The notes beneath the pieces were generated by a model, which had not been told where the DNA came from, searched no databases, and saw only the letters and a list, made by a program, of their open reading frames with translations. A program made the position numbers and the translations under genes. From contig CALVFO010000030.1 of the NCBI GenBank assembly GCA_944326855.1, positions 38,995 through 102,994 on the forward strand: a stretch of DNA of 64,000 nt, read 5' to 3'. Origin of the DNA: an uncultured Alistipes sp. GTDB taxonomy: Bacteria > Bacteroidota > Bacteroidia > Bacteroidales > Rikenellaceae. This document shows, in pieces, positions 1 through 64,000 of the stretch. Every line of letters begins with the position of its first letter. Positions within the stretch are counted from its first letter, which is position 1.

Positions 1-1
1 T

Positions 2-394
2 ATCGAAAGCATGACCCTGAAGAACATCTACCATCATACGCCGGCGTATGATCATACGTTTTGTGTCGTAGGCGGTCACTATGTACGGGACGTGCCTTCC
101 CGGGCGGATCATCTCACCCGGATCGACCGTTTGATGATCGACGGTTTGTACGTCGACGAACGCGATGAAAACAGCGTTCCTCAGACCTATATCGATTTCC
201 GGGGTGCAGAAGTAGGGTTGCTGTCGGTTAAGGATGTGATTATGCGGCGGGCAGACGGTTTGCCGAAGACGGGATCGTTGATCAAGGTTCGGGACAGCCA
301 TATTTCGGAGGTGATTCTCCACGACATCAGCGCTCCGTGTCTGAATCAGCTGACGGATGCTCCGGCCGGAAGTATCGGGCGGCTCGTGCGTTGA
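2..394 (+). CDS. C-terminal part of a probable beta-helix (polysaccharide-degrading type) protein, cut by window edge
   Basis: The reading frame is open to the left edge, so this is only the last ~130 residues. It shows short strands broken by turns (for example IDRLMIDGLYVDE, YIDFRGAEVGLLSVKDVIMRR, SHISEVILHDISAP), the rung-like look of right-handed parallel beta-helix proteins such as pectate lyase or GH28-type enzymes. No catalytic residue can be assigned because the core lies outside the window. A strong terminator follows ~50 bp later, so it ends its transcript. The family call is an inference from rhythm only. Confidence 0.4.
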   Translation: MESMTLKNIYHHTPAYDHTFCVVGGHYVRDVPSRADHLTRIDRLMIDGLYVDERDENSVPQTYIDFRGAEVGLLSVKDVIMRRADGLPKTGSLIKVRDSHISEVILHDISAPCLNQLTDAPAGSIGRLVR

Positions 395-442
395 CCTCAG
401 GAGTCGGCCCTCTCTTTGCGGAGCGGTGGCGATTCTATGATA

Positions 443-478
443 AAAATATCCGACCGTCATGACGGTCGGATATTTTTT
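443..478 (+). terminator. Rho-independent terminator after the beta-helix gene
   Basis: A near-perfect palindrome (ATATCCGACCGTC / GACGGTCGGATAT) followed by a run of six T. It ends the plus-strand transcript; it also lies downstream of the minus-strand SRPBCC gene and may serve both. Confidence 0.8.
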
Positions 479-569
479 GAGTCCCGATATAATCGTTAAG
501 ATTCCTCCGATTCTGCGTGTTCCGATTTTCTGGCGGAAACGAAAGAGCGGGAGGGCTTTGGGGGCTGTT

Positions 570-980
570 TTACAGAGGGGCGTTGTTGAATCCGGCGGCG
601 ATCTGTTCGGCAATCTGGTCTACGGCTCCGGCCAGTTTGCTGCCGACCATCATTTTCATCATCATGTTGAGCTTGACATCCAGCACGATGCGCATGCGGG
701 TATCGTTCTCAGCCGCTTCGACCAGTTGGAGCCAGAAGGTGAAGTCCATCGGTGAACCGTCCTCTCCGCAAATTTTGATGAGTTTAGGCGCTTCCTTTTC
801 CACCATGCGCAGCTTGACCGGAAAGCCCTTGACCTTGAAAGAACAACTGTCTTCGGAAGCCTGCCAGCTTTCGACCTTGTCCGCCACAACGGGCGTCAGG
901 TGCGTAAAATCACTCAGCAGTCCATAGACCAGAGCGGCCGGGCGCAGAATGCGTACATGTTTGCTTTCGTATCTTTCCAT
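570..980 (-). CDS. SRPBCC (START-like) family protein
   Basis: A 136-residue protein with the layout of the small SRPBCC/polyketide-cyclase fold: an N-terminal strand with ESKHVRILRPAALVYGLLSDF (the helix-loop typical of these proteins), a middle of alternating strands, and a long C-terminal helix (MMMKMMVGSKLAGAVDQIAEQIAAGFN). The fold forms a hydrophobic ligand pocket; the ligand is unknown. It follows pyrE by 16 bp on the same strand, so the two are probably one transcript; such a partner is common beside pyrE in Bacteroidales. No signal peptide, so cytosolic. Confidence 0.75.
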   Translation of the reverse strand: MERYESKHVRILRPAALVYGLLSDFTHLTPVVADKVESWQASEDSCSFKVKGFPVKLRMVEKEAPKLIKICGEDGSPMDFTFWLQLVEAAENDTRMRIVLDVKLNMMMKMMVGSKLAGAVDQIAEQIAAGFNNAPL

Positions 981-996
981 AGCGGTAGCGATCGGA

Positions 997-1632
997 TTAA
1001 CGGTTCCAGTTGGCCGGATCCCGACGCCATTGACGCAGGGTTTCGAGTTGGGCTTCCTGTACGTAGTTTTGTTCGCGGGCCAGTTCGATCAGGGTGTTGT
1101 AGTTGCTCAGGGTGTCGAGTTCGACGCCGGCATGGGCAAAATTTTCCTGGGCGGTCGGGAAACCGTAGGTGAAGATGGCCACCATACCCAGCACGTCGCA
1201 ACCGGCACTGCGCAAGGCTTCGACGGCGCTGAGGCTGCTGCCTCCCGTGGAGATCAGGTCTTCGATGACGACCACTTTGTCTCCCGGGTGGAACTCCCCT
1301 TCCACCTGATTGGTCAGGCCGTGCGATTTCGGGGCGCTGCGGACGTAGATGAAGGGTTTCCCCAACTTTTCAGCCGCCAGTACCCCATGGGCGATGGCTC
1401 CCGTGGCTACGCCGGCGATGATATCGGCTTGAGGGTATTTTTCGGCGATCAGGGCTGCGAAGGCTTCATAGACCTGTTTGCGTACGGCCGGATAGGAGAG
1501 AATCTTGCGGTTATCGCAATAGATGGGCGAATGCCAGCCCGAGGCCCAGGTAAAAGGATTTGTCGGATTTAATTTAATTGCCTTAATTTGTAGTAAACTT
1601 TCGGCTACCTGTTTAGCGGAATCTTGCATCAT
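997..1632 (-). CDS. pyrE: Orotate phosphoribosyltransferase
   Basis: Joins orotate to PRPP to form orotidine monophosphate, the fifth step of pyrimidine synthesis. The 211-residue length fits the family. The PRPP-binding motif VVVIEDLISTGGS is at about residues 120-132, the flexible catalytic loop (PKSHG) at ~101-105, and the substrate region FTWASGWHSPIYCDNR near residues 28-42. The frame stays open far upstream, but the ATG at 1632 (first of two adjacent Met codons) gives the normal family N-terminus. That start lies only 6 bp from the divergent NUDIX start codon, so the promoter of each must lie within the other's coding region. Followed by the SRPBCC gene. Confidence 0.95.
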   Translation of the reverse strand: MMQDSAKQVAESLLQIKAIKLNPTNPFTWASGWHSPIYCDNRKILSYPAVRKQVYEAFAALIAEKYPQADIIAGVATGAIAHGVLAAEKLGKPFIYVRSAPKSHGLTNQVEGEFHPGDKVVVIEDLISTGGSSLSAVEALRSAGCDVLGMVAIFTYGFPTAQENFAHAGVELDTLSNYNTLIELAREQNYVQEAQLETLRQWRRDPANWNR

Positions 1633-1638
1633 TGAGTT

Positions 1639-2265
1639 ATGTATCGTGTTTATATTGAAGACAACGTGATCGTGTTTACGCCCGAGGCTTCGACAGGGGG
1701 GAATACGCTCCGTCTGAACGTCGCCCCGGGAGAGGAACTGACGCTTACAAAGTTGTTGCAAAAAGTTCAATTTACCAAACGATTGGAAGTAATATCCACC
1801 CAGATCGAGCGGGTTTTCGACGAATTTTGCCGGACGCTTCCCTTGATCGAAGCGGGAGGAGGATTGGTTCTCGACGAAAAGGATCGTGTTCTGATGATTT
1901 TCCGCAACGGACGTTGGGATTTGCCCAAAGGAAAACGGGAGAAGGACGAGCCGATCCGCCAGTGTGCGGTGCGGGAGGTCGGCGAAGAGTGCTCGGTTGG
2001 AGATCTGACGATCGAACGTCCCCTGACCGAGACCTATCATGCCTATCGGATCGACGGACACTGGGTTCTGAAACGCACCCATTGGTTTTTGATGCACTGT
2101 CCCGGAGCACAACGGCCCGCCCCTCAGACGATTGAGGGGATTACCGAGGCGACTTGGATTCCGGAGGCGGAAGTCCCTGCGAAAGTGGCCGGAACGTATC
2201 GGACGATTCGGGATGTGTTTGCGGCGTGGGGGCATTACGGCGATGCCGCCTGGTTGCGGGATTGA
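1639..2265 (+). CDS. NUDIX hydrolase
   Basis: Hydrolyses a nucleoside-diphosphate-linked compound; the substrate cannot be read from the sequence. The Nudix box is intact: G98-x5-E104-x7-R112-E113-V-x-E116-E117. An ~70-residue N-terminal extension precedes the Nudix fold, a form often found divergent from pyrE in Bacteroidales. There is no signal peptide. The start chosen is the ATG 6 bp from the pyrE start; a later start is not excluded because no ribosome-binding site is visible. Confidence 0.9.
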   Translation: MYRVYIEDNVIVFTPEASTGGNTLRLNVAPGEELTLTKLLQKVQFTKRLEVISTQIERVFDEFCRTLPLIEAGGGLVLDEKDRVLMIFRNGRWDLPKGKREKDEPIRQCAVREVGEECSVGDLTIERPLTETYHAYRIDGHWVLKRTHWFLMHCPGAQRPAPQTIEGITEATWIPEAEVPAKVAGTYRTIRDVFAAWGHYGDAAWLRD

Positions 2266-2385
2266 AAAATCCGATTGGAGGAGCGGTTTCGTTCGGATAC
2301 ACCGGGAGGTGTCGGGCCGAAGGGGCCTCTGCCCGCGGAGCCAGGATCAGTAGAACTGAAATTTGTTAAATTATAGATGTTACCG

Positions 2386-4521
2386 ATGAAAACACTTTTT
2401 AGCCTGTTGTGTTGCGGGGCGTTGACTGCGGTGGTGACGATCGCCTGCCACGAAGGCACTATCAAAACGAACGATGGGATGAAAACCGAAAACGCCTTGA
2501 CCGAGGCGGAAAAAACGGCCGGTCTTTTAACGCCGGAAGTGCTCTGGAAAATGGGGCGTGTGGGTTCGGCGACCCTTTCGCCGGACGGGAAGACGGTGTT
2601 GTATACCGTCAGCCGTTACAGCGTGAGCCAGAATAAAAGTCAGACCTTGATCTGGTCGGTTCCTGAAGCGGGCGGTACGGCTTCGCCGGTGGTGGAAGGC
2701 GCCGCACCGCGTTGGAGCGGGGACGGTAGTCGTATTTATTATCTGGCGCCTCAAAATGGGGATACCCAGTTGTGGAGTGCGGCTCCGGACGGCAGCGGTG
2801 CCGTGACGGTGACGGCTGTTCCCGGCGGTATCGAAGATTACGGGGTAGCGCCCGACGGCAATCACTTGTATTACATCCAGCGGGTGAAGGTCGAAAAGCG
2901 CAACGGCTCGGAAATCTATACCGACATGCCCGAATCCCAGGTGAAAATCTATGACGATCTGATGGCCCGTCACTGGAACTATTGGGACGACGGGTCGTAT
3001 CTGCATATTTTCGTGGCTCCGGTGACGGCCGGTAAGGCGGGCGAAGGGGTCGATATCCTGGCCGGTGAGCCCTGGGATGCGCCGATGGCCCCCTATTTCG
3101 ACGGGAGTGAGATCGCCTGGAACCAAGCCGGGACCCAATTGGCCTATACCTGCAAGAAACTCAAGGGCAAAGATTATGCTCTGAGCACCGATTCCGATAT
3201 TTTCCTCTATGATTTGGCTTCGGGACAGACCCGTAACCTGACCGAAGGGATGCCGGGTTATGACAAGTATCCCGTTTTTTCGCCCGATGATTCGAAGATC
3301 GCTTTCACCAGCATGCGTCGGGCCGGCAACGAGTCGGACAAGGATCGTCTGATGGTGGTGGACCTGGCTTCCGGGGAGAAACAGGATCTGACTGCGGAGT
3401 TCGATTACAACGCGGGGAATATCCGTTGGGCCTCGAACAACCTGCTCTATTTTATTTCGCCCATCGAGGCGACCTATCAGTTGTGTCGGGTAGCATGTCC
3501 GGATCGGGCCGCTCAGGCCGACGGGGCTCCGACGGTGGAAGTGGTGACGAAGGGCGATCATGACCTGAATGCCTTTACGATGGCTGCCGGGAAGATGGTG
3601 ACCGAATTGACCACCTTGTCGGCTCCGACCGAACTTTATCGGGTCGACCTTCAGAATGGAGCGCTGAGCTGCCTTACCGATACCGATCCGGACATCCGGA
3701 CCCATATTAAAATGGGGGAAGTGCAGAAACGTTGGGTTAAGACCACCGACGGCAAGCAGATGCTGACCTGGGTGGTATTGCCTCCCGATTTCGATTCGAC
3801 GAAGAGTTATCCGACCCTGCTGTATTGCCAGGGCGGTCCGCAGAGTGTGGTCAGTCAGCGCTGGAGCTATCGTTGGAATGTACAGGTCATGGCAGCTCAA
3901 GGGTATGTGGTGGTGGCTCCCAACCGTCGCGGTTTGCCCTCTTTCGGACAGGAGTGGCTCGATCAGATTTCCGGGGACTACAGCGGTCAGAATATTCGGG
4001 ACTACCTGAGTGCCATCGACGATGTGGCCAAGGAACCCTGGGCCGACGAAAATCGCATGGGTTGTGTAGGAGCCAGCTATGGCGGTTATTCGGTTTATTT
4101 CCTGGCCGGTCACCATCAGAAACGCTTCAAGGCGTTCATCGCCCACTGTGGGATGTTCAACTTCGAAAGCATGTACGGGTCGACCGAAGAGCTCTGGTTC
4201 CCCAACAACGATTTGGGTGGTCCCTATTGGAGTGACGATCCGGTGGCCAAGCGCTCGTATGCCAATTCGCCTCATAAATTCGTACAGAACTGGGATACCC
4301 CCATTATGATTATCGTCGGTCTGAACGACTTCCGGATTCCGTATGCCGAAAGCCTGCAGGCCTTTACGGCAGCCCGTCTGCACGATATTCCCAGTCGGTT
4401 GGTAGTCTTTGAAAATGAGGGACATCAAGTATTCAAACCGCAGAATTCCCTGGTATGGCAACGGGAATTTTTCGGGTGGTTGGATAAATATGTAAAAAAT
4501 GCGACCCCGGCTGAAAAATAG
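2386..4521 (+). CDS. S9 family peptidase (prolyl oligopeptidase/acylaminoacyl-peptidase type), exported
   Basis: A serine exopeptidase that would trim oligopeptides outside the cytoplasm. The N-terminal half is a beta-propeller with repeated 'LSPDGKTVLY'/'FSPDDSKIAF' blades; the C-terminal alpha/beta-hydrolase domain carries the triad Ser ~564 (GASYGGY), Asp ~648 (GLNDFRIP) and His ~680 (NEGHQV). The ATG at 2386 is preferred over the in-frame ATG three codons earlier because it gives a clean signal sequence (MKTLFSLLCCGALTAVV); a Cys at the end of that segment (TIAC) could make it a lipoprotein, though the lipobox is weak. Length (~711 residues) is normal. Transcribed alone and closed by a terminator. 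Confidence 0.92.
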   Translation: MKTLFSLLCCGALTAVVTIACHEGTIKTNDGMKTENALTEAEKTAGLLTPEVLWKMGRVGSATLSPDGKTVLYTVSRYSVSQNKSQTLIWSVPEAGGTASPVVEGAAPRWSGDGSRIYYLAPQNGDTQLWSAAPDGSGAVTVTAVPGGIEDYGVAPDGNHLYYIQRVKVEKRNGSEIYTDMPESQVKIYDDLMARHWNYWDDGSYLHIFVAPVTAGKAGEGVDILAGEPWDAPMAPYFDGSEIAWNQAGTQLAYTCKKLKGKDYALSTDSDIFLYDLASGQTRNLTEGMPGYDKYPVFSPDDSKIAFTSMRRAGNESDKDRLMVVDLASGEKQDLTAEFDYNAGNIRWASNNLLYFISPIEATYQLCRVACPDRAAQADGAPTVEVVTKGDHDLNAFTMAAGKMVTELTTLSAPTELYRVDLQNGALSCLTDTDPDIRTHIKMGEVQKRWVKTTDGKQMLTWVVLPPDFDSTKSYPTLLYCQGGPQSVVSQRWSYRWNVQVMAAQGYVVVAPNRRGLPSFGQEWLDQISGDYSGQNIRDYLSAIDDVAKEPWADENRMGCVGASYGGYSVYFLAGHHQKRFKAFIAHCGMFNFESMYGSTEELWFPNNDLGGPYWSDDPVAKRSYANSPHKFVQNWDTPIMIIVGLNDFRIPYAESLQAFTAARLHDIPSRLVVFENEGHQVFKPQNSLVWQREFFGWLDKYVKNATPAEK

Positions 4522-4547
4522 TTTTGGAAAGTAAACCCTATACCGTG

Positions 4548-4583
4548 CGGGGCGGACCTTTTCAGAGGTCCGCCCCGATTCTT
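4548..4583 (+). terminator. Terminator of the S9 peptidase gene
   Basis: A 12-bp perfect stem (CGGGGCGGACCT / AGGTCCGCCCCG) with a 6-nt loop, followed by ATTCTTTT. Confidence 0.8.
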
Positions 4584-4754
4584 TTACAGGGGTAGTATAG
4601 GGTTACAGGGAAGCCCGCTCCCTAAGGGAGATGTTCTTTCAAGACACAGCGGGGAGGACGAGTTCGGGAATGGGTTCGTGTCGGCGGAAGAATTTCCGGC
4701 TGACTGTTGAGGATTCTTTTGCGAGTTATTCCGGGGGAGATGGTTGCGGTGGAA

Positions 4755-4790
4755 AATCAAAAAAGCCCGACCGGAGAGGTCGGGCTTTTG
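4755..4790 (-). terminator. Terminator downstream of tRNA-Gln
   Basis: Stem AAAAGCCCGACC / GGTCGGGCTTTT with a 5-nt loop. On the minus strand the stem runs into TTTTTTGATTTT, just past the tRNA-Gln 3' end, so it ends that transcript. Confidence 0.75.
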
Positions 4791-4798
4791 GCTTCGAG

Positions 4799-4869
4799 TT
4801 GACCCACCAAGATTCGAACTTGGAATGACAGAACCAAAATCTGCAGTGTTACCATTACACCATGGGTCA
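4799..4869 (-). tRNA. tRNA-Gln (anticodon TTG)
   Basis: A 71-nt cloverleaf on the minus strand: acceptor TGACCCA/TGGGTCA, D-arm GTGT-ACAC, anticodon arm GCAGA-TTTTGGT-TCTGT with anticodon TTG, and T-arm CCAAG-TTCGAAT-CTTGG. CCA is not encoded, as usual in Bacteroidetes. The rest of 4584-4983 shows no gene. Confidence 0.95.
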
Positions 4870-4983
4870 AACTGGATGCAAATATAACGATTATTTTTTT
4901 TCTGCAAAACTCTTTTACGTCAGGATCCTCGGAATGTGACGGAATTGTGAGACCGGAGGGGTGTTTGCGACGTCATTTTGTCG

Positions 4984-6249
4984 TTAAGCCCTTTCCCCGG
5001 CTCCCGATGCGGAGATTTCCTGATCGATTCGTCGCATGATCTGTTCCGTGGCCCCTTTGTGTGTGAGCACATAATCCCGGCAGGTACTGCTGCTGCGTTC
5101 ATAGCATTCCGGATCGGTATCCATCGTTCGGAACCAGTCGAACAGCCCTTCGAAATCGGAGATGCTGCGGGCACCTCCGGCCTGAATGAGTTCGCGGGCT
5201 TCCTGAAACTTCTCGTACCGGGGACCGAAAGCCAGCGGCAGACCGAATGTGGCGGCTTCGAGAATGTTGTGGATGCCGACTCCGAAACCGCCTCCGATAT
5301 AGGCCCAGCGTCCGTAACGGTAGACCGACGAGAGAATCCCGACCGTGTCGATGATCAGTACCGACGCCCCTTCCAGATCGCTGTCTGCCTGGAGTTCGGT
5401 ATATCGCAGCACCCGACCGCTGCACTGAGCGGCCATTTTGCGGATGCGGGTTTCTTCGATTTCATGGGGAGCGATGATGAATTTGGTGCCGCTTTCGGCA
5501 TCCCGGATCAGTTTCAGAAGCAGTTCTTCATCGGGGGGCCAGGTGCTTCCGGCGACCAGTACCCGACTGCCGGCGGCGAATCGGGCGATGGGAGGCAGTT
5601 CCCGCGCGGCTCGGGCGATGGCATATACGCGGTCGAAGCGGGTGTCTCCGGTGACGGTGACGGCTTGGATGCCGATACCTGCCAGCAAACGTTTCGACTC
5701 TTCGTTTTGAACGAACAGCTCGTCGAATACGCGCAGGGCCCGGCGCATCAGGCTGCCGTACCAGCGGAAAAACGATTGACCGGGGCGGAATATCGCCGAA
5801 ATGAGGTAGGTGTGAACCCCCGCCCGTTGCAGGGCCAGCAGATAGTTGACCCAGAATTCGTATTTGATGAATACCGCAATGCGGGGCCGTACGATTTTCA
5901 TGAATTGGCGAACGTGGCTGGGCGTATCGCTCGGCAGATAGAAAATATAGTCGGCTCCGGGGTAGTTTTTCCGGATCTCATAACCGGAGGGCGAGTAAAA
6001 CGTGACCAGGATTTTGTAGTCGGGATGGGCCTGTCGGAACGCTTCGATCAGGGGGCGTCCCTGCTCGAATTCCCCCAGGGAGGCGGCGTGGAACCAGATC
6101 AGCGAGGCTGTCGGGTCGATCGCTTCCTGCAGGCGGCGGAAAATATCCCGACGTCCTTCCACCCACAGTCGGGCTTTGGGATTGAAGGTGGACGCGAGGC
6201 GGATACCCTCGGCCATCAGGCCGACGGCCAGGTCGTAGAGCAGTTTCAT
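4984..6249 (-). CDS. waaA: 3-deoxy-D-manno-octulosonic acid (Kdo) transferase
   Basis: Adds Kdo from CMP-Kdo to the lipid A precursor at the inner membrane, starting the lipopolysaccharide core. The 421-residue protein has the GT30 layout: N-terminal half with WFHAASLGEFEQGRPLIEAF (acceptor side, with the conserved Glu) and ILVTFYSPSGYE; C-terminal half with VLVAGSTWPPDEE, FIIAPHEIE, and the nucleotide-binding stretch YIGGGFGVGIHNILEAATFGLPLAFGP. A terminator lies between it and the upstream Crp-type gene, so it has its own promoter or depends on read-through. The N-terminal hydrophobic anchor is weak. Confidence 0.93.
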   Translation of the reverse strand: MKLLYDLAVGLMAEGIRLASTFNPKARLWVEGRRDIFRRLQEAIDPTASLIWFHAASLGEFEQGRPLIEAFRQAHPDYKILVTFYSPSGYEIRKNYPGADYIFYLPSDTPSHVRQFMKIVRPRIAVFIKYEFWVNYLLALQRAGVHTYLISAIFRPGQSFFRWYGSLMRRALRVFDELFVQNEESKRLLAGIGIQAVTVTGDTRFDRVYAIARAARELPPIARFAAGSRVLVAGSTWPPDEELLLKLIRDAESGTKFIIAPHEIEETRIRKMAAQCSGRVLRYTELQADSDLEGASVLIIDTVGILSSVYRYGRWAYIGGGFGVGIHNILEAATFGLPLAFGPRYEKFQEARELIQAGGARSISDFEGLFDWFRTMDTDPECYERSSSTCRDYVLTHKGATEQIMRRIDQEISASGAGERA

Positions 6250-6277
6250 GATAACGGACAGTTTGAACGTAAGGTCT

Positions 6278-6311
6278 TAAAAAACACCCCCGGAACGCAT
6301 AGCGACCGGGG
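6278..6311 (-). terminator. Terminator between the Crp-type gene and waaA
   Basis: Stem CCCCGG / CCGGGG around a 12-nt loop; on the minus strand it continues into GTGTTTTTT, directly after the Crp-type stop codon. Confidence 0.65.
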
Positions 6312-6334
6312 ATGGCATGAAGGTCGGTGAACTG

Positions 6335-7003
6335 TCAGGCATGTTGTACGACGGCTTGCAGGCCGGTACGATTCAGGATGGTGAGTTGATTGCCCTGACG
6401 ACTGATCAGCTTTTTCTTTTCCATTTCCTGCAGAACGGTATCTACGGCCGTCCGTGTGGCATCGAAATAGGAGGCGATTTCCGCAATGTCGGGTATCGGC
6501 AGCGAAGGTTTGGTTTCGGAGCTGTTTTCCAGCAGGTAGGTAGCCACCTTGGCCTGGAGCGACCGGAACGACAGGAAAAATATCTTCTTCGACCAGAGGT
6601 TGGCCCGGTTGGAAATGATGTCGATGAAGTTCGACAGCACCACGACGTTGTTCTGCATCAGTTCGAACAGATATCCCCGGTGCAGGGTGAGGATCCGTAC
6701 CGCTCCGTCGGCAATCACGTCGATGGGCAGTTTGTTGTACCCGCCGAACAGGAAGGCCGGGGCGATCAGTTGAGGAGCTTCGATCTTGTCGATCATGACG
6801 GTTTTACCCGAGGGATCGGTCATTTCTCCGTGTACTTTTCCCTGTACGATGATCATCAGGCCCGAATAGGCGGTATCGCGGTCGGCGATCTTTTCGCCGT
6901 CCTTATAATCGTTCAGTGTGTAGTTGCCCTGTGCGATCATTTCGCGGATGGTGTCCTGGGTGAGTCCCCGGAACAGAGGGCATTGTGTCAGTGTGGCGTA
7001 CAT
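6335..7003 (-). CDS. Crp/Fnr family transcription regulator
   Basis: A 222-residue regulator with an N-terminal cyclic-nucleotide-binding-like beta-roll (residues ~10-120, with GEKIADRDTAYSGLMIIVQGKVHGEM) and a C-terminal winged helix (residues ~150-215, IAEIASYFDATRTAVDTVLQEMEKKKLI). The cAMP-contacting Arg/Ser motif of E. coli Crp is not evident and there is no Fnr-type Cys cluster, so the signal is unknown. It sits alone between DPP III and waaA with a candidate promoter at 7068-7098 and its own terminator. Confidence 0.88.
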   Translation of the reverse strand: MYATLTQCPLFRGLTQDTIREMIAQGNYTLNDYKDGEKIADRDTAYSGLMIIVQGKVHGEMTDPSGKTVMIDKIEAPQLIAPAFLFGGYNKLPIDVIADGAVRILTLHRGYLFELMQNNVVVLSNFIDIISNRANLWSKKIFFLSFRSLQAKVATYLLENSSETKPSLPIPDIAEIASYFDATRTAVDTVLQEMEKKKLISRQGNQLTILNRTGLQAVVQHA

Positions 7004-7067
7004 GTTTTTACTCTCTTTTAGGCAGGTGCGGCGCTCGGAGCGTGGTACACTTGCGGTTCTCTATGGT

Positions 7068-7098
7068 TGAAGATACGAAAAATTCCCCGTTCGACCAA
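7068..7098 (-). promoter_or_regulatory. Candidate promoter of the Crp-type gene
   Basis: Minus-strand TTGG (7095-7098), 19-nt spacer, TATCTTCA (7068-7075). This fits the Bacteroidetes TTTG-N19-TAnnTTTG pattern with two mismatches in the -7 box, ~65 bp before the start codon. Confidence 0.45.
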
Positions 7099-7217
7099 CT
7101 TTTCAGGGCATGCGATGCGGGGAATCTTTCACAAGGGGTCGGCTTCGTACGTACAAGGTCCCGCACCGCCGTCAAGGGGTTCTCGGATCGGTTCGGCAGA
7201 ACGTTCTGCCGAAGGGG

Positions 7218-9251
7218 TCAGTTCACCGAGGGAAGATACGAATATTCCTTGGAGTATTCGAGCATCTGTCCCGCATAGTCGTCGGTATATTCGAGCAGGA
7301 CGTCGATGATCTGTCCGTTTTCCATGATCGGTTTGTAAACCGGATTGACAAATCCGCTGTAAGGTTCGAGGTTCAGTTTGGCGTAACGTTCCAGCACTTC
7401 GGCATGGAGAGCCGGATCGACTTTCACACCATAGGTTTCCACCAGTTCGCGGCCGGCTTCGTAGTCGCCTTCGCTCTTGATGCGCTGGATTTCGCGCAGC
7501 AGATCGCCGAACAGACCCCGCAGTTTCTGGTAGTCGTTGACCACGAAATAGGTTTTCCCGTCTTTCACCACTTTTTCCACTACTTGGCCCTCGCCTTTTT
7601 CGTAGCACCATTCGGCGATCAGTTTGCGGTTGCGCATGTGGGCTTCTTCGACATCCTTACCCGGTTGGATGCGGGTCAGTTGGGTCATTAGCCCGTTGAG
7701 CATGTAGGTGGCATATTCGGCTTTGGCCACGTCGAACGAGGGTACCAGACCCAATTCGACCAGTTTGGGGTCGCCCAGGTAATAGAGGGCAAACAGGTCG
7801 GCCCGAGCCTCTTCGAGCGTCGAACCGTAATTTTTCAGGGCATCCGATTGTACGCCCGGAGCCAGTTGACCCGAACCGTGACCCAGACATTCGTGCAGGT
7901 CGGTATGCAGGTCGTCGCCCAGGCTGCCGAATTTCTTTTTCAGCTCCCGGTCTTCCGGACGCAGAATGAATTCTTCGTCGAAACCGTTGCCTTTGGCGGC
8001 TTCGTTATAGGCGTGGGTGATGTTCTGGATGGTCACCGATTTGCTGCCGTAATCTTTACGGATCCAGTCGGCGTTGGGCAGGTTGATGCCGATGGGCGTG
8101 GCCGGGAAGCAATCGCCCCCCAGGATGGCGGCCGTGATGACTTTGGCCGATACGCCTTTTACTTTTTCTTTGCGGTAGATCGAATCGATGGGGGAGTGAT
8201 CTTCGAACCATTGGGCTTCGGCGCTGATGGTTTCGGTGCGGCGTGTGGCTTCTTCATCCTTGAAGTTTACCATGGCTTCCCACGAGGCGCGATATCCCAG
8301 CGGATCGCCATAGGTTTCGATGAAGCCGTTGATAAAGTCTACTTTCGAGGTGGTATCCTGCACCCACAGAATGCTGTACTCATCGAAGGTGCGCAGATCG
8401 CCCGTACGATAATATTCGCTGAGGGCCTGGATGGTTTTTTTCTGTTGAGGTTGGGTGGCCACTTCGGCAGCTTTGTCCAGCCAGAATACGATCTTTTCGA
8501 TAGCCGGCGAATACATGCCTCCGATTTTCCAGGTGCGTTCGACGATACGGCCGTTTCGTTTGGTGAGTTGGCTGTTCAACCCATAGGAAATCGGACGCGG
8601 ATTGGCGGGGTCGGTACGCTTTTTATAATATTCTTCCACTTCGGCCTGGGTGACGCCGTCATAGTAGTGGTTGGCCGAGGTGGCGATCATGTCTACTCCG
8701 TCGGCCTGGTTGGCGCGTTTGGGGTAAAGCGTAGGATCGAACATCACCGGTTTGATCGTAGCGACCACTTCGCTGACCGAAGGAAAATCCGCCGGGAAAA
8801 ATTCTTCCGGGGTTCCGGCGATCAGCTGGTCGAAATAGCGTTCGGAAAATTCCGGCTGGAACTTGTCGTTGGAGTAGTGGTGATGGATACCGTTGGCGAA
8901 CCAAACCTTTTTCAGGTATTTCTCGAATTGACGGAATTCGTCCGTTTGACGGTCGCCGGTATAGTGTTGATAGATGGTTTCCAACGTGCGGCGGATGCGC
9001 AGGTTGTATTTTCCGTTCTGGTCGAAGAAGATATCCCGACCGCAGAGGGCTGCCTGGTTGAGGTAATAGATCAGCAATTTTTCGTTCAGAATCAACGTGT
9101 CGAATCCCGGAACCTGGTATTTAAGCACTTTAATGTCGTCGAAACGGTCGACCACCCAGTTGAACTTCGCTTCGGGTTCGGTCTTTTTGCGACACGAGCT
9201 CAGGCTTGCTATCAAAATGGCCATACAGCTAAACGTTATGAATTTTTTCAT
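7218..9251 (-). CDS. Dipeptidyl peptidase III (M49), lipoprotein
   Basis: A zinc exopeptidase that removes dipeptides from the N-terminus of short peptides. The signature HEXXGH is present as HECLGH (about residues 453-458), and the second zinc motif EEARAD follows ~55 residues later with the third ligand Glu. The N-terminus MKKFITFSCMAILIASLSSC is a lipoprotein signal with lipobox LSSC. Starting at the ATG at 9251 puts this signal at the very N-terminus; the frame runs on to a TTG 15 codons upstream, which I reject. About 677 residues, normal for bacterial DPP III. Divergent from panC. Confidence 0.93.
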   Translation of the reverse strand: MKKFITFSCMAILIASLSSCRKKTEPEAKFNWVVDRFDDIKVLKYQVPGFDTLILNEKLLIYYLNQAALCGRDIFFDQNGKYNLRIRRTLETIYQHYTGDRQTDEFRQFEKYLKKVWFANGIHHHYSNDKFQPEFSERYFDQLIAGTPEEFFPADFPSVSEVVATIKPVMFDPTLYPKRANQADGVDMIATSANHYYDGVTQAEVEEYYKKRTDPANPRPISYGLNSQLTKRNGRIVERTWKIGGMYSPAIEKIVFWLDKAAEVATQPQQKKTIQALSEYYRTGDLRTFDEYSILWVQDTTSKVDFINGFIETYGDPLGYRASWEAMVNFKDEEATRRTETISAEAQWFEDHSPIDSIYRKEKVKGVSAKVITAAILGGDCFPATPIGINLPNADWIRKDYGSKSVTIQNITHAYNEAAKGNGFDEEFILRPEDRELKKKFGSLGDDLHTDLHECLGHGSGQLAPGVQSDALKNYGSTLEEARADLFALYYLGDPKLVELGLVPSFDVAKAEYATYMLNGLMTQLTRIQPGKDVEEAHMRNRKLIAEWCYEKGEGQVVEKVVKDGKTYFVVNDYQKLRGLFGDLLREIQRIKSEGDYEAGRELVETYGVKVDPALHAEVLERYAKLNLEPYSGFVNPVYKPIMENGQIIDVLLEYTDDYAGQMLEYSKEYSYLPSVN

Positions 9252-9274
9252 GGGACAACGGGTTGTATTGTCGA

Positions 9275-9282
9275 CAAAGTTA
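9275..9282 (-). promoter_or_regulatory. -7 box for DPP III
   Basis: Minus-strand TAACTTTG matches TAnnTTTG exactly, ~24 bp before the start codon. The -33 region is only a T-run, so the upstream half is weak. Confidence 0.5.
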
Positions 9283-9304
9283 AGGTTTTTCGACAAAAAA
9301 AAAG

Positions 9305-9335
9305 TTAGATAATATTAATCTAATTTCTACCTTTG
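9305..9335 (+). promoter_or_regulatory. Candidate promoter of panC-panD
   Basis: TTAG, 19-nt spacer, TACCTTTG (9328-9335). The -7 box is a perfect match and lies 43 bp before the panC start; the -33 box has one mismatch to TTTG. Confidence 0.55.
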
Positions 9336-9378
9336 CGGTGTCCGAAAGGGACCTTGATAGATTAAGGAATTTATACGG

Positions 9379-10215
9379 ATGAAAGTTTTTTCCAAACAGG
9401 CCGACCTGTCCGCCGCTTTGGCCCGGGCCGAAGGTAAGATCGGATTCGTTCCCACGATGGGAGCGCTGCATGCCGGGCATGCTTCGCTGGTACGGCGCTG
9501 CCGGGCCGAAAACGATCAGGTGGTGGTGAGTGTATTCGTCAATCCCACCCAGTTTAATGATCCGACCGATTTGAAAAATTATCCCCGCACGTTGGATGCC
9601 GATCTGGCGTTGTTGGAGCAGGTCGGAGCCGATTGGGTGTATGCTCCCACGGTCGAAGACATCTATCCCGAACCCGATATGCGTCAGTTCGATTTCGGGG
9701 GTCTGGATCAGGTGATGGAAGGGGCTTGCCGCCCGGGACACTTCAATGGGGTTGGTCAGGTGGTCAGCCGTCTGCTGACGATTGTCAAACCCGATGTGGC
9801 CTATTTCGGGGAAAAGGATTTCCAGCAATTGGCCATCATTCGTTATATGGTTCGTCAGTTGAACCTGCCGGTACGGATCGAAGGGTGTCCCATCGTGCGA
9901 GAAGAGGACGGATTGGCGCTCAGTTCACGCAACCGCTTGTTGACGCCCGAACATCGGGCTGCAGCTCCGTTGATTTGTCGGGCCTTGCAGGCCGGAGCCG
10001 CTCAGGCCGGGAAATTGCCGGTGGAAGAAGTACGCCAATTGATTCGACAGATGATTGATGCCGATCCTTTGTTGGAGGTGGAATATGTCAGCATCGTGGA
10101 TAACGACACCTTGCAGGAGATTACGGAATGGACATCGGCGCCGTTGCGGGTTTGCGTAGCGGTACGGGCCGGGGCCATCCGCCTGATCGATAACATGGAT
10201 ATGAGCGTGAAATAA
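9379..10215 (+). CDS. panC: Pantothenate synthetase
   Basis: Joins pantoate and beta-alanine with ATP to make pantothenate (vitamin B5). The 278 residues contain the family motifs in order: [13 protein letters not shown] (HIGH-like ATP site), FVNPTQFN, the pantoate-binding stretch [25 protein letters not shown], and LALSSRN (KMSKS-like). panD follows after 11 bp, so substrate supply (beta-alanine) and its use are in one transcript. Confidence 0.97.
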
Positions 10216-10226
10216 GAAAACGAATT

Positions 10227-10580
10227 ATGCAGATCGAGGTACTCAAATCGAAAATTCACCGCGTGACCATTACCCAGGCCAATCTGGATTATGTGGGCAG
10301 CATCACCATCGATGAAGAGTTGCTGGAGGCGGCCAATATGATCGAAGGCGAGAAAGTACAGATCGTCAATGTCAACAATGGCGAACGTCTGGAGACCTAT
10401 ATTATTAAGGGGGAACGCGGTAGCGGTGCCGTATGTTTGAATGGTCCGGCGGCTCGTAAATGCGTGGTGGGCGATGTGGTCATCATCATTTCGTATGCCT
10501 TGATGGATTTCGAGGCGGCCAAAACGTTTAAACCCTGGGTGATTTTCCCCGATACGGAAACCAACCGGCTGGTGCGTTAA
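10227..10580 (+). CDS. panD: Aspartate 1-decarboxylase
   Basis: Makes beta-alanine from aspartate for pantothenate synthesis. The proenzyme is cleaved at Gly24-Ser25 (YVGSITID) so that Ser25 becomes the pyruvoyl cofactor; Lys9, His11 and Tyr22 of the family are present (KSKIHRV, DYVGS). 117 residues is the normal length. Second gene of panCD. Confidence 0.97.
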
Positions 10581-10625
10581 TGGATTGAGCAAATTACGTT
10601 CGGGAATACTCCCGATCACGGAATG

Positions 10626-10664
10626 AAAAGAGAGGAACCTGCTTGCAGGTTCCTCTCTTTTGTT
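10626..10664 (+). terminator. Terminator of panCD
   Basis: A 17-bp perfect stem (10626-10642 with 10645-10661, AAAAGAGAGGAACCTGC against its complement) ending in TTTT. The remaining ~470 bp up to the next gene holds no feature I can support. Confidence 0.8.
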
Positions 10665-11143
10665 GGGGGGTGCGGAGCGGTTTGTCGTCGGGTGAGGGCT
10701 GGCGATTGAAGGGAAGCGAGGTTTCGGGGCGAGGAGGCTGTCGGCCGGACGACGGTTTTGAAGCGATGCGTTTGGGCCGCTTGCAGGGCGATGCAGGGAA
10801 TACATGAAGGGTCGAACCAGACGGATTAGAGGGAATACGACAGCCGATGGATTCGAGGGGGTATCCGTTCCCCGCAAAAAGGTCCGGGAGACGACGAAAC
10901 AGAAGACGAAAAGGTGTTTTTGCCTGGAAAGAGAAGAACCTGATGGGGTTTGTAGGCCTCTCTTTTGGTGCTTCTGAGCGAATTTTCTATTTTCGTGGGA
11001 AACCTGATGCGGGTTGTTGTGGAGATACTCCGGGCGAAGGATTGAGATGCCTGAAACGCGGAATCGTTTTGGGTCTCGATCCGGTTTTGCGTTTGAGAAC
11101 TATACCGGGGCCTCTGCATGCCTGTGTGTGAAAAGATGTGGCT

Positions 11144-12862
11144 ATGTTTAGATCGTTATGGCTGGTCGGTTTGTGGGTGGGGGCGGTGATCGGTTCGGTC
11201 GCCGCGCAGCCGACTGCACAGACTCCGCCTGAAATTCCCTTTTTGCCGCCGGTCCCGGCAGTTTCTTCCGATTCGACGGCCCTGGAACCGGACAGTGTAA
11301 TCCCTCTGCCGACGTATGAATCGTTGAGAGACCGTTTGCCGTCTCCGGTGTATGACCAGAAACCGCTGTGGGTCGAATGCTATTGGAAAGCCTGGGAGTT
11401 GGCCTGCCGTCATATTTATCGCCCCACTCTTCAGAACGGATTTGTCTCGTCTTTTGTCGATCCGGCTTTCAGCAATCATGTGTTCATTTGGGACATGTGT
11501 TTCATAACGCTGTTTTGCAATTACGCGCAGGGATTGGTCCCGGGGATCGAAGGGCTGGATAATTTCTATGTCAAACAACTCCCGACGGGAGAAATCTCTC
11601 GGGAAATCGACCGGGAAACCGGAAAGAGCATCTGGATGGCATCTCCGGCGGGACGTTCGCTCTATTCGCTGCGGGGTTGGGATCCTCCCGTGGAATTCAG
11701 CTGGACCGCTCCGGGTTATCCGGTGGAATACCTCGGGCGTGAGGTGCCGTTGCCGGCTCCTCTGTTGACGATGGAGGGTGTGAGTCACCCGCTGCTCGCC
11801 TGGGCCGAATGGGAAAGTTTTCGATTGAACGGAGATACGGCTCGTTTGCAGAGGGTATTCGAACCCTTGCAGCGCTATTATGAGGCGATCGACAAGTATT
11901 ATCGACAGGGAAACGGGTTATATATGACCGATTGGTCGAGCATGGACAACTCGGTCCGCAATATTTTTCTCACTCAAGGGGGCCAGGGTGTGGATATTTC
12001 GGCCGAGATGGCTCTTTTTGCCCGTACGATGGCGGAGATCGCCCGGGTGTTGGATCTGGGACCCCGTGAGGCTTATTTTCGAGGCGAAGCCTCCCGGATT
12101 ACCCGGCAGATGAATGCCCTGATGTGGAGTTCCGAGCGTCAGTTTTATTTCGATCTGACGTTGGAGGGAGGTCGATCGCCTATTCGCAGCATTGCCGGTT
12201 TCTGGCCCCTGTTGGGCGGTGTACCCGACGCCGATCAGGCGGCCCGAATGGTCGAACAGCTGACCGATACCGCTAAATTCTGGCGGAGAAATCCCGTGCC
12301 GACTCTTTCGGCCGAACATGCCCGCTATTCGGCCCGGGGCGACTATTGGAACGGGGCGGTTTGGGCACCGACCAATACCATGGTGATCCGGGGTTTGGAA
12401 CGGTATGGATACGATTCGTTGGCCCGGCTCATCGCGCTGAAACACCTGGACCTGGTTTCCGAGGTGTATCGGCAGACCGGCACGATATGGGAAAATTACC
12501 AACCCGATTCGTTGTCGTATGGTTGGGTCGAGTTGCAGGAAGGGGTCTATCGTCCCGTACGGCGGGACTTCGTCGGATGGAGCGGAATCGCACCGATTCT
12601 CTATTTGCTGGAATACGGAATCGGACTCAAGGCCGATGCCCCCTCCCGGACATTGCATTGGAGGCTGGATGCGGATACGCGTGTCGGTTGCGAGCGTTTC
12701 CGATTCGGAGGCATCGTGACTTCCCTGATCGCTGAGCCCGTCGAGGGCGGAGGCTATGAGTTGCAGGTCTCTTCCGATACCCCGTATACCTTAGAGTTGG
12801 AGGGCCGCGTCAATCGTCGTGTGGAGGTTCCGAAAGGGACAATTAGCCTGACTTTACCCTGA
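11144..12862 (+). CDS. Exported MGH1-like (GH63/GH37-type) glycoside hydrolase
   Basis: An (alpha/alpha)6-barrel glycosidase of the mannosylglycerate-hydrolase/trehalase-like group; substrate unknown. Diagnostic stretches are HVFIWDMCFITLF (with the barrel Asp), SWTAPG, YMTDWSSMDNSVR, and the C-terminal ARGDYWNGAVWAPTNTMVIRGL plus TIWENYQPDS, which has the shape of the GH63 catalytic-base region. MFRSLWLVGLWVGAVIGSVAAQ is a signal peptide cleaved after AAQ. I use the ATG at 11144 rather than the GTG two codons earlier. It stands alone. Confidence 0.78.
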   Translation: MFRSLWLVGLWVGAVIGSVAAQPTAQTPPEIPFLPPVPAVSSDSTALEPDSVIPLPTYESLRDRLPSPVYDQKPLWVECYWKAWELACRHIYRPTLQNGFVSSFVDPAFSNHVFIWDMCFITLFCNYAQGLVPGIEGLDNFYVKQLPTGEISREIDRETGKSIWMASPAGRSLYSLRGWDPPVEFSWTAPGYPVEYLGREVPLPAPLLTMEGVSHPLLAWAEWESFRLNGDTARLQRVFEPLQRYYEAIDKYYRQGNGLYMTDWSSMDNSVRNIFLTQGGQGVDISAEMALFARTMAEIARVLDLGPREAYFRGEASRITRQMNALMWSSERQFYFDLTLEGGRSPIRSIAGFWPLLGGVPDADQAARMVEQLTDTAKFWRRNPVPTLSAEHARYSARGDYWNGAVWAPTNTMVIRGLERYGYDSLARLIALKHLDLVSEVYRQTGTIWENYQPDSLSYGWVELQEGVYRPVRRDFVGWSGIAPILYLLEYGIGLKADAPSRTLHWRLDADTRVGCERFRFGGIVTSLIAEPVEGGGYELQVSSDTPYTLELEGRVNRRVEVPKGTISLTLP

Positions 12863-13105
12863 TCGCTGGACGTGCCGGAACGTTTTGCCGCCGGAGGATC
12901 CCCTCGTGGGAGCGAAAGCGGTTTTCGAAAAGAAAACGGCAGGCAGAGAGCCTGGCTGTCGGAGAATGAATGACTTTTAGGACCGTGTCGGAGACAGAGG
13001 GGTGTTCGGGTATTTGTCTTCGGAAAAAGCCTTTCGAACGATCTCCCTGCACCGTCCTGACCGCGTGGTCGCACGGTCCGAGAGGGATTATTCGGGAAAA
13101 AATGC

Positions 13106-13113
13106 TAACTTTG
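13106..13113 (+). promoter_or_regulatory. -7 box of the antiporter gene
   Basis: TAACTTTG matches TAnnTTTG, ~24 bp before the ATG at 13137. It decides the start: the longer in-frame start at 13002 would lie upstream of this promoter. Confidence 0.5.
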
Positions 13114-13136
13114 TTTATCTCCCTTCTGTACGTATC

Positions 13137-15479
13137 ATGCAAAACACGACCCGGCGGAATTACCTGTTTTATGGATTGATGTTGCTGGTTTTCGGGGCAT
13201 CGATTTGGGGAATTATGGTTCTGGGTGAACGCTTCGACGGTCAGTTCGATCCGACTCCCGTTTCGGTTTCGGGCGTTTCTCATGGATGGCAGGCCGACCG
13301 GCCTGAAGCGGCCGAAACCGGAGAACTGACACCGTTCGATCTTTTCTGGCAAGGTATGCGGACTCATCTGTCGCATCCGCTGCCGTTGCTGTTGTTGCAA
13401 ATCATCTCCATTCTGATCGCGGTCCGTATCTTTTCGTTTCTGTTCAAATACCTGGGTCAGCCGGGCGTGATCGGAGAAATCTGTGCGGGCATTGTCTTGG
13501 GCCCTTCGGTGTTGGGCTATTTCTTTCCGGAGGTATTCGCTTTTTTGTTCTCGCCCGACTCGTTGGTGCCGCTGAATATCATCAGCCAGATCGGGTTGGT
13601 GCTTTTCATGTTCATCATCGGAATGGAACTCGATCTGGGCACCATCCGCAAAAAAGCCAGCGAGACGCTGGTGATCAGTCATGCCAGCATCATCGTGCCG
13701 TTTTTCGGCGGAGTCGTGCTGTCGTATTTCGTGTTTCCGGAGTTCGGAGCGACGCATACGACGTTTTTGCCGTTTGCGCTGTTTGTGGGAATTTCGGTCA
13801 GTATCACGGCCTTCCCGGTGCTGGCCCGGATTATTCAGGAACGCAACCTGAGTAAAACTCCGATGGGTATGCTGGCCATTGCCAGTGCGGCGAATAACGA
13901 TATTACCGCCTGGTGCCTGCTGGCGGCCATTATCGCCATTGCCAAGGCGGGCAGTATTGCCAGCGCGGGTTTTACCCTGCTGGCCGCTGTCCTGTATGTT
14001 TTATTCATGTTCTTGGCGGTCAAACCGTTCATGAAGAAGATCGGGGATATCTATCACAGCCAGGAGGTGGTCAACAAAACCCTGGTGGCATTTATTTTTC
14101 TGGTATTGATCCTTTCTTCCTATATCACCGAGATTCTGGGGATTCATGCGCTTTTCGGGGCTTTTGTGGCCGGGGTCATTATGCCCGATAACATCAATTT
14201 CCGGCGCGTGATGACCGAAAAGGTCGAAGATGTGGCACTGGTGCTGTTCTTGCCGTTGTTTTTCGTCTTCACGGGGTTGCGTACCGAGATCGGATTGCTC
14301 AATACACCCCATTTGTGGGGAATCTGCGGTTTGTTTATCGTGGTTTCCATTGCCGGGAAATTATGCGGAGCCGCTTTCTCGGCCCGTTTTGTCGGAGAAT
14401 CCTGGAAGGACAGCCTCTCGATCGGGGTCTTGATGAATACGCGTGGGTTGATGGAACTCATCGTGCTGAACATCGGGTATGAAATGGGCATCCTCCCGTC
14501 GTCCATTTATGTGATCTTCGTCATCATGGCCTTGTGTACGACCTTTATGGCGACCCCTTCGTTGGTGTTGATCGAAAAGTGGTTCGACCGGGGAAGACGG
14601 ACTCGTCGGCAACAGGCGGTTCGTCGGGTTTTGTTGCGTCCGCGGATTCTGATCGCTTTTGCTCGTCCGTCGAGTGCTCCGGTTTTTTTGCGGATCGTGC
14701 ATTTGTTGTGCGGACGTTATGTCTCGGGAGCTAAAACGACGGTGCTGCACTTTACCATCGGGACCGAAACCAATCCGATGTATGCCGGACGCTTTTCGCG
14801 GGAAAGTTTCGAACCGGTCGAGGCCGAAAGCAAACGTCTCGGATTCCCGATCGAAACCGTATATGGGGTCACCGACCATTATCAGAAAGATCTGTTGGAA
14901 ATCGTGCGCAGGGAACAGTACGATTTCGTGTTGGTGGGTGCCGGGCCCAACTTTATCTCCGATTATGTCGTTCCGGGGCGCAGTAGCCTGTTCTTGCCGG
15001 CGGAGCTGCATCGGATCAATTATCGGTTGCGTCCGAATCAATGGTTTTTCCTCGGGGAATCGGCTCGGGACAAGTCCAAACGGTTATTCAATCATATTCC
15101 GGCGACTTTCGGGGTGTTTGTCGATCGGGGGTATCAGGGAGCACGTCACATCGGAGTGTTGCTGGCTGATCAGCGGGATCGTCAGTTGTTGCTTTACACG
15201 TCTTCCGTGGCTGGTGGGGCCGAGGTGACGGTTCGGGTGGCCGACTCGACCTTCATGCCTGAGGTCGAGGCTGAGATGGCGGCGCAGCCCTCTCCCGAAC
15301 GCGAGCATTGCCATCTGGATCCTCCCGGTCAACCCTTCATGGAATTTCTGCAAGGGAAAGACCTGATCATTATCAGCTATATTTGCTGGTTGAGCATCAC
15401 TCAGTTGCAGACTTCGCACATCGCCCTGTTGCCTTCATTCTTGGTGATCAAACCATTTTCGGCAGAAAAAAATCCGTAA
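13137..15479 (+). CDS. Kef/NapA-type cation:proton antiporter with C-terminal cytosolic domain
   Basis: A monovalent cation/proton antiporter of the CPA2 family in the inner membrane. After one leader helix (residues ~8-28) come about twelve membrane helices (~residues 80-480) with GEICAGIVLGPSVLGYFFPE, IGMELDLGTI and ALFGAFVAGVIMPD. The last ~280 residues are soluble, and start like a universal-stress-protein fold (RPRILIAFARPSSAPVFLRIVHLL). The first soluble segment (residues ~29-75) would be periplasmic. About 780 residues, as in other Bacteroidales members. Ion specificity cannot be told. Confidence 0.9.
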   Translation: MQNTTRRNYLFYGLMLLVFGASIWGIMVLGERFDGQFDPTPVSVSGVSHGWQADRPEAAETGELTPFDLFWQGMRTHLSHPLPLLLLQIISILIAVRIFSFLFKYLGQPGVIGEICAGIVLGPSVLGYFFPEVFAFLFSPDSLVPLNIISQIGLVLFMFIIGMELDLGTIRKKASETLVISHASIIVPFFGGVVLSYFVFPEFGATHTTFLPFALFVGISVSITAFPVLARIIQERNLSKTPMGMLAIASAANNDITAWCLLAAIIAIAKAGSIASAGFTLLAAVLYVLFMFLAVKPFMKKIGDIYHSQEVVNKTLVAFIFLVLILSSYITEILGIHALFGAFVAGVIMPDNINFRRVMTEKVEDVALVLFLPLFFVFTGLRTEIGLLNTPHLWGICGLFIVVSIAGKLCGAAFSARFVGESWKDSLSIGVLMNTRGLMELIVLNIGYEMGILPSSIYVIFVIMALCTTFMATPSLVLIEKWFDRGRRTRRQQAVRRVLLRPRILIAFARPSSAPVFLRIVHLLCGRYVSGAKTTVLHFTIGTETNPMYAGRFSRESFEPVEAESKRLGFPIETVYGVTDHYQKDLLEIVRREQYDFVLVGAGPNFISDYVVPGRSSLFLPAELHRINYRLRPNQWFFLGESARDKSKRLFNHIPATFGVFVDRGYQGARHIGVLLADQRDRQLLLYTSSVAGGAEVTVRVADSTFMPEVEAEMAAQPSPEREHCHLDPPGQPFMEFLQGKDLIIISYICWLSITQLQTSHIALLPSFLVIKPFSAEKNP

Positions 15480-15837
15480 TTCATGGCAGAACATGCAAGG
15501 GGCCTGATGGGTCGGCTTCTGGCACGCTGAACGACGCTCGACACCGGATCAAAGGTCGGTGACTGATCCGAACGCATGGAGGCCGGGGTCGCTTCAGGGT
15601 GTCATGGAGGCAGCATTTTCTCGATTGTTTCTCGGAGCAAGAAAGTAGGGGAGAAATCAGGAGGGGACGAGAGCGAAGAGATGAGCCGAAAACAAGGGAT
15701 CGGGAATGGAACTTTCTCCGAACGGTTTTGGACAAAAGTCTGTGTGGCCCTGAGCTCAGGGGTTTTCGGGGCCTACACGTTTCCGGTCGGGATAGAGAGT
15801 CTCCTACTCGGTAGGCTGCGGTATTCATATTGGGTAA

Positions 15838-15868
15838 TTGGGTAATTGGGTAAAATCAATTACCTTTG
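15838..15868 (+). promoter_or_regulatory. Promoter of the structured RNA at 15875-16161
   Basis: TTGG (15838-15841), 19-nt spacer, TACCTTTG (15861-15868). The octamer ATTGGGTA is repeated three times at an 8-bp step across 15829-15852, overlapping the -33 box. The preceding 15480-15828 holds nothing I can support. Confidence 0.6.
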
Positions 15869-15874
15869 AATATG

Positions 15875-16161
15875 AAATACGGGAAATGAAGCGGCTGTCA
15901 TCAGCAGCACGGTCCCGGGTATTGTCAAGACATATTGTTGAATACATAGGAGGTAAGACACCTTTTATACCTAACCGTAAATCTCGCGACCTCTCCGGGA
16001 ACGGAGAGATGATTTCTTCGGTATAATTGTTGTCTCGGCCTAAGTCATGTCCTGTCTCTGCCTGTGAGGGAAGAGTACGGGACAGGCTTGGGCGCAGGAC
16101 AGTTTTCGAAGATAGGCTCGCGAGGCCGACGGTTAGGAACTTGTCTCTGCGCCCTTTTTTT
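15875..16161 (+). ncRNA. Multi-hairpin untranslated RNA, class not recognised (leader/riboswitch or free-standing ncRNA)
   Basis: Successive helices can be drawn: CGGGA/TCCCG enclosing GCTG-TCAT-CAGC; GTATT/AATAC; TAGG/CCTA enclosing AGGT/ACCT; CCG..AAATC/GATTT..CGG enclosing CTCTCCG-GGAA-CGGAGAG (GNRA loop); GCCTAAG/CTTGGGC with CCTGTC/GACAGG inside; and a final GGGCGCAG/CTGCGCCC stem followed by seven T. The GGGC of the last two helices is shared, so they exclude each other, as in an antiterminator/terminator switch. The T-run ends one base before the ATG of the next gene. It lacks the RNase P core (GAGGAAAGTCC), tmRNA ends, the SRP tetraloop motif and cobalamin/TPP motifs. Function unknown. 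Confidence 0.55.
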
Positions 16162-16656
16162 ATGCTTATGAAAAACTCTTTTACTCCTGACATCCGAGAA
16201 TGGCTGGCCGTTGAAAGTCAGGAGGAAGTCTGTGCGGAATGGGAAGAAGGTTTGGATCAACGGCCTTGGGAAAGGAGTTTCGACCTTGCTCCGGAAGATT
16301 TCGAAACGGCGTTAATCGGAGAGTGGATCTGTCTGGGATGTTGTGTGCGCGAAGGCTCGTGCGGGTGGCGAGTGGATCACCGGATTACAAGTCCGGTGAA
16401 GCGCTGGCGGTTTTACCCGGAAGGCCTTTTGTGGGAGGAGAAAGAGGGTGTCGGCGGTGCGTGGTTCCCCTATTCGGTCTATCGGGCCCGTGGGGAGCTG
16501 TTCATCATGCGGGATCCCCGTCCCGGCCGTTGGCATCGGGAAGAGAGGTATGGCCTGGCCAGACTGGATTCAGAGGTGTTGTGGCTGTATGAACCGCCTT
16601 TCGAGGACGAAGAGCATCCACCGTGTCATAGCCTGGTCTTTCGGCGTGGGAGATAA
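16162..16656 (+). CDS. Hypothetical small lipocalin-like protein
   Basis: A 164-residue protein without a signal peptide. Residues ~48-150 are strand-rich with Trp/Tyr spaced as in small barrel proteins (IGEWICLGCC, RWRFYPEGLLWEE, FPYSVYRARGELFIM, EVLWLYEPPF), which resembles Bacteroidales lipocalin-like domains; the match is by shape only. The ATG at 16162 (or 16168) directly follows the T-run of the structured RNA, so expression requires read-through of that terminator or a start inside the RNA. The frame is open further upstream, but those codons are RNA helices. Confidence 0.55.
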   Translation: MLMKNSFTPDIREWLAVESQEEVCAEWEEGLDQRPWERSFDLAPEDFETALIGEWICLGCCVREGSCGWRVDHRITSPVKRWRFYPEGLLWEEKEGVGGAWFPYSVYRARGELFIMRDPRPGRWHREERYGLARLDSEVLWLYEPPFEDEEHPPCHSLVFRRGR

Positions 16657-16769
16657 CCCGAGGCCGATGCTTGTTCGGACCGGGCAAGAGAGCGCAACCT
16701 CCTTGTTTATACGAACAGCGACCGGAATTTTTTCCGGTCGCTGTCGTGATTCGAGAGGATGTCGTCGGT

Positions 16770-18998
16770 TTATCGTACGACGATTTCGTCGATGAACATC
16801 AGGGCATCGTCCCCCGAATAGTAGTGCCATACGGGGCAAATGTCCATGCTGTTGATTTTCAGTTTGACATACCGGGCCTGTCGGGGTTCGAAATCAAAGG
16901 TATACAATTTCGTTCCGAAGAAGGGATCCTTGGTGACGGTATGGGTGACGGCTTGTCCGGCCTGCGAGAAATGCTGGCCGTCGATCGAGGTGAAGGCTTC
17001 GATGCGTTCGGGCAGGAAGGCCGACTCCCAGAGAATCTGCAGATGATGGGAATCGACGTGCCGGACGGTTTCCACTTTTTCGAGGTCGACGGTCAGTTCC
17101 ACCGTGGGTTGGTAGAAGCCCAACCATTGGGTGATCCAGATTTGCGTGCCGTGCAGACCGTCGGTCAGCAGGGGTAAACCCTGTCCCTGTCCGTCGCGTT
17201 TTTCGCTGACCGGAACGTTCGAAGTGACCGGTTTGCGATAAGCCAGGTTTCCTTCTTGTTGTACCTGAGCCATGTAGAGCATCTGATTCCGGTACTCATC
17301 CGGGGTGCTGTGATGTTCGGTTACGCGCCAGACCCCTTGTTTTTTACACAGTTCGGTAAATTCGTCCAGTCGATCCAACCATTCCTGCTTGGCTTGCCAC
17401 TTGCCGTCTTTCTCTTCGAGGAAGCCGCGGGGGCCGTACGGATCTTTACGGCTGATCTCCATGGCGGCAAAGTAAAGAGATTTGCGGGCGATTTTCACCC
17501 GGGTTTGGATTTCGGGATCATCGGCCGTGGCCTCCACGGCCTGATCCATCAGGGCGAGGTATTGTTCCATTTTGTCGGCCGACAGCCAGGTATCGGCATA
17601 TTCAGCCGCGTAGCGGTGCAGGCCGAGCCATTGTCCCGATTCCTGCATGTTGTGGCAGATCAGGTCGATGTATTGGCGGATATAGGGACCTCCCTGACCG
17701 TAGTAACCGTTGAGAAATTCGTTCATCAGCGCGTCGAAATCCTGATAGGGATCCCACAGCAGTTTGGAAACGACGTAGCTGCGCATCTCGCAGAGTTCGC
17801 CGCCCTGAATACCGCAACACTGTTCGAAGAAGGTCTTGACACCGTGAGAAGCAAAATATTGGATGTTGGGTTGCAATACGTACCAGTTGGGGAAAGGACG
17901 TTGCAGTTCGTTGAAACTGACCGCGTAGTCCCACATGAAGATGTTGTCGGTCAGTCGGGCCCAGTCTTCCATGTCGCGGCAGAAATCGGCGCTGGTCGAG
18001 TCTTCGGCAATCGGCATGGCTCGGTTGCATTCGATGCTGCAGAACATGATGTTGACGTTGGGGGCCGGTTTGGTTTTCGGGGCTTTGCGTGTGTACTGAT
18101 AGCCTAAGGTCGAGATGGTTTTGTCGGGGAAGCGTTCGGCCACCTGGTTGACGAAACGAATGACCGATCCGGCCGGACTGCCTTCTTCGGCATCGATGGC
18201 GGCGCAGTGTTCGCACTGGCAGTATTGGAAGTTGTCGTTGCTGCTGACCGACCAATATTGGGCGTCAGGATTTTTGGCGATTTCTTTGGCCAGGTTTTGG
18301 CAGATGATCTCCAAGACCGCCGGATTCGACAGGCAGGGTTGGGTTTTGCTGCGGCGTCCTTTGACCAGCGCAAAATACTCGGGGTGGGTTTCATAGAGTT
18401 CGTGCGGCAAAAGAATGTCGAACGTGTGCACGAACAATCCCCAGTTGTCTCGTTCTCCGTCAGGGGTTTGGCTCAGACGCAGCCAGTCGTTGGTGAGCGT
18501 ATCCAGCGGGAGCCCCGATACGTAACGTTCGGTGAATACCGGAACCTGAATGTCGTTCAGGGTGGCGGGAAGCGTCAGTCGGGCTTTTCGGGGGACGGTT
18601 TCGGCCTGAGGGGTATAGTGGCGAACGCCGAAGTAATCTTCCAACAGTGCATATACGCCGTACAGGGTTCCTTTGCGCGGGCCCCCCTGGATTGCCAGTT
18701 TCGGACCCAGGGTGCGGATTGCGAATCCGTCGGGCCCCAGACTGTCTAGTTGAGCGTATGTGGCCCGGTTGGTGCCTCCGATCAGAATTTCATGGTCGAT
18801 GGCGGCGGCGGTGTCGCGGACGATGGGCAATTCGCAGTCGGAAATGGTTTTCAGGTAGCGTTGCAGTTCGGTCGCTGCCCGGGTTTCGGTTTCGGTGGCC
18901 TGATTCGGGATGACGATGGTGTAGTCGTTCAGCGTCAGTTTTCCGGAACAGGAAGCCAATAAAAGGGCTAAGGTGCCCCATAAAAACAGTTTTTTCAT
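16770..18998 (-). CDS. GH163-type (DUF4838) glycoside hydrolase lipoprotein, candidate endo-beta-N-acetylglucosaminidase
   Basis: Three parts are visible: a lipoprotein signal (MKKLFLWGTLALLLASC), a GH67/GH20-like alpha+beta N-domain (residues ~25-130, PNQATETETRAATELQRYL...ILIGG), the DUF4838 barrel (~160-480, with YWSVSSNDNFQYCQCEHC, FMWDYAVSFNELQRPFPN and YVVSKLLWDPYQD), and a C-terminal F5/8-type sandwich (~600-742). Characterised GH163 members release complex N-glycans from glycoproteins; assignment here is by domain type. Likely surface or periplasmic. It lacks a SusC/SusD pair nearby, so it is an orphan gene rather than part of a utilisation locus. Confidence 0.82.
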   Translation of the reverse strand: MKKLFLWGTLALLLASCSGKLTLNDYTIVIPNQATETETRAATELQRYLKTISDCELPIVRDTAAAIDHEILIGGTNRATYAQLDSLGPDGFAIRTLGPKLAIQGGPRKGTLYGVYALLEDYFGVRHYTPQAETVPRKARLTLPATLNDIQVPVFTERYVSGLPLDTLTNDWLRLSQTPDGERDNWGLFVHTFDILLPHELYETHPEYFALVKGRRSKTQPCLSNPAVLEIICQNLAKEIAKNPDAQYWSVSSNDNFQYCQCEHCAAIDAEEGSPAGSVIRFVNQVAERFPDKTISTLGYQYTRKAPKTKPAPNVNIMFCSIECNRAMPIAEDSTSADFCRDMEDWARLTDNIFMWDYAVSFNELQRPFPNWYVLQPNIQYFASHGVKTFFEQCCGIQGGELCEMRSYVVSKLLWDPYQDFDALMNEFLNGYYGQGGPYIRQYIDLICHNMQESGQWLGLHRYAAEYADTWLSADKMEQYLALMDQAVEATADDPEIQTRVKIARKSLYFAAMEISRKDPYGPRGFLEEKDGKWQAKQEWLDRLDEFTELCKKQGVWRVTEHHSTPDEYRNQMLYMAQVQQEGNLAYRKPVTSNVPVSEKRDGQGQGLPLLTDGLHGTQIWITQWLGFYQPTVELTVDLEKVETVRHVDSHHLQILWESAFLPERIEAFTSIDGQHFSQAGQAVTHTVTKDPFFGTKLYTFDFEPRQARYVKLKINSMDICPVWHYYSGDDALMFIDEIVVR

Positions 18999-19085
18999 GG
19001 TTTGGGTCGATTATCGGAACCGGATGTTGCAGGGTATCAGACGTTGTTTCTGAAAACATTAAAGCCCGGTTTCGGATTGGCAGCC

Positions 19086-19093
19086 TAAAGATA
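19086..19093 (-). promoter_or_regulatory. -7 box candidate of the GH163 gene
   Basis: Minus-strand TATCTTTA (7 of 8 to TAnnTTTG), ~88 bp before the start, preceded by an AT-rich stretch. Apart from this and the hairpin at 19223-19261, the 320-bp spacer is empty. Confidence 0.35.
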
Positions 19094-19222
19094 AAAAAAT
19101 TTAGGAATAATCTGGACGTCGCGGGAGAAAGCAGTATCGGGTTAGATCGTCTGGAGGGAGGGGTGGCCTCTGGAAGGGCTGATACCTTGAGCAAAGACGT
19201 CGGATGGCGGCCCGCTTTGATG

Positions 19223-19261
19223 CCCGGAAGCCCGGACCCCATTCGGGTCCGGGCTTCCGGG
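19223..19261 (-). terminator. Large hairpin after the hemerythrin-luxR pair
   Basis: A 17-bp perfect inverted repeat (CCCGGAAGCCCGGACCC and its complement) with a 5-nt loop, ~60 bp past the luxR stop. There is no T-run on either strand, so it may act as an mRNA 3'-end stabiliser rather than a classical terminator. Confidence 0.5.
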
Positions 19262-19318
19262 ATATTCTTGTGGGACGAGGAGAGTCAGGTTCTCTCGGGA
19301 GCGGTGATTTCAGCCTTT

Positions 19319-19948
19319 CTATTTCAGTCCCCCGGCAGCAATCCACTCGTCCTGATCGATCATTTTGTTCAACAGGGCATAGATGGTCAGTCCCGAAACG
19401 GTTTTGATTCCGGTTTTGCGACTGATGTTTTTTCGGTGCGAAATGACCGTGTAGACCGAGATGTGGTGCATGTCGGCAATCTGTTTGTTGGTCAGACCGC
19501 GGGCCACGGCCACCAGGATCTCTTTTTCCCGGCCCGAAAGTTCATAGCCGTCCGAATGGGCGGGTGCGGGACGACTCTCTTCGAGGGCTTTGCGTAACTT
19601 GCGGATGATCTGGGCGGGTTCATCGTACAGGCTGATATGACCGTCGTATTGTTTGAGCGCATCCTCTTCCATCAGCCCGTATACGACGGCGACCAGAGCC
19701 ATTTCCCCCAACGTCGGAGCCAGACTGCGTACCAGCAGTCGCTTCTGGTAGTCGATTACCGAGGGGTTGATCAATAACAGGTCGGGATGCAGGCGTGGCA
19801 GTTGTTCCAGCCCGTGCGTCAGATCGGCATAGACGCTCAGATTTTCGAATTCGGGGTGCTCGGACAGCAAGCTCCGGATTCCCCGCGAAACGATGGCCGA
19901 CGGCTCGATGAGTATCAGCCGGTAGCGGTGGGGTCTATCGGTTTTCAT
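19319..19948 (-). CDS. LuxR-family regulator with degenerate receiver domain
   Basis: A 209-residue protein: receiver-like domain (residues ~8-125) and a LuxR/FixJ helix-turn-helix (~135-195, LSGREKEILVAVARGLTNKQIADMHHISVYTVISHRKNI). The site of the phospho-accepting Asp reads LLLINPS, with Asn61 in place of Asp, and the acidic pair near residue 15 is reduced to one Glu, so ordinary phosphorylation is unlikely. Its start overlaps the end of the hemerythrin gene by 14 bp, so the two are translationally coupled. The pair recurs in Bacteroidales; the target genes are unknown. Confidence 0.88.
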   Translation of the reverse strand: MKTDRPHRYRLILIEPSAIVSRGIRSLLSEHPEFENLSVYADLTHGLEQLPRLHPDLLLINPSVIDYQKRLLVRSLAPTLGEMALVAVVYGLMEEDALKQYDGHISLYDEPAQIIRKLRKALEESRPAPAHSDGYELSGREKEILVAVARGLTNKQIADMHHISVYTVISHRKNISRKTGIKTVSGLTIYALLNKMIDQDEWIAAGGLK

Positions 19949-20681
19949 GGCTTTCGAGCTGGGCTACGTAGGGAATCAGAATATGGTTTTCGATGAGGGT
20001 GTGTTTGTTCAGGTCCTCTTCCAGCAGAAAGATGTCGAACAAAACCTCGTCGCGCAGATCGGCCTGAGAGTTTTCAGGCAGGTATTTGAGAATGATGTTT
20101 TGCAGGTCGTTGAGTTTTTCCTCGATGTTGCTGTGATTGCGTTCGAACTGTTCGATGCTGTATCCGTTGCCGGGACGTCCTTCCGCCAGATCGCGGATAT
20201 AGGGAAAGACCGTCTCTTCCTCGTAGGCGAAATGGTGGAGGGTTTCCTGTTGGTAGTCGTCGATGAAGCGTTCGAGGATTTTCAGATGGATAGGCTCGCA
20301 GGGGCTGGCCATCTGACGGACTTTCTGACGCAGGAGGGGTATCTGTCGGGAATAATATTGGTGGGATCGATGCAGGTAGTCGATCAGTTCGCTGACCTTG
20401 AGACGCTCGATCCATTCGTCGGGCAGTGGGAGGTTGTCGCTGCTGTGGATGCGGCAGATCATCAGGAAAAAATCGGGAGAGATCTCGTAGCGGCGGCACA
20501 TCTCCTCGACGTTGGTTTCGCCGAAGCCCAGGGCGATACCCATACGGCGTAAGACGAACAGTAGTTTGTAATTGGCCTGAATCAGGTCTGCCAATTTACT
20601 TTTGGGCGAAAAAAGCCATGGCGAATCTTGGCCGGGGAAGGCAGACCCCTCCGGGATAGCACCGTTTTTAGGAGTTTTCAT
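19935..20681 (-). CDS. Hemerythrin-domain protein (RIC/ScdA-like iron-sulfur repair type)
   Basis: A di-iron protein of 248 residues, cytosolic. The N-terminal part (residues ~25-80, SKLADLIQANYKLLFVLRRMGIALGFG...CRRYEI) resembles the ScdA/DUF542 N-domain; the C-terminal four-helix HHE domain (~95-245) supplies the ligands: LHRSHQYY, HHFAYEEETVFPYI, FERNHSNIEEKL and LNKHTLIENHILIPYV. RIC proteins repair iron-sulfur centres damaged by nitric oxide or peroxide. The usual ScdA Cys-Pro pair is missing from the N-domain. Coupled to the LuxR gene downstream. Confidence 0.87.
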   Translation of the reverse strand: MKTPKNGAIPEGSAFPGQDSPWLFSPKSKLADLIQANYKLLFVLRRMGIALGFGETNVEEMCRRYEISPDFFLMICRIHSSDNLPLPDEWIERLKVSELIDYLHRSHQYYSRQIPLLRQKVRQMASPCEPIHLKILERFIDDYQQETLHHFAYEEETVFPYIRDLAEGRPGNGYSIEQFERNHSNIEEKLNDLQNIILKYLPENSQADLRDEVLFDIFLLEEDLNKHTLIENHILIPYVAQLESHENR

Positions 20682-20750
20682 AGGGAATATTGTTTCGTTG
20701 AACCATTCTTTTGAGGGCTTGGGTGTGAGAAGAAAGCCCGTTGGAATCGT

Positions 20751-21116
20751 TTAACGAACCGGAGGTGCGCGTCGTGGAATCCATCGTTCACCGACCTCGG
20801 CGATGCGGTAAGGGGGTGGGCAAAGTAAGGGAGGGTAGCTCGTACGGCAGATGCGCAACAGCAGGTCAGCCACGAACAGAATCAGCAGGATGTGAGAAAG
20901 TTGCTGAATGGTTTGGTAGGCTGCTCTCGAATGGTGATGGGTCGGAGCGTTGGCTTCGTGATGCCAGACCGGATGGGAATGAACGATCAGGCCGTCCGGT
21001 TCGGCGTGGACGTGATAGAAGAGGGTTGTACCGCCGTAATACCCGACAAACAAGAGCGTGAGCAGGAGACTTTCCAGTATGGTGACCGATCGTTTCACGA
21101 AAGCAGGACGCATCAA
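20751..21116 (-). CDS. Small membrane protein with His-rich loop
   Basis: A 121-residue protein with two membrane helices (residues ~12-32 and ~75-90). The loop between them is His-rich: FYHVHAEPDG, HSHPVWHHEA, THHHSRAAY, with nine His in about 30 residues, facing the periplasm if the N-terminus is inside. This suggests binding of Zn, Cu or Ni; that is inference. Similar short proteins occur near metal-uptake genes in Bacteroidales, but none is next to it here. The start may be the second Met (21113). The basic, Pro/Arg-rich tail is odd. Confidence 0.6.
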   Translation of the reverse strand: MMRPAFVKRSVTILESLLLTLLFVGYYGGTTLFYHVHAEPDGLIVHSHPVWHHEANAPTHHHSRAAYQTIQQLSHILLILFVADLLLRICRTSYPPLLCPPPYRIAEVGERWIPRRAPPVR

Positions 21117-21360
21117 GAAGGCTTACCCGACAAAAGTACGAAAATAAAATAGAAATATTGAGACGGTTTTCTCCTTGAAAACGAGGAAAATTTTGTGTGT
21201 TGAGGCGGTAGCGGAGGCTGTTGGGACGCGAAATGCGTAGGAAACGAGCCGTGGCGTATTTGCCGTCAGGGGATCGCGATCGACGGGAACGAGGGCTGTT
21301 TTCCCGGAGATATCCCTGTATGTGGGGAGGGACTGGTATCAGAATCCCCATCGGTGGGGA

Positions 21361-21391
21361 TTGCGGGAGCTGTTTTGAATCTTCATCTTTG
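21361..21391 (+). promoter_or_regulatory. Candidate promoter of a small RNA
   Basis: TTG (21361-21363), 20-nt spacer, CATCTTTG (21384-21391, 7 of 8 to the -7 consensus). It points into a gene-free stretch that ends in a terminator. Confidence 0.35.
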
Positions 21392-21397
21392 CACAGT

Positions 21398-21490
21398 GAG
21401 AAGATCATAAAGCCCATTTTCTTGTAGTAAGTTAAAATTAAGTAAGGTTGGAATGCCCTGCGAGTTTTCGGAATGCTCGCAGGGCTTTTT
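21398..21490 (+). ncRNA. Candidate ~90-nt small RNA
   Basis: Bounded by the promoter-like element at 21361-21391 and a 10-bp perfect terminator stem (GCCCTGCGAG 21455-21464, CTCGCAGGGC 21476-21485) followed by TTTTT. Both stem arms are preceded by GGAATG. No reading frame of use lies between. No known family recognised. Confidence 0.4.
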
Positions 21491-21665
21491 GTGTGGGGCG
21501 GAGGCGGTATCTGAAGCCTCACGCCCGAAACGATTTTCCGAAACGACTCCCCGAGGCGCCACTCCCGAAATGGCTCCCCGAAGCACCACTCCCGAAACCG
21601 TTTGTTAGAAAGGACGGAATCGCTTCCCGATTGTTGGAATTCCGACGGAGAATAACTGTCGGGTC

Positions 21666-21719
21666 GGGAAGAGCGGGAAGAGCGGGAAGAGCGGGAAGAA
21701 CGGGAAGAACGGGAAGAAC
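21666..21719. repeat. Six 9-bp tandem repeats
   Basis: Three units of GGGAAGAGC followed by three of GGGAAGAAC, with no other differences. It lies in the 3' flank of the Dph6-like operon. The stretch 21520-21602 just before holds a looser array built on ACTCCCGAAA. Confidence 0.9.
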
Positions 21720-21743
21720 GGAAAAAGCCCCTGCCGGAGCTTT

Positions 21744-22454
21744 TCAGGCTTTGAGGCGGGCCGACCAATAGGAAAATTCCCGGAGGTTGCCGTCGCTCAT
21801 CTTGAACGGTTTGGTGATTCGTTGCGGGCCTTCCAGCTCGTAGGGAACCGGATGGCGGAACATGCCTCCCGCATAGCAGAATGTATGATATTCGCCCAAT
21901 TCGCCGCAAGGATCACATCCCGGGGGTAACGAATCGATCAGCGTGGCGTCGATTTTTCGTCCGATGTACTCTTGTCCCAGCATATCGGCGTTGGTGGTGA
22001 CGATCACTGTTTGCAGTCCCGATGCCAGAAAAGCCTGCATGACCTCGGTCGAACTCATCTCCCAAAGCGGTTCCACCACTTCGATTCCGTAAGGCGCCAG
22101 TTTCTCCTGCCGGTAACTTTTTACGTCATGCAGGAAGATATCGCCAAAAGCGAAATGGGTTACGCCCCGGGTTTTGAAATATTCCACGGCCCGCAGCATG
22201 GCATCTCCGTAGTCGGACATGCCGTTGCGGGTGAGCATTTCCACGGTGTGGAGCGACAGTCCGATGCTGTCGGCCTGTCGGCGCAGCAGTTCCAGCGGGA
22301 TGTCGTGCATGGAAGAGCGTCCCGCCTCGCCGTCGACGGTAGTCAGCAAGGCGATGACTTCGTATCGTTCATCTTGCAACAGCCGGTACAGGGCCAGGGC
22401 GGAGTCTTTGCCGCCGCTCCAGTTGAATACGGTTTTATGCCGGGAGTCGATCAT
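21744..22454 (-). CDS. Dph6-related ATP pyrophosphatase (PP-loop protein)
   Basis: A 236-residue adenine-nucleotide alpha-hydrolase-like protein. The PP-loop SGGKDSALALY is at residues ~13-23; a second conserved stretch is FGDIFLHDVKSYRQEKL and YIGRKID near the middle, followed by LGEYHTFCYAG. Archaeal/eukaryotic relatives (Dph6) amidate diphthine, which bacteria lack, so the bacterial substrate is unknown. It follows the DUF2284 gene by 9 bp; both may act on one metabolite or cofactor. Cytosolic. Confidence 0.82.
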   Translation of the reverse strand: MIDSRHKTVFNWSGGKDSALALYRLLQDERYEVIALLTTVDGEAGRSSMHDIPLELLRRQADSIGLSLHTVEMLTRNGMSDYGDAMLRAVEYFKTRGVTHFAFGDIFLHDVKSYRQEKLAPYGIEVVEPLWEMSSTEVMQAFLASGLQTVIVTTNADMLGQEYIGRKIDATLIDSLPPGCDPCGELGEYHTFCYAGGMFRHPVPYELEGPQRITKPFKMSDGNLREFSYWSARLKA

Positions 22455-22463
22455 GTTATCGGT

Positions 22464-23066
22464 TTATCGGGTTGTCGGATCGTTCGGGAAGTGATCTGGC
22501 CCGTTGTGAGTGGGGGTCATCAGGCCGCTGATCAGGGTCAGGTAACGGGGCATGCGTTCATCATGACTCCATTGCAGCTCGATGCCCAGGAGTTGCGTGG
22601 CGGTTCGGTCCAGATCGAATCCGAACGACTCGAGCGAATTTCGCAATTTTTCGGGATGGATGCATGCCTTGCCAAGGATACGGGTGCAGGCTCCTTCGGG
22701 ACATCCGAAGCAACTGCCGGGCAGAAATACCCGGCTGCCGGGATATTGTGTTTCCAGCGCGAGCAGTTCTTCGTCCAACGTTTTCCGCACTGCCGCGATG
22801 ATGGTTCGGCAACGTTCGATTCGTTCTTGAACCGAGGTACAGGGGCGACCTTGGATCGGATCCGGTTCGATCCGGGTTCCGATGATCCACAGATGGGTGT
22901 AACGATGCAACAGGGCATCGGTTTCGAAATCGAAGGGAGGACAGCTCCAGCGTCGTCCGTAATTGTGGCATTGGCGACAATAGCCCATGAATCGTTCGCA
23001 GTCGCGATACGATGCGATGTAATCCGCCAGGGGCAGGTCGGTAACCGTATGGAAGGTTTGTTGCAT
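22464..23066 (-). CDS. DUF2284 Cys-rich metal-binding protein
   Basis: A 200-residue protein with Cys groups typical of DUF2284: CRQC-x8-SCPP near residues 30-45 and CFGCPEGACTRILGKACIHP near residue 118, enough to bind an iron-sulfur cluster or zinc. Family members are often linked to corrinoid or methyl-transfer metabolism, but that is not shown here. The ATG at 23066 (MQQTFHTV) is chosen; an ATG eight codons upstream adds an unconserved stretch. First gene of a two-gene operon with the Dph6-like protein. The ~410 bp upstream holds no gene. Confidence 0.8.
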   Translation of the reverse strand: MQQTFHTVTDLPLADYIASYRDCERFMGYCRQCHNYGRRWSCPPFDFETDALLHRYTHLWIIGTRIEPDPIQGRPCTSVQERIERCRTIIAAVRKTLDEELLALETQYPGSRVFLPGSCFGCPEGACTRILGKACIHPEKLRNSLESFGFDLDRTATQLLGIELQWSHDERMPRYLTLISGLMTPTHNGPDHFPNDPTTR

Positions 23067-23479
23067 ATCGGGATCCGATTGAGGCCCCAAGATACGAAAA
23101 ACCGACGGAATGCGTATGTCGTTGGCGGGTTTTCGAGGCTGTTCTCGGGGAACGGGGCTTTGTGGATGTTCGATTCGGAGCGTTTCATGTTGACGGATCG
23201 GGTCGATTCGGAGACCTCGCCACGGAGATTTTGACCACGGGGTGCTTGTCGCGGAACGATGAAACGGAAATTGGCGGAAGAGAAAAATCGGAAGAACTTC
23301 GGTAGGACCTTTCGGTTCGGGAGGATTCGGGAGGGTTCGGAGACGGGGTGCTGAAAGAACAGGCAGGCGGAAGAGAATTAACCTAAAAATAAAAGGACGC
23401 CGGAGATTGGCCGCTCGGGGATGAGGGGCGTTTGGGGAGAAGAACCGGTTCGGAATTTCGGATATTCTCTCCCTTTGAG

Positions 23480-23511
23480 TTTGGAACCTGAGCGTTGAAT
23501 GTTTAAATTTG
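23480..23511 (+). promoter_or_regulatory. Promoter of the rhamnosidase gene
   Basis: TTTG (23480-23483), 20-nt spacer, TAAATTTG (23504-23511): both boxes match the Bacteroidetes consensus exactly. It predicts a ~65-nt leader. Confidence 0.65.
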
Positions 23512-23581
23512 TTGAGGTTTTTGGCTTTTATAGGATCAAAACGAGGCCTTGCAAGGGACGAACACTTCTCAATAATACCAT

Positions 23582-25816
23582 ATGAAAAAACAGTTTTTGA
23601 TAGCTTTGCTGTTGGGCTTTTGGGGAACTTTCTCCGGTTTCGCCCAGACCCGGACGACCTCTTTTCAGCGAGCGGTCCCGATCTGGATCGACGGCCAGCA
23701 GACGGTGCCGAATGTGACGGCCAGTTTCCGGGTTCCCGTTGAATGGGACGGACAACAATCGATGGAGTTGCGTCTGACGGCTCATTGCGATTATCGTGTG
23801 AGTGTCAACGGGCATTTTCTGGGACATGGGCCTTGTGTAGCCGGAGCCGGATATTACCGGGTGGATGAGTACGATCTTTCGAAGGTTCTGACCCCGGGTA
23901 CCAACCTGATTGCAGTAGAGGTCGCCGGCTACAACAACGATAATTATTACCTGCTCAACCAACCGTCGTTTTTTCAGGCGGAAGTGACGGCCGACGGGAA
24001 GGTGGTGGCCGCTACGACCACCGGATCCTGGAATCGGGGCTTTACGCCTTTCGAAGGGGCCGTGTTGGGTCAGCGTCTTCAGGATGCCCCCAAATTGAGT
24101 TTCCAACGTCCTCATCGGGAGTTGTATAACTTGTCGGGCCCGGACTACGAAGCCTGGAAAACCGATCTGTCCGCACCCGATTTCAAGCCGGCCAAATTGG
24201 AAGAAACCGATGCCAAGGCATTGATTATCCGTCGGGTGAAATACCCCGATTATACGGTTCGTCACTATACCGAAGCCCTGCCGAACAACATTTATAAATT
24301 CGAGTGCAACTCGACGGGTTTTATCGGCACGAAACTGGTGGTGCGTAAGCCTTCCAAATTGATTTACCATTGGGACGAGTTGTTGACCGAGGGGCGGATC
24401 AAACGGCGCATGTCTTTCGACGGTCGGATGGAATATGAACTGCAGCCGGGAACCTACGAACTGGAATCGTTCGAGCCCTACACGCTGCAATACCTGCAAA
24501 TCGAAGTGGCTGAAGGCGATTGCGAGGTACAGGATGTATACATCCGTCAGTATGTCAATGGCGACGTTTCGCGGGCTGCTTTTGATTGTGACAACGAGTC
24601 GATCAATCAGGTCTATAAGGCGGCTGTAGAGACTTTCCGGCAGAATGCCCTGGATATTTTCATGGATTGTCCTTCGCGGGAACGGGCCGGTTGGTTGTGC
24701 GACAGCTATTTTACGGCTCGTGTGGCGTTCGATCTGAGCGGGAACCACCTGATCGAGACCAATTTCCTGGAAAATTTCCTTTTGCCGGAACAGTTTCCCA
24801 ACATTCCGCAGGGCATGCTGCCCATGTGCTATCCGTCGGATCATGTGAACGGTAATTTCATCCCTAACTGGGCGATGTGGTTTGTCGTCGAACTGGAAGA
24901 GTACCTGGCCCGCAGTCAGGACCGGGCGATGATAGAGGCTCTCGAACCGCGGGTGGATGCGCTGTTGAATTATTTCAAGCGCTATGAAAACGAAGATGGT
25001 CTGCTCGAAAAACTGGAAAAGTGGGTGTTCGTGGAATGGTCCAAAGCCAACGAATTCGTACAGGATGTGAACTATCCGACCAATATGCTTTATGCCAAGA
25101 TGTTGGACGTGGTCGGCGATTTATATGCCCGTCCGGCCCTGAAGGAACAGGCTGCCCGGCTGCGCGAGACGATTCGTCGACAATCTTTCGACGGGGAATT
25201 TTTTGTCGACAATGCGGTGCGGGAGAACGGCAAACTGGTTCCTCAAAAGAAGAACCGAACCGAAACGTGTCAATATTATGCCTTCTTCTTCGATGTGGCC
25301 ACTCCCGAACTGCATCCCGAATTGTGGAACGTCCTGTTGACGAAATTCGGCCCGCATCGTATGGAACAGGGCCTTTATCCCGAAATTTATCCTTCCAATG
25401 CCTTTATCGGAACCTATCTGCGCTTGGAGATCCTTTCTCGTTACGGGCATGTGCAACAACTGGTGGATGAATCGGCCGACCAATATCTGTACATGGCTCA
25501 ACGGACGGGCACCCTTTGGGAAAATCTGACTTCGACGGCCAGTTGCAACCACGGTTTCGCCTCGCATGTGGCTCATGTGTTTTATCGCGATCTGTTGGGC
25601 CTGAACCGGGTCGATGTCCCCGGTCGCCGGTTGCAGGTGGTGTTCAGCGATTGTGATCTGCAACGTTGCAGCGGAACGATTCCTGTGGGGGATGAGCAAA
25701 TCACGTTGGCTTGGGAAAAGAAAGGCAAGAAACTCTATTATACGCTGAGTGTGCCCGAGGGTTATCAGGTGGATATCGAGAATCGAACCTCGTTGAAATT
25801 GATTCCTCAATCCTAA
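23582..25816 (+). CDS. GH78 alpha-L-rhamnosidase family protein, exported
   Basis: Would remove alpha-L-rhamnose from plant glycosides or pectic side chains in the periplasm. Signal peptide MKKQFLIALLLGFWGTFSGFAQ. The N-terminal half has beta-sandwich domains (VNGHFLGHGPC...YRVDEYDLSKVLTPGTNLIAVEV is the usual GH78 lectin-like segment); the (alpha/alpha)6 domain carries DCPSRERAGWLCDSYFT (family general-acid region, DCP.R.ER.GW..D) and GTLWENLTSTASCNHGFASHVA (catalytic-base region). 744 residues, shorter than multi-domain members. Alone, without a SusCD pair. Confidence 0.88.
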   Translation: MKKQFLIALLLGFWGTFSGFAQTRTTSFQRAVPIWIDGQQTVPNVTASFRVPVEWDGQQSMELRLTAHCDYRVSVNGHFLGHGPCVAGAGYYRVDEYDLSKVLTPGTNLIAVEVAGYNNDNYYLLNQPSFFQAEVTADGKVVAATTTGSWNRGFTPFEGAVLGQRLQDAPKLSFQRPHRELYNLSGPDYEAWKTDLSAPDFKPAKLEETDAKALIIRRVKYPDYTVRHYTEALPNNIYKFECNSTGFIGTKLVVRKPSKLIYHWDELLTEGRIKRRMSFDGRMEYELQPGTYELESFEPYTLQYLQIEVAEGDCEVQDVYIRQYVNGDVSRAAFDCDNESINQVYKAAVETFRQNALDIFMDCPSRERAGWLCDSYFTARVAFDLSGNHLIETNFLENFLLPEQFPNIPQGMLPMCYPSDHVNGNFIPNWAMWFVVELEEYLARSQDRAMIEALEPRVDALLNYFKRYENEDGLLEKLEKWVFVEWSKANEFVQDVNYPTNMLYAKMLDVVGDLYARPALKEQAARLRETIRRQSFDGEFFVDNAVRENGKLVPQKKNRTETCQYYAFFFDVATPELHPELWNVLLTKFGPHRMEQGLYPEIYPSNAFIGTYLRLEILSRYGHVQQLVDESADQYLYMAQRTGTLWENLTSTASCNHGFASHVAHVFYRDLLGLNRVDVPGRRLQVVFSDCDLQRCSGTIPVGDEQITLAWEKKGKKLYYTLSVPEGYQVDIENRTSLKLIPQS

Positions 25817-25841
25817 GAGCCTGCTATCTGACAACAGAACG

Positions 25842-25890
25842 AAAAGGGGAAGACCGGCGAGATTCTCTCGCCGGTCTTCCCCTTTTTTAT
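25842..25890. terminator. Bidirectional terminator between rhamnosidase and recombinase
   Basis: A 21-bp perfect stem (AAAAGGGGAAGACCGGCGAGA with its complement) around a 3-nt loop, T-rich on both sides. It separates the convergent rhamnosidase (+) and recombinase (-) genes and overlaps the recombinase stop codon region. Confidence 0.85.
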
Positions 25891-26573
25891 GAATCAGAGG
25901 AATTCGGATCGCCTTGAGGAGTTCGGGTCCGAGGTCGGTTCAGTCGACGCCTCTCTTTGCGTTCGAAGGCCAGTACCACGGAACGGTAGCGTTTCCGAAA
26001 CTCATTGAAGGTGTCCCGGGAGACGTTGTGTTCTTCACAGATACGGGTGATCGAGGCTCCCTGTTGCAACATGCGTACGATCTGGTGGCGGTTTTCGATC
26101 AGGATATTGAGCTTGGGTGTGTACCCTTTGCGCCGACCCAGTACGACTCCTTCGGCCCGTTTGAGGGCCAATGCCTCTTTGGTACGCATCGAGATCAGGT
26201 TCCGTTCGATCTCGGCCACCAGGCCGAAGGCAAAACAGAGCACTTTGCTGTTGATGCTGTCGTCGAAGGCGTAACTGTCTTTGGTGCTGTACAGGGTGAT
26301 CTTTTTTTCCAGACACTGCCCCATGATGGTCATGATTTCCGTCAGGGTACGGCTCAGACGTGAGAGCTCCGTTACAATCAGGATGTCTCCCTGTCGGAGC
26401 TTTTTGAGCAGAGCGCCCAATTTGCGTTCTTTTTCGTTTTTTTTCCCGCTGACCACTTCGGTGACCCATTGGTGGATGATCAGATTGCGGTTTTCGGCAA
26501 AACGCCGGATTTCTTCCTTTTGATTAGCCAGATTCTGTTTTTCCGTGCTAATCCGTAAATAAGCGATAGTCAT
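25887..26573 (-). CDS. Serine recombinase (resolvase/invertase family)
   Basis: A 228-residue site-specific recombinase: catalytic domain at residues ~1-140 with the Ser nucleophile in YLRISTEKQN, and LSRLSRTLTEI plus the long E-helix (LVAEIERNLISMRTKEALALK); then an HTH of the Hin type (~165-205, ITRICEEHNVSRDTFNEFRKRY). Size and order fit the small invertases of Bacteroidales (Mpi-like) that flip promoter segments, sometimes at a distance. No clear pair of inverted crossover sites was found nearby. The ATG at 26573 is chosen since it starts the conserved TIAYLRIST; it sits inside a 6-7-6 dyad. The C-tail is Arg-rich. Confidence 0.85.
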   Translation of the reverse strand: MTIAYLRISTEKQNLANQKEEIRRFAENRNLIIHQWVTEVVSGKKNEKERKLGALLKKLRQGDILIVTELSRLSRTLTEIMTIMGQCLEKKITLYSTKDSYAFDDSINSKVLCFAFGLVAEIERNLISMRTKEALALKRAEGVVLGRRKGYTPKLNILIENRHQIVRMLQQGASITRICEEHNVSRDTFNEFRKRYRSVVLAFERKERRRLNRPRTRTPQGDPNSSDS

Positions 26574-26589
26574 ATTGTATGATAATATG
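26571..26589. promoter_or_regulatory. Dyad over the recombinase start codon
   Basis: CATATT-GTATGAT-AATATG, a perfect 6-bp inverted repeat with 7-bp spacer; CAT at its left edge is the recombinase start codon on the minus strand. It could be an autoregulatory operator or a recombinase half-site pair. The rest of 26590-26820 is AT-rich, with a second imperfect dyad (CTAAAA ... TATATGTATA ... TTTTTAG) near 26664-26694. Confidence 0.35.
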
Positions 26590-26823
26590 GAATGAAGCAT
26601 ATAGGGATCCCCTTCGCGTATGGAAGAAAGGGACTTTTGATACGGAATGATAACGTTAAAAGGCGACTAAAATTGCTATATGTATATCTTTTTAGCGTAT
26701 TTTGGCGATTTGGAACAGACGGAGGGAAAGTTTTTGAAGGATCGAGTTCCTTTTTGGACTGCATGGAGGTGAGTCGGGGAACGGAAAAATGACCGATCCG
26801 GTTTTAAACGTACTGAAATCTTC

Positions 26824-26831
26824 TATTTTTG
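26824..26831 (+). promoter_or_regulatory. -7 box of the periplasmic asparaginase gene
   Basis: TATTTTTG matches TAnnTTTG; TTTT at 26802-26805 is a possible -33 box at 18-nt spacing. Confidence 0.45.
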
Positions 26832-26964
26832 TAGACAGAACAAGGTTCGGGACCCGATGAGCCTTATGGAGTGGGTGTCCGGGCGAACCGAAAAACGGCA
26901 CTTTTATCGAAAACCGGGAAAGTTTCCTCTGGGTGCCGAGGCGAATGAAGTAAAACGGGAAAAG

Positions 26965-28119
26965 ATGCAACAGAAAAGAGTAAAACGGGATGAACGTCGA
27001 TGGATGACGGTTTTAAAAGATCGGATAGGACGTGTGACCAGGTTTTCCGGAGCGCTTGTAGCGAAGGTGTCGATCGGATTGCTTGTCGTTGCGGGCCTCT
27101 CTCCTGCGGGTTTGCAGGCTGCGCCAGGGACTAAGCCGGTGGTGTGGGTCCTGGCGACCGGAGGGACCATTGCCGGACAGGGCGAGAGTCAGGTTGCGGC
27201 GGCCTATAAGCCGGGAACGTTGCGGGTCGAGGAGCTGTTGGGGGCGATTCCCGAACTGGCTGAGGTTGCCGAAGTTCGGGCCGAACAGTTTGCTCAGATT
27301 GCCAGTCAGAATATGGATGTGGCGACCTGGCTGAAATTGGCGGCACGCATCAATGAACTGTTGGCCGATCCGGCGGTTGCCGGGGTGGTGGTTACGCATG
27401 GGACCGACACCCAGGAAGAGACGGCTTATTTTCTGAATTTGACCCTTAAAAGCGATAAGCCGGTGGTGATGGCTTCGGCCATGCGTCCTCCTTCGGCCTT
27501 GGGGTCCGATGGGAGCCGCAATCTGTATCATGCGGTGGTGTGTGCAGCCAGTCCGCAGGCGGTGGGTCAGGGGGTGATGATTGTCATGGACGACAAGATC
27601 ATCGGAGCCGACGATGCGACGAAGGTCTCCACGTTGGATGCCGGGGCTTTTCAGGATCCCGATTACGGGCCCTTGGGGATTATCTACGACGGTCGACCGA
27701 TTTTTTCGCGGCGTTCGCTCAAGCGTCACACCTTGCACTCGGAATTTGATGTCTCGGGACTCGATTCCCTGCCGCGTGTGGAGGTGGTTTCCAGCTATGC
27801 CGGGGCGACGGCACTGTTTATTCATGCGGCGGTACGTGCCGGAGTACGGGGAATCGTGATTGCCGGGGTCGGAAACGGAAATATGAGTGCCGAAATGCAG
27901 AATGCGGCCGAATCGGCTCGTGAACAGGGGGTGGCGATAGTCCGTTCATCGCGAATCATGCGGGGGCCTACCACCCAGTGGAATGAGGTGGATGATGATA
28001 AGTTGGGGTTTGTTGCCTCGTGGTATGCCAATCCGTATCGGGCCCGGATTTTGTTGATGTTGGCGTTGACCCGTACGGACGATTATCGGGAAATTCAACG
28101 CATGTTTACTCAATATTAG
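26965..28119 (+). CDS. ansB: L-asparaginase, type II (exported)
   Basis: Hydrolyses asparagine to aspartate and ammonia in the periplasm. The two nucleophile motifs are present: VLATGGTIAGQG (first catalytic Thr) and VVTHGTDTQEETAYFL (second Thr plus Asp), followed by PVVMASAMRPPSALGSDGSRNL. A signal sequence (KVSIGLLVVAGLSPAGLQA) lies directly before the mature start APGTKPV. The start is uncertain: in-frame ATGs are at 26857, 26965 and 27004; 26965 is used, while 27004 would give the most usual n-region. The sibling at 47220 is the cytosolic type I form. Confidence 0.92.
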   Translation: MQQKRVKRDERRWMTVLKDRIGRVTRFSGALVAKVSIGLLVVAGLSPAGLQAAPGTKPVVWVLATGGTIAGQGESQVAAAYKPGTLRVEELLGAIPELAEVAEVRAEQFAQIASQNMDVATWLKLAARINELLADPAVAGVVVTHGTDTQEETAYFLNLTLKSDKPVVMASAMRPPSALGSDGSRNLYHAVVCAASPQAVGQGVMIVMDDKIIGADDATKVSTLDAGAFQDPDYGPLGIIYDGRPIFSRRSLKRHTLHSEFDVSGLDSLPRVEVVSSYAGATALFIHAAVRAGVRGIVIAGVGNGNMSAEMQNAAESAREQGVAIVRSSRIMRGPTTQWNEVDDDKLGFVASWYANPYRARILLMLALTRTDDYREIQRMFTQY

Positions 28120-28196
28120 TCATTAGTCTCGGAATGCTCTTCCCCGGTTGCCTGGCGTTTCCCGGGGCGTTGTGTCAGGGGGGGAATGTGTATGAA

Positions 28197-28226
28197 TAAA
28201 AGGAGGCTGCCGTTAAGCAGCCTCCT
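28197..28226 (-). terminator. Terminator of dps
   Basis: 10-bp stem AGGAGGCTGC / GCAGCCTCCT with a 6-nt loop; on the minus strand it is followed by TTTTATT. Confidence 0.7.
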
Positions 28227-28250
28227 GTTGGGATACGATTGTTCGGTCGG

Positions 28251-28727
28251 TTATTTGTGCAGACTGGCGGTCAGCATCCAGACGCTCTTTTCCTGTTCGC
28301 GCAGGTAGTCGCTCATCAGGGCGGCGGTTCCTTCGTCTCCGGCTTCGGAGGCTTCACTCAACAGGGCGCGTTCGCGGGCGATGAGTGTTTGCAGGGTTTC
28401 CAGGATGAGGGTGATGGCGCCTTCGGCCGTGTCGACACCGGCGACTTCTTTCACCGAAGCCTGTTGCAGGTAGCCGCTGAATCGATTTTCGGGCGTGCCT
28501 CCCAGGGTCAGAATCCGTTCGGCGATTTCGTCGACCTTTTCCGCTACATCGTCATACATTTTTTCGAACTGGGCGTGCAGGGTGAAGAAGGCCGGACCTT
28601 TGATGTTCCAGTGCAGACCGCGCAGGTTGGTGTAGTATACCTGGAAGTCGGCCAAAAGTTGTTGCAGAGAAGCGATGGTGTTTTGAGACCGGTTGATGTC
28701 GAGACCTAAGATATTGGCAGTTTTCAT
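28251..28727 (-). CDS. dps: Dps-type DNA-binding ferritin
   Basis: Forms a 12-subunit shell that oxidises and stores iron and protects DNA from peroxide. The ferroxidase ligands sit at family spacing: His39 (GLHWNIKG), His51 (LHAQFEK), Asp66 and Glu70 (KVDEIAERI). 158 residues, one four-helix bundle. The N-terminus is short with few Lys, so DNA binding may be weak. Preceded by a strong promoter at 28774-28805. Confidence 0.95.
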   Translation of the reverse strand: MKTANILGLDINRSQNTIASLQQLLADFQVYYTNLRGLHWNIKGPAFFTLHAQFEKMYDDVAEKVDEIAERILTLGGTPENRFSGYLQQASVKEVAGVDTAEGAITLILETLQTLIARERALLSEASEAGDEGTAALMSDYLREQEKSVWMLTASLHK

Positions 28728-28773
28728 AATCGTAATTTTTAAGGGTTTATAGATTTTTTTCTCTTTCGTATCA

Positions 28774-28805
28774 CAAAGATAAAACGAGTTTTTATATAAA
28801 GCAAA
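28774..28805 (-). promoter_or_regulatory. Promoter of dps
   Basis: Minus-strand TTTG (28802-28805), 20-nt spacer, TATCTTTG (28774-28781): both boxes match. The next ~45 bp upstream is almost pure A/T (28806-28850) and is the likely place for an oxidative-stress activator. The rest of the spacer to 29166 is empty. Confidence 0.65.
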
Positions 28806-29166
28806 TTGATAATTTTTATGTAATAATAAGATATGATTATAAGAATAAACCAGGATGAGATGGGGTGGTGTGGGACGTAAGCGGAGGGAAAGGCGTGATT
28901 AACTCATTGGGGTGGAGGGGAAAATAGGGTTTGGAAAGGGTATTTGGGGGAGCCGCTCTCAGAACGACCGTCCGGATGGCGGGGCGGTCAGGAAGTGAGT
29001 CGAGACGGGACTTCCCGGTTACAGATGGTTTTGGGGGGCTCCGGCATTCGGGGGTCCGATCCATGAGGGTTTATGTTATATCCGTCCGATAGGCCGTCCG
29101 ATAAGGGTCCCCGTACTATAAGAGGCCGTTTGTGCGTTATCTTTCTGTAAACGTAAGTTACATCCC

Positions 29167-29526
29167 ATGAAAAAATCAGGCAACTTGCGGGTGACGATAC
29201 CTGTGTTTATCCTCTTTCTTTCGTGTCTGCTCTTCGGGCAATCCTGCTCGAAGGATACTCAGGATCTGAATTTGGTCCGTGTACAAGTGGAAACCGACTC
29301 CGAGGAATCGGTCAGAATTTATGGCATCAAGGATGCTCCGGAAGCCGGGGTTGTCGTCCAAAAGAGTTACGAAAAGAACTTTCAATGGGACGGTCAGGTA
29401 TTTTCGATAGAGGCCCGATGTGAGGATCAGAACACTTTGATCTCGATTAAAGTGTGGGTCAATAACCAACTCAAAGCCGATGTGTCCGGCAACCAATATG
29501 TGACGAGTGGAGATATCCTTTTGTAA
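29167..29526 (+). CDS. Hypothetical small lipoprotein
   Basis: 119 residues; signal NLRVTIPVFILFLSCLLFGQSC with a lipobox ending at Cys (GQSC). The mature part is a short beta-sandwich-like domain with alternating strands (VRVQVETDSEESVRIYG, FSIEARCEDQNTLISIKVWVNNQLKADVSG). The closing 'IKVWVNNQLKADVSG' recalls MmpS-like domains with a conserved 'xVxVDGKxV' strand, which is only a shape match. Monocistronic, with its own terminator. Confidence 0.65.
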   Translation: MKKSGNLRVTIPVFILFLSCLLFGQSCSKDTQDLNLVRVQVETDSEESVRIYGIKDAPEAGVVVQKSYEKNFQWDGQVFSIEARCEDQNTLISIKVWVNNQLKADVSGNQYVTSGDILL

Positions 29527-29540
29527 AAAACGGATCTAAA

Positions 29541-29576
29541 AAAAGAGGGAGAAGGAATTTTCCTTCTCCCTCTTTG
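29541..29576. terminator. Terminator between the lipoprotein and PepSY genes
   Basis: 15-bp stem (AAAGAGGGAGAAGGA and complement) with a 4-nt loop; A-run on the left and TCTTT on the right allow use by the plus-strand lipoprotein gene and the minus-strand PepSY gene. Confidence 0.7.
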
Positions 29577-29733
29577 GGGTTTATGGAATGGCAGGAGGCT
29601 GGGGCCGGTTTTTGTTTCCGGGCTCCGGTCGATGCCGCGTTGACGAACGGAGAGCGGGGTGTGAGGCGTTTCGGAGATCGTCTCTCGATGACTTGTGCAG
29701 TTCCCGCCCCGGGTCCCTGCCGCATGGTTTCCG

Positions 29734-30168
29734 TTAATCGATGTCGATCAGTCGGAACTGCAGGTCGAATTTCAATTCCAGCCGGTTGTTGAGTTTGACT
29801 TCGTAGTCGTGCTTGTCCCGTTCGATTTTGAGTATCTTGACCTCGGGATAGTTCTGTTGCACGTAGTTGGCGATGGCTTTGGGAACGATACCGGTCGGCA
29901 GTTGGCTGTATTGGCAGTCGACTTCGGTCCATTGTCCCTGTTTGTCGAATTCCACCTTATTGCCGTTGGTGAAGATCACCTTGTAGTCTTTGTCGAACCA
30001 ATCTTCATCGACTTTGGCATAGGCGACCTTTTCGGAAGAAAAATGCTGCTTGAGGCATTGTTGGGCGGAGGCCGGGAGTTGGTTGACGGAGATCATTTTG
30101 TCGTCGTCGGCTTGTGCGCCGAAATGCAGGGCTACCAGGCAGCTGAGCATCAATATCCACTTTTTCAT
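29734..30168 (-). CDS. PepSY-like (DUF2874) periplasmic protein
   Basis: A 144-residue exported protein: signal MKKWILMLSCLVALHFGAQA, then two copies of the short PepSY-like unit (residues ~28-85, LPASAQQCLKQHF...YKVIFTNGNKVEFDKQGQW; and ~92-144, VPKAIANYVQQNYPEVKILKIERDKHDYEVKLNN). Such proteins are typical partners or targets of two-component systems in Bacteroidales. It lies just after the kinase gene but has its own promoter with the same 20-bp direct repeat as the regulator gene, which suggests it belongs to that system's regulon. Confidence 0.88.
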   Translation of the reverse strand: MKKWILMLSCLVALHFGAQADDDKMISVNQLPASAQQCLKQHFSSEKVAYAKVDEDWFDKDYKVIFTNGNKVEFDKQGQWTEVDCQYSQLPTGIVPKAIANYVQQNYPEVKILKIERDKHDYEVKLNNRLELKFDLQFRLIDID

Positions 30169-30213
30169 TTTTCGGTATTTAAAGGTTTATACTCGGTTCG
30201 TGTCTTTCGACAA

Positions 30214-30252
30214 TACAAAAGTGCATCCCGAAACTGAAATAATTATGAAATC
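30214..30252 (-). promoter_or_regulatory. Promoter and direct-repeat operator of the PepSY gene
   Basis: On the plus strand CTGAAAT-AATTA-TGAAATC at 30234-30252 gives two TGAAAT half-sites 11 bp apart. The -7-like CACTTTTG (minus strand) has its last G at 30216, 18 bp from the repeat edge. The same repeat and distance occur at 32293-32330. The repeat overlaps the last codons of the kinase gene. Confidence 0.6.
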
Positions 30253-31544
30253 GGAACCGATCGTATGTTTTTTCCGAAAAAAATTTCAAAGTGATGTTCC
30301 TGCTGGTCGAACGAGTAGGAAATGGTGAGACCGTATAGCGTCCCGATCGAGTGTACCAGGGCCAGCCCCAGCCCTGAAGAGCCTTCCCGGGTCGTTCCCC
30401 GATAGAAACGTTCGAAGATGCGGGAGGCATCCAGCGGGGTTTCAGAACCGGTGTTTCGGATGGAAATCCGGTCGGAGAGGATCTCGATGTCGATTCGTCC
30501 GTTCGGGCGGTTATGAACGAAAGCGTTTTTGAGCAGGTTGGCCAGCAGGGTAGAGGCCAGTTCGGGATTCATGTCGACGCTCAGGGATGCTTGTCGGGAT
30601 ATATGCACTTCCAGCCCCGAGTGGGCGTAAGCTTCCCGGAAGTCGTCCGTCAGACGAGTGACCAGCGCGGTCATATCCACCGGAACGGTTTGGGGAAATT
30701 GTCCGTTGTCGATCCGGGAGAGCAGCAACAGGGTCTTGTTGAGGCGGACGAGGGCGTCGAGCGTATCCATGGTTTTGAGCAGTTCCCCCAGTTGGTGTTC
30801 AGAGAGGGTGTCATCGTCGAGCAGGGCTTCCAGCCGATTCCGGCAGACGGCCAGTGGAGTTTGCAATTCATGGGCGGCGTTGCCGATGAATTGTTTTTGC
30901 TGTTCGAACAACTCTTCGTTACGGCGGGCGCTGCGCAGGGCTGCTTCGTTCAGTTTCCGGAATTCGGTGACCGGAGTGGGGTTGTCGAGCGGCGGGGTAG
31001 GCCGTCCCACATTGAAGTTTTCGAGCCATTCCAGCAGAATGTACAGGGGCCGCAGGCTGCGGGCCAGAACCCAGACGTTGATGCCTACGATGGCCAGCAG
31101 CAGGAGAACATACAGAAAGACGATCCACACGAGAATCGTCATTTGAAGATCGTCGCGTTCGAATGTGGGAATGGCCACCGTCAGTTCGTAATGCTGGTCG
31201 TTGCGGTCGCGGAAAACGGTTTTCAGAACGCGGGCCGGTTCTTCTTCGTCTCGGGAGGCGATGTAGACGATTTGGTCGAAATAGCGGATATCGTCGTATT
31301 CCCGGGCGTAATCGGCCGTTACCGGGGTGATGTGGTAAGTGTTGTTGGTCCCGTTATCGGATGAGGGCAGGGTTTCACCCCCCAAGGCCCGGGAGATGAT
31401 TTGTTCGGAGTATTCGGCCAGGCTGTCGTCGGTTTCATTGTTGATCTCTTCCACCAGAATCAGGTAAAAAAACAGGGCCCACAGGCTCAGTAATCCTAAC
31501 AGAGCGAGTGACAGACGGGACGTAATGCGGTAAATCAGTTTCAT
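30243..31544 (-). CDS. Sensor histidine kinase
   Basis: 433 residues in the inner membrane: TM1 (~12-32), a ~100-residue periplasmic sensor loop, TM2 (~136-158), a HAMP-like linker (ARSLRPLYILLEWLENF), the HisKA helix with phospho-acceptor His225 (GNAAHELQTPLAVC), and the ATPase domain with N-box (LLANLLKNAFVHNRPNG) and G-boxes (GSSGLGLALVHSIG). Usual linker F-box residues (FERFYRG) are present. Located 46 bp after the OmpR-type regulator gene; the two form one operon. Signal unknown; the acidic sensor loop could bind cations. Confidence 0.93.
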   Translation of the reverse strand: MKLIYRITSRLSLALLGLLSLWALFFYLILVEEINNETDDSLAEYSEQIISRALGGETLPSSDNGTNNTYHITPVTADYAREYDDIRYFDQIVYIASRDEEEPARVLKTVFRDRNDQHYELTVAIPTFERDDLQMTILVWIVFLYVLLLLAIVGINVWVLARSLRPLYILLEWLENFNVGRPTPPLDNPTPVTEFRKLNEAALRSARRNEELFEQQKQFIGNAAHELQTPLAVCRNRLEALLDDDTLSEHQLGELLKTMDTLDALVRLNKTLLLLSRIDNGQFPQTVPVDMTALVTRLTDDFREAYAHSGLEVHISRQASLSVDMNPELASTLLANLLKNAFVHNRPNGRIDIEILSDRISIRNTGSETPLDASRIFERFYRGTTREGSSGLGLALVHSIGTLYGLTISYSFDQQEHHFEIFFGKNIRSVPIS

Positions 31545-31590
31545 ACAAAACGGGTGTATGTGGAGGCCGGGAAAGCCGTATGGAGGCGTA

Positions 31591-32274
31591 TTAGTGCTCT
31601 GGGAGCGTCATTTTGTACCCGAGACCGTATATGGCTTTGATTTCGGGCGAGGCTCCGGCTTCCTTGAGTTTTTTACGCAGGTTTTTGACCTGGGCGTAGA
31701 TGAAGTCGAAGTTGTCCGCCTGATCGATGTGGTCGCCCCAGACGGCTTCGGCCAGGGTGGTTTTGGGGATGAGGTGTCCCGGACGGGTGGCGAAATAGTG
31801 CAGAATGTCGTACTCTTTACGGTTGAGGTCCAAGAGGGTGTCGCCGACGCGAACCTCGAAACGGGACGGTACGATCGTCAGATTGCCGGATCGGATTTCG
31901 TAGCTGCCCTGTTGGTGGTTGCGGCGGATCAGGCTGCGGATCCGGGCTCCCAATTCGGCCAGGTGGAACGGTTTGGCGAGGTAGTCGTCGGCACCCAGTT
32001 CCAATCCGGTCACTTTATCTTCCAGGGCGTCCCGGGCCGAAATGACGATGACATTACCCGGTTTCCCTTCGTGACGCAACTCTTCGAGCAGTTCCAATCC
32101 ATTGCCGTCGGGCAACATGACATCCAGCAGAATGCAGTCGTAATCGTAATCAGCCGCTTTTTGACGGGCCGTTCGGTAATCGGGAGCCAGTTCGACGACG
32201 TAGCGTTCTTTTTCCAGGTAGGAGCGGATCACCTCTCGCAGCGAGGGTTCGTCTTCGACGATCAGGATTTTCAT
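31591..32274 (-). CDS. OmpR/PhoB-family response regulator
   Basis: Receiver domain (residues 1-120) with the acidic pair in VEDEP, phospho-acceptor Asp51 (ILLDVMLPDGNG) and Lys of YLAKPF; winged-helix output domain (~130-227) with LNRKEYDILHYFATRPGHLIPKTTL and VKNLRKKL. The start at 32274 (MKILIVEDE) is the family start; an in-frame ATG ten codons upstream would place the -7 box inside the coding region. First gene of the regulator-kinase operon and probably autoregulated (see the operator upstream). Confidence 0.94.
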   Translation of the reverse strand: MKILIVEDEPSLREVIRSYLEKERYVVELAPDYRTARQKAADYDYDCILLDVMLPDGNGLELLEELRHEGKPGNVIVISARDALEDKVTGLELGADDYLAKPFHLAELGARIRSLIRRNHQQGSYEIRSGNLTIVPSRFEVRVGDTLLDLNRKEYDILHYFATRPGHLIPKTTLAEAVWGDHIDQADNFDFIYAQVKNLRKKLKEAGASPEIKAIYGLGYKMTLPEH

Positions 32275-32292
32275 GGGCACGAACTTTGTATG

Positions 32293-32330
32293 CAAAGTAA
32301 CCATAAATTTCTGAAATCAATCTGAAATCG
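32293..32330 (-). promoter_or_regulatory. Promoter and direct-repeat operator of the response-regulator operon
   Basis: Plus-strand CTGAAATC-AAT-CTGAAATC at 32311-32329: two 8-bp half-sites 11 bp apart, the layout bound by OmpR-type dimers. The minus-strand -7 box TTACTTTG occupies 32293-32300; its last G is 18 bp from the repeat edge. The repeat overlaps where a -33 box would be, as for an activator-dependent promoter. The rest of 32331-32688 holds no gene. Confidence 0.65.
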
Positions 32331-32688
32331 CTTTTTTCAGCAATTGGAAAAAGAATGTTATGGAAAACGGAACAGGAGAATGAATGCCGATTTTCCGGCA
32401 GATGATGCATCGGGTAGCTTCGGGAATATTCCGATGGATTCGTTGGGGGGGTGGGATTCGGTAGATGCTTGTCGGACAGGTGTTGGCCCGGTTGGAGGAA
32501 GGACCTTTTTTAACGGACTTCTCACATTTCCCGGGATTTCGTTTTGGTGAAAAATGGGGATTGTCGAATCGCTTTCTGCCTGATTTAAAATGGATTGCAA
32601 TAATTATTTCTGTTTCGCGTAATTCCATTATGTAAAGAGGTATTTTTTTCGTAATTTGCAGTATCATCAAACATCCGACTGTCGTATT

Positions 32689-33654
32689 ATGAAGTATCAG
32701 GTATTGTACGAAAATTTTATAGGAGCCGTTAAGAATTCCATCCCCCGGAATAAGAAAGTATCCGCCGTACTGACCGACATTTTGAAGATAGAGAAAGAAG
32801 CGGTGTATCGTCGTTTGCGCATGGAGGTCCCCTTTACCTTTACCGAAATCGCCAAAGTGGCGCAGCATCTGGATATTTCGATGGACGATATCATCGACAG
32901 CAAACCGGCAAAGAATCGGCCTTTATACCTGAAATTTCTCGATTACAGCGATCCGATGGCGTTGGGGGAAGCGGTTTTGGAAAATCTGTTGGGGTTGGTC
33001 AAACAACTCAAGGCCGCCAGCGATTCGGAAATCAGTTTCAGCTGCAGTACATTGCCTGCGTTGCTGTATCTGAATTACGAAAAGATCGCCCGTTTTTATC
33101 TGTTCAAATGGTCGTATCTGTACGGGGAGACGGTCGGTGTCAAACGTTTCGACGAGTTGGAAATTCCGTCGCGGTTGAGTCAGATTCAACAGGAAATCGT
33201 GAACGAATCGCGTTATATCCGGACGACGAATTATATCGCCGACAGCATGCTTTTCAGCAGCCTGGTTCACGATATTCAATATTTCATGAGCATTCATCTG
33301 ATTTCGGAGGAGGATGTTCGGTTGTTGAAAGCAGAGATTGACCGTTTTATCGACGATACGGAGATGTTAGCCGCCAACGGACGTTATGGGGAGACCCGGA
33401 ATACCGTGAATTTTTATGTCTCGAACATCAATTTCGAGACCAGTTATATCTGTGCCGAAACGCCCGACATGCACATCGGGATGATCAAGACGTTTATTCT
33501 CAATGTCGTCTCTTCGCAGGACAATCAGACCTTCCAGGGAATCAAAAACTGGCTCCAATCGCTCAAACGGGTATCGACCTTGATTTCCCAGAGCGGAGAA
33601 CAGCAACGGATTCTGTATTTCGCCCGACAACGCGACCTGGTGAATCAGTTATAA
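32689..33654 (+). CDS. HTH-type transcription regulator, orphan, Bacteroidetes-specific type
   Basis: 321 residues. The N-terminus (residues ~15-70) is a lambda-repressor-like helix-turn-helix (VLTDILKIEKEAVYRRLRMEVPFTFTEIAKVAQHLDISMDDII). The remaining ~240 residues are helical with no recognised ligand domain. Proteins of this build are widespread lone regulators in Bacteroidales. The ATG at 32689 (MKYQVLYENF) is preferred over 32656, whose extension is unconserved and overlaps the likely promoter (GTAATTTG near 32652). No signal peptide. Followed by a hairpin. Confidence 0.75.
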   Translation: MKYQVLYENFIGAVKNSIPRNKKVSAVLTDILKIEKEAVYRRLRMEVPFTFTEIAKVAQHLDISMDDIIDSKPAKNRPLYLKFLDYSDPMALGEAVLENLLGLVKQLKAASDSEISFSCSTLPALLYLNYEKIARFYLFKWSYLYGETVGVKRFDELEIPSRLSQIQQEIVNESRYIRTTNYIADSMLFSSLVHDIQYFMSIHLISEEDVRLLKAEIDRFIDDTEMLAANGRYGETRNTVNFYVSNINFETSYICAETPDMHIGMIKTFILNVVSSQDNQTFQGIKNWLQSLKRVSTLISQSGEQQRILYFARQRDLVNQL

Positions 33655-33740
33655 GCGTTGGCAGGGAAGGAAAGTGTCCGGCCTTCCGGAAACTCTCCCG
33701 CTCATATCCGGATTTCCATTCCGGTGCCCGCCGTAGAAGA

Positions 33741-33768
33741 AAAGACCCGCCGATTGGCGGGTCTTTGG
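33741..33768 (+). terminator. Terminator-like hairpin after the HTH regulator gene
   Basis: 11-bp stem AAAGACCCGCC / GGCGGGTCTTT with tetraloop GATT; short T-run only. Confidence 0.6.
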
Positions 33769-33923
33769 TTGAATGAATGCTCGTTTCCACAAATCGTGGG
33801 ACCGGAATTTCCGGTTTCGTTATGCTTTTTCGGGTAAAATGCTTATCCTTGTTCCGAGAAGGAATCGCTTGCGGCCGGTGATGCCGGGATTCGTTGTCGA
33901 TGTGTAACGCAAATGAGGAAATC

Positions 33924-35357
33924 ATGAATTGGAAAAAGAACCTGGCCCGATGGGGGACTGTGTTTTCATGGATCGGGCTTTCGGCTTGTGCACTGCGCCC
34001 GGAAGCCGCTTTTTATGGAGCCTGGAGGGAACTCATGCCGGCGAATCCCTGGATCGTGCAAGGCCTTGAACTGGCGAAAGACGGGAAGGCTTCTTCATTC
34101 GGCATGGCGACGCTGCAGTATAATGCCTGGAAGTTGGATGACAATCGGTTGATTTTGCAGGGAACGAGTCTGGGAAACGGCCAGACGATTCCTTTTGCAG
34201 ATACCCTCGAGGTCGTGGCTTCGGGGGGCGATACCCTGATTTTGGGAAAGGGAGAAGCGTATCGGATTACCTATGTCCGTCAGCCGACCGATCTTCCGAC
34301 GATTACCTTGCCGGCCCTTTCGGGGGAAGATTCGGTTCGTTTACACTTCGGGTCCGATTCATCGACGGTGCAATTATGGTTCTCTGCGGAACGGGCTTAT
34401 GCTTTGTCCCTGTTGGACCCGTCGGAACAGCCGGATGGCCGGAAAGTGTGGAGCTGGGCGGGCGATGAGGCCTATCGCCTCGAACGGCAACACGACGAAT
34501 GGATCGTATCCCGATGGGGTAAGCGGCTGTATGCTTCTTCGGTCGATGAGTCCGATCGGCCGTCGAGACCTGCTTATGCCGGCTTTCACTGGGAATATCT
34601 TTCGGGAAACGGTTTGGGGTGTTGGGCCCAGCGGAATGATTCGATGCGTTTGATGATCGACCCCGATGTGCCGGGAGTGGTCGTGGTCCGTGACGGAGAG
34701 GCAACCCCCCGGGTTGTCGTTCGGATGTTCGATCTGCCGGATGGCAGGATCGAGAGTTTGTACGCCCGTTTGTCTCGTGAGCCGGGCTGGCATCCGGACG
34801 AACCGGGCCGTTTTCAGGAGCGCTCCTGCGATCGGCCGGGGGTTCGTCGTTTCGTGTTGGTGCCCGACGGAGCCTATGCCCGCCGGGTGGCTGAGTGGAT
34901 GAGTCGGGAACCGGTTCCTTCGACTTGCAGCGGATGGGGGATCGGCAATAGCGGAATGCGCTATTTCGAAATTCAGGAGGCTCATCCGGACAAAGCCATT
35001 TTTGTGGAGATCGGGCAAGATGCACCGCTGTTCGATGAAGAGAGTTTCCGTTTCGAGGATACTCCGGATGGCCCGGATTCCCGGGATGTGTTGCGCCTCG
35101 AAACGGGATTGCTTCGCATCGGGCATGAAGTCCGCTCCTTTACACCCGATGGGGGAACGGCAGAATATTGGTTTGTCGACAAAACCGGAAGGCTCGAAGA
35201 GGCTTATGAGGCATGGACCCGGGGAAACCAATCCGGGAAAGCGGTTAAGGCTCGGCTGAAAGTCGAGTACAATGGGAAATGGGACGATGGTTTTGCGGCC
35301 GATTACGACGGGGTCTATTGGGTTCGGGAGATCATCGGACTGGAACCGCTGCCCTAA
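33924..35357 (+). CDS. Lipocalin-domain lipoprotein, large
   Basis: 477 residues. MNWKKNLARWGTVFSWIGLSAC is a lipoprotein signal ending at Cys. Residues ~28-130 match the small lipocalin-like domain common in Bacteroidales (YGAWRELMPANPWIVQGLELAKDGKASSFGMATLQYNAWKLDDNRLILQG...IPFADTLEV): one Trp near the start, then a stem of strands. The rest (~135-477) is strand-rich and not recognised, with VVRMFDLPDGRIESLYARLS and LLRIGHEVRSFTPDGGTAEYWFVDKTGRLEEAYEAW. The ATG at 33924 puts the signal at the N-terminus. A DUF4405 gene follows after 49 bp and may be cotranscribed. Confidence 0.65.
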   Translation: MNWKKNLARWGTVFSWIGLSACALRPEAAFYGAWRELMPANPWIVQGLELAKDGKASSFGMATLQYNAWKLDDNRLILQGTSLGNGQTIPFADTLEVVASGGDTLILGKGEAYRITYVRQPTDLPTITLPALSGEDSVRLHFGSDSSTVQLWFSAERAYALSLLDPSEQPDGRKVWSWAGDEAYRLERQHDEWIVSRWGKRLYASSVDESDRPSRPAYAGFHWEYLSGNGLGCWAQRNDSMRLMIDPDVPGVVVVRDGEATPRVVVRMFDLPDGRIESLYARLSREPGWHPDEPGRFQERSCDRPGVRRFVLVPDGAYARRVAEWMSREPVPSTCSGWGIGNSGMRYFEIQEAHPDKAIFVEIGQDAPLFDEESFRFEDTPDGPDSRDVLRLETGLLRIGHEVRSFTPDGGTAEYWFVDKTGRLEEAYEAWTRGNQSGKAVKARLKVEYNGKWDDGFAADYDGVYWVREIIGLEPLP

Positions 35358-35406
35358 TCGCTTCGTCGTGTGGTGAAACGGATGAGTCGAATCGTGGGAA
35401 TGCGCT

Positions 35407-35790
35407 ATGAAAAATAGATTGAAAACGAATCTGATCATCGATGCCGTGATGTTGGTATTGATGGTTTGGCTCAGCCTCAGCGGGTTTATCCTGGAGACGA
35501 TACTGCCTGCACGGCACGGTATGCGCCATGCCGGCATGTCGGGGCATGTCCTGTCATTCGGCGGCTTGGGGCGTCATGACTGGGGGGAGATCCATGGCTG
35601 GGTGGGCCTGTTGTTGGCTTTTGTGTTGGTTGTGCACGTTCTGTTGCATCGACAGATGCTGGCGGCCTTTTTGCGCAAACAATTTCCGGATCCGATCGGC
35701 CGGGGTATCGTATATGGTATCATAGGGCTGCTGTTGCTCTGTGTCGTTTTGCCTTGGGTGTATGTTTTGGGACGAAACGGGTTGGGATGA
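35407..35790 (+). CDS. DUF4405 membrane protein (cytochrome b-like)
   Basis: 127 residues with three membrane helices (~8-30, ~62-82, ~98-122). His residues lie at helix ends where a b-type heme could be held (HDWGEIHGWVGLLLAFVLVVHVLLHRQML), as in the gamma subunits of formate dehydrogenase-like enzymes. Heme binding and partner are inferred; no oxidoreductase gene is adjacent. The 200-bp spacer after it has a degenerate CTGAACC/GAGT repeat (35885-35935). Confidence 0.75.
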   Translation: MKNRLKTNLIIDAVMLVLMVWLSLSGFILETILPARHGMRHAGMSGHVLSFGGLGRHDWGEIHGWVGLLLAFVLVVHVLLHRQMLAAFLRKQFPDPIGRGIVYGIIGLLLLCVVLPWVYVLGRNGLG

Positions 35791-35994
35791 TCCGGCAGGG
35801 CGGTTTGAAACCGGGTGTCGGGACTTCGGCTCGGGAAAACTGCCGGGTCAGAGAGGCCCCGGAGATGGAAACGGACCGGTGTCAGGGAGTGATTCTGAAC
35901 CAAAGGCTGAACCGAGTCTGAGTCTGAACCTGAATTTGGGAACGGGAACGGAACGAATGATCGGATCGAGAAAATAAAGAGAAAAAGGAGAGTT

Positions 35995-37011
35995 ATGAAA
36001 CGGAATTTATGGCGAATCTGGCTTTTGAGCCTTTTATGCGTATGTGTCAGTTGCGGGGAACACATCCCGTCGGATTCAGTGCCCGTACCGCCCGATTATG
36101 CGCAAGCCGAATCCTGGTTCGAAGGCGGAATAGCGTCCGGTAAGGCTTATGATGTATTTTATGTAGTTCCGACCTGTGTGTTCGACTATGCGGACGAGGA
36201 GGGTGGCGTGTGCCACTATATGGATGTGTATAATCCCTCGCATCGGGCGAGTGTCGACGGACCGATTCGGTTGGCCGAAGGAATCTTTGCCGAGGAAGCG
36301 AATTTTTTTGCGCCCTACTACCGGCAGATTACGATCGAGTCGTGGATGGAAGACGAGTCTGTGATCGAGTCGCGTTTTCAGGTGGCGTATGCCGATATAC
36401 TGGAGGCCTTCCGATATTACCTCGATCATTTGAACGGCGGCCGTCCGTTTGTTCTGGCGGGCCACAGTCAGGGAGGTAAAGCCGTAATCGAGTTGTTGAA
36501 GGGAGGAATGACCGATGAGGAGTTCGCTCGGATGATGGTGGCCTATCCGTTGGGTTACCCCGTGAAGGATACCGATCGTTCCCCCCGATTGATTCCGGCG
36601 TCCGATGCTACCGGAACGGGCGTTTTCGTGACCTTCAACTCCGTATCGGCTCCCGATAAGTTGCCGCCTCTGCTTTCGGGCAGCCGGGCGGCGATCAATC
36701 CGCTCAATTGGAGGGCCGATTCGGAACCGGCGACTCGGGAGCAGCATTTGGGGGCGGTATTTCTGGCTGCGGACGGCAGTATTCGCTCCGAACAGGCGCA
36801 TATGATCGAAGCCCGGCTGGATCCTGCTACCAAAGCGCTTGTGGTGACGGGTGTCGATCCGATGGATTATTATGTTCCGTCGTTGGCCGGGCTGTTTCCT
36901 CCCGGGAATTACCATGTCGTGGAGCTGAACTTTTTTTACCGCAATCTGCAACAGAATGTCAAGGATCGGGCCGCTGCGTTTTGGGCCCGGGAAAAAGAGG
37001 CTAAACCCTGA
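35995..37011 (+). CDS. DUF3089 alpha/beta-hydrolase lipoprotein
   Basis: 338 residues. MKRNLWRIWLLSLLCVCVSC is a lipoprotein signal (lipobox CVSC). The hydrolase core has the nucleophile elbow GHSQGGKAVIELL (Ser about residue 161), preceded by YYLDHLNGGRPFVLA, and the DUF3089 opening KAYDVFYVVPTCV. Probable esterase/lipase in the envelope; substrate unknown. An AGGAG-like sequence lies before the ATG (aaaaaggagagttATG), unusual for this window. Monocistronic. Confidence 0.82.
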   Translation: MKRNLWRIWLLSLLCVCVSCGEHIPSDSVPVPPDYAQAESWFEGGIASGKAYDVFYVVPTCVFDYADEEGGVCHYMDVYNPSHRASVDGPIRLAEGIFAEEANFFAPYYRQITIESWMEDESVIESRFQVAYADILEAFRYYLDHLNGGRPFVLAGHSQGGKAVIELLKGGMTDEEFARMMVAYPLGYPVKDTDRSPRLIPASDATGTGVFVTFNSVSAPDKLPPLLSGSRAAINPLNWRADSEPATREQHLGAVFLAADGSIRSEQAHMIEARLDPATKALVVTGVDPMDYYVPSLAGLFPPGNYHVVELNFFYRNLQQNVKDRAAAFWAREKEAKP

Positions 37012-37062
37012 ATCCGGATTCTCCCTCGGGACGTTTGTGTTCGGACAGGCCGACGGAGAGCC

Positions 37063-37160
37063 GCCATCGGAAAATTACCATTGGGGAATTGTCATCGTAG
37101 GGGTACAGTCGGGAAATCCTCATCGGGGAATTTCAATCGGGAAACGGCCATCGGATGGCC
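37063..37160. repeat. Degenerate tandem repeat after the DUF3089 gene
   Basis: About six loose copies of CATCGGGGAATT-like units (12-16 bp) fill the spacer. No gene in 37012-37293. Confidence 0.5.
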
Positions 37161-37293
37161 GGGAAGATGAGGGAAAACCTTCCGGATCGGGCTGTGGGCA
37201 TTTCCCTTCCGCTCCGGCCGGGAGAACCGAAACCGGATGGCGAGGGGTTAAGCGGAGTTTTCAGAACGTTTCCGGAAGGGTCCCGGGGACGGA

Positions 37294-37692
37294 TTATCGG
37301 AGTGTCGATGTGGACTTTTCAAGCAGCGGTCGCAGCATTTCGGGCCAGGCCAGTTCGCCACAGCCGATCGACGAGATCCGTTGGCGTCCCGCATGGGTCA
37401 GCATAAAGTACATCTGACGTTTGTCCTCCCGACCCAGAGAACGTTCCACGAGACCTTTTTTCTCGACCGAGGCGATCACCTTGGAGATGTTCGAGGGACT
37501 GAGCCCCAACTTTTCGCCCAATTCGCCCGAAGAGAGTCGCTCCGCTTTGGTCAGCGAACAGAGAACCATCCCTTCATTCAGGCTGACGCCGTATTGTTTT
37601 TCGAATTGTTGTTCGAAAAGGATCACGCTGCGTTGAATGTCCCGGATCTTGCACAGCGTGGCTATTTTTTCGGAATCATGCGTATCGTTCAT
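37294..37692 (-). CDS. MarR-family transcription regulator
   Basis: 132 residues with the winged-helix core of MarR proteins: long N-terminal helix, LNEGMVLCSLTKAERLSSGELGEKLGLSPSNISKVIASVEKKGLVERSLGREDKRQMYFMLTHAGR (recognition helix PSNISKVIASVEKKGL, wing with GREDKRQ). Two Cys (Cys14, Cys45) could serve thiol sensing; that is inference. It lies downstream of the thioredoxin and CoA-disulfide reductase genes on the same strand but beyond a terminator, and is the best local candidate regulator of them. Confidence 0.87.
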   Translation of the reverse strand: MNDTHDSEKIATLCKIRDIQRSVILFEQQFEKQYGVSLNEGMVLCSLTKAERLSSGELGEKLGLSPSNISKVIASVEKKGLVERSLGREDKRQMYFMLTHAGRQRISSIGCGELAWPEMLRPLLEKSTSTLR

Positions 37693-37788
37693 AAGAAAAA
37701 TTTTGAATCCATGGCATCTTGAAGGCAGACTTCCGGTGGTCCGGACCGTGCTGTCGAATCCTGTATTCCGAACCGTTTTCGGAATGAA

Positions 37789-37830
37789 AGACCGTTCCGA
37801 TCCCGGATATAAGCGGGGACGGAACGGTCG
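37789..37830 (-). terminator. Terminator of the CoA-disulfide reductase-thioredoxin operon
   Basis: Stem GACCGTTCCG / CGGAACGGTC around a ~19-nt loop; on the minus strand it is followed by TTTCATTCC. Confidence 0.6.
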
Positions 37831-37838
37831 GCGGCGGA

Positions 37839-38297
37839 TTATCGGTTCAGGAGAACCTGATCGATGGCCCGTTTGAAGTCGGCCTTACTCATGGCCCCCT
37901 GGGCCATCTGGGGGGTGCCGTTCATCGGAACGAACAGCAACGAAGGTATCGAACGGATGCCGAAGGCGGCAGCCAGTTCGGGTTCTTTCTCGGTGTCGAT
38001 CTTGTAGATGACGATCGAGTCGCCGTATTCGGCGGCCAGCTCTTCCAGAATCGGAGCGACCATTTTGCAGGGACCGCACCAAGTTGCATAGAAGTCGATC
38101 AGGGCCGGTTTGTCGCCCAGGTATTTCCATTCGTTGGGCGTGGTTTCGTAATTGACTACTTTCTGTAAAAATTCGCTTTTGGTTAATTCGATGGGTTTCA
38201 TGACGGTTTCGGTTTTAGTAAGGTTGTTCTTGGGTTGAGAATGACCGCAGGCTGTAAAAAGCAGCAGGGCGATTCCTATTCCGATCAAAGTTTTCAT
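37839..38297 (-). CDS. Thioredoxin-fold lipoprotein
   Basis: 152 residues. MKTLIGIGIALLLFTAC is a lipoprotein signal, so this thioredoxin acts in the envelope. The fold starts at ~residue 45 with active site ATWCGPCKMV and the cis-Pro stretch RSIPSLLFVPM. It would reduce or shuttle disulfides outside the cytoplasm. The ATG at 38297 is chosen because it begins the signal; the open frame upstream adds 36 non-hydrophobic codons. It follows the CoA-disulfide reductase gene by 100 bp on the same strand. Confidence 0.9.
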   Translation of the reverse strand: MKTLIGIGIALLLFTACGHSQPKNNLTKTETVMKPIELTKSEFLQKVVNYETTPNEWKYLGDKPALIDFYATWCGPCKMVAPILEELAAEYGDSIVIYKIDTEKEPELAAAFGIRSIPSLLFVPMNGTPQMAQGAMSKADFKRAIDQVLLNR

Positions 38298-38397
38298 AAG
38301 GTTGTTTTTGAGGTATGCGAGTTTTAGGGTGTACGTTTCGGGTCGGATGGGTGTTCGGTTTCCGTTCTTCGATGCCGGAGACTCCCGACAGGCCGTG

Positions 38398-40863
38398 TCA
38401 GACAAACAGGTTTACGTTGGCTTGTTCGGCTCGTTCCATGTAGGTGGCCACGCCTCCGACACTGACCTCGTCGAGCAACTCTTCGCGATGGATGCCCATG
38501 ACCTCCATGGACATCTGGCAGGCGATAAATTCCACCCCGTTGTCCAGCGCCTGTTGTCGGAGTGACTCGAGGGAATCGATGCCTTTGCGTTTCATGATAT
38601 GACGCATCATCCGGTCACCGATGCCCAACATGCTCATCTTCGAGAGATGAAGTTTCAAGGAACTGGAGGGCAGCATCTTGTCGAACATCCGTCCGAAAAT
38701 ATCTTTCTGTACCTGGGGCTTCACGCGCTTTTTGAGAACGTTCAGTCCCCAGAAGGTGAAGAAAATGGTTGTTTTTTGTCCGGTGGCAGCGGCTCCGTTG
38801 GCCAGAACGAAGGTCGCCAGGGCTTTGTCCAGATCGTCGCTGAAGAGGATCAGTGTTTTGCCTTTCCCGTCGCACGAAGAGACCGGTGCGCAGCTTTTCA
38901 TTCCTTTTTCGACGATGACGGTATATTTGCCCCGTTCTTCCTGTTGCGACAGCAGGCGGTTGCCGGTTGTGTTGCACCAGGCCTGGGCGTCCCGGGCAAA
39001 CCCGGCGTCGGTGGCGATGATCTCCAGCCGCTCTCCGATTTGGAGCCCATCCATGGCCTGTTTGAGCTTCAGCACGGGACCGGGACATTGCAGCCCGCAG
39101 GCGTCGATCCGGACTTTTCGGGGTTCGGCAAGCGGTTCCCCGAGCGGCTGTTCGATCGGAAGTGTCGATGGCTCGACGTTGACAACCGGGGGAATCTTCG
39201 GTTCGGGGTTAACGATCGGGGCGGTTGCCGTGGCGTAGGTTTTGTAGCCGCCCGAGAGGTTGCGTACCTGTTTGAATCCCCGTTGCAGCAAAATCCGGGC
39301 CGCCAGATAACCCCGGAGACCGATGGCGCAGAAGATCAGAATCGGCCGGTCGATCGGAAGCTCGTTCAGTCGGTCCCGCAATTCGTCGAGCGGGATGTTG
39401 ACGGCTCCCGGAATCGAACCGAATGCAAATTCGGCTCGGGTACGTACGTCCAGCAGCAGCGCCCCGTCGGCTTTGGCCGTTTCGACTTCCCGCCAGTAGA
39501 TAACGGGCATCGCCCGGTTGAGAATGTTCATGGCGGTGTATCCTGCGATGGCGATGGGGTCTTTGGCCGAGGAGAACGGAGGCGCGTAGGTGTGTTCGAC
39601 CTGGGTGAGATCGTGGACCGTTCCGCCGTTTTTGATCAGCAGGGCGATCTGGTCGATGCGCTTGTCCACCCCGTCGTATCCCACGCATTGAGCTCCGTAG
39701 AGTTTGCCGTTGTGCGGATCGAAGGTCAGTTTCAGGGTCAGGGGCAGAGCATCGGGATAATACCCGGCGTGAGACGAGGAGTGTGTGGTGGAGCTGAGAT
39801 AGGGAATCTCCATGTGCCGGAGCCGCTTGGCCGGCAGTCCGGTCGAGGCCACGGTCAGGTCGAAAACCTTGGCGATGGAGGTTCCGATGGCTCCCTCGTA
39901 GGGAGTCGTGTTGCCGAAAACCATGTTGTCGGCCACGATGCGGCCCTGTCGGTTGGCCGGATTGGCCAGGTAGTTGAGATAGGGCTTCCCGGTCAGCGGG
40001 TGGGGGTACTCGATGGCATCCCCGACGGCATAAATGTCGGGGGAGGAGGTTTGCAGAAATTCGTCGACCCGAATGCCTCCGGCCGGACCGATCTCCAACC
40101 CGGCCGAACGGGCGAGTCCGGTTTCGGGACGGACCCCGATCGAGAGAATGACCAGATCGGCTTCGAGAACCTTCCCGGTCTGAAGCCGGACGTCGAGTTT
40201 GCCGTTTCGTTTTTCGAATCCGGTGACCCCCTGTTCCAGATAGAGCGATACGCCTTTCGAGCTGAGGTGGGCGTGAACCTGGGCGGCGATCGAAAAGTCG
40301 ACCGGAGCCATCACCTGATTGCCCATCTCCACGATCGAAACCCGAGCCCCCGCCCGGTGCAGGTTTTCAGCCATTTCCAGTCCGATGAATCCGGCTCCGA
40401 CGATCACGGCCTGTTCGATCCGGTGTTCGTTCATATAGTTTTTGATCCGGTCCGTATCCTCCACGTTCCGCAGCGTGAAGATGCCTTCGAGTTCGATCCC
40501 CGGCAGCGGGGGACGTACCGGAGAGGCTCCCGGCGAGAGCAGCAGTTTGTCGAAGGTTTCGACATACGTCGAACCGTCCGCCCGGCGCACCGTGACCTGT
40601 TTGGCGGTCGGGTCGATTGCCAGCACTTCGTTTTCGGTCCGCACATCGAGGTTGAATCGTTGACCGAACGAGGCGGGGGTTTGAACGAATAACTTGTCGC
40701 GTTCGGCAATCGTGCCTCCCAGGTAATAGGGAAGTCCACAATTGGCATAGGAGATATATCGGCCTTTTTCGAACAGAATGATTTCGGCGAATTCGTCGGC
40801 CCGACGAATCCTGGCTGCCGCTGTGGCGCCTCCGGCCACGCCTCCGATGATCAGGTGCTTCAT
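38398..40863 (-). CDS. CoA-disulfide reductase fused to rhodanese, TusA and DsrE-like domains
   Basis: 821 residues, four sulfur-handling parts in one chain. Residues 1-445: flavin disulfide reductase with single active Cys42 (SYANCGLPYY), FAD motif IIGGVAGGATAAAR and NAD motif VIVGAGFIGLEMAENL, as in CoA-disulfide/persulfide reductases. ~460-550: rhodanese with Cys512 (LIFCAIGLRGYLAAR). ~580-655: TusA-like with CPGP (Cys593). ~660-821: DsrE/F-like (TLILFSDDLDKALATFVLANGAA). Together they could pass a persulfide along Cys512-Cys593 and reduce CoA- or protein-persulfides. The ~30-residue Pro-rich linker near 555-580 separates parts two and three. First gene of an operon with thioredoxin. Confidence 0.92.
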   Translation of the reverse strand: MKHLIIGGVAGGATAAARIRRADEFAEIILFEKGRYISYANCGLPYYLGGTIAERDKLFVQTPASFGQRFNLDVRTENEVLAIDPTAKQVTVRRADGSTYVETFDKLLLSPGASPVRPPLPGIELEGIFTLRNVEDTDRIKNYMNEHRIEQAVIVGAGFIGLEMAENLHRAGARVSIVEMGNQVMAPVDFSIAAQVHAHLSSKGVSLYLEQGVTGFEKRNGKLDVRLQTGKVLEADLVILSIGVRPETGLARSAGLEIGPAGGIRVDEFLQTSSPDIYAVGDAIEYPHPLTGKPYLNYLANPANRQGRIVADNMVFGNTTPYEGAIGTSIAKVFDLTVASTGLPAKRLRHMEIPYLSSTTHSSSHAGYYPDALPLTLKLTFDPHNGKLYGAQCVGYDGVDKRIDQIALLIKNGGTVHDLTQVEHTYAPPFSSAKDPIAIAGYTAMNILNRAMPVIYWREVETAKADGALLLDVRTRAEFAFGSIPGAVNIPLDELRDRLNELPIDRPILIFCAIGLRGYLAARILLQRGFKQVRNLSGGYKTYATATAPIVNPEPKIPPVVNVEPSTLPIEQPLGEPLAEPRKVRIDACGLQCPGPVLKLKQAMDGLQIGERLEIIATDAGFARDAQAWCNTTGNRLLSQQEERGKYTVIVEKGMKSCAPVSSCDGKGKTLILFSDDLDKALATFVLANGAAATGQKTTIFFTFWGLNVLKKRVKPQVQKDIFGRMFDKMLPSSSLKLHLSKMSMLGIGDRMMRHIMKRKGIDSLESLRQQALDNGVEFIACQMSMEVMGIHREELLDEVSVGGVATYMERAEQANVNLFV

Positions 40864-40899
40864 GTCGTATCCTATCTATTTATTATTTATTGGAAATAT

Positions 40900-40963
40900 T
40901 TTCCATTGGAATTATAGTGCAAAGGTAAAACTATTTTTCAATAAAACAAATTTCCCATGGAAA
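40900..40963 (-). promoter_or_regulatory. Promoter and paired dyads of the CoA-disulfide reductase operon
   Basis: Minus-strand TTTG (40947-40950), 19-nt spacer, TACCTTTG (40920-40927): perfect on both boxes. Dyad A (TTTCC-ATT-GGAA, 40900-40911) lies just past the start of transcription; dyad B (TTTCC-CAT-GGAAA, 40951-40963) touches the -33 box. Their centres are ~51 bp apart, about five helix turns. A bound dimer at either site would block polymerase. The spacer 40970-41250 is otherwise empty. Confidence 0.65.
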
Positions 40964-41251
40964 ATAATTTACTGCAAGGGCATGATTTGCCGTGAGGGGG
41001 GTGCCATTCCCGCTCGTTTCGGATATACGCATTGACCTTAGGTGTGCTCTCATAGGCTCTTTTATGCTTTCAGATCATGTCGGATGGCTCGAAGGCTTCT
41101 TTTCCCGCTATTTTTTAAGGTATGTTCGGCAGGGTTCTTCGTATATCGTTTGGGACCGTTTTTAGGGGGTGTTGTTTCCGGTTTTGTCCCGAGAGGCGCG
41201 CCGGATCGGTCCCGTTAGCCGACCCGGAGGATTACATCATCGTACCTAAAA

Positions 41252-41287
41252 GGAAAAACGTCGTCCGAAATGTAAACGACGTTTTCC
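41252..41287 (-). terminator. Terminator of the lipoprotein-clostripain operon
   Basis: Stem GGAAAACGTCGT / ACGACGTTTTCC (one bulged A); on the minus strand it leads into TTTTTCCTTTTAGG, ~20 bp after the lipoprotein stop. Confidence 0.7.
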
Positions 41288-41307
41288 GAAATCGACTCAG
41301 GCGGAGT

Positions 41308-42225
41308 CTATTGCATGGTACCGGCTTTTTGGTAGGTACGCATATATTCGATGGAGGTTCCGTCGTTGCCGGTGAATACTTCCAGGCGCATATCGGTTTT
41401 GGCACCGTGGAAAATCGATATGATCTGTACTTCGTGATTCAGGATACCTTCTCCGATTCGGGTCTGGTAGGTCTCGTCCCCTTCGGGGTTGAAAAGTTCT
41501 GTATTCCCGTTTGCCCAGGTGACCGTTTCGCGGGTCGGTTCTACGCCCAGCAGTTGAGCGATTCGGTGGCTCAGAAGATTGTACTTCTTGAAGTAATTGA
41601 TGGCCGACGTGCTGGTATACGTTTCCATTTCCGAGATTTCGGTCAGTTTGTCGGAAGAGAAGGTATACATGGTCGTGATCAATGGCGGATTGAGGGTACT
41701 CGAAGAGAGTTGGTCGGGGAATTGTCCGCCATAATGGTTGTCGTCGATTTTCTGCAGACTCGGACGGTTGAGCAGGGTGGTAGCCACATTGTCGTCCCAG
41801 AACGAGTTGAGTACATCGCAGGCCTCTACGGTATAGGTTTTCGAGGTGGAGATATCTTTGTAGGCCTGACCGTCTTTATCGGTTGCGGTGAAGATGTAGC
41901 GGGCCGTGAAAATCAATTCGTATTCTCCGGCGGTACTGGGAGCCGTCAGGGAGAGTGTGCTTTGGTTGCCTTCCTGCTGTCCGTTTAACGAGATTCCGCT
42001 GGAACCGTTCTTCCATTGGTATTCGACCGAAGCGATGTTTTCACCGCCGGTGGGCAGCGGGCAGGTCGCCACGAAAGGCTGTCCGGTTCCGATGCGGTCC
42101 CGACTCAGGCTGATAGGACCGATATTGTCCGGAGCCTTGCCATAGTCGGTCGATTCTTTTTCGCAGGCAGTCAGCATCAACAGGGCCGATGAACATAAAG
42201 TCAGCGTACGGATGATCTTTTTCAT
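41308..42225 (-). CDS. Hypothetical lipoprotein, clostripain partner
   Basis: 305 residues; signal MKKIIRTLTLCSSALLMLTAC (lipobox LTAC). Residues ~35-145 look like an Ig/PKD-type sandwich (PFVATCPLPTGGENIASVEYQWKNGSSGISLNG...GEYELIFTARYIFTATDKDG); the C-terminal part (~150-305) is unrecognised. Located 46 bp after the clostripain gene, so cotranscribed. It may be a substrate, inhibitor or surface partner of that protease; this is inference from position. Confidence 0.65.
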   Translation of the reverse strand: MKKIIRTLTLCSSALLMLTACEKESTDYGKAPDNIGPISLSRDRIGTGQPFVATCPLPTGGENIASVEYQWKNGSSGISLNGQQEGNQSTLSLTAPSTAGEYELIFTARYIFTATDKDGQAYKDISTSKTYTVEACDVLNSFWDDNVATTLLNRPSLQKIDDNHYGGQFPDQLSSSTLNPPLITTMYTFSSDKLTEISEMETYTSTSAINYFKKYNLLSHRIAQLLGVEPTRETVTWANGNTELFNPEGDETYQTRIGEGILNHEVQIISIFHGAKTDMRLEVFTGNDGTSIEYMRTYQKAGTMQ

Positions 42226-42271
42226 AAAAAGAGAGGTTTATTGGGTAAAAGTTTGAATGGGAATTTCTGGC

Positions 42272-43564
42272 TTATTGGGCATTATTCAGCAAATTGAATC
42301 CGGCAGCCGTAGCCCAACTGTAATTGGTTTGATAGAACTCATTCAACCGGGTGACCCGGGGATCGCGCATAGGAATATAACCAGAGAGCCCGCAAAACTC
42401 TTCGGGAGAGGCGAGATTCGGGTTTTGTACTCGAGTGACGCTCCATTGTTGGGGAATGGCGGCGCTCAACGCATCTACGAAATTCTGATAATCCTGTTCC
42501 AGAGAGGGATTGTCGTTGCACCCCATTCCGATGGCCTGGTTCAGGTCGCACAACGGCAGGTCTTCGTCGATGAACAGCAGGTTGCCGCTCAGGTTATCGT
42601 AATAGCTGTCGGGATCGGCGGCAAATTTTTCCATCAGGGTATGGGTAGCCGAGGCCAGGGCGTCGAGCCGGTCGGTACGGATCACCGAGACGTCAAAATT
42701 GACGGTTGCTTCAGCCGGAAGAGCATCATACCATTGAGCACTCTTTTCGGTGAAATGGTATAAATCGGCCTGTGGTTTGGTGTACAGGTATTGGATGATT
42801 TCATCGTACGGATAACCGGGGCCGGGCAGCGGTTGCATGCAGCCGACCATCAACGAGCATTTTTCGCGCAGTTCGTAAGCGGTTTCGACGTTGCCCATCA
42901 GGCAGGCGTGGAAGATCAGGAAATCGTATTTGATGGGCAGCAATTGAGCGAGGTCTTTCACTTCCAGGCACGTTCCGTAACGTTCTCCTCCTCCCAATGC
43001 TTTTGTCTGGTTTTGGGGCAGTGCCAATGACTGCGATTCGGCATGGTCGTCTTCGTCATGACCCATGTCGGGAATGTCGATCAGTTCATCCAGGTTGCCG
43101 GGAAACCAGGCTGAGCCGTGGGTGCCGATGATCAGACCGTGCGATTGGGCAGGGAACAACGTGATGGCATCTTCCAGTACGCCTTTCATGACGGTATTGT
43201 CGACCGGATCCTGTTCGGGATAGGTTTTCACCACTTCGCTGCAGATGGCATCGGTTTCGTCGTGGACGATTTTCAACAGTACCGGCGATGAGAATTGAGT
43301 CAGATGGGGCGAGGGATCGAGGTATACCAACAGGTTCCCGTCGATCTCTTCATTCCAGCCCGCTTCGAGCTGGTTAAGGGTGGTTTCCATGACATTCCAC
43401 AGGTTGTGGTCATCCATCATATAGAATAAAACGGTCCGATTCTTTTCCGGAGCGATGGGTTCGGGTGAGGGTTGAGGATCGTCTTTTTTGCAGGCGCTCA
43501 ACAGCGTCAGGGAGCATACGCCTAACCAACAGATTGTTCGGGAAAGGGAAGAAAACGTTGACAT
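42272..43564 (-). CDS. Clostripain-related (C11) cysteine peptidase, lipoprotein
   Basis: 430 residues. Lipobox LLSAC (Cys25), then a Pro-rich linker to ~42. The C11 catalytic dyad is His149 (IIGTHGSAW) and Cys221 (FLIFHACLMGNVE); TVLFYMMDDHNLW opens the fold. C11 enzymes cut after Arg or Lys and are used by gut Bacteroidetes to activate toxins or process proteins (for example fragipain). Exported and held in the envelope. First gene of an operon with the lipoprotein at 41308-42225 and divergent from a TPR-AraC regulator. Confidence 0.88.
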   Translation of the reverse strand: MSTFSSLSRTICWLGVCSLTLLSACKKDDPQPSPEPIAPEKNRTVLFYMMDDHNLWNVMETTLNQLEAGWNEEIDGNLLVYLDPSPHLTQFSSPVLLKIVHDETDAICSEVVKTYPEQDPVDNTVMKGVLEDAITLFPAQSHGLIIGTHGSAWFPGNLDELIDIPDMGHDEDDHAESQSLALPQNQTKALGGGERYGTCLEVKDLAQLLPIKYDFLIFHACLMGNVETAYELREKCSLMVGCMQPLPGPGYPYDEIIQYLYTKPQADLYHFTEKSAQWYDALPAEATVNFDVSVIRTDRLDALASATHTLMEKFAADPDSYYDNLSGNLLFIDEDLPLCDLNQAIGMGCNDNPSLEQDYQNFVDALSAAIPQQWSVTRVQNPNLASPEEFCGLSGYIPMRDPRVTRLNEFYQTNYSWATAAGFNLLNNAQ

Positions 43565-43610
43565 GTCTTTTCTTTGTCAATAATGAAATTAGTGTACTCG
43601 AATTTAGCGA

Positions 43611-43618
43611 TGCAAAGA
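43611..43618 (-). promoter_or_regulatory. -7 box candidate of the clostripain operon
   Basis: Minus-strand TTTCTTTG (7 of 8 to TAnnTTTG), ~50 bp before the start. Confidence 0.35.
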
Positions 43619-43700
43619 AAAAGAATTCTCGATAAAAACCGATCGGGACGTCGGCATAATTGTATGTCATGTGCGCCAAAAAAGGTGTCATTCGGGCAAT

Positions 43701-43756
43701 TTGTCGGATAACTTGTCCGAAAAAAGTCGTTTTTCGGTTGAGAGTCATTACCTTTA
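43701..43756 (+). promoter_or_regulatory. Control region of the TPR-AraC gene
   Basis: TTGTC occurs twice at a 12-bp step (43701, 43713), within an inverted repeat TCGGA-N7-TCCGA (43704-43720). A -7 box TACCTTTA (43749-43756, 7 of 8) follows, 26 bp before the ATG. The repeat lies between the two divergent promoters and could be bound by the AraC-type protein itself. Confidence 0.45.
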
Positions 43757-43781
43757 TCCGAATATTGATGAAAACAGGGGT

Positions 43782-45554
43782 ATGTTCTATTACAAAATAC
43801 GAGTGTGGCGGATAGGGCTTGTGTTGAGCCTTTGGTTTGGAGTTGTTTCAGGGTTGCGGGCGGAATCAGCCGGCGAAGGAGTTGCTGCCGGTCGGGATTC
43901 GGTCTATACGCTCGATCGGGTGTATGCATTGGCCGGGAAAAATGATCCGTTCGTCTGGACGATTCTCGATTCGATCGAACGACGGGAATCGGCGGCGGAT
44001 TATGGAGGCGATATTCCGGCTTATGAGATCCAACTGGCTCGGGCGTTTGTAGCTTCGCGCGAGTTGAATCCCCGGCGGGCAATCCGTTATTTGAGTCCTT
44101 TGCTCGTTTCGGAAGCATTGGCTGCCGATCCGAAACGTCATTTGTTTGCCCTGGCTTTGATGAGTAACGAGTGCATGGTCCTGCACTGGGACGATCAGGA
44201 ACTCGAATATCTTTTACAGTATATGGCACTGGCCCAGCATAGCGGCGATTCGGTGCGTTATGCTTCGGCTTATCTGTATTTGGCAAGCGTATATCAGGAA
44301 CAGGAGGCTTACGATCGGAGTGAGACCTGCTTGCGACAGGGGCAGCAGATTCTCAAACGGACGGACGATCCCCGGAGTTTGGATTATTTGTTGTGGAGCC
44401 GGGAGATCGAAATCGATTTGTTGGCTTCTCAGAACCGTTACGACGAGGCGATCGCCCTCAATCACCGGTTGATCAGGAGGTATAAATCCTTGACGCCGCA
44501 GCAGCGCGAACAAATGGATCTCGCTCGGGATTCGAGTTTCAATTTTCGGCAGGCCCAGAACTGGATGTCATTAGCCGGTTTGTATGTGCATGACGGGCAA
44601 AAGGAGGCTGCGGCTAAGGCTTATCGGAAGGCGCAGGTTTTTTTGGCGCAGTCTCCTGAGGTTCTCAGTCCTCAATTCACGGAGATGACTTTCGATTATT
44701 TGAAGACGGCCGGTCACTACCGGGAGGCGTTAGCTTGTGCCGCTCGTTATGTCGAGCAGACGAGGGTGGGCGATACGATCAATTTGTTTCATCTGCAGGC
44801 CAAACAGTTTTTGTCCGAAGCCTGTTACCTGACAGGCGATTATCGGCAGGCCTGGCAATATGAACATCAGGTCTCTTCTTTGGTCGATTCGTTGAATGCC
44901 CGTTCGAATCAGGAGGCGGCTTTGGAGTTGCAGACGGTCTATGAAACGGTTCAGCGGGAGTCTCGGATCCAGCAGCAGCAATTAACCATTGCCCGCAACC
45001 GACAGATCATTTTGTCGTTGTCGATCGGGTTGGTGGCTTTGGTGGTTTTGGTGTGGCAGATGGCCTGGAGTCGGCGTCGGATTGCCCGCAAGAATCGGAA
45101 ACTGTTCGAGCAGATCGAACAGCTGAGTCAGGCCAAAGCGGAGTTGGAGCATTTGCACAGTCTGATGAGCAACACTCGGAGCGTTCGTCCCGGAGGCGAG
45201 GGAGACGATCTGTTCGAAAGATTGGAAAAGACGATGCGGGAGCGTCGTTTGTTCCTGCGCCCGGATTTGAATCGGGATCAATTGGCCGCCGAATTGGGAA
45301 CCAATAAGTTGTATCTTTCGAATGCGATTTCGCAGCACGAAGGACTTACTTTCTCGGAATACCTGAACCGTTGGAGGCTGGAATATGCCCGTCAGATGTT
45401 GTTGACGGATCACACTTCGAAAATCGAGGCCATTGCCGTCATGTCCGGCTTCAATTCGGTGCGTACGTTTTATCGCCTTTTTCAGCGATATTATCAATTG
45501 ACGCCTACGGAGTTTCGGCGGCTTTCGAGTCTCGGAACACCGACGGACGAATAG
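43782..45554 (+). CDS. TPR-containing membrane protein with AraC-type DNA-binding domain
   Basis: 590 residues: signal/anchor (~8-25), a periplasmic helical region of TPR-like repeats (~50-380; HSGDSVRYASAYLYLASVYQEQEAYDRSETCLRQG is one), a coiled stretch, one membrane helix (~ILSLSIGLVALVVLVWQMAW, ~405-425), a cytosolic coiled coil, and a C-terminal AraC domain (~490-585; DLNRDQLAAELGTNKLYLSNAI and IAVMSGFNSVRTFYRLFQRYY). This one-piece sensor-regulator has no kinase or receiver parts. The ATG at 43782 is chosen to begin the signal. Divergent from the clostripain operon, its probable target. The 528 bp after it holds no gene. Confidence 0.85.
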   Translation: MFYYKIRVWRIGLVLSLWFGVVSGLRAESAGEGVAAGRDSVYTLDRVYALAGKNDPFVWTILDSIERRESAADYGGDIPAYEIQLARAFVASRELNPRRAIRYLSPLLVSEALAADPKRHLFALALMSNECMVLHWDDQELEYLLQYMALAQHSGDSVRYASAYLYLASVYQEQEAYDRSETCLRQGQQILKRTDDPRSLDYLLWSREIEIDLLASQNRYDEAIALNHRLIRRYKSLTPQQREQMDLARDSSFNFRQAQNWMSLAGLYVHDGQKEAAAKAYRKAQVFLAQSPEVLSPQFTEMTFDYLKTAGHYREALACAARYVEQTRVGDTINLFHLQAKQFLSEACYLTGDYRQAWQYEHQVSSLVDSLNARSNQEAALELQTVYETVQRESRIQQQQLTIARNRQIILSLSIGLVALVVLVWQMAWSRRRIARKNRKLFEQIEQLSQAKAELEHLHSLMSNTRSVRPGGEGDDLFERLEKTMRERRLFLRPDLNRDQLAAELGTNKLYLSNAISQHEGLTFSEYLNRWRLEYARQMLLTDHTSKIEAIAVMSGFNSVRTFYRLFQRYYQLTPTEFRRLSSLGTPTDE

Positions 45555-46082
45555 GAAGGTGTTGCGAGGGGGAATGGGAGAAGGTGCGTCGACCCGGGTG
45601 AAGGTTGTCTTGACTCTCGGCGGTTCTCTGCGGCCAGACGGTTTCTGCTTAATCTCCGGTGTTGGGAGAAGCGTTTCGGATATTTCTGGAGCAACCAGAT
45701 GTTTTCGCTGCACTCGGATCCCTCCCTGCCGGTCTGGTGGGGTGGTGTGCCGGCGATGCGTTCGGCATGTCGGGGGATACGGGCATATCCGTTCGGAGGT
45801 TGACGACGACCTGTCCGATCCTCCCGGGCAGAAAGTCTTAAACAGGAGGTTGGGAGGAGAGCCTGTCGGGTGCGATCGAATTGGACGCTTCGACCGACCG
45901 GTGCGGAAGGTTGGACCGCATGCGTTTTTTTCGTACTTTTAACTTCGGTTTTGTTCGTTTGGGAAGGTAGGATCTGTTCGTAAACGGATCCCGGTGCGGA
46001 GAATGCGGGGAGCATCATGAGAAACGAACCCGAACATCGTAAATCGTTTACGGAATATGGTGGAATGAATCTTGGGTAGGAT

Positions 46083-46853
46083 ATGATGATTTTGACGGAA
46101 GAATTTTATAAGGGTCTGATGGTGGTGATGGCGGGGCTGGCCGTTATCGTCTTTTTTGCCTTGTATAAGGTTCGGGCCGGGTACGGCATCTTTCGGAGTG
46201 GGAATTGGGGCCCCTCGGTGAACAATCGCCTGGGATGGGTGCTGATGGAGGCTCCGGCTTTTGTAACCATGGCTCTCGTGTGGGCTTTCTCTTCCCGACG
46301 CGGGGAGTTGGCTCCGTTGGTGATGTTCCTGCTTTTCGAACTGCATTATTTCCAGCGATCGTTTATTTTCCCGCTTTTGATTCGGGGCCGCAGCCGGATG
46401 CCGATCGCCATTCTGGGCATGGGGGCCTTTTTCAATCTGCTGAATGCCTATATACAAGGAGCCTGGTTGTTTTACTTTGCCCCGGAAGGTCTGTATACCC
46501 CAGCCTGGTTAACCTCTCCTCAGTTTATCGGAGGATGTCTCCTGTTTTTTATCGGCATGTACATCAACCTGCGCAGCGATGCCATTATACGCTCGTTGCG
46601 GGCTCCGGGCGATACCCGTCATTACTTGCCCCGGGGTGGCTTGTACGATTATGTGACCTCGGCCAATTATTTCGGCGAGATCGTCCAGTGGGGAGGCTTT
46701 GCCCTGCTGACCTTCTCGTGGGCGGGTTTGCTGTTCTTTGTCTGGACGGCGGCCAATCTGGTGCCTCGGGCCGATGCCATCTATCGCCGTTATCGGGAAG
46801 AGTTCGGGGATGCGGTCGGACGTCGTAAACGGATTTTTCCTTTTTTGTACTGA
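46083..46853 (+). CDS. 3-oxo-5-alpha-steroid 4-dehydrogenase (steroid 5-alpha-reductase) family protein
   Basis: 256 residues, integral membrane with about six to seven helices. The C-terminal half has the family signature: LRSDAIIRSLRAPGDTRHYLPRGGLYDYVTSANYFGEIVQWGGFALLTFSW, then AIYRRYREEFGDAVGRRKRIFPFLY; Glu in 'YFGEIVQW' and the Asn/Tyr before it match the NADPH/substrate region of human SRD5A enzymes. Such enzymes reduce the delta-4 double bond of 3-oxo steroids, and gut Bacteroidales homologues act on bile acid intermediates or steroid hormones; whether this one does is untested. Alone; no regulator seen. A second Met follows directly. Confidence 0.83.
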   Translation: MMILTEEFYKGLMVVMAGLAVIVFFALYKVRAGYGIFRSGNWGPSVNNRLGWVLMEAPAFVTMALVWAFSSRRGELAPLVMFLLFELHYFQRSFIFPLLIRGRSRMPIAILGMGAFFNLLNAYIQGAWLFYFAPEGLYTPAWLTSPQFIGGCLLFFIGMYINLRSDAIIRSLRAPGDTRHYLPRGGLYDYVTSANYFGEIVQWGGFALLTFSWAGLLFFVWTAANLVPRADAIYRRYREEFGDAVGRRKRIFPFLY

Positions 46854-47170
46854 TCGGGGCGGGATGCCATAAGACGCCTCTGGGTATCGGTTCTCTGGTC
46901 TGGGAACCTTTGGAGAGGTGATCGGGTAGCTCCGAAGGTCCGGGAGGGCCGGACTTGGCGCGGATAAAATGTTCGGAACGTTCATCGGACAGACTTTCTT
47001 TCGGAACTTCTGCTTTTCTGGGAATTTTTGGGGCCTGTGTATCGGGAAAACGCAGCGAGGGAAAGACAATGAACTCGGAAACCGGGAGCCTTCGGGTTGG
47101 TTTTTCGGTTTCGGAACGGGGCTCTCGGATGAAATTTCCGGGACAGAGGGCTCTGCTGCGGGAATTTTCG

Positions 47171-47178
47171 TACATTTG
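47171..47178 (+). promoter_or_regulatory. -7 box of the type I asparaginase gene
   Basis: TACATTTG matches TAnnTTTG, 42 bp before the ATG; no clear -33 box. The rest of 46854-47170 is empty. Confidence 0.45.
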
Positions 47179-47219
47179 CCATACGAGAGCTTGGGGCTCT
47201 TCGATTTTGCCTGATTGCC

Positions 47220-48257
47220 ATGACTTCACCGCGTGCTTCCATCCTGCTGATCTATACCGGCGGGACGATCGGGATGAAAACCGATCCTGTCACCGGGGCC
47301 TTGACCCCTTTCGACTTCAACAGCATTTATGAAGAGTTCCCTTACCTGGGAAAACTGTCCGTGCATATCGATGTGCTGCCGTTTACGCCGATCGACTCGT
47401 CGAACGTAACGCCGGAGTTGTGGGTGCAACTGGCCGGGATCATCGCCTCGCATTACGAAAAGTATGACGGGTTCGTGATTCTGCACGGTACGGACACGAT
47501 GGCCTATTCGGCTTCGGCCCTGAGTTTCATGCTGGAGAATCTCACCAAACCGGTGGTTTTTACCGGCAGCCAGATTCCGATCGGGGTGTTGCGGACCGAC
47601 GGCCGGGAGAATTTCATTACCGCTATCGAAATTGCAGCGGCCAAAGACGCCCAGGGGCGTGCGATGGTTCCCGAAGTGAGCATTTGTTTTCAGAACCGGG
47701 TTCTGCGGGCTAACCGAACGACCAAACATAGCGCGGAGAAATTGAACGCATTTCGTTCGGATAATTATCCGGCATTGGCGGAAGTGGGCGTCAACATCCA
47801 TTATCACCTGCCTTATATATATAAGGTATCCGATTCGAAGGCTCCGTTGGAGACCTTTACCGATCTGGAAGATCGGGTGGGTGTGATTCGGGTTTTTCCG
47901 GGCTTGAGGCCCGACATGTTGGAAGGGATGTTGTCGCTGAACGGGTTGCGGGCCGTTGTGCTGGAGACCTACGGTTCGGGCAATGCGCCGACTGCGGAGT
48001 GGTTTATTCGGGCGGTGAGCGAAGCGGTGGCCCGGGGCGTGATCGTGATGAACGTCACGCAGTGCCATGACGGTGCGGTATCGATGGATCTGTATGAAAC
48101 CGGTCGCCGACTCAAACAGGCCGGGGTGGTGAGCGGACGGGACATCACCACCGAGAGTGCTTTGGCTAAATTGATGGTGTTGTTGGGACGAAACTTGCCG
48201 CAGGAGGAACTGGAGCGGTTGTTAATTCAGCCGATTCGGGGAGAAATTACCCCCTAA
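47220..48257 (+). CDS. ansA: L-asparaginase, type I (cytosolic)
   Basis: 345 residues without a signal peptide. Motifs: LLIYTGGTIGM (first Thr) and VILHGTDTMAYSASALSFMLENL (second Thr-Asp), then VVFTGSQIPIGVLRTDGRENF. The C-terminal domain carries the type I allosteric region (VLETYGSGNAPT, NVTQCHDGAVSMDLYETGRRL). It hydrolyses cytosolic asparagine, alongside the exported enzyme at 26965-28119. Confidence 0.95.
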   Translation: MTSPRASILLIYTGGTIGMKTDPVTGALTPFDFNSIYEEFPYLGKLSVHIDVLPFTPIDSSNVTPELWVQLAGIIASHYEKYDGFVILHGTDTMAYSASALSFMLENLTKPVVFTGSQIPIGVLRTDGRENFITAIEIAAAKDAQGRAMVPEVSICFQNRVLRANRTTKHSAEKLNAFRSDNYPALAEVGVNIHYHLPYIYKVSDSKAPLETFTDLEDRVGVIRVFPGLRPDMLEGMLSLNGLRAVVLETYGSGNAPTAEWFIRAVSEAVARGVIVMNVTQCHDGAVSMDLYETGRRLKQAGVVSGRDITTESALAKLMVLLGRNLPQEELERLLIQPIRGEITP

Positions 48258-48434
48258 TTTTTTTCAAACCAAAATAATTTTGTATATTTCGCAGGTATTT
48301 TTCAGGTCATATGCCGTACAAGGAGGACCGGAACCGGGAGAAACAGGAGAGGAAATTTTTCTTTACGTACGGTTTGTTGTTTGATACTGAGGAATATATA
48401 GGGTCCTTTTCGTGCAAGAAGGGCTATTGATTTC

Positions 48435-48522
48435 GGAGAAATGACCGAGTGGCTGAAGGTGCGCGCCTGGAAAGTGCGTATACCCCAAAAGGGTATCGCG
48501 AGTTCGAATCTCGCTTTCTCCG
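48435..48522 (+). tRNA. tRNA-Ser (anticodon GGA)
   Basis: 88-nt class II tRNA: acceptor GGAGAAA/TTTCTCC with discriminator G, D-arm from ACCGAGTGGCTGAAGGT, anticodon loop CTGGAAA (GGA), long variable arm TACCCC-AAAA-GGGGTA-like (TACCCCAAAAGGGTA) and T-arm GCGAG-TTCGAAT-CTCGC. CCA is not encoded. The next 334 bp contain only the exbB leader. Confidence 0.96.
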
Positions 48523-48724
48523 CTGAAATTGACAGGGGAAAGGGACTGAAAGATACTCCTCAATGATCCGGAACCGGGAAGATCACCCTTCCGGGGACGG
48601 TTGCCGAAAGACGATTCAAGGTGTTTCGGGCGGAATTGAGGGCTAAAAATTAACAAAGGGACACAAAAAGGCGTAAAAACCTGCATAAAGCTTGAACAGA
48701 AGCAGGTAATGCCGAAAAAAGTGT

Positions 48725-48732
48725 TATATTTG
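48725..48732 (+). promoter_or_regulatory. -7 box of the exbB operon
   Basis: TATATTTG matches TAnnTTTG; it predicts an untranslated leader of ~115 nt that is A/C-rich near the start codon. Confidence 0.45.
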
Positions 48733-48856
48733 TTACCCGCTTTTGTCCCCTCGTCTCTGAGTAGAGTCCGGACCTAAAACGATAACCCGAACAACAGAAC
48801 CAAAATAACTTTTAAAAACTCAAAGCAATAAGTACTAATTAATTTTCTCTTTCACT

Positions 48857-49642
48857 ATGAAAAAACTATTTATGATTCTGGCAGTGGTAGGTATGTTCAG
48901 CCTCGGTACTGCAAAAGTTTCAGCACAGGACTCTACGGCGGCCGCTGCATCTGAAACTGCTCAGGTTCAAGAAATGGCTACTGTGGATGCAGAAGTGGAC
49001 GTTGAAGGTCAGCCCCTGCACCAGGCTATCAAACAGAAATTCCTCGAAGGGGGTGCCGGCTGGATGGCTCCTATTCTGTTGTGCCTTGTATTGGGTTTGG
49101 CTATCGCCATCGAACGTATCATCTACCTGAACCTCTCTACGACCAATACCAAGAAATTGATCGCTAAAGTAGAAGAAGCGCTCAACAACGGTGGTATCGA
49201 AGCTGCTAAAGAAGTTTGCCGCAACACCCGCGGCCCTGTAGCCAGCATCTTCTATCAGGGTCTTCTGCGTTATGACGAAGGTCTGGACGTAGTAGAAAAA
49301 ACCGTTGTATCTTACGGTTCGGTTCAGATGGGTCAGATGGAAAACGGTTTGAGCTGGATTTCTCTGTTCATCGCCTTGTCTCCTATGTTGGGATTCATGG
49401 GTACCGTAGTAGGGATGATTCAAGCTTTTGATGCAATCGAAGCTGCTGGTGACGTGTCTCCTACCTTGGTAGCCGGTGGTATTAAAGTGGCCTTGTTGAC
49501 TACCATGGCAGGTTTGATCGCTGCCGTGATTCTGCAGTTGTTCTACAACTACATCCTCTCGAAAATCGACGGTCTGGTTGTAACGATGGAAGACACCTCG
49601 ATCACGCTGGTAGATATGCTGACCAAATTCAACAAAAAGTAA
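48857..49642 (+). CDS. exbB: MotA/TolQ/ExbB proton channel family protein
   Basis: 261 residues, inner membrane. It forms the pentameric proton channel that drives TonB. An N-terminal signal-like segment (MKKLFMILAVVGMFSLGTAKVSAQ) precedes a low-complexity Ala/Glu stretch, then TM helices at ~68-90, ~165-190 (SWISLFIALSPMLGFMGTVVGMIQAF) and ~200-232 (LLTTMAGLIAAVILQLFYNYIL). The Thr/Pro residues of the channel helices are kept. First gene of exbB-4TM-exbD-exbD. Codon use here is more restrained than in flanking genes (many CTG/CTC, TCT), consistent with high expression. Confidence 0.93.
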   Translation: MKKLFMILAVVGMFSLGTAKVSAQDSTAAAASETAQVQEMATVDAEVDVEGQPLHQAIKQKFLEGGAGWMAPILLCLVLGLAIAIERIIYLNLSTTNTKKLIAKVEEALNNGGIEAAKEVCRNTRGPVASIFYQGLLRYDEGLDVVEKTVVSYGSVQMGQMENGLSWISLFIALSPMLGFMGTVVGMIQAFDAIEAAGDVSPTLVAGGIKVALLTTMAGLIAAVILQLFYNYILSKIDGLVVTMEDTSITLVDMLTKFNKK

Positions 49643-49658
49643 TTAAATCCCGAGTTCA

Positions 49659-50057
49659 ATGAAATATTTATCAATCATACGTTATGTCTTTTTGGCCATA
49701 TCTGCAGTGACCGTCCTGCTGTTCTTCGTGGGCGTGTCTGACGTGGATTTGATGCTGAACTGGGCATATATTCTGCTGGGTTTGACCATCGCGGTATCGA
49801 TTTTGTTCCCCGCGGTCAACTTGGCAAAGAATCCGCAGGGTGCGATTCGCTCCCTGGTGGGTTTGGCGATCGTAGCCGTTGTGCTGGGGATTTCCTACGC
49901 TATGGCCAGCGATGCAGTCATCGTAACCCCTGTAAATACTTTTGATGATCCGACGTCTTTGAAACTCAGTGATATGGGTCTGTACGCTACCTATATTGCT
50001 CTGGGCGTCGCTATTCTTGCCAGCATTATCGGCGAAGTTAGCAACATCTTCAAGTAA
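49659..50057 (+). CDS. Four-helix membrane protein of the exb operon
   Basis: 132 residues with four membrane helices (~8-25, ~32-52, ~64-82, ~107-128). A gene of this kind is usual between exbB and exbD in Bacteroidetes but has no assigned role. A short polar loop (TPVNTFDDPTSLKLSDMG) faces the periplasm. 16 bp after exbB, 35 bp before exbD. It may be an extra subunit of the energising complex (inference). Confidence 0.78.
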   Translation: MKYLSIIRYVFLAISAVTVLLFFVGVSDVDLMLNWAYILLGLTIAVSILFPAVNLAKNPQGAIRSLVGLAIVAVVLGISYAMASDAVIVTPVNTFDDPTSLKLSDMGLYATYIALGVAILASIIGEVSNIFK

Positions 50058-50092
50058 GTCGTTCGGAACAACAATGGAAAAAATTCAAAGAA

Positions 50093-50668
50093 ATGGCTAA
50101 AAGAGAAGTACAAGAAATCAACGCCGGCTCCATGGCCGACATCGCCTTTCTGCTGTTGATATTTTTCCTTGTGGCGACGACGATGAACGTGGACACCGGT
50201 CTGCAACGTGTATTGCCTCCTTTTTCTGACCAGACTCAAAACCAGGAAGTAGAGGTGAAAAAACGTAACCTGTTGTTGGTATTCGTCAACAAGTTTGACG
50301 ATATTCAGGTAGCAGGGGAACGGATGGATATTACTCAGGTTAAAGACAAAGCCAAAGAGTTTATCCTCAATGCCGCTAACAGCCCCGACCTGCCCGAAAA
50401 AGTCGACACAGAAATCGATCTGATCGGATCCTATCCCGTGAGTCAAGGGGTTATCTCCTTGCAGAACGACCGGGGTACGAGCTACAACAAATATATCATG
50501 GTTCAGAATGAGTTGACCCGTGCTTTTAACGAAGTCCGCAACGAAGTGTCCCTGCAGAAATTCGGTCGTTCGTTTGCCGAACTGGATGAAAAAGAGCGTG
50601 AAGCTATCACCAAGGCTGTGCCCCTGAAGATTTCGGAGGCAGAACCTAAAAACATTGGAGGAAAGTAG
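50093..50668 (+). CDS. exbD: ExbD/TolR family protein, long form
   Basis: 191 residues. One membrane helix (~14-30, SMADIAFLLLIFFLVATTM) holds the conserved Asp16 that carries protons; the preceding INAGSMADIAF is the family motif. The rest is periplasmic, longer than E. coli ExbD (141), with a helical insert (LQKFGRSFAELDEKEREAITKA). Works with ExbB to power TonB-dependent uptake. Confidence 0.93.
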   Translation: MAKREVQEINAGSMADIAFLLLIFFLVATTMNVDTGLQRVLPPFSDQTQNQEVEVKKRNLLLVFVNKFDDIQVAGERMDITQVKDKAKEFILNAANSPDLPEKVDTEIDLIGSYPVSQGVISLQNDRGTSYNKYIMVQNELTRAFNEVRNEVSLQKFGRSFAELDEKEREAITKAVPLKISEAEPKNIGGK

Positions 50669-50669
50669 C

Positions 50670-51140
50670 ATGGCAGTAATGAACAAAAAAGGGAAGAAAT
50701 CGGTAGGTGCGATCTCGACCTCCTCTCTTCCGGACGTTATTTTCATGATTCTGTTCTTCTTTATGGTGACGACAACCATGCGTGAACAAGAGTTGTTCGT
50801 ACGCTTCCGGCTGCCCGAAGCGACTGAAGTTCAAAAACTCGAAAAGAAGTCGCTGGCCAGCTATATCTACATTGGCCCTCCCACGGCCCAGATGGCTGCC
50901 AAGTTCGGTACGGCTCCCCGTATCCAGTTGAACGACAGCTACCATCAGGCTTTCGAAATCGGTGAATTCATCGCTTCTGAAAAGGATAAACTGAACGAAG
51001 CCGACCGTGTAGCCATGACTGTTGTACTGAAAGCGGACAATATGACCCGTATGGGGATTATTACCGAAGTAAAACAGGAATTGCGTAAGGCCAATGCGCT
51101 GAAAATCAGCTATGCTGCAAGTAAGAGCTTGGGTTATTAA
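50670..51140 (+). CDS. exbD: ExbD/TolR family protein, second copy
   Basis: 156 residues; membrane helix with conserved Asp (SSLPDVIFMILFFFMVTTTM). It begins one base after the previous gene, with GGAGGAAAG (50657-50665) as a good ribosome-binding site, rare in this window; this decides the start at 50670 over an in-frame ATG at 50655. The two ExbD copies differ in periplasmic part, so a mixed dimer is possible. Confidence 0.93.
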   Translation: MAVMNKKGKKSVGAISTSSLPDVIFMILFFFMVTTTMREQELFVRFRLPEATEVQKLEKKSLASYIYIGPPTAQMAAKFGTAPRIQLNDSYHQAFEIGEFIASEKDKLNEADRVAMTVVLKADNMTRMGIITEVKQELRKANALKISYAASKSLGY

Positions 51141-51181
51141 TCCGCTCTTCTGCCTTGAAATACCGTTTTGAGAACGGTTCG

Positions 51182-51220
51182 AAAAAAGAGATCGGTCGTA
51201 TCGACCGGTCTCTTTTTTTG
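51182..51220 (+). terminator. Terminator of the exb operon
   Basis: Stem AGAGATCGGTCG / CGACCGGTCTCT (one mismatch) flanked by AAAAAA and TTTTTTT. Confidence 0.8.
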
Positions 51221-51998
51221 TTAGCCCTGTGTCTGGGGGCATGGAAGGAGAAGGTGTATGGATCTTTGCGGATAGTCGTGCGGTTTGCTCTGACTTAGAC
51301 CGAAACGGGGAAACTCCCTCGTTTTGATTTGGAGGAGAGCTTGTTTTTCCGGATAAGCCTGAATGACGGGGGGTGATCGAAATCTGAAGTCACCTTATAG
51401 TTTTCGAATATGGGTTTGTATGTTTTCGGAAATAGGCCTATACGATATAATGATTGATGGGGGGTGAATTTTGTATCGGAGAGAGGGGTTTTGATAGATT
51501 ATTTTAAAACCCTAACTTGCCAAATTGCAACAGATGATTCTTTAAAAAATATAAATTGTATAAAATTTATTATAAAATCGACCTGTTTTTGCTATTTATT
51601 TAAGATTATTTGTTTTATTGGAGGAAAGTTTATATTATTGTATACATTGGATGGGAAGAGAGAAATGGGAATAAACGATTTTACGATTCTCGAGGAAGGG
51701 GGACGAAGTTTTCTGTTATGGCCGGCCTGTTTGAGAGGGAGTGTGGCGTGAAAAGTGAAACCGGGGGGATAACTTTCCGGATTTTTTTTTAGTATGGGTG
51801 TTGTAGAAGAAAGCCGTGTGGCTTTGAATACCCGGTTTTTTCTCCGATTGAAGGAACTGCTGATTGATAGGATTTCGATGGTGCAGGCCGATGTACGGGA
51901 GTTCGAATACTCTGACTTCTGAGTCCGAAAAAAAGGCGATGAATACATCTTCCCGATTCAAATTTATCGGTTAACTAACTAATTAATTATTACCTATT
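51221..51998. other. Gene-free, partly AT-rich spacer
   Basis: About 780 bp without a gene I can support. The part at 51470-51660 is very AT-rich compared with the rest of the window (runs such as TATAAAATTTATTATAAAA). Short frames at 51464-51751 (+) and 51592-51948 (-) have odd composition and no family look. The last 40 bp (TTAACTAACTAATTAATTATT) leads into the lipoprotein gene. Confidence 0.6.
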
Positions 51999-52928
51999 AT
52001 GAAAAATTTATGGTTATTATGGGCTCTTCCGGTTTTACTGATACTGACCGGTTGTGCAAAAAATGAGGCTGAGATTGAATGGACGGATACCCGGGCTACG
52101 GACAAGACTATTGTGGAATATTTGGAGGTCGAACCGGTGTCGGAGGAGGTGCATTTACTCGATGGGCAGAGTATAGCTTATGAGTTCTCCGAGGATGGCG
52201 ATTTCACAGCGGCTGGAGGCGTTAAGACGATTATGACGAATATGTCTTTTGTGGGTCGTATATCTTTGGGAGGTAGCAAGTTCGATTCGGAAAATAAAAT
52301 TATTTTACCGACCAAGTCCCAAATGTATGAATTCAAATTGTATGTGGATGACGTCGATCAGATGATTTGTACGGATGAACAATCTTCATCGGTGGAAGTG
52401 AAAGCCTATCCGATGTTTAATGATATGTTTAGTCAGGTACGGGTTCCCCGGAACGGCTATCGTTGCAAGGTTCTTTATGACGATGACACCTATGGCTATA
52501 TTCCGGATTCGGTTTCTGTAGCGGCTTATCCGATTGCGGGGAGGGGAGTTGTCGGGATTGAAGAATACATGGATATTTCTCCGGTATTGATCGCCGAAAT
52601 TACCGGGCCATGGTTTAAAGTGACTTCCAATGTGTTGGATGGATATACTTTCAAAGATATTCCAGCAGATTATTTTGAGGGGAATGGCGAGCAGCTGGAA
52701 GATCGTATCCGTTATACGGATCGGGAACTGGTTCAGGAGGCTTTCTTGAATGTAAATACGACCTATTTTTATCAGACGAAAGCTAATTCAGATCAGAATA
52801 TCCAGTTTACCGTGGAGGTGGCTCCCAACACAACGGGGAAATCTCGTTCTTTTACATTGGGGTTCCCTTATCAGAACCATATCAATGGGAGTTGCCAGTA
52901 TAAACTTTTTAAAGTGATTCAGCAGTAA
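51999..52928 (+). CDS. Hypothetical lipoprotein with BACON-like C-terminus
   Basis: 309 residues; signal MKNLWLLWALPVLLILTGC. No family recognised for the main body, which is strand-rich and acidic. The end (IQFTVEVAPNTTGKSRSFTLGF...YKLFKVIQQ) has the look of a BACON domain's last strands (VxVxxNTTGxxRxxxxxxxxxxxxxxxxVxQ), a sugar- or mucin-binding module of Bacteroidales surface proteins. Base use is more AT-rich than in neighbours, so it may have been acquired recently. Monocistronic; terminator follows. Confidence 0.6.
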   Translation: MKNLWLLWALPVLLILTGCAKNEAEIEWTDTRATDKTIVEYLEVEPVSEEVHLLDGQSIAYEFSEDGDFTAAGGVKTIMTNMSFVGRISLGGSKFDSENKIILPTKSQMYEFKLYVDDVDQMICTDEQSSSVEVKAYPMFNDMFSQVRVPRNGYRCKVLYDDDTYGYIPDSVSVAAYPIAGRGVVGIEEYMDISPVLIAEITGPWFKVTSNVLDGYTFKDIPADYFEGNGEQLEDRIRYTDRELVQEAFLNVNTTYFYQTKANSDQNIQFTVEVAPNTTGKSRSFTLGFPYQNHINGSCQYKLFKVIQQ

Positions 52929-53137
52929 ATCGTTCGGATTCGGGGTACAGATGTATGCCCGGGAAAGGGTAGCGTTCTCGGGGAAGGCATATCCGTTTTC
53001 GGGGAAAGTCCGAGTCGTAAAACGGCTTTCGTAGCTCGATGCTCTGATACGCGAAGAGCGGATTTCATGCTTTGAGAGAGTGAAAGTCGGAGTGCGGATT
53101 TCTTTCCGGATCTTCCGGAAGTGGGAGTATTATCGAG

Positions 53138-53169
53138 AAGAGCCATGCAATGATGTTGCATGGCTCTTT
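53138..53169 (+). terminator. Terminator-like hairpin downstream of the BACON-like lipoprotein
   Basis: 13-bp perfect stem AAGAGCCATGCAA / TTGCATGGCTCTT with a 5-nt loop and TTT. It lies ~210 bp after the stop. The remainder of 52929-53535 shows nothing else. Confidence 0.6.
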
Positions 53170-53535
53170 GGGTGAGTATGGAAACCGAAGTGCTTCAAGG
53201 GTTGATCAAAAGGGCTGGTAAATGGACGGTAGGGGAATTGTAGGGACAGTGGAGAAGGGCGGAGAAGTGACAGAAGAGCCCCTTTTGAGAAGACGGGAAG
53301 CGAGGGAAGAAGTTTTGGTAAAAGCCTTGCGGTTGCGAAGAGGAAAACGGAGCGCGGTTATGGAAAGGTTGTCCGTTATCGGGTTCTTCGGGCACGGAAC
53401 GACTCCGGTGGAGGTTTGGAAAGATGGGAGGAGAAGAAAGAGTATCAGGGACTTCGCTTTCAGTGGTTTCGGAACCGGATCGACGGATATTCGGACGACA
53501 AGTGATCCGGATCAACGAGTGATCCGAATGGTGGA

Positions 53536-54222
53536 TTAATGGACGATTTTACGAACGATCTGGCTGATGATCAGAATGACGGCCGTTCCGATCGTTGTCC
53601 AGACCCAGAATGGATCGAGCGACCATCCGAACGAGACGACCCGATCTTTGAAAACGGAAATGATCATCATGGCCAGAATCAGCCCCATCAAGTCGCGATT
53701 GCTGAGGCGTAAGGCCCGTCTCCAGGAAAAACGTTCTTCGGGCTTTGTCCATGCTTTCCAGCGGGGTAACAGGATATTGGTATTTTCGGCATATGTGGTA
53801 TACGCGGAACCGAACTTGCGCTGTAAGGTATTTTCTTCAATTTCCAAAATTTTCTCGACCATCCAGCCTCGTAACAACAGGGCACAGAGCATCCAACCCA
53901 AAACTCCGGTATAGGCCAGAATGCCTAACCAGATCAGGAAGCTACCCAGTTCGAGGGGATGTCGACATAAGGCGTACATGCCTTGGGACTGGAATCGGGC
54001 GCCCGGAGGCGTATAGCCGACGGCGAGCATTCGGATGATGATCCCTCCCAACGAGACCGCCAGACAAGGGATGTTCAGCCATAAGGAGTCGGGAACGATC
54101 CAGAAAGGACGGGCCACGATCAGGGCCAAGAGGGAGAGAAGGAAAAACCATAGAGGCAATTGTCGGCGCCGGGCCATGAGCCATTTTCCCCACGAGGTTG
54201 AACTCTCCGATAGTAAAGTCAT
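53536..54222 (-). CDS. Isoprenylcysteine carboxyl methyltransferase-like membrane protein
   Basis: 228 residues with about five membrane helices. The methyltransferase signature of the ICMT/PEMT group is present: GARFQSQGMYALCRHPLELGSFLIWLG (RHP motif) and EKILEIEENTLQRKFGSAYTTYAENTNILLP (E..L...FG..Y..Y). Likely methylates a lipid or small molecule at the membrane using S-adenosylmethionine; substrate unknown. The ATG at 54222 overlaps the PAP2 stop codon (ATGA), so translation is coupled; the longer upstream frame is rejected as it lies in the PAP2 gene. Confidence 0.8.
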   Translation of the reverse strand: MTLLSESSTSWGKWLMARRRQLPLWFFLLSLLALIVARPFWIVPDSLWLNIPCLAVSLGGIIIRMLAVGYTPPGARFQSQGMYALCRHPLELGSFLIWLGILAYTGVLGWMLCALLLRGWMVEKILEIEENTLQRKFGSAYTTYAENTNILLPRWKAWTKPEERFSWRRALRLSNRDLMGLILAMMIISVFKDRVVSFGWSLDPFWVWTTIGTAVILIISQIVRKIVH

Positions 54223-54794
54223 GGCAGAACGGTTTTTCGGGGGGTGAGAAAGATCCGGGCATAGGTTCGGAACGAGACATAACCGAGGGTAATACCCAAC
54301 AGTGTTCCGAAAAAGAGGTCGAGCGGGAAGTGCATGCCGAGGTAAATGCGGCTGTAGGCCACTAATAGGGCCCAGGCAAAGATGGCGATCGAATACCAAC
54401 GTTTGCGGAAGAGCAGACAGGAGAACGTCGCGATGGTAAAACTGATGGCTGCATGAGCCGATACGGTGCCATACAGTCCGCCTCGATAGTCGTTAACGAT
54501 ATGTACCTGCGCTTGGATATCGGGGTTATGGGAGGGGCGGAATTTGGGGACGTAGTCTTTGAAGAGATTGCAGATCTGGTCGGCGGCAATGATGGCGATT
54601 CCCAGACACAGCAACATCCACAACAGTCCTTTCCAGCCGGTTTGACGCCAGGCCGCCCACAAAATGGCGATATACAGAGGAATCCAGATGATTTTGCTGG
54701 AGATCCAATAAAAGAAAGTATCCCAACCGCTTCCCCAACTGCCGTTAAGGGCGAGCAGAAGTTGTTGGTCGGCGTGAAGTATGTCCTGCCACAT
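54219..54794 (-). CDS. PAP2-family lipid phosphatase
   Basis: 191 residues, about six membrane helices. The three phosphatase motifs are Lys79-x6-Arg86-Pro (KDYVPKFRP), Ser112-Ala-His114 (TVSAHAA; SGH in most families, SSH/SAH in Bacteroidales) and Ser148-Arg-x5-His155-x3-Asp159. Dephosphorylates undecaprenyl pyrophosphate, phosphatidyl lipids or lipid A. Paired with the membrane methyltransferase. Confidence 0.9.
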   Translation of the reverse strand: MWQDILHADQQLLLALNGSWGSGWDTFFYWISSKIIWIPLYIAILWAAWRQTGWKGLLWMLLCLGIAIIAADQICNLFKDYVPKFRPSHNPDIQAQVHIVNDYRGGLYGTVSAHAAISFTIATFSCLLFRKRWYSIAIFAWALLVAYSRIYLGMHFPLDLFFGTLLGITLGYVSFRTYARIFLTPRKTVLP

Positions 54795-55050
54795 ATTTTA
54801 GGAGGTTTTCGGAACGCGTCGTTGTTTGTCCGATCCGTGGATCGGAAAACGAGTTTTCAAAGATAGTTTTTTTGGGACGTTTTTCAAAACGACTTCGAGG
54901 AAAGGGGGATGTCTGAAAAATGCGATCGGATGAAAATGAGTGAAATAACCGACGTGATGGCGGGTAAAACGGAGCCCCGTCGGGTGTCGGGACCCGAGGA
55001 GAGGCCGAAGGCAAATCGGAAAAAATTTCCGTACCGTTTGACGAAGTTTC

Positions 55051-55125
55051 GAGATAGATTGTTGGGGTGAGTTTTGAGATATATTGTTGGGCTAAGTTTT
55101 GGACGAGGTTGTCGGTGTGAGTTTC
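55051..55125. repeat. Three imperfect 25-bp tandem repeats
   Basis: Units at 55051, 55076 and 55101; the first two differ at three positions (GAGATAGATTGTTGGGGTGA versus GAGATATATTGTTGGGCTAA), the third is more diverged. It lies in a gene-free spacer (54795-55257). Confidence 0.8.
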
Positions 55126-55257
55126 GGACGTGAGTGTCCGTTCCGCTGAGAAAGACCGCTTGGAGGTCTCCGTAAGGTAGTCGCTTTTGAAGGAATGGCT
55201 TCGAACCGATGTTTTTCCGACCCAAGCATCGGTCCCATGCGGATCGGATGCGTCGAC

Positions 55258-56367
55258 TCAATTGCCTTGAAGAAAAGAAACCGGCATGCTCAGAAACTCG
55301 TTTTCGGTAATCAGACAATTGGTGAATTCGAGTTCCGTTTGGCTGTCGGGGAGGGTGATGCGGGTGATACGCCCGGCATGCAGAATCACCGGCAGCTCAT
55401 TGACGACCGTTTTGAAAGAGATGTCCGAATCGTTCAGAATGTCCAGCGTGGAAATTTTTCGCGATTCGTCTCGGGAAACAGGCGTGCTGCGGAGCGACGC
55501 TTTGACCAGAGCGCCGAGGTACTGGGCCGGACCAATCAACAGATCATGGAACACCACGGCCGTACGGCGGGCAAACATGGCTTCCTTTAACCCTTCGATC
55601 GAACGTTCCTTGGCAAATACCAGCGTCATGGGACGAGGCATGCGGGCGGTGCCGTATTTGGTGACGATCAGTCCATGGGCGTCCGATCCGCACAAATAGG
55701 CCAGGTCGTATTCCCGACACCAGGCGATGGCTCGGGGATGATATTCGGGGCCGTTGATCAGTTCGATGCCGTGGATCTTATGTTCGCGGAGCAGTTTTTC
55801 ATGCTCTTCGTACATCGTAACCTGACGGTCGGGCCAACCCGGATGGTTCCACATGATGAAAGCTCCTTGGCGGATGGCGATGTCGATCGCTTTCAAGGAA
55901 TCCTGAACGTTCAGAGCATTGGCATCCTGCAGGAAAAAGGCGTTGAGATGTCCCAACGGTTTGTAACGGGAAATTTCGCCTCCGGGAATGACCAAGATCC
56001 CCATCCGGTCGCCCTGGGCTTTGGCGATGCGGTAAGCCTGGTTGTGGTCACCCTGAAGGAGACCGTTCTGGTTGTTGGGGCGATATTCGATGTGTTCGGT
56101 AATGGCAATGGCGTCGAGGCCCTCGCTCCAGGCCTCATCGACCCGAACCGACGGCCATACCGAACCGTCGGAGTAGGCCGAGTGGATGTGCAGGTCGCAT
56201 TTGAGGGTCAGGTAGCCCGGAATGTCGGGGATTCGGATGTAGTCGCGTACGTTGGTATAGAAGTGGTCGATGAATTCGGGCGTGTCGTTTGTGGGTGTAG
56301 GTTTCGGTTGGGCGGCGAGTGAACCGATGCTGGTCAGCAGGACAAGGAAAAACAGGATCTTTTTCAT
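55258..56367 (-). CDS. Exported PHP-domain phosphoesterase
   Basis: 369 residues with signal peptide MKKILFFLVLLTSIGSLAAQ. PHP metal motifs in order: DLHIHSAYSDG (residues ~58-68), ITEHIEY, IPGGEI, WNHPGW and GSDAHG; these bind two or three metal ions. C-terminal ~90 residues form a strand-rich tail. A phosphoesterase acting outside the cytoplasm, possibly on sugar or nucleotide phosphates; substrate unknown. The start at 56367 gives the signal peptide; the open frame extends 14 codons further. Confidence 0.88.
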   Translation of the reverse strand: MKKILFFLVLLTSIGSLAAQPKPTPTNDTPEFIDHFYTNVRDYIRIPDIPGYLTLKCDLHIHSAYSDGSVWPSVRVDEAWSEGLDAIAITEHIEYRPNNQNGLLQGDHNQAYRIAKAQGDRMGILVIPGGEISRYKPLGHLNAFFLQDANALNVQDSLKAIDIAIRQGAFIMWNHPGWPDRQVTMYEEHEKLLREHKIHGIELINGPEYHPRAIAWCREYDLAYLCGSDAHGLIVTKYGTARMPRPMTLVFAKERSIEGLKEAMFARRTAVVFHDLLIGPAQYLGALVKASLRSTPVSRDESRKISTLDILNDSDISFKTVVNELPVILHAGRITRITLPDSQTELEFTNCLITENEFLSMPVSFLQGN

Positions 56368-56590
56368 ACCGGAAACAGGATAAATGCGCTTCTTGCTCTG
56401 TACCGTCATGGGAAACAGCGGTTTCTGACCGGAAGCAGACAGCAGTGAAACATTTCTTTCTATAAAAATAGGAAATTTTCAGGTTCGAAGTTTGTGTAAT
56501 GGGAGAATTTACAGAAAGTTAATCCGAACGTCATGGCCGGCAAGCCGGAATCTCCGGATCAGGCGGGCGTGAATTTCTGCAAAAATTTTG

Positions 56591-56637
56591 TATTTTTAAC
56601 AAACTGTTTTCGTCCGGAACAGAGGGACGTTCCGGAC
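56591..56637 (+). promoter_or_regulatory. Promoter-like box and dyad before the OYE-SDR operon
   Basis: TATTTTTA (56591-56598, 7 of 8 to TAnnTTTG) is followed by a perfect 9-bp inverted repeat GTCCGGAAC-N8-GTTCCGGAC (56612-56637), 17 bp before the ATG. It can be read as an operator just after the transcription start or as an RNA hairpin. Confidence 0.5.
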
Positions 56638-56654
56638 TTTATCTTGTTAAGGCT

Positions 56655-57878
56655 ATGGAATCCAAACTTTTTACCAGTGGACGTATCGGTCCGCTCACCC
56701 TTCGTAATCGTACGATTCGCTCGGCAGCTTTCGAAGGAATGTGTGAAGGAAACGCCCCTACGAAACAACTGCTCGATTACCACGAATCGGTGGCCAAGGG
56801 CGGTATCGGGATGACGACGTTGGCGTATGCTTCGGTTACGCGCAGCGGACTTTCTTTCCCGCGTCAGCTGTGGTTGCGGAAGGAAATCTTGCCGGGTTTG
56901 CGGCAGGTGACCGATGCCATCCATCGGCAGGGTGCCGCTGCTTCGATTCAGATCGGTCACTGCGGCAACATGTCTCACCGGAAGATTTGCGGGCAAACGC
57001 CTATCTCGGCTTCCGGAGGATTCAATCTCTATTCGCCGACCTTTGTGCGCGGAATGCGTCGCAGCGAAATCGTCGAGATGGCAAAGGCTTATGGCGATGC
57101 GGTTCGTTTGGCTCGTGAAGGGGGATTGGATGCGGTAGAGGTGCATGCCGGTCACGGGTACCTGATCAGTCAGTTCCTGTCACCTTATACCAATCATCGC
57201 CGCGATGAGTTCGGCGGTTCGCTCCAAAATCGGATGCGGTTCATGGAAATGGTCATGGACGAGGTGCGTCGGGCGGCCGGCAGCGATATGGCGGTGATTG
57301 TCAAAACCAATATGTATGACGGATTTAAGGGCGGAATCGAGCGCCCCGAAGCATTGGCCATTGCCCGTCGTCTGGAAGAGTGCGGTGCCGACGCGTTGGT
57401 GCTCAGCGGCGGATTCGTGAGCCGGGCTCCGATGGTCGTGATGCGCGGGGCAATGCCCATCCGAACCCTGACGCACTATATGGACTGCTGGTGGCTGAAA
57501 TGGGGGGTACGAATGTTCGGCCGCATGATGATTCCGACGGTACCTTACCGCGAAGGCTATTTTCTGGAAGATGCCAAAGTGTTTCGGCGCGAGTTGAAAG
57601 GGACGTTGATTTATGTCGGAGGGCTGACGACACGTTCCAAGATCGATGAGGTGCTGGACAGTGGCTTCGAGTTCGTGCAGATGGCTCGGGCCCTGATCCG
57701 TCAACCCGATTTCGTGAACCGAATGGCTGCCGGAGCCGAGTGTTGCGATTGCGGACACGGGAACTATTGCATCGGACGCATGTATACGCTGGATATGTCC
57801 TGTTACAGCCATCGGGACGATGTGCCTCCCTGTCTGTTGCGGGAAATTGAAAAACTGGAAAAACGGGCAAGACAATGA
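56655..57878 (+). CDS. NADH:flavin oxidoreductase (old yellow enzyme family), single-domain
   Basis: 407 residues, cytosolic, FMN-binding TIM barrel: LFTSGRIGPLTLRNRTIRSA opening, IQIGHCGNMSH, VEVHAGHGYLISQFLSPYTNHRRDEFGGSLQNR (family core) and the FMN phosphate loop YVGGLTT...MARALIRQPDF. After the barrel comes a Cys-rich end (ECCDCGHGNYCIGRMYTLDMSCYSH), which resembles the iron-sulfur ligand region of 2,4-dienoyl-CoA reductase/BaiCD-type enzymes, but the FAD/NAD domain of those is missing. Reduces an activated C=C bond. Overlaps the SDR gene by 4 bp. Confidence 0.88.
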   Translation: MESKLFTSGRIGPLTLRNRTIRSAAFEGMCEGNAPTKQLLDYHESVAKGGIGMTTLAYASVTRSGLSFPRQLWLRKEILPGLRQVTDAIHRQGAAASIQIGHCGNMSHRKICGQTPISASGGFNLYSPTFVRGMRRSEIVEMAKAYGDAVRLAREGGLDAVEVHAGHGYLISQFLSPYTNHRRDEFGGSLQNRMRFMEMVMDEVRRAAGSDMAVIVKTNMYDGFKGGIERPEALAIARRLEECGADALVLSGGFVSRAPMVVMRGAMPIRTLTHYMDCWWLKWGVRMFGRMMIPTVPYREGYFLEDAKVFRRELKGTLIYVGGLTTRSKIDEVLDSGFEFVQMARALIRQPDFVNRMAAGAECCDCGHGNYCIGRMYTLDMSCYSHRDDVPPCLLREIEKLEKRARQ

Positions 57879-58726
57879 GCACTCGATCTTTGGCCGTTAT
57901 TACCGGCGCCAGTGGCGATATGGGTATGTGTATTACCCGGGCGGTAGCGGCAGCGGGCTGGAAAGTGATTATGGCCTGCAACGACCCGGTGGCTTCGGAA
58001 GCGAAACGCCGGGACGTGATCCGGCAGACCGGGAATCCGGATGTGGAGATCGAACCGCTCGAGTTGCGCAGTTTGGATGCGGTGGCCGATCTGGCCGCTC
58101 GTTTGTCACGGCGTCCCGAACCCATCGGCCTGTTGATGAACAATGCCGGGGTGATGCCTCCCCGGGCCTCCTTGACCGCCGAAGGTCTCAACCATACCGT
58201 CAGTGTCAATTATGTGGGTCCCTATCTGTTGACCCGTTTGTTGTTGCCCCGTATGGAACGGGGTACGCGGATCGTCAACATGATCTCCTGTACCTATGCC
58301 ATCGGACGGATTCGTTTGCCGGAATTTTTTGTCAATGGCGGAGTACGGCACTATCATCGTATTCCGGTGTATAGCAATACCAAACTGGCGTTGCTGCTTT
58401 TTACCCGGGAGTTGGCCTCCCGGGTGGTCGAACCGGGAATTACGGTCAATGCGGCGGATCCGGGAATCGTCAATACCAAATTCATCCATTTGGATGCCTG
58501 GTTCGATCCTTTGACCGATATTTTTTTCCGGCCTTTGATTCGATCGGCGGAAAAAGGCGCTTCGACAGCGGTCGATCTGTTGCTTAACCCTGCTCTGGAG
58601 GGGGTGAACGGTCAGGCGTTTGCCGATCGGAAGCCGATTCATTTGTCGGATCGATATCTGCATCATCCCATGCAGCGGCCGTTGTGGGAGGCCACCGAAG
58701 AGTTGGTCGCTCCGTGGTTGCGATAA
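57875..58726 (+). CDS. Short-chain dehydrogenase/reductase
   Basis: 283 residues; Rossmann nucleotide motif TGASGDMG (residues ~10-17), NNAGVMPP (~88-95), active-site Ser in MISCTY and Tyr-x3-Lys (YSNTK). Oxidises or reduces a hydroxyl/keto group with NAD(P). Translationally coupled to the OYE gene (ATGA overlap), so the two probably act on the same molecule, one on a double bond and one on a carbonyl. A steroid, terpenoid or fatty substrate is plausible. The 330 bp after it is gene-free. Confidence 0.9.
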   Translation: MSTRSLAVITGASGDMGMCITRAVAAAGWKVIMACNDPVASEAKRRDVIRQTGNPDVEIEPLELRSLDAVADLAARLSRRPEPIGLLMNNAGVMPPRASLTAEGLNHTVSVNYVGPYLLTRLLLPRMERGTRIVNMISCTYAIGRIRLPEFFVNGGVRHYHRIPVYSNTKLALLLFTRELASRVVEPGITVNAADPGIVNTKFIHLDAWFDPLTDIFFRPLIRSAEKGASTAVDLLLNPALEGVNGQAFADRKPIHLSDRYLHHPMQRPLWEATEELVAPWLR

Positions 58727-59058
58727 ACAGGACTCGCTGTGGAAGCGATCCCGCACCCTGTGGCTTCATGCAGTTTTTCAGCTCCGATTTTCGGCCCTGA
58801 TTTTCCCGTGCCGATTTCTTGTTCTGCGTTTCTGTTTCGTTTCCCTGTCCCGTTTTCTCGTCTTGGTTCCCGTCTCGATTCCGGAGCTTGCAGGGGCTGT
58901 GAATCCGGGTCGATATGCGGAGCTCGGGTTCGTCTACGGAGTTTTCGGACGAACGGCTTTTCAGCCCTTTTCTCCGGAGCGGATGCCATTGGAGACGGCT
59001 TACGGGGAAATTCTGACTGGGCTGTGCAACCAGGAACGGGATGTGCGGGAACAGGAGG

Positions 59059-60039
59059 TTATGAGCGAAGTGGCGGGCTGTTGGTATCAGCCCCTCTTTT
59101 TTGGGGGGTGTTAAGTGTTTTTTCGGGAACGGTGTCGACGCTCTGTCGGGGTCGCGATGTGGAGCGGGTACGTACTGTCGGTCGGGTGCGTGTTGCGGAG
59201 GAACGGCCTGCAGTATGGGCGGGACGATCGTTACGGGCTACGTATTTTTCGGTCGGCTCGTTTGAAGATGCCGTTTTGCGTTTGTCCTGCTGGATGATGG
59301 TGATGAACGACGAAGAGATCAAACCGGTCGGAATGGCGATCATGCCGATGCCCACCAGACTCATCAGACTGCCCAGTAATTTTCCTAAAGGCGTAATGGG
59401 GTAGATATCGCCGTAACCTACCGTCGTGAATGTTTCGATGGCCCACCAGAATCCCTGTCCGATGTTGGAAAAGACTTCGGGTTGGGCGTTTCGTTCGATG
59501 TAATACATCAAGATGGCCGAAAATCCGATGATGATCCCACAAGCCGTGTAGGCGGTGATCAGTTCGTTTTTGATGGCTCCCAGCACACGGCCGATTAACT
59601 GGAAGGAGTGGGAGTAGCGAATCAACTTGAAGATGATGAAAATGTAGGGCAACAGCACGATCATGTGGCTGAGCGGAGTCTGCCAGTAGAGATAGACCAG
59701 CACGAAGGGCAGGATGGCGATGAAATCGACGAATCCGTAAAACGAGAACATATAGTGCAAACGGGCTTGAAAAGCCGAACGTTTGGGATAACGGGCCGGA
59801 GCGGCGATCCATCTCAGCAAGTATTCGATCAGAAAAATGAACGAGGCCAGATGGGTGATCGTGTAGAGGATGGCTTTGCGGGCTTCGGACTCTTTGTAGG
59901 AGGAGAGGATGACGGATCCGATGGCCAATAGGATGAATACCAATACGAAATATTGGAAAATTTTACTCATCAGGGCTCGTTGGATGGCCTCGTAGAGTTT
60001 CATTTTCTTCTCATGCAGCGCGATCAGATGTTCGTTCAT
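59059..60039 (-). CDS. Voltage-gated-type potassium channel protein
   Basis: 326 residues. Six membrane helices (S1 ~25-45 to S6 ~225-250); S4 region KLIRYSHSFQLIGRVLGAI has few basic residues, so voltage gating may be weak. Pore loop with selectivity filter TTVGYGDIYP before S6. The last ~70 residues are Arg/Thr/Ser-rich and look disordered. The ATG at 60039 (MNEHLIALHEKK) is preferred; the open frame upstream holds no conserved residue. Inner-membrane potassium passage. Confidence 0.87.
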   Translation of the reverse strand: MNEHLIALHEKKMKLYEAIQRALMSKIFQYFVLVFILLAIGSVILSSYKESEARKAILYTITHLASFIFLIEYLLRWIAAPARYPKRSAFQARLHYMFSFYGFVDFIAILPFVLVYLYWQTPLSHMIVLLPYIFIIFKLIRYSHSFQLIGRVLGAIKNELITAYTACGIIIGFSAILMYYIERNAQPEVFSNIGQGFWWAIETFTTVGYGDIYPITPLGKLLGSLMSLVGIGMIAIPTGLISSSFITIIQQDKRKTASSNEPTEKYVARNDRPAHTAGRSSATRTRPTVRTRSTSRPRQSVDTVPEKTLNTPQKRGADTNSPPLRS

Positions 60040-60295
60040 GGGATATATGATTATTGGTTGTTTCAGCAGTTGAATCCGTGATTTCCTTGCATTTATCGTG
60101 CCTTTTACGCGATAAACGGTAAAAAAACGGATTGAAGACCAAGGAAGAGGCGGGCGGCCCGAGGGGTTGAGGAATAGAGGGATAGAGGAATCTTCGGGCG
60201 TCTTGTCGCACCGAAACATTCCGGTTGCTTTTGCGGGCATGACGGAGGGGGAGGACGATGGATGCGGAGAGAGCGGGGGTGATCGAGGTTAGCAA

Positions 60296-60329
60296 ATAAA
60301 AAATCAGGGCGGCAAAAGCCGCCCTGATT
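60296..60329 (-). terminator. Terminator of the Tricorn gene
   Basis: 12-bp perfect stem AATCAGGGCGGC / GCCGCCCTGATT with an AAAA loop; on the minus strand it is followed by TTTTTTATTT. The spacer to the channel gene (60040-60295) shows nothing else. Confidence 0.8.
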
Positions 60330-60347
60330 CAGGGAATGCTGATCGGG

Positions 60348-63300
60348 TTATTTGCTCCAGTTGCGGGGAGCCGGTACGCCGGGCAGCGGTTTGCGCTCTT
60401 TGAGTTGAGACATGACTTCCTGAATGGCCCGGTCGAGCTGCTGGTCTTCGCCGGCCTGTTCCCGGATCGGATCGTTATCCAGCAGAATGTCGGGATCCAC
60501 TCCGTGGTTTTCGATGATCCAGTCTCCGGTTTTCGGATCGTAGCTGGTGAAGAACGGAACCCGGATGTCGGTGCCGTCCATAAAGGGCAAGGATCCGCTG
60601 ATTCCGATGATGCCCCCCCAGGTGCGGGTGCCGATCAATTTGCCGAGGCCCAGCGCCCGGAATCCCCAGGGGAACAGGTCGCCGTCCGAGGCCGAATATT
60701 TGTTGATCAGGCAGACCTTCGGCCCCACCTGTACGGCATCCGGAACGGTTCCGATCAGGGAACTGCCCCGACTCATGGTCAGTCGGTAGGGCTCGCGGGC
60801 CAATCGTTCGAGGATCATAGGGGAGACGTTGCCTCCGCCGTTGGCGCGGTCGTCGATGATGAGACCCTCCTTGTCGAGCTGGGGGTAGAAATAACGGGCA
60901 AATTCGTTCAGTCCTTCGGATCCCATGTCGGGAATGTAGACATAGCCGACCCTGCCGTCAGTGGCCTCTTCCACTTTACGGAGGTTGTTTTGCACCCAGT
61001 TATAGTGATAGAGTGAATATTCTTCGCTCAGGGGGGTAATGACAATCTTGCGGGCCCCTTCCAGTTTAGGTTCCGTATTGAGCGACAATTCGGTGGGCAC
61101 TTCTGCCTTCCCCACTAACAATTGATACATGTCTTTCACCCGGTTGGTCGGTACCCCGTCGATGGCCACGATATAGTCGCCTTCATGGGCTTCGATACCG
61201 GGTTCGGTCAACGGAGAACGCAGTTTTTGGCTCCAGGAAGTGCCGGGCAGAATCTTTTCCAAACGGAAAAATCCGCTCTTGTCACGGGATATTTCTGCTC
61301 CCAGCAAACCCATCGGAATCCGTGGCGGACGAGGAGTTTCGCCCGGATTGACATAAGCATGGCCGCAACCCAATTCGCCGATCATCTCCCCGATGACGTA
61401 GTTCAGATCGAGTCGGGTCTTGACATAGGGCAACAGAACGGCGTATTTTTCCTTGATCGCTTTCCAGTCGAGACCGTGCATGTTTTCCAGGTAGAAACCG
61501 TCTCGGTACGCACGCCAACCTTCGTCGAAAATCTGGGCCCATTCCTGCGGATAATCAACCGGAATCCGTACGTTCGACAGATCGACCTCGTTGTCTTCGC
61601 TCAGGGCGAGTTCTCCGACGGGCCGAGCGATGACATAAAGCGATTTTCCCTTGATCCAGAGAACTTTTTGTCCGTCAGGAGTCATGTCCATGAGCACGGC
61701 ATCGCTCAGGGCCTTCTCTTCCTGTTCGTCCAGATCGTAGACTTTGGTTTTGCCTCCGCTGTAATAATAGATCTTTTGACCGTCCGAATAGAAATTGCGG
61801 TACCATCCTGCACCCAGGGGCAGCTTGACGATCCGATCGGCAATGCCTTCCGGATCGAAACGGACTTGAGTGTTCGAGTCTGCGGTCGGGTCTGTTTGGG
61901 CGTGTTTGGCGGATTCACCCGTTTTGACCTGAGGGTCGCTCGACAGGAAGGGCGAAGGAGTCGATGAGTCGAGCAGGGCCAGATAGATGCCCCCCAGGTT
62001 GTTGTAAACGTGATTCCATTCCAGCGATCCGTAGGTGGGATTGAAATCCCGAGCCGATCCGAAAATCAGATACCGTCCGTCCGTGCTGAATGTCGGTTCG
62101 TACGAGTCGTACCAACGGTCGGTGACGGGATATTGTTTTTTCTCGGCCAGATTATACAGATAGATGACGTCGATGCGGTTTTCGCCCGTGAGTGCATAGG
62201 TCAGCCAACGACTGTCGGGCGAAAAACTGACGCTGCGCGGTTCTCCGGTGGGGTTTTGCAGAATGACGCTCGTTTTGCGGGAGGCGACATCCAGCAGGTT
62301 GATCCGGTTGCGACGGTCGGTATAAACGATCAGTTTCGAGTCGGGACTCCAGTCGAACGTCCGGATGTAGGTGTCGTTGTCTCGGGTGGCCTGAATGGGG
62401 TCTCCTCCGTTGGAGGATTGCAGGTAGAGTTCGGTTTCTCCCGTGGCATCCGAAATGTAGGCAATCCATTTCCCGTCCGGAGACCATTGTGCTTCGCGTT
62501 CATGGGCTCCGGGACTGCGGCTGATGTTACGGGTGACGCCTTCCTCAACCGGTAGATCAAATACTTCGCCCCGGGCTGTTATGGCCAGCCGATCTCCTTT
62601 AGGCGATAGGGAAGCCTCGGTCAGGTAGGATGCTCCCGGTTTGATTTCGCTGCGGGCGTAAACGTTGTCCGATCCGAGGGAAATCGATACCCGGTGGGCT
62701 TGTCGATCTTTCGCATTCAGGGTGTAGAGGTATCCTCCGTTCTCGAAAACGATCAGATCGCCATGGGCGCTGGGGAATTTTACGTCGTATTCCTGGAAAT
62801 CGGTCACCTTTTCGGTCGTGCCGGTACGGGTATTGTAAACGAACAGGTTCATGGTGCGATCCCGATCGGAGAGGAAAAAGATCTCGTCGCCGATCCACAT
62901 CGGGATGATGTCTTGGGCGTCGTTTCGGGTGATATTGTCAACCTTCCCGGCTTGAGGATCGTAGATCCAGATATCGTCGGCCATACCCCCTTTGTAATAT
63001 TTCCAGGTGCGGAATTCTCTCATCACCCGGTTGTAAGCCAGTCGTTTCCCGTCGGGCGAGTAGCTGCAAAAACCGCCTTCGGGCAAGGGAATGGCTTCCG
63101 AGAGCCCCCCTTCGCGATCCACCGTGTAGAGTTTCCCCGAGAAGCCGTCACTGATGCGGTTTCGGTAGATGATGCGTTGTCCGTCAGGGGTCCAGCCCAT
63201 TACGATGTTATTGGGGCCCATCCGGTCGCCCAGATCGTCGCGGGCGTTGGTGGCGGTGTAAGTGATTCGCAACGGTTCGCCTCCGGAGAGCGGGATGGTG

Positions 63301-63566
63301 TATACTTCGGTATTGCCGTCGTACTGTCCGGTGAATGCGATGCTCTGGCCGTCGGGCGAGAAGCGAGGGAACATTTCGTAACCTACATGCGAGGTCAGTC
63401 GCGAGGCTTCACCTCCGGTGACGGGGACTTTGTAGAGGTCGCCCGCGTACGAGAAAACGATTTCGTGTCCGTTGGTCGTCGGGAAACGCAGCAGGCGGGC
63501 TTCCGCACCCTGTAGAGGGGCAACCAGCATTCCGGCCAACAAAAAGAGCAGGATCGATTTGTACAT
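60348..63566 (-). CDS. Tricorn protease homologue, exported
   Basis: 1072 residues. Signal peptide MYKSILLFLLAGMLVAPLQGAEA, then two beta-propellers (~25-330, ~335-620) with repeated 'SPDGQ/SPDSK' blades, a helical C1 domain (~650-760) with the catalytic His in GELGCGHAYV, a PDZ domain (~765-860) and the C2 S41 serine-peptidase domain with Ser ~960 (YSASDGD) and RTWGGIIG. Cuts peptides into short fragments; here exported, unlike the cytosolic archaeal enzyme, so it probably works in the periplasm with the S9 and DPP III peptidases. The ATG at 63566 is chosen for the signal; 63590 is an alternative. Confidence 0.92.
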   Translation of the reverse strand: MYKSILLFLLAGMLVAPLQGAEARLLRFPTTNGHEIVFSYAGDLYKVPVTGGEASRLTSHVGYEMFPRFSPDGQSIAFTGQYDGNTEVYTIPLSGGEPLRITYTATNARDDLGDRMGPNNIVMGWTPDGQRIIYRNRISDGFSGKLYTVDREGGLSEAIPLPEGGFCSYSPDGKRLAYNRVMREFRTWKYYKGGMADDIWIYDPQAGKVDNITRNDAQDIIPMWIGDEIFFLSDRDRTMNLFVYNTRTGTTEKVTDFQEYDVKFPSAHGDLIVFENGGYLYTLNAKDRQAHRVSISLGSDNVYARSEIKPGASYLTEASLSPKGDRLAITARGEVFDLPVEEGVTRNISRSPGAHEREAQWSPDGKWIAYISDATGETELYLQSSNGGDPIQATRDNDTYIRTFDWSPDSKLIVYTDRRNRINLLDVASRKTSVILQNPTGEPRSVSFSPDSRWLTYALTGENRIDVIYLYNLAEKKQYPVTDRWYDSYEPTFSTDGRYLIFGSARDFNPTYGSLEWNHVYNNLGGIYLALLDSSTPSPFLSSDPQVKTGESAKHAQTDPTADSNTQVRFDPEGIADRIVKLPLGAGWYRNFYSDGQKIYYYSGGKTKVYDLDEQEEKALSDAVLMDMTPDGQKVLWIKGKSLYVIARPVGELALSEDNEVDLSNVRIPVDYPQEWAQIFDEGWRAYRDGFYLENMHGLDWKAIKEKYAVLLPYVKTRLDLNYVIGEMIGELGCGHAYVNPGETPRPPRIPMGLLGAEISRDKSGFFRLEKILPGTSWSQKLRSPLTEPGIEAHEGDYIVAIDGVPTNRVKDMYQLLVGKAEVPTELSLNTEPKLEGARKIVITPLSEEYSLYHYNWVQNNLRKVEEATDGRVGYVYIPDMGSEGLNEFARYFYPQLDKEGLIIDDRANGGGNVSPMILERLAREPYRLTMSRGSSLIGTVPDAVQVGPKVCLINKYSASDGDLFPWGFRALGLGKLIGTRTWGGIIGISGSLPFMDGTDIRVPFFTSYDPKTGDWIIENHGVDPDILLDNDPIREQAGEDQQLDRAIQEVMSQLKERKPLPGVPAPRNWSK

Positions 63567-63786
63567 ATTGAATAGGGTTTGATAGGTCATTGTAGTTGAT
63601 TTGCAATTGGTTCAGACTGCAAAGTTGGGAATAAAACCAGCGATCGGAACGGCTCATGCTTTTGAAACAAAGGTACGATTAATAAACCGAAGAAGGATGG
63701 TTGAACGCTAAATAAAAATCTCGAAACGATGAGGAGTTGTTTTTGATTGTTGGTTTCTGTGTTTCCTTTTTGGCTCGGTATCGGTC

Positions 63787-63969
63787 TCAAACGATATATG
63801 AGGGCAATTTGTGGGGATGACCGAATCGCATCATCGTTTCTGTTTGTATGAGGGTGGAGGCTATGGCGTTTGTGAAGTCAATGATGGGATCCTCAATCGA
63901 CTCGTTTGGGGCATAGGAAAAAGCAGCGAATAGTCCGTTGTTGCGATGAAAGCACCAATAGAGGTTGTA
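63787..63969 (-). pseudogene. Possible gene remnant without start codon
   Basis: An open minus-strand frame of 60 codons ends in TGA at 63787 and reads with a protein-like composition (GLFAAFSYAPNESIEDPIID, then FTNAIASTLIQTETMMRFGH), but it is closed upstream by TAA at 63970 and has no ATG before two late Met codons. It may be the 3' remnant of a decayed gene. No family recognised. The rest of 63567-64000 shows only the Tricorn leader. Confidence 0.25.
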
Positions 63970-64000
63970 TTATATATGATCTTGGGTTTTCGTCAACGAA

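Follow-up and report, generated by a model that had tools for sequence, protein, structure and literature searches.

Introduction

Transcription-terminating riboswitches and leader attenuators are generally known to combine a long structured leader, a conflict between a terminator and an alternative fold, and a T-run placed just before the gene, and the RNA described here shares all of these traits. Type III and type VII toxin-antitoxin systems contain a structured RNA, or a nucleotidyltransferase combined with a HEPN domain, and such components are likewise met at some copies of this RNA. Candidate structured RNAs of the human microbiome have been reported (PMC8040213), including one of 49 nt located upstream of L20 and found mostly in Alistipes, and HTH_XRE genes follow 15 of the candidates mentioned in that report. 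The RNA studied here lies in a 64,000-nucleotide stretch of DNA from an uncultured Alistipes sp. (family Rikenellaceae; contig CALVFO010000030.1), hereafter called the window and numbered from its first letter.

Results

A preliminary description of the locus had proposed a multi-hairpin RNA bounded by a promoter and a terminator, and the window sequence bears this out, as promoter, many helices, a GNRA loop, terminator and T-run are all present at the predicted places on the + strand, to which all RNA coordinates below refer. Positions 15866-16162 fold at −120.5 kcal/mol, compared with −88.4 kcal/mol (SD 4.86) for 200 dinucleotide shuffles (z = −6.60), none of which was as low. The promoter (15838-15868) was found as previously read, TTGG-N19-TACCTTTG, with TTGG at 15838-15841 and TACCTTTG at 15861-15868 separated by 19 nt; we take it to be of the Bacteroidota type. 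A sigma-70 scan of the window called no promoter, presumably because this promoter is of another type. A TAnnTTTG box occurs within 75 nt upstream of hairpin HA (see below) in 56 of 81 Rikenellaceae copies and in 16 of 23 copies of a compact form of the RNA. Letter shuffles gave 2.7 and 1.5 such copies, respectively, and the reverse strand 2 and 1. In the window the box stands 86 nt ahead of HA, which places it outside the 56 counted. Three direct 9-nt repeats (ATTGGGTAA), set in 8-nt steps at 15829-15853, overlap the promoter and are a possible operator.

The RNA is predicted to adopt two alternative folds. Fold A comprises hairpin HA (15947-15967) and helices P1 to P7, namely P1 and P2, whose 5′ strands (15970-15978 and 15982-15989, together 15970-15989; inverted repeat I1) pair with 3′ strands at 16118-16137, hairpin P3 (15991-16008), P4 (16015-16021 with approximately 16106-16112), P5, and the P6/P7 stem-loop (16038-16093). 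Fold B comprises PB (15956-15974 with 16017-16035; inverted repeat I2), P3, P6/P7, the mini-hairpin P8 (16115-16127), whose loop is the 3′ strand of P2, and the terminator. The GNRA loop noticed earlier is the GGAA at 15998-16001, which caps P3 in both folds. A GGGC at about 16089-16092 had been credited with two mutually exclusive partners, and it proved to be part of the core GGGCGCAGGACAG (16090-16102), which pairs either upstream, in the base of P6 and in P5, or with the terminator strand at 16138-16154. Between the upstream strand TTGTCTCGGC (16030-16039) and the terminator strand TTGTCTCTGC (16141-16150), nine of ten bases are identical. The rivalry is wider than had been seen: PB and the terminator both cross P1, P2 and P4, the 3′ part of the PB 3′ strand doubles as the 5′ strand of P5, and the region 16090-16105 supplies the terminator 5′ strand in fold B, and the P6 base and P5 in fold A. 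Full coexistence of PB and the terminator alongside P1, P2 and P4 appears sterically implausible, because the crossing helices would leave few or no linker nucleotides.

An inverted-repeat search listed the same three rival pairings, that is P1 plus P2, PB, and the terminator core. A terminator scan reported only the hairpin at 15991-16008 and did not call the full terminator, presumably because its loop exceeds the length allowed by the scan. The terminator 3′ strand and seven T occupy 16138-16161, and the T7 (16155-16161) is directly followed by the ATG at 16162.

The distribution of the RNA was examined among relatives. An initial DNA search with a cut-off of E ≤ 10 gave matches in all 61 genomes, and we kept only those of low E-value in which an RNA architecture could be seen; the 3′ part was matched in several genomes of the same family, often more than once. 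With covariance model R1, the RNA was detected in 33 of 120 Rikenellaceae genomes, representing 12 of 22 genera, at 1-13 matches per genome with weak ones counted, and once in the window's own genome. For the best-scoring half or so of the 145 matches in total, loci were retrieved that yielded 87 matches, 82 of which were used for context after five weak ones had been left out. The window's own genome was the only one matched among 198 genomes of the order with R1, and among 295 with a second model, R2. A pattern scan of named genomes returned 46 stretches. R1 confirmed 45 of them, all from records titled Alistipes, Rikenellaceae or Bacteroidales bacterium, and a Paenibacillus match of the pattern was rejected for want of an R1 match. 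The complete genome of Alistipes sp. dk3624 has six R1 matches. When 395 genomes of the phylum were searched with R1, two weak matches (38 and 31 bits) in other families came up in addition to the window's own genome; by eye, these two keep the fold A helices apart from P3 and P7. Model R2, built with these two matches added, found copies, including ones outside its building set, in 5 of 248 genomes of one order and 16 of 195 genomes of one family, the seed included, and in 4 of 60 genomes of the other seed's genus, again with the seed included. This compact form of ∼157 nt occurs in two further families of the class, which brings the total to three. Two exact patterns gave no matches in viral contigs, one of these patterns fitting 27 of the 82 copies. 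At locus L021 (3592-4083) partial copies of the 3′ part stand in tandem behind a full copy, and at L074, L083, L090 and L111 the RNA stops 66-115 nt short of the end of its contig, as might be expected if a repeat came next.

A first alignment, A1, of 14 full copies (out of 19 sequences, four partial ones and one containing N being left out) had a mean column identity of 64% and a consensus of 47 pairs, 34 of them with double changes. Alignment A2 holds the 87 matches (85 distinct) fitted to R1, a model that contains HA, P1, P2, P3, P6 and P7 and leaves out P4, P5, PB and the terminator. On A2, fold A was paired in 93.0% of cells with double changes in 47 of 53 pairs and a covariation of 0.605 (0.237 when shuffled, at most 0.118 when slid), and fold B in 92.7% of cells with double changes in 33 of 41 pairs and a covariation of 0.500 (0.229 shuffled, at most 0.117 slid). 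The two folds have 22 pairs in common, in P3, upper P6 and P7. All 16 pairs of P1 and P2 carry double changes; among the pairs specific to fold B, so do four of seven in PB, where 95.3% of cells are paired, and 8 of 12 in the terminator, the clearest of which is A-U in 36 copies, G-C in 34 and G-U in 10.

Each strand was also compared for pairing energy with its own partner and with non-partners, these being all other copies for P4, P5 and the terminator, and only copies of less than 70% identity for HA, P1 and PB. Rows with N or shorter than 170 nt (four) and duplicates (two) were dropped, leaving 81 copies (78 in one run). The own partner was better in 80 copies for P1, in 80 for P4, in 72 for PB (inner part 74, outer part 56), in 60 for the terminator (worse in 21) and in 53 for HA (equal in 13, worse in 15). 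P5 received no support in the Rikenellaceae, being better in 43 and worse in 35 of 81 (P = 0.3). Control pairings gave P = 0.18 (HA 5′ strand with PB 3′ strand), 0.31 (P5 with the tail) and 0.061 (P4 with the tail), and one, P4 with the core, reached 0.025. In the compact form, fold A was paired in 94.1% of cells (double changes in 16 of 34 pairs; covariation 0.357 vs. 0.157 shuffled) and fold B in 94.3% (9 of 26 pairs; 0.316 vs. 0.238 shuffled), with P8 paired in 89.0% of cells; here the own partner was better in 21 of 23 copies for P4 (P = 0.0002), in 17 for the terminator (P = 0.006) and in 15 for P5 (P = 0.046). P5 as the sole antiterminator was given up owing to its weak covariation, and the case rests on P1, P2 and P4 against PB and the terminator. 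The preliminary description had looked to compensating changes in relatives for a decision, with helices lacking conservation there as the opposite outcome; the helices turned out to be conserved, and both alternative folds are supported. The aligned sequences thus offer strong evidence for two mutually exclusive folds that are both kept by compensating changes.

The two folds are close in energy. In the window, fold A with the tail unpaired has −90.1 kcal/mol and the fold with the terminator forced −90.3 kcal/mol; over 81 copies the energy of A minus that of B averaged 2.67 (SD 5.81), A being lower in 26. Without constraints, at least 70% of the terminator formed in the minimum free energy (MFE) structure of 16 of 81 copies. 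In growing chains of the window RNA, the MFE structure contained PB at lengths of 94-150 nt and P1 at all lengths from 190 nt onwards, and the terminator was absent at every length, full length included. The growing-chain structures therefore suggest that PB forms first, that fold A is favoured later, and that the terminator would need kinetics or a signal.

Because both folds covary, their energies are close, the compact form keeps both, and the downstream genes are mostly co-directional, we propose that this ∼290-nt leader RNA is probably a two-state, riboswitch-like transcription attenuator acting on the downstream gene at 16162. The intrinsic terminator, consisting of the core-tail helix and T7, stands before the ATG at 16162 and is opposed by a conserved, mutually exclusive alternative fold. 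Transcription would start at the promoter (15838-15868). Fold A (HA, P1, P2, P3, P4, P5, P6/P7) would occupy the terminator 5′ strand, so that the polymerase runs into the gene, while in fold B (PB, P3, P6/P7, P8) the core (16090-16105) would pair with 16138-16154 and form the terminator. The choice would be shifted by a signal, for which the conserved fold A junction nucleotides GUAAAC, GGUAUAA and GGCGCA are the probable binding site. Both folds and their conflict emerge from comparison of the copies, and promoter and terminator are recognizable as sequence features; we infer that transcription stops or reads through, that a signal takes part, and which way the switch turns. Against the attenuator count the weakness of P5, the terminator's presence in only 16 of the 81 unconstrained structures and never in that of the window, and the control pairing that reached significance.

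The proposed target (16162-16656, + strand), directly behind the T-run, encodes 164 amino acids and belongs to no Pfam family. It had been labelled lipocalin-like, for which we found no backing, as there was no Pfam hit and a single-sequence structure model reached a mean pLDDT of only 34.3. BLAST comparison of the protein with the downstream proteins of three other copies gave E-values of 0.015, 0.001 and 0.43. Convergent to this gene, on the − strand at 16770-18998, lies a 742-aa gene with DUF4838, GH67 N-terminal and F5/8 type C domains. Genes around the copies were called with a hexamer-scored caller that replaced naive calls, and with eight hand corrections, that of L085 resting solely on an antisense ORF which resembles the one of L103. 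Where the nearest downstream gene lies within 250 nt, it is co-directional in 37 cases and opposite in 6 (32 and 7 before hand correction); beyond 250 nt the numbers are 15 and 13 (uncorrected, 17 and 15). Among the downstream proteins tested are SLOG (PF06908), NYN with cold-shock (PF01936, PF00313) and an HTH_3 protein; several others have no family. Of the 23 compact-form copies, 18 have a co-directional ORF within 250 nt (length was the sole criterion for an ORF, and two were taken directly from the sequence). In the family with 16 of 195 genomes matched, downstream genes encode sigma factors (three tested) and one TonB-linked receptor. In the genus with 4 of 60 genomes matched, the four loci have a similar small ORF ∼40-50 nt downstream (two from the ORF list, two from reading the sequence). 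Three of the four also have a similar 287-aa gene 505-509 nt behind the RNA, the one 287-aa protein tested being integrase-like (PHROG 3.1e-6; Pfam below cut-off). The short downstream reading frames of L183, L188, L175 and L177 (the last read from the sequence) share LLKTxFAxKPKNPV-like tails.

The chief rival to the attenuator, which we regard as rather unlikely, is a stand-alone small RNA acting in trans, with fold A as the working form after release, a terminator that merely ends the RNA, and neighbours that are partners or there by chance. Among 79 Rikenellaceae copies, a co-directional gene follows within 150 nt in 32, 11 fall in neither class, and 36 have no co-directional gene within 250 nt and at least 300 nt of room; the helices are kept in these 36, which counts against the attenuator, and the energies of HA, P1, P4, PB and the terminator are alike in copies with and without a downstream gene (P = 0.10-0.89). 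A multi-copy RNA with its own promoter and terminator, for which fold A dominates unconstrained folding, would also suit such a role. What it leaves unexplained is the 37:6 bias towards co-directional genes and the preservation of PB by compensation despite its conflict with fold A, as an RNA with a single fold would not need PB. Under the attenuator reading, the copies that stand alone in relatives suggest a possible additional function in trans for the terminated RNA there.

Upstream of the RNA, an HMM search of the ORFs around the copies revealed a divergent small XRE gene at 52-216 nt in 29 of 82 copies and a divergent nucleotidyltransferase-HEPN (MNT-HEPN) gene at 62-265 nt in 14 of 82, leaving 39 copies, the window included, with neither; Pfam HTH_3 and HEPN/Polbeta domains were found in those divergent proteins that were tested. 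A protein search independent of the RNA gave 29 MNT-HEPN matches in 11 of 120 genomes; 15 of the 18 with E below 1e-70 sit 184-265 nt from an R1 match, and none of the other 11 is near an R1 match among those listed. In the compact-form family with 16 of 195 genomes matched, a divergent small ORF lies 87-173 nt upstream in 13 of 19 loci, 9 scoring above the Pfam HTH cut-off. These associations would fit an RNA that serves as antitoxin or regulatory partner of an adjacent MNT-HEPN or XRE protein in the type III toxin-antitoxin manner, but we consider this improbable, as the same RNA has differing partners between copies and almost half of the copies have neither; the window has no MNT-HEPN gene nearby, its divergent 115-aa ORF had no Pfam hit, and the MntA model gave the L080 protein only 22.8 bits, below the cut-off of 60. 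Three arrangements were seen in passing: two XRE-RNA units in tandem ∼725 nt apart at L066 (G004, ∼1821-2748), whose RNA and XRE sequences differ; a run of seven small XRE genes upstream of the L031 RNA (3479-3674), on the strand opposite to it; and, by eye, palindromes that differ between copies in the divergent gene-RNA spacers (e.g. L066, L123, L116), possibly operators of different XRE proteins.

That the RNA is a dispersed DNA repeat or transposon end which folds as a by-product is very improbable and was dropped because of the covariation counts: there are several copies per genome, at first detected by the 3′ part only, and one locus has tandem 3′ parts, but the copies diverge while double changes keep the helices, and promoter and terminator stand in fixed order.

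The class of the RNA had been given as unknown, and this stands after comparison with Rfam 15, which recognized two tRNAs in the window and nothing above the gathering threshold at this RNA. At a loose threshold there were four matches, all far under the gathering scores, and no match to the RNA was found in 15 Rikenellaceae loci or in 20 of the 23 compact-form loci.

Discussion

Judged by its sequence, the RNA is a conserved structured family without an Rfam entry and with the build of an attenuator. A large RNA with two exclusive secondary structures, both preserved by compensating mutations, constitutes direct comparative evidence for a switch. The RNA spans three families of one class, gut Alistipes included, with up to 13 matches per genome, and its neighbours include XRE, HEPN, NYN, SLOG and sigma-factor genes. 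Should the attenuator reading hold, the RNA represents a new riboswitch candidate class; should the trans-acting reading hold, a new multi-copy regulatory RNA. Quite tentatively, and with some doubt on our part, the RNA might be the constant, signal-sensing part of a class-wide mobile module, flanked on one side by an XRE repressor or MNT-HEPN and on the other by an output gene that can be exchanged (MNT-like, NYN with cold-shock, SLOG, HTH regulator, ECF sigma factor or TonB-linked receptor operon). A shared cue, for instance phage infection or a nucleotide signal, would then gate the outputs, which would make the module a previously undescribed RNA-gated switch for stress or defence.

A full-text literature search returned no description of this RNA, the motif tables of PMC8040213 lying outside the comparison, so that an overlap with a motif unnamed in its text is possible. 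The candidates of that report are, like this RNA, predicted structured RNAs, and no motif named in the part compared resembles an RNA of ∼200 nt. Unlike type III and type VII toxin-antitoxin systems, the present loci have a divergent layout and an exchangeable neighbour, about half of the copies are without such a neighbour, and the MntA score is far under the cut-off. Compared with known terminating riboswitches and attenuators, this RNA differs in having no Rfam class and two full folds under covariation. It also occurs many times per genome, roughly half of the copies lacking a downstream gene, and has a divergent XRE or MNT-HEPN gene as neighbour.
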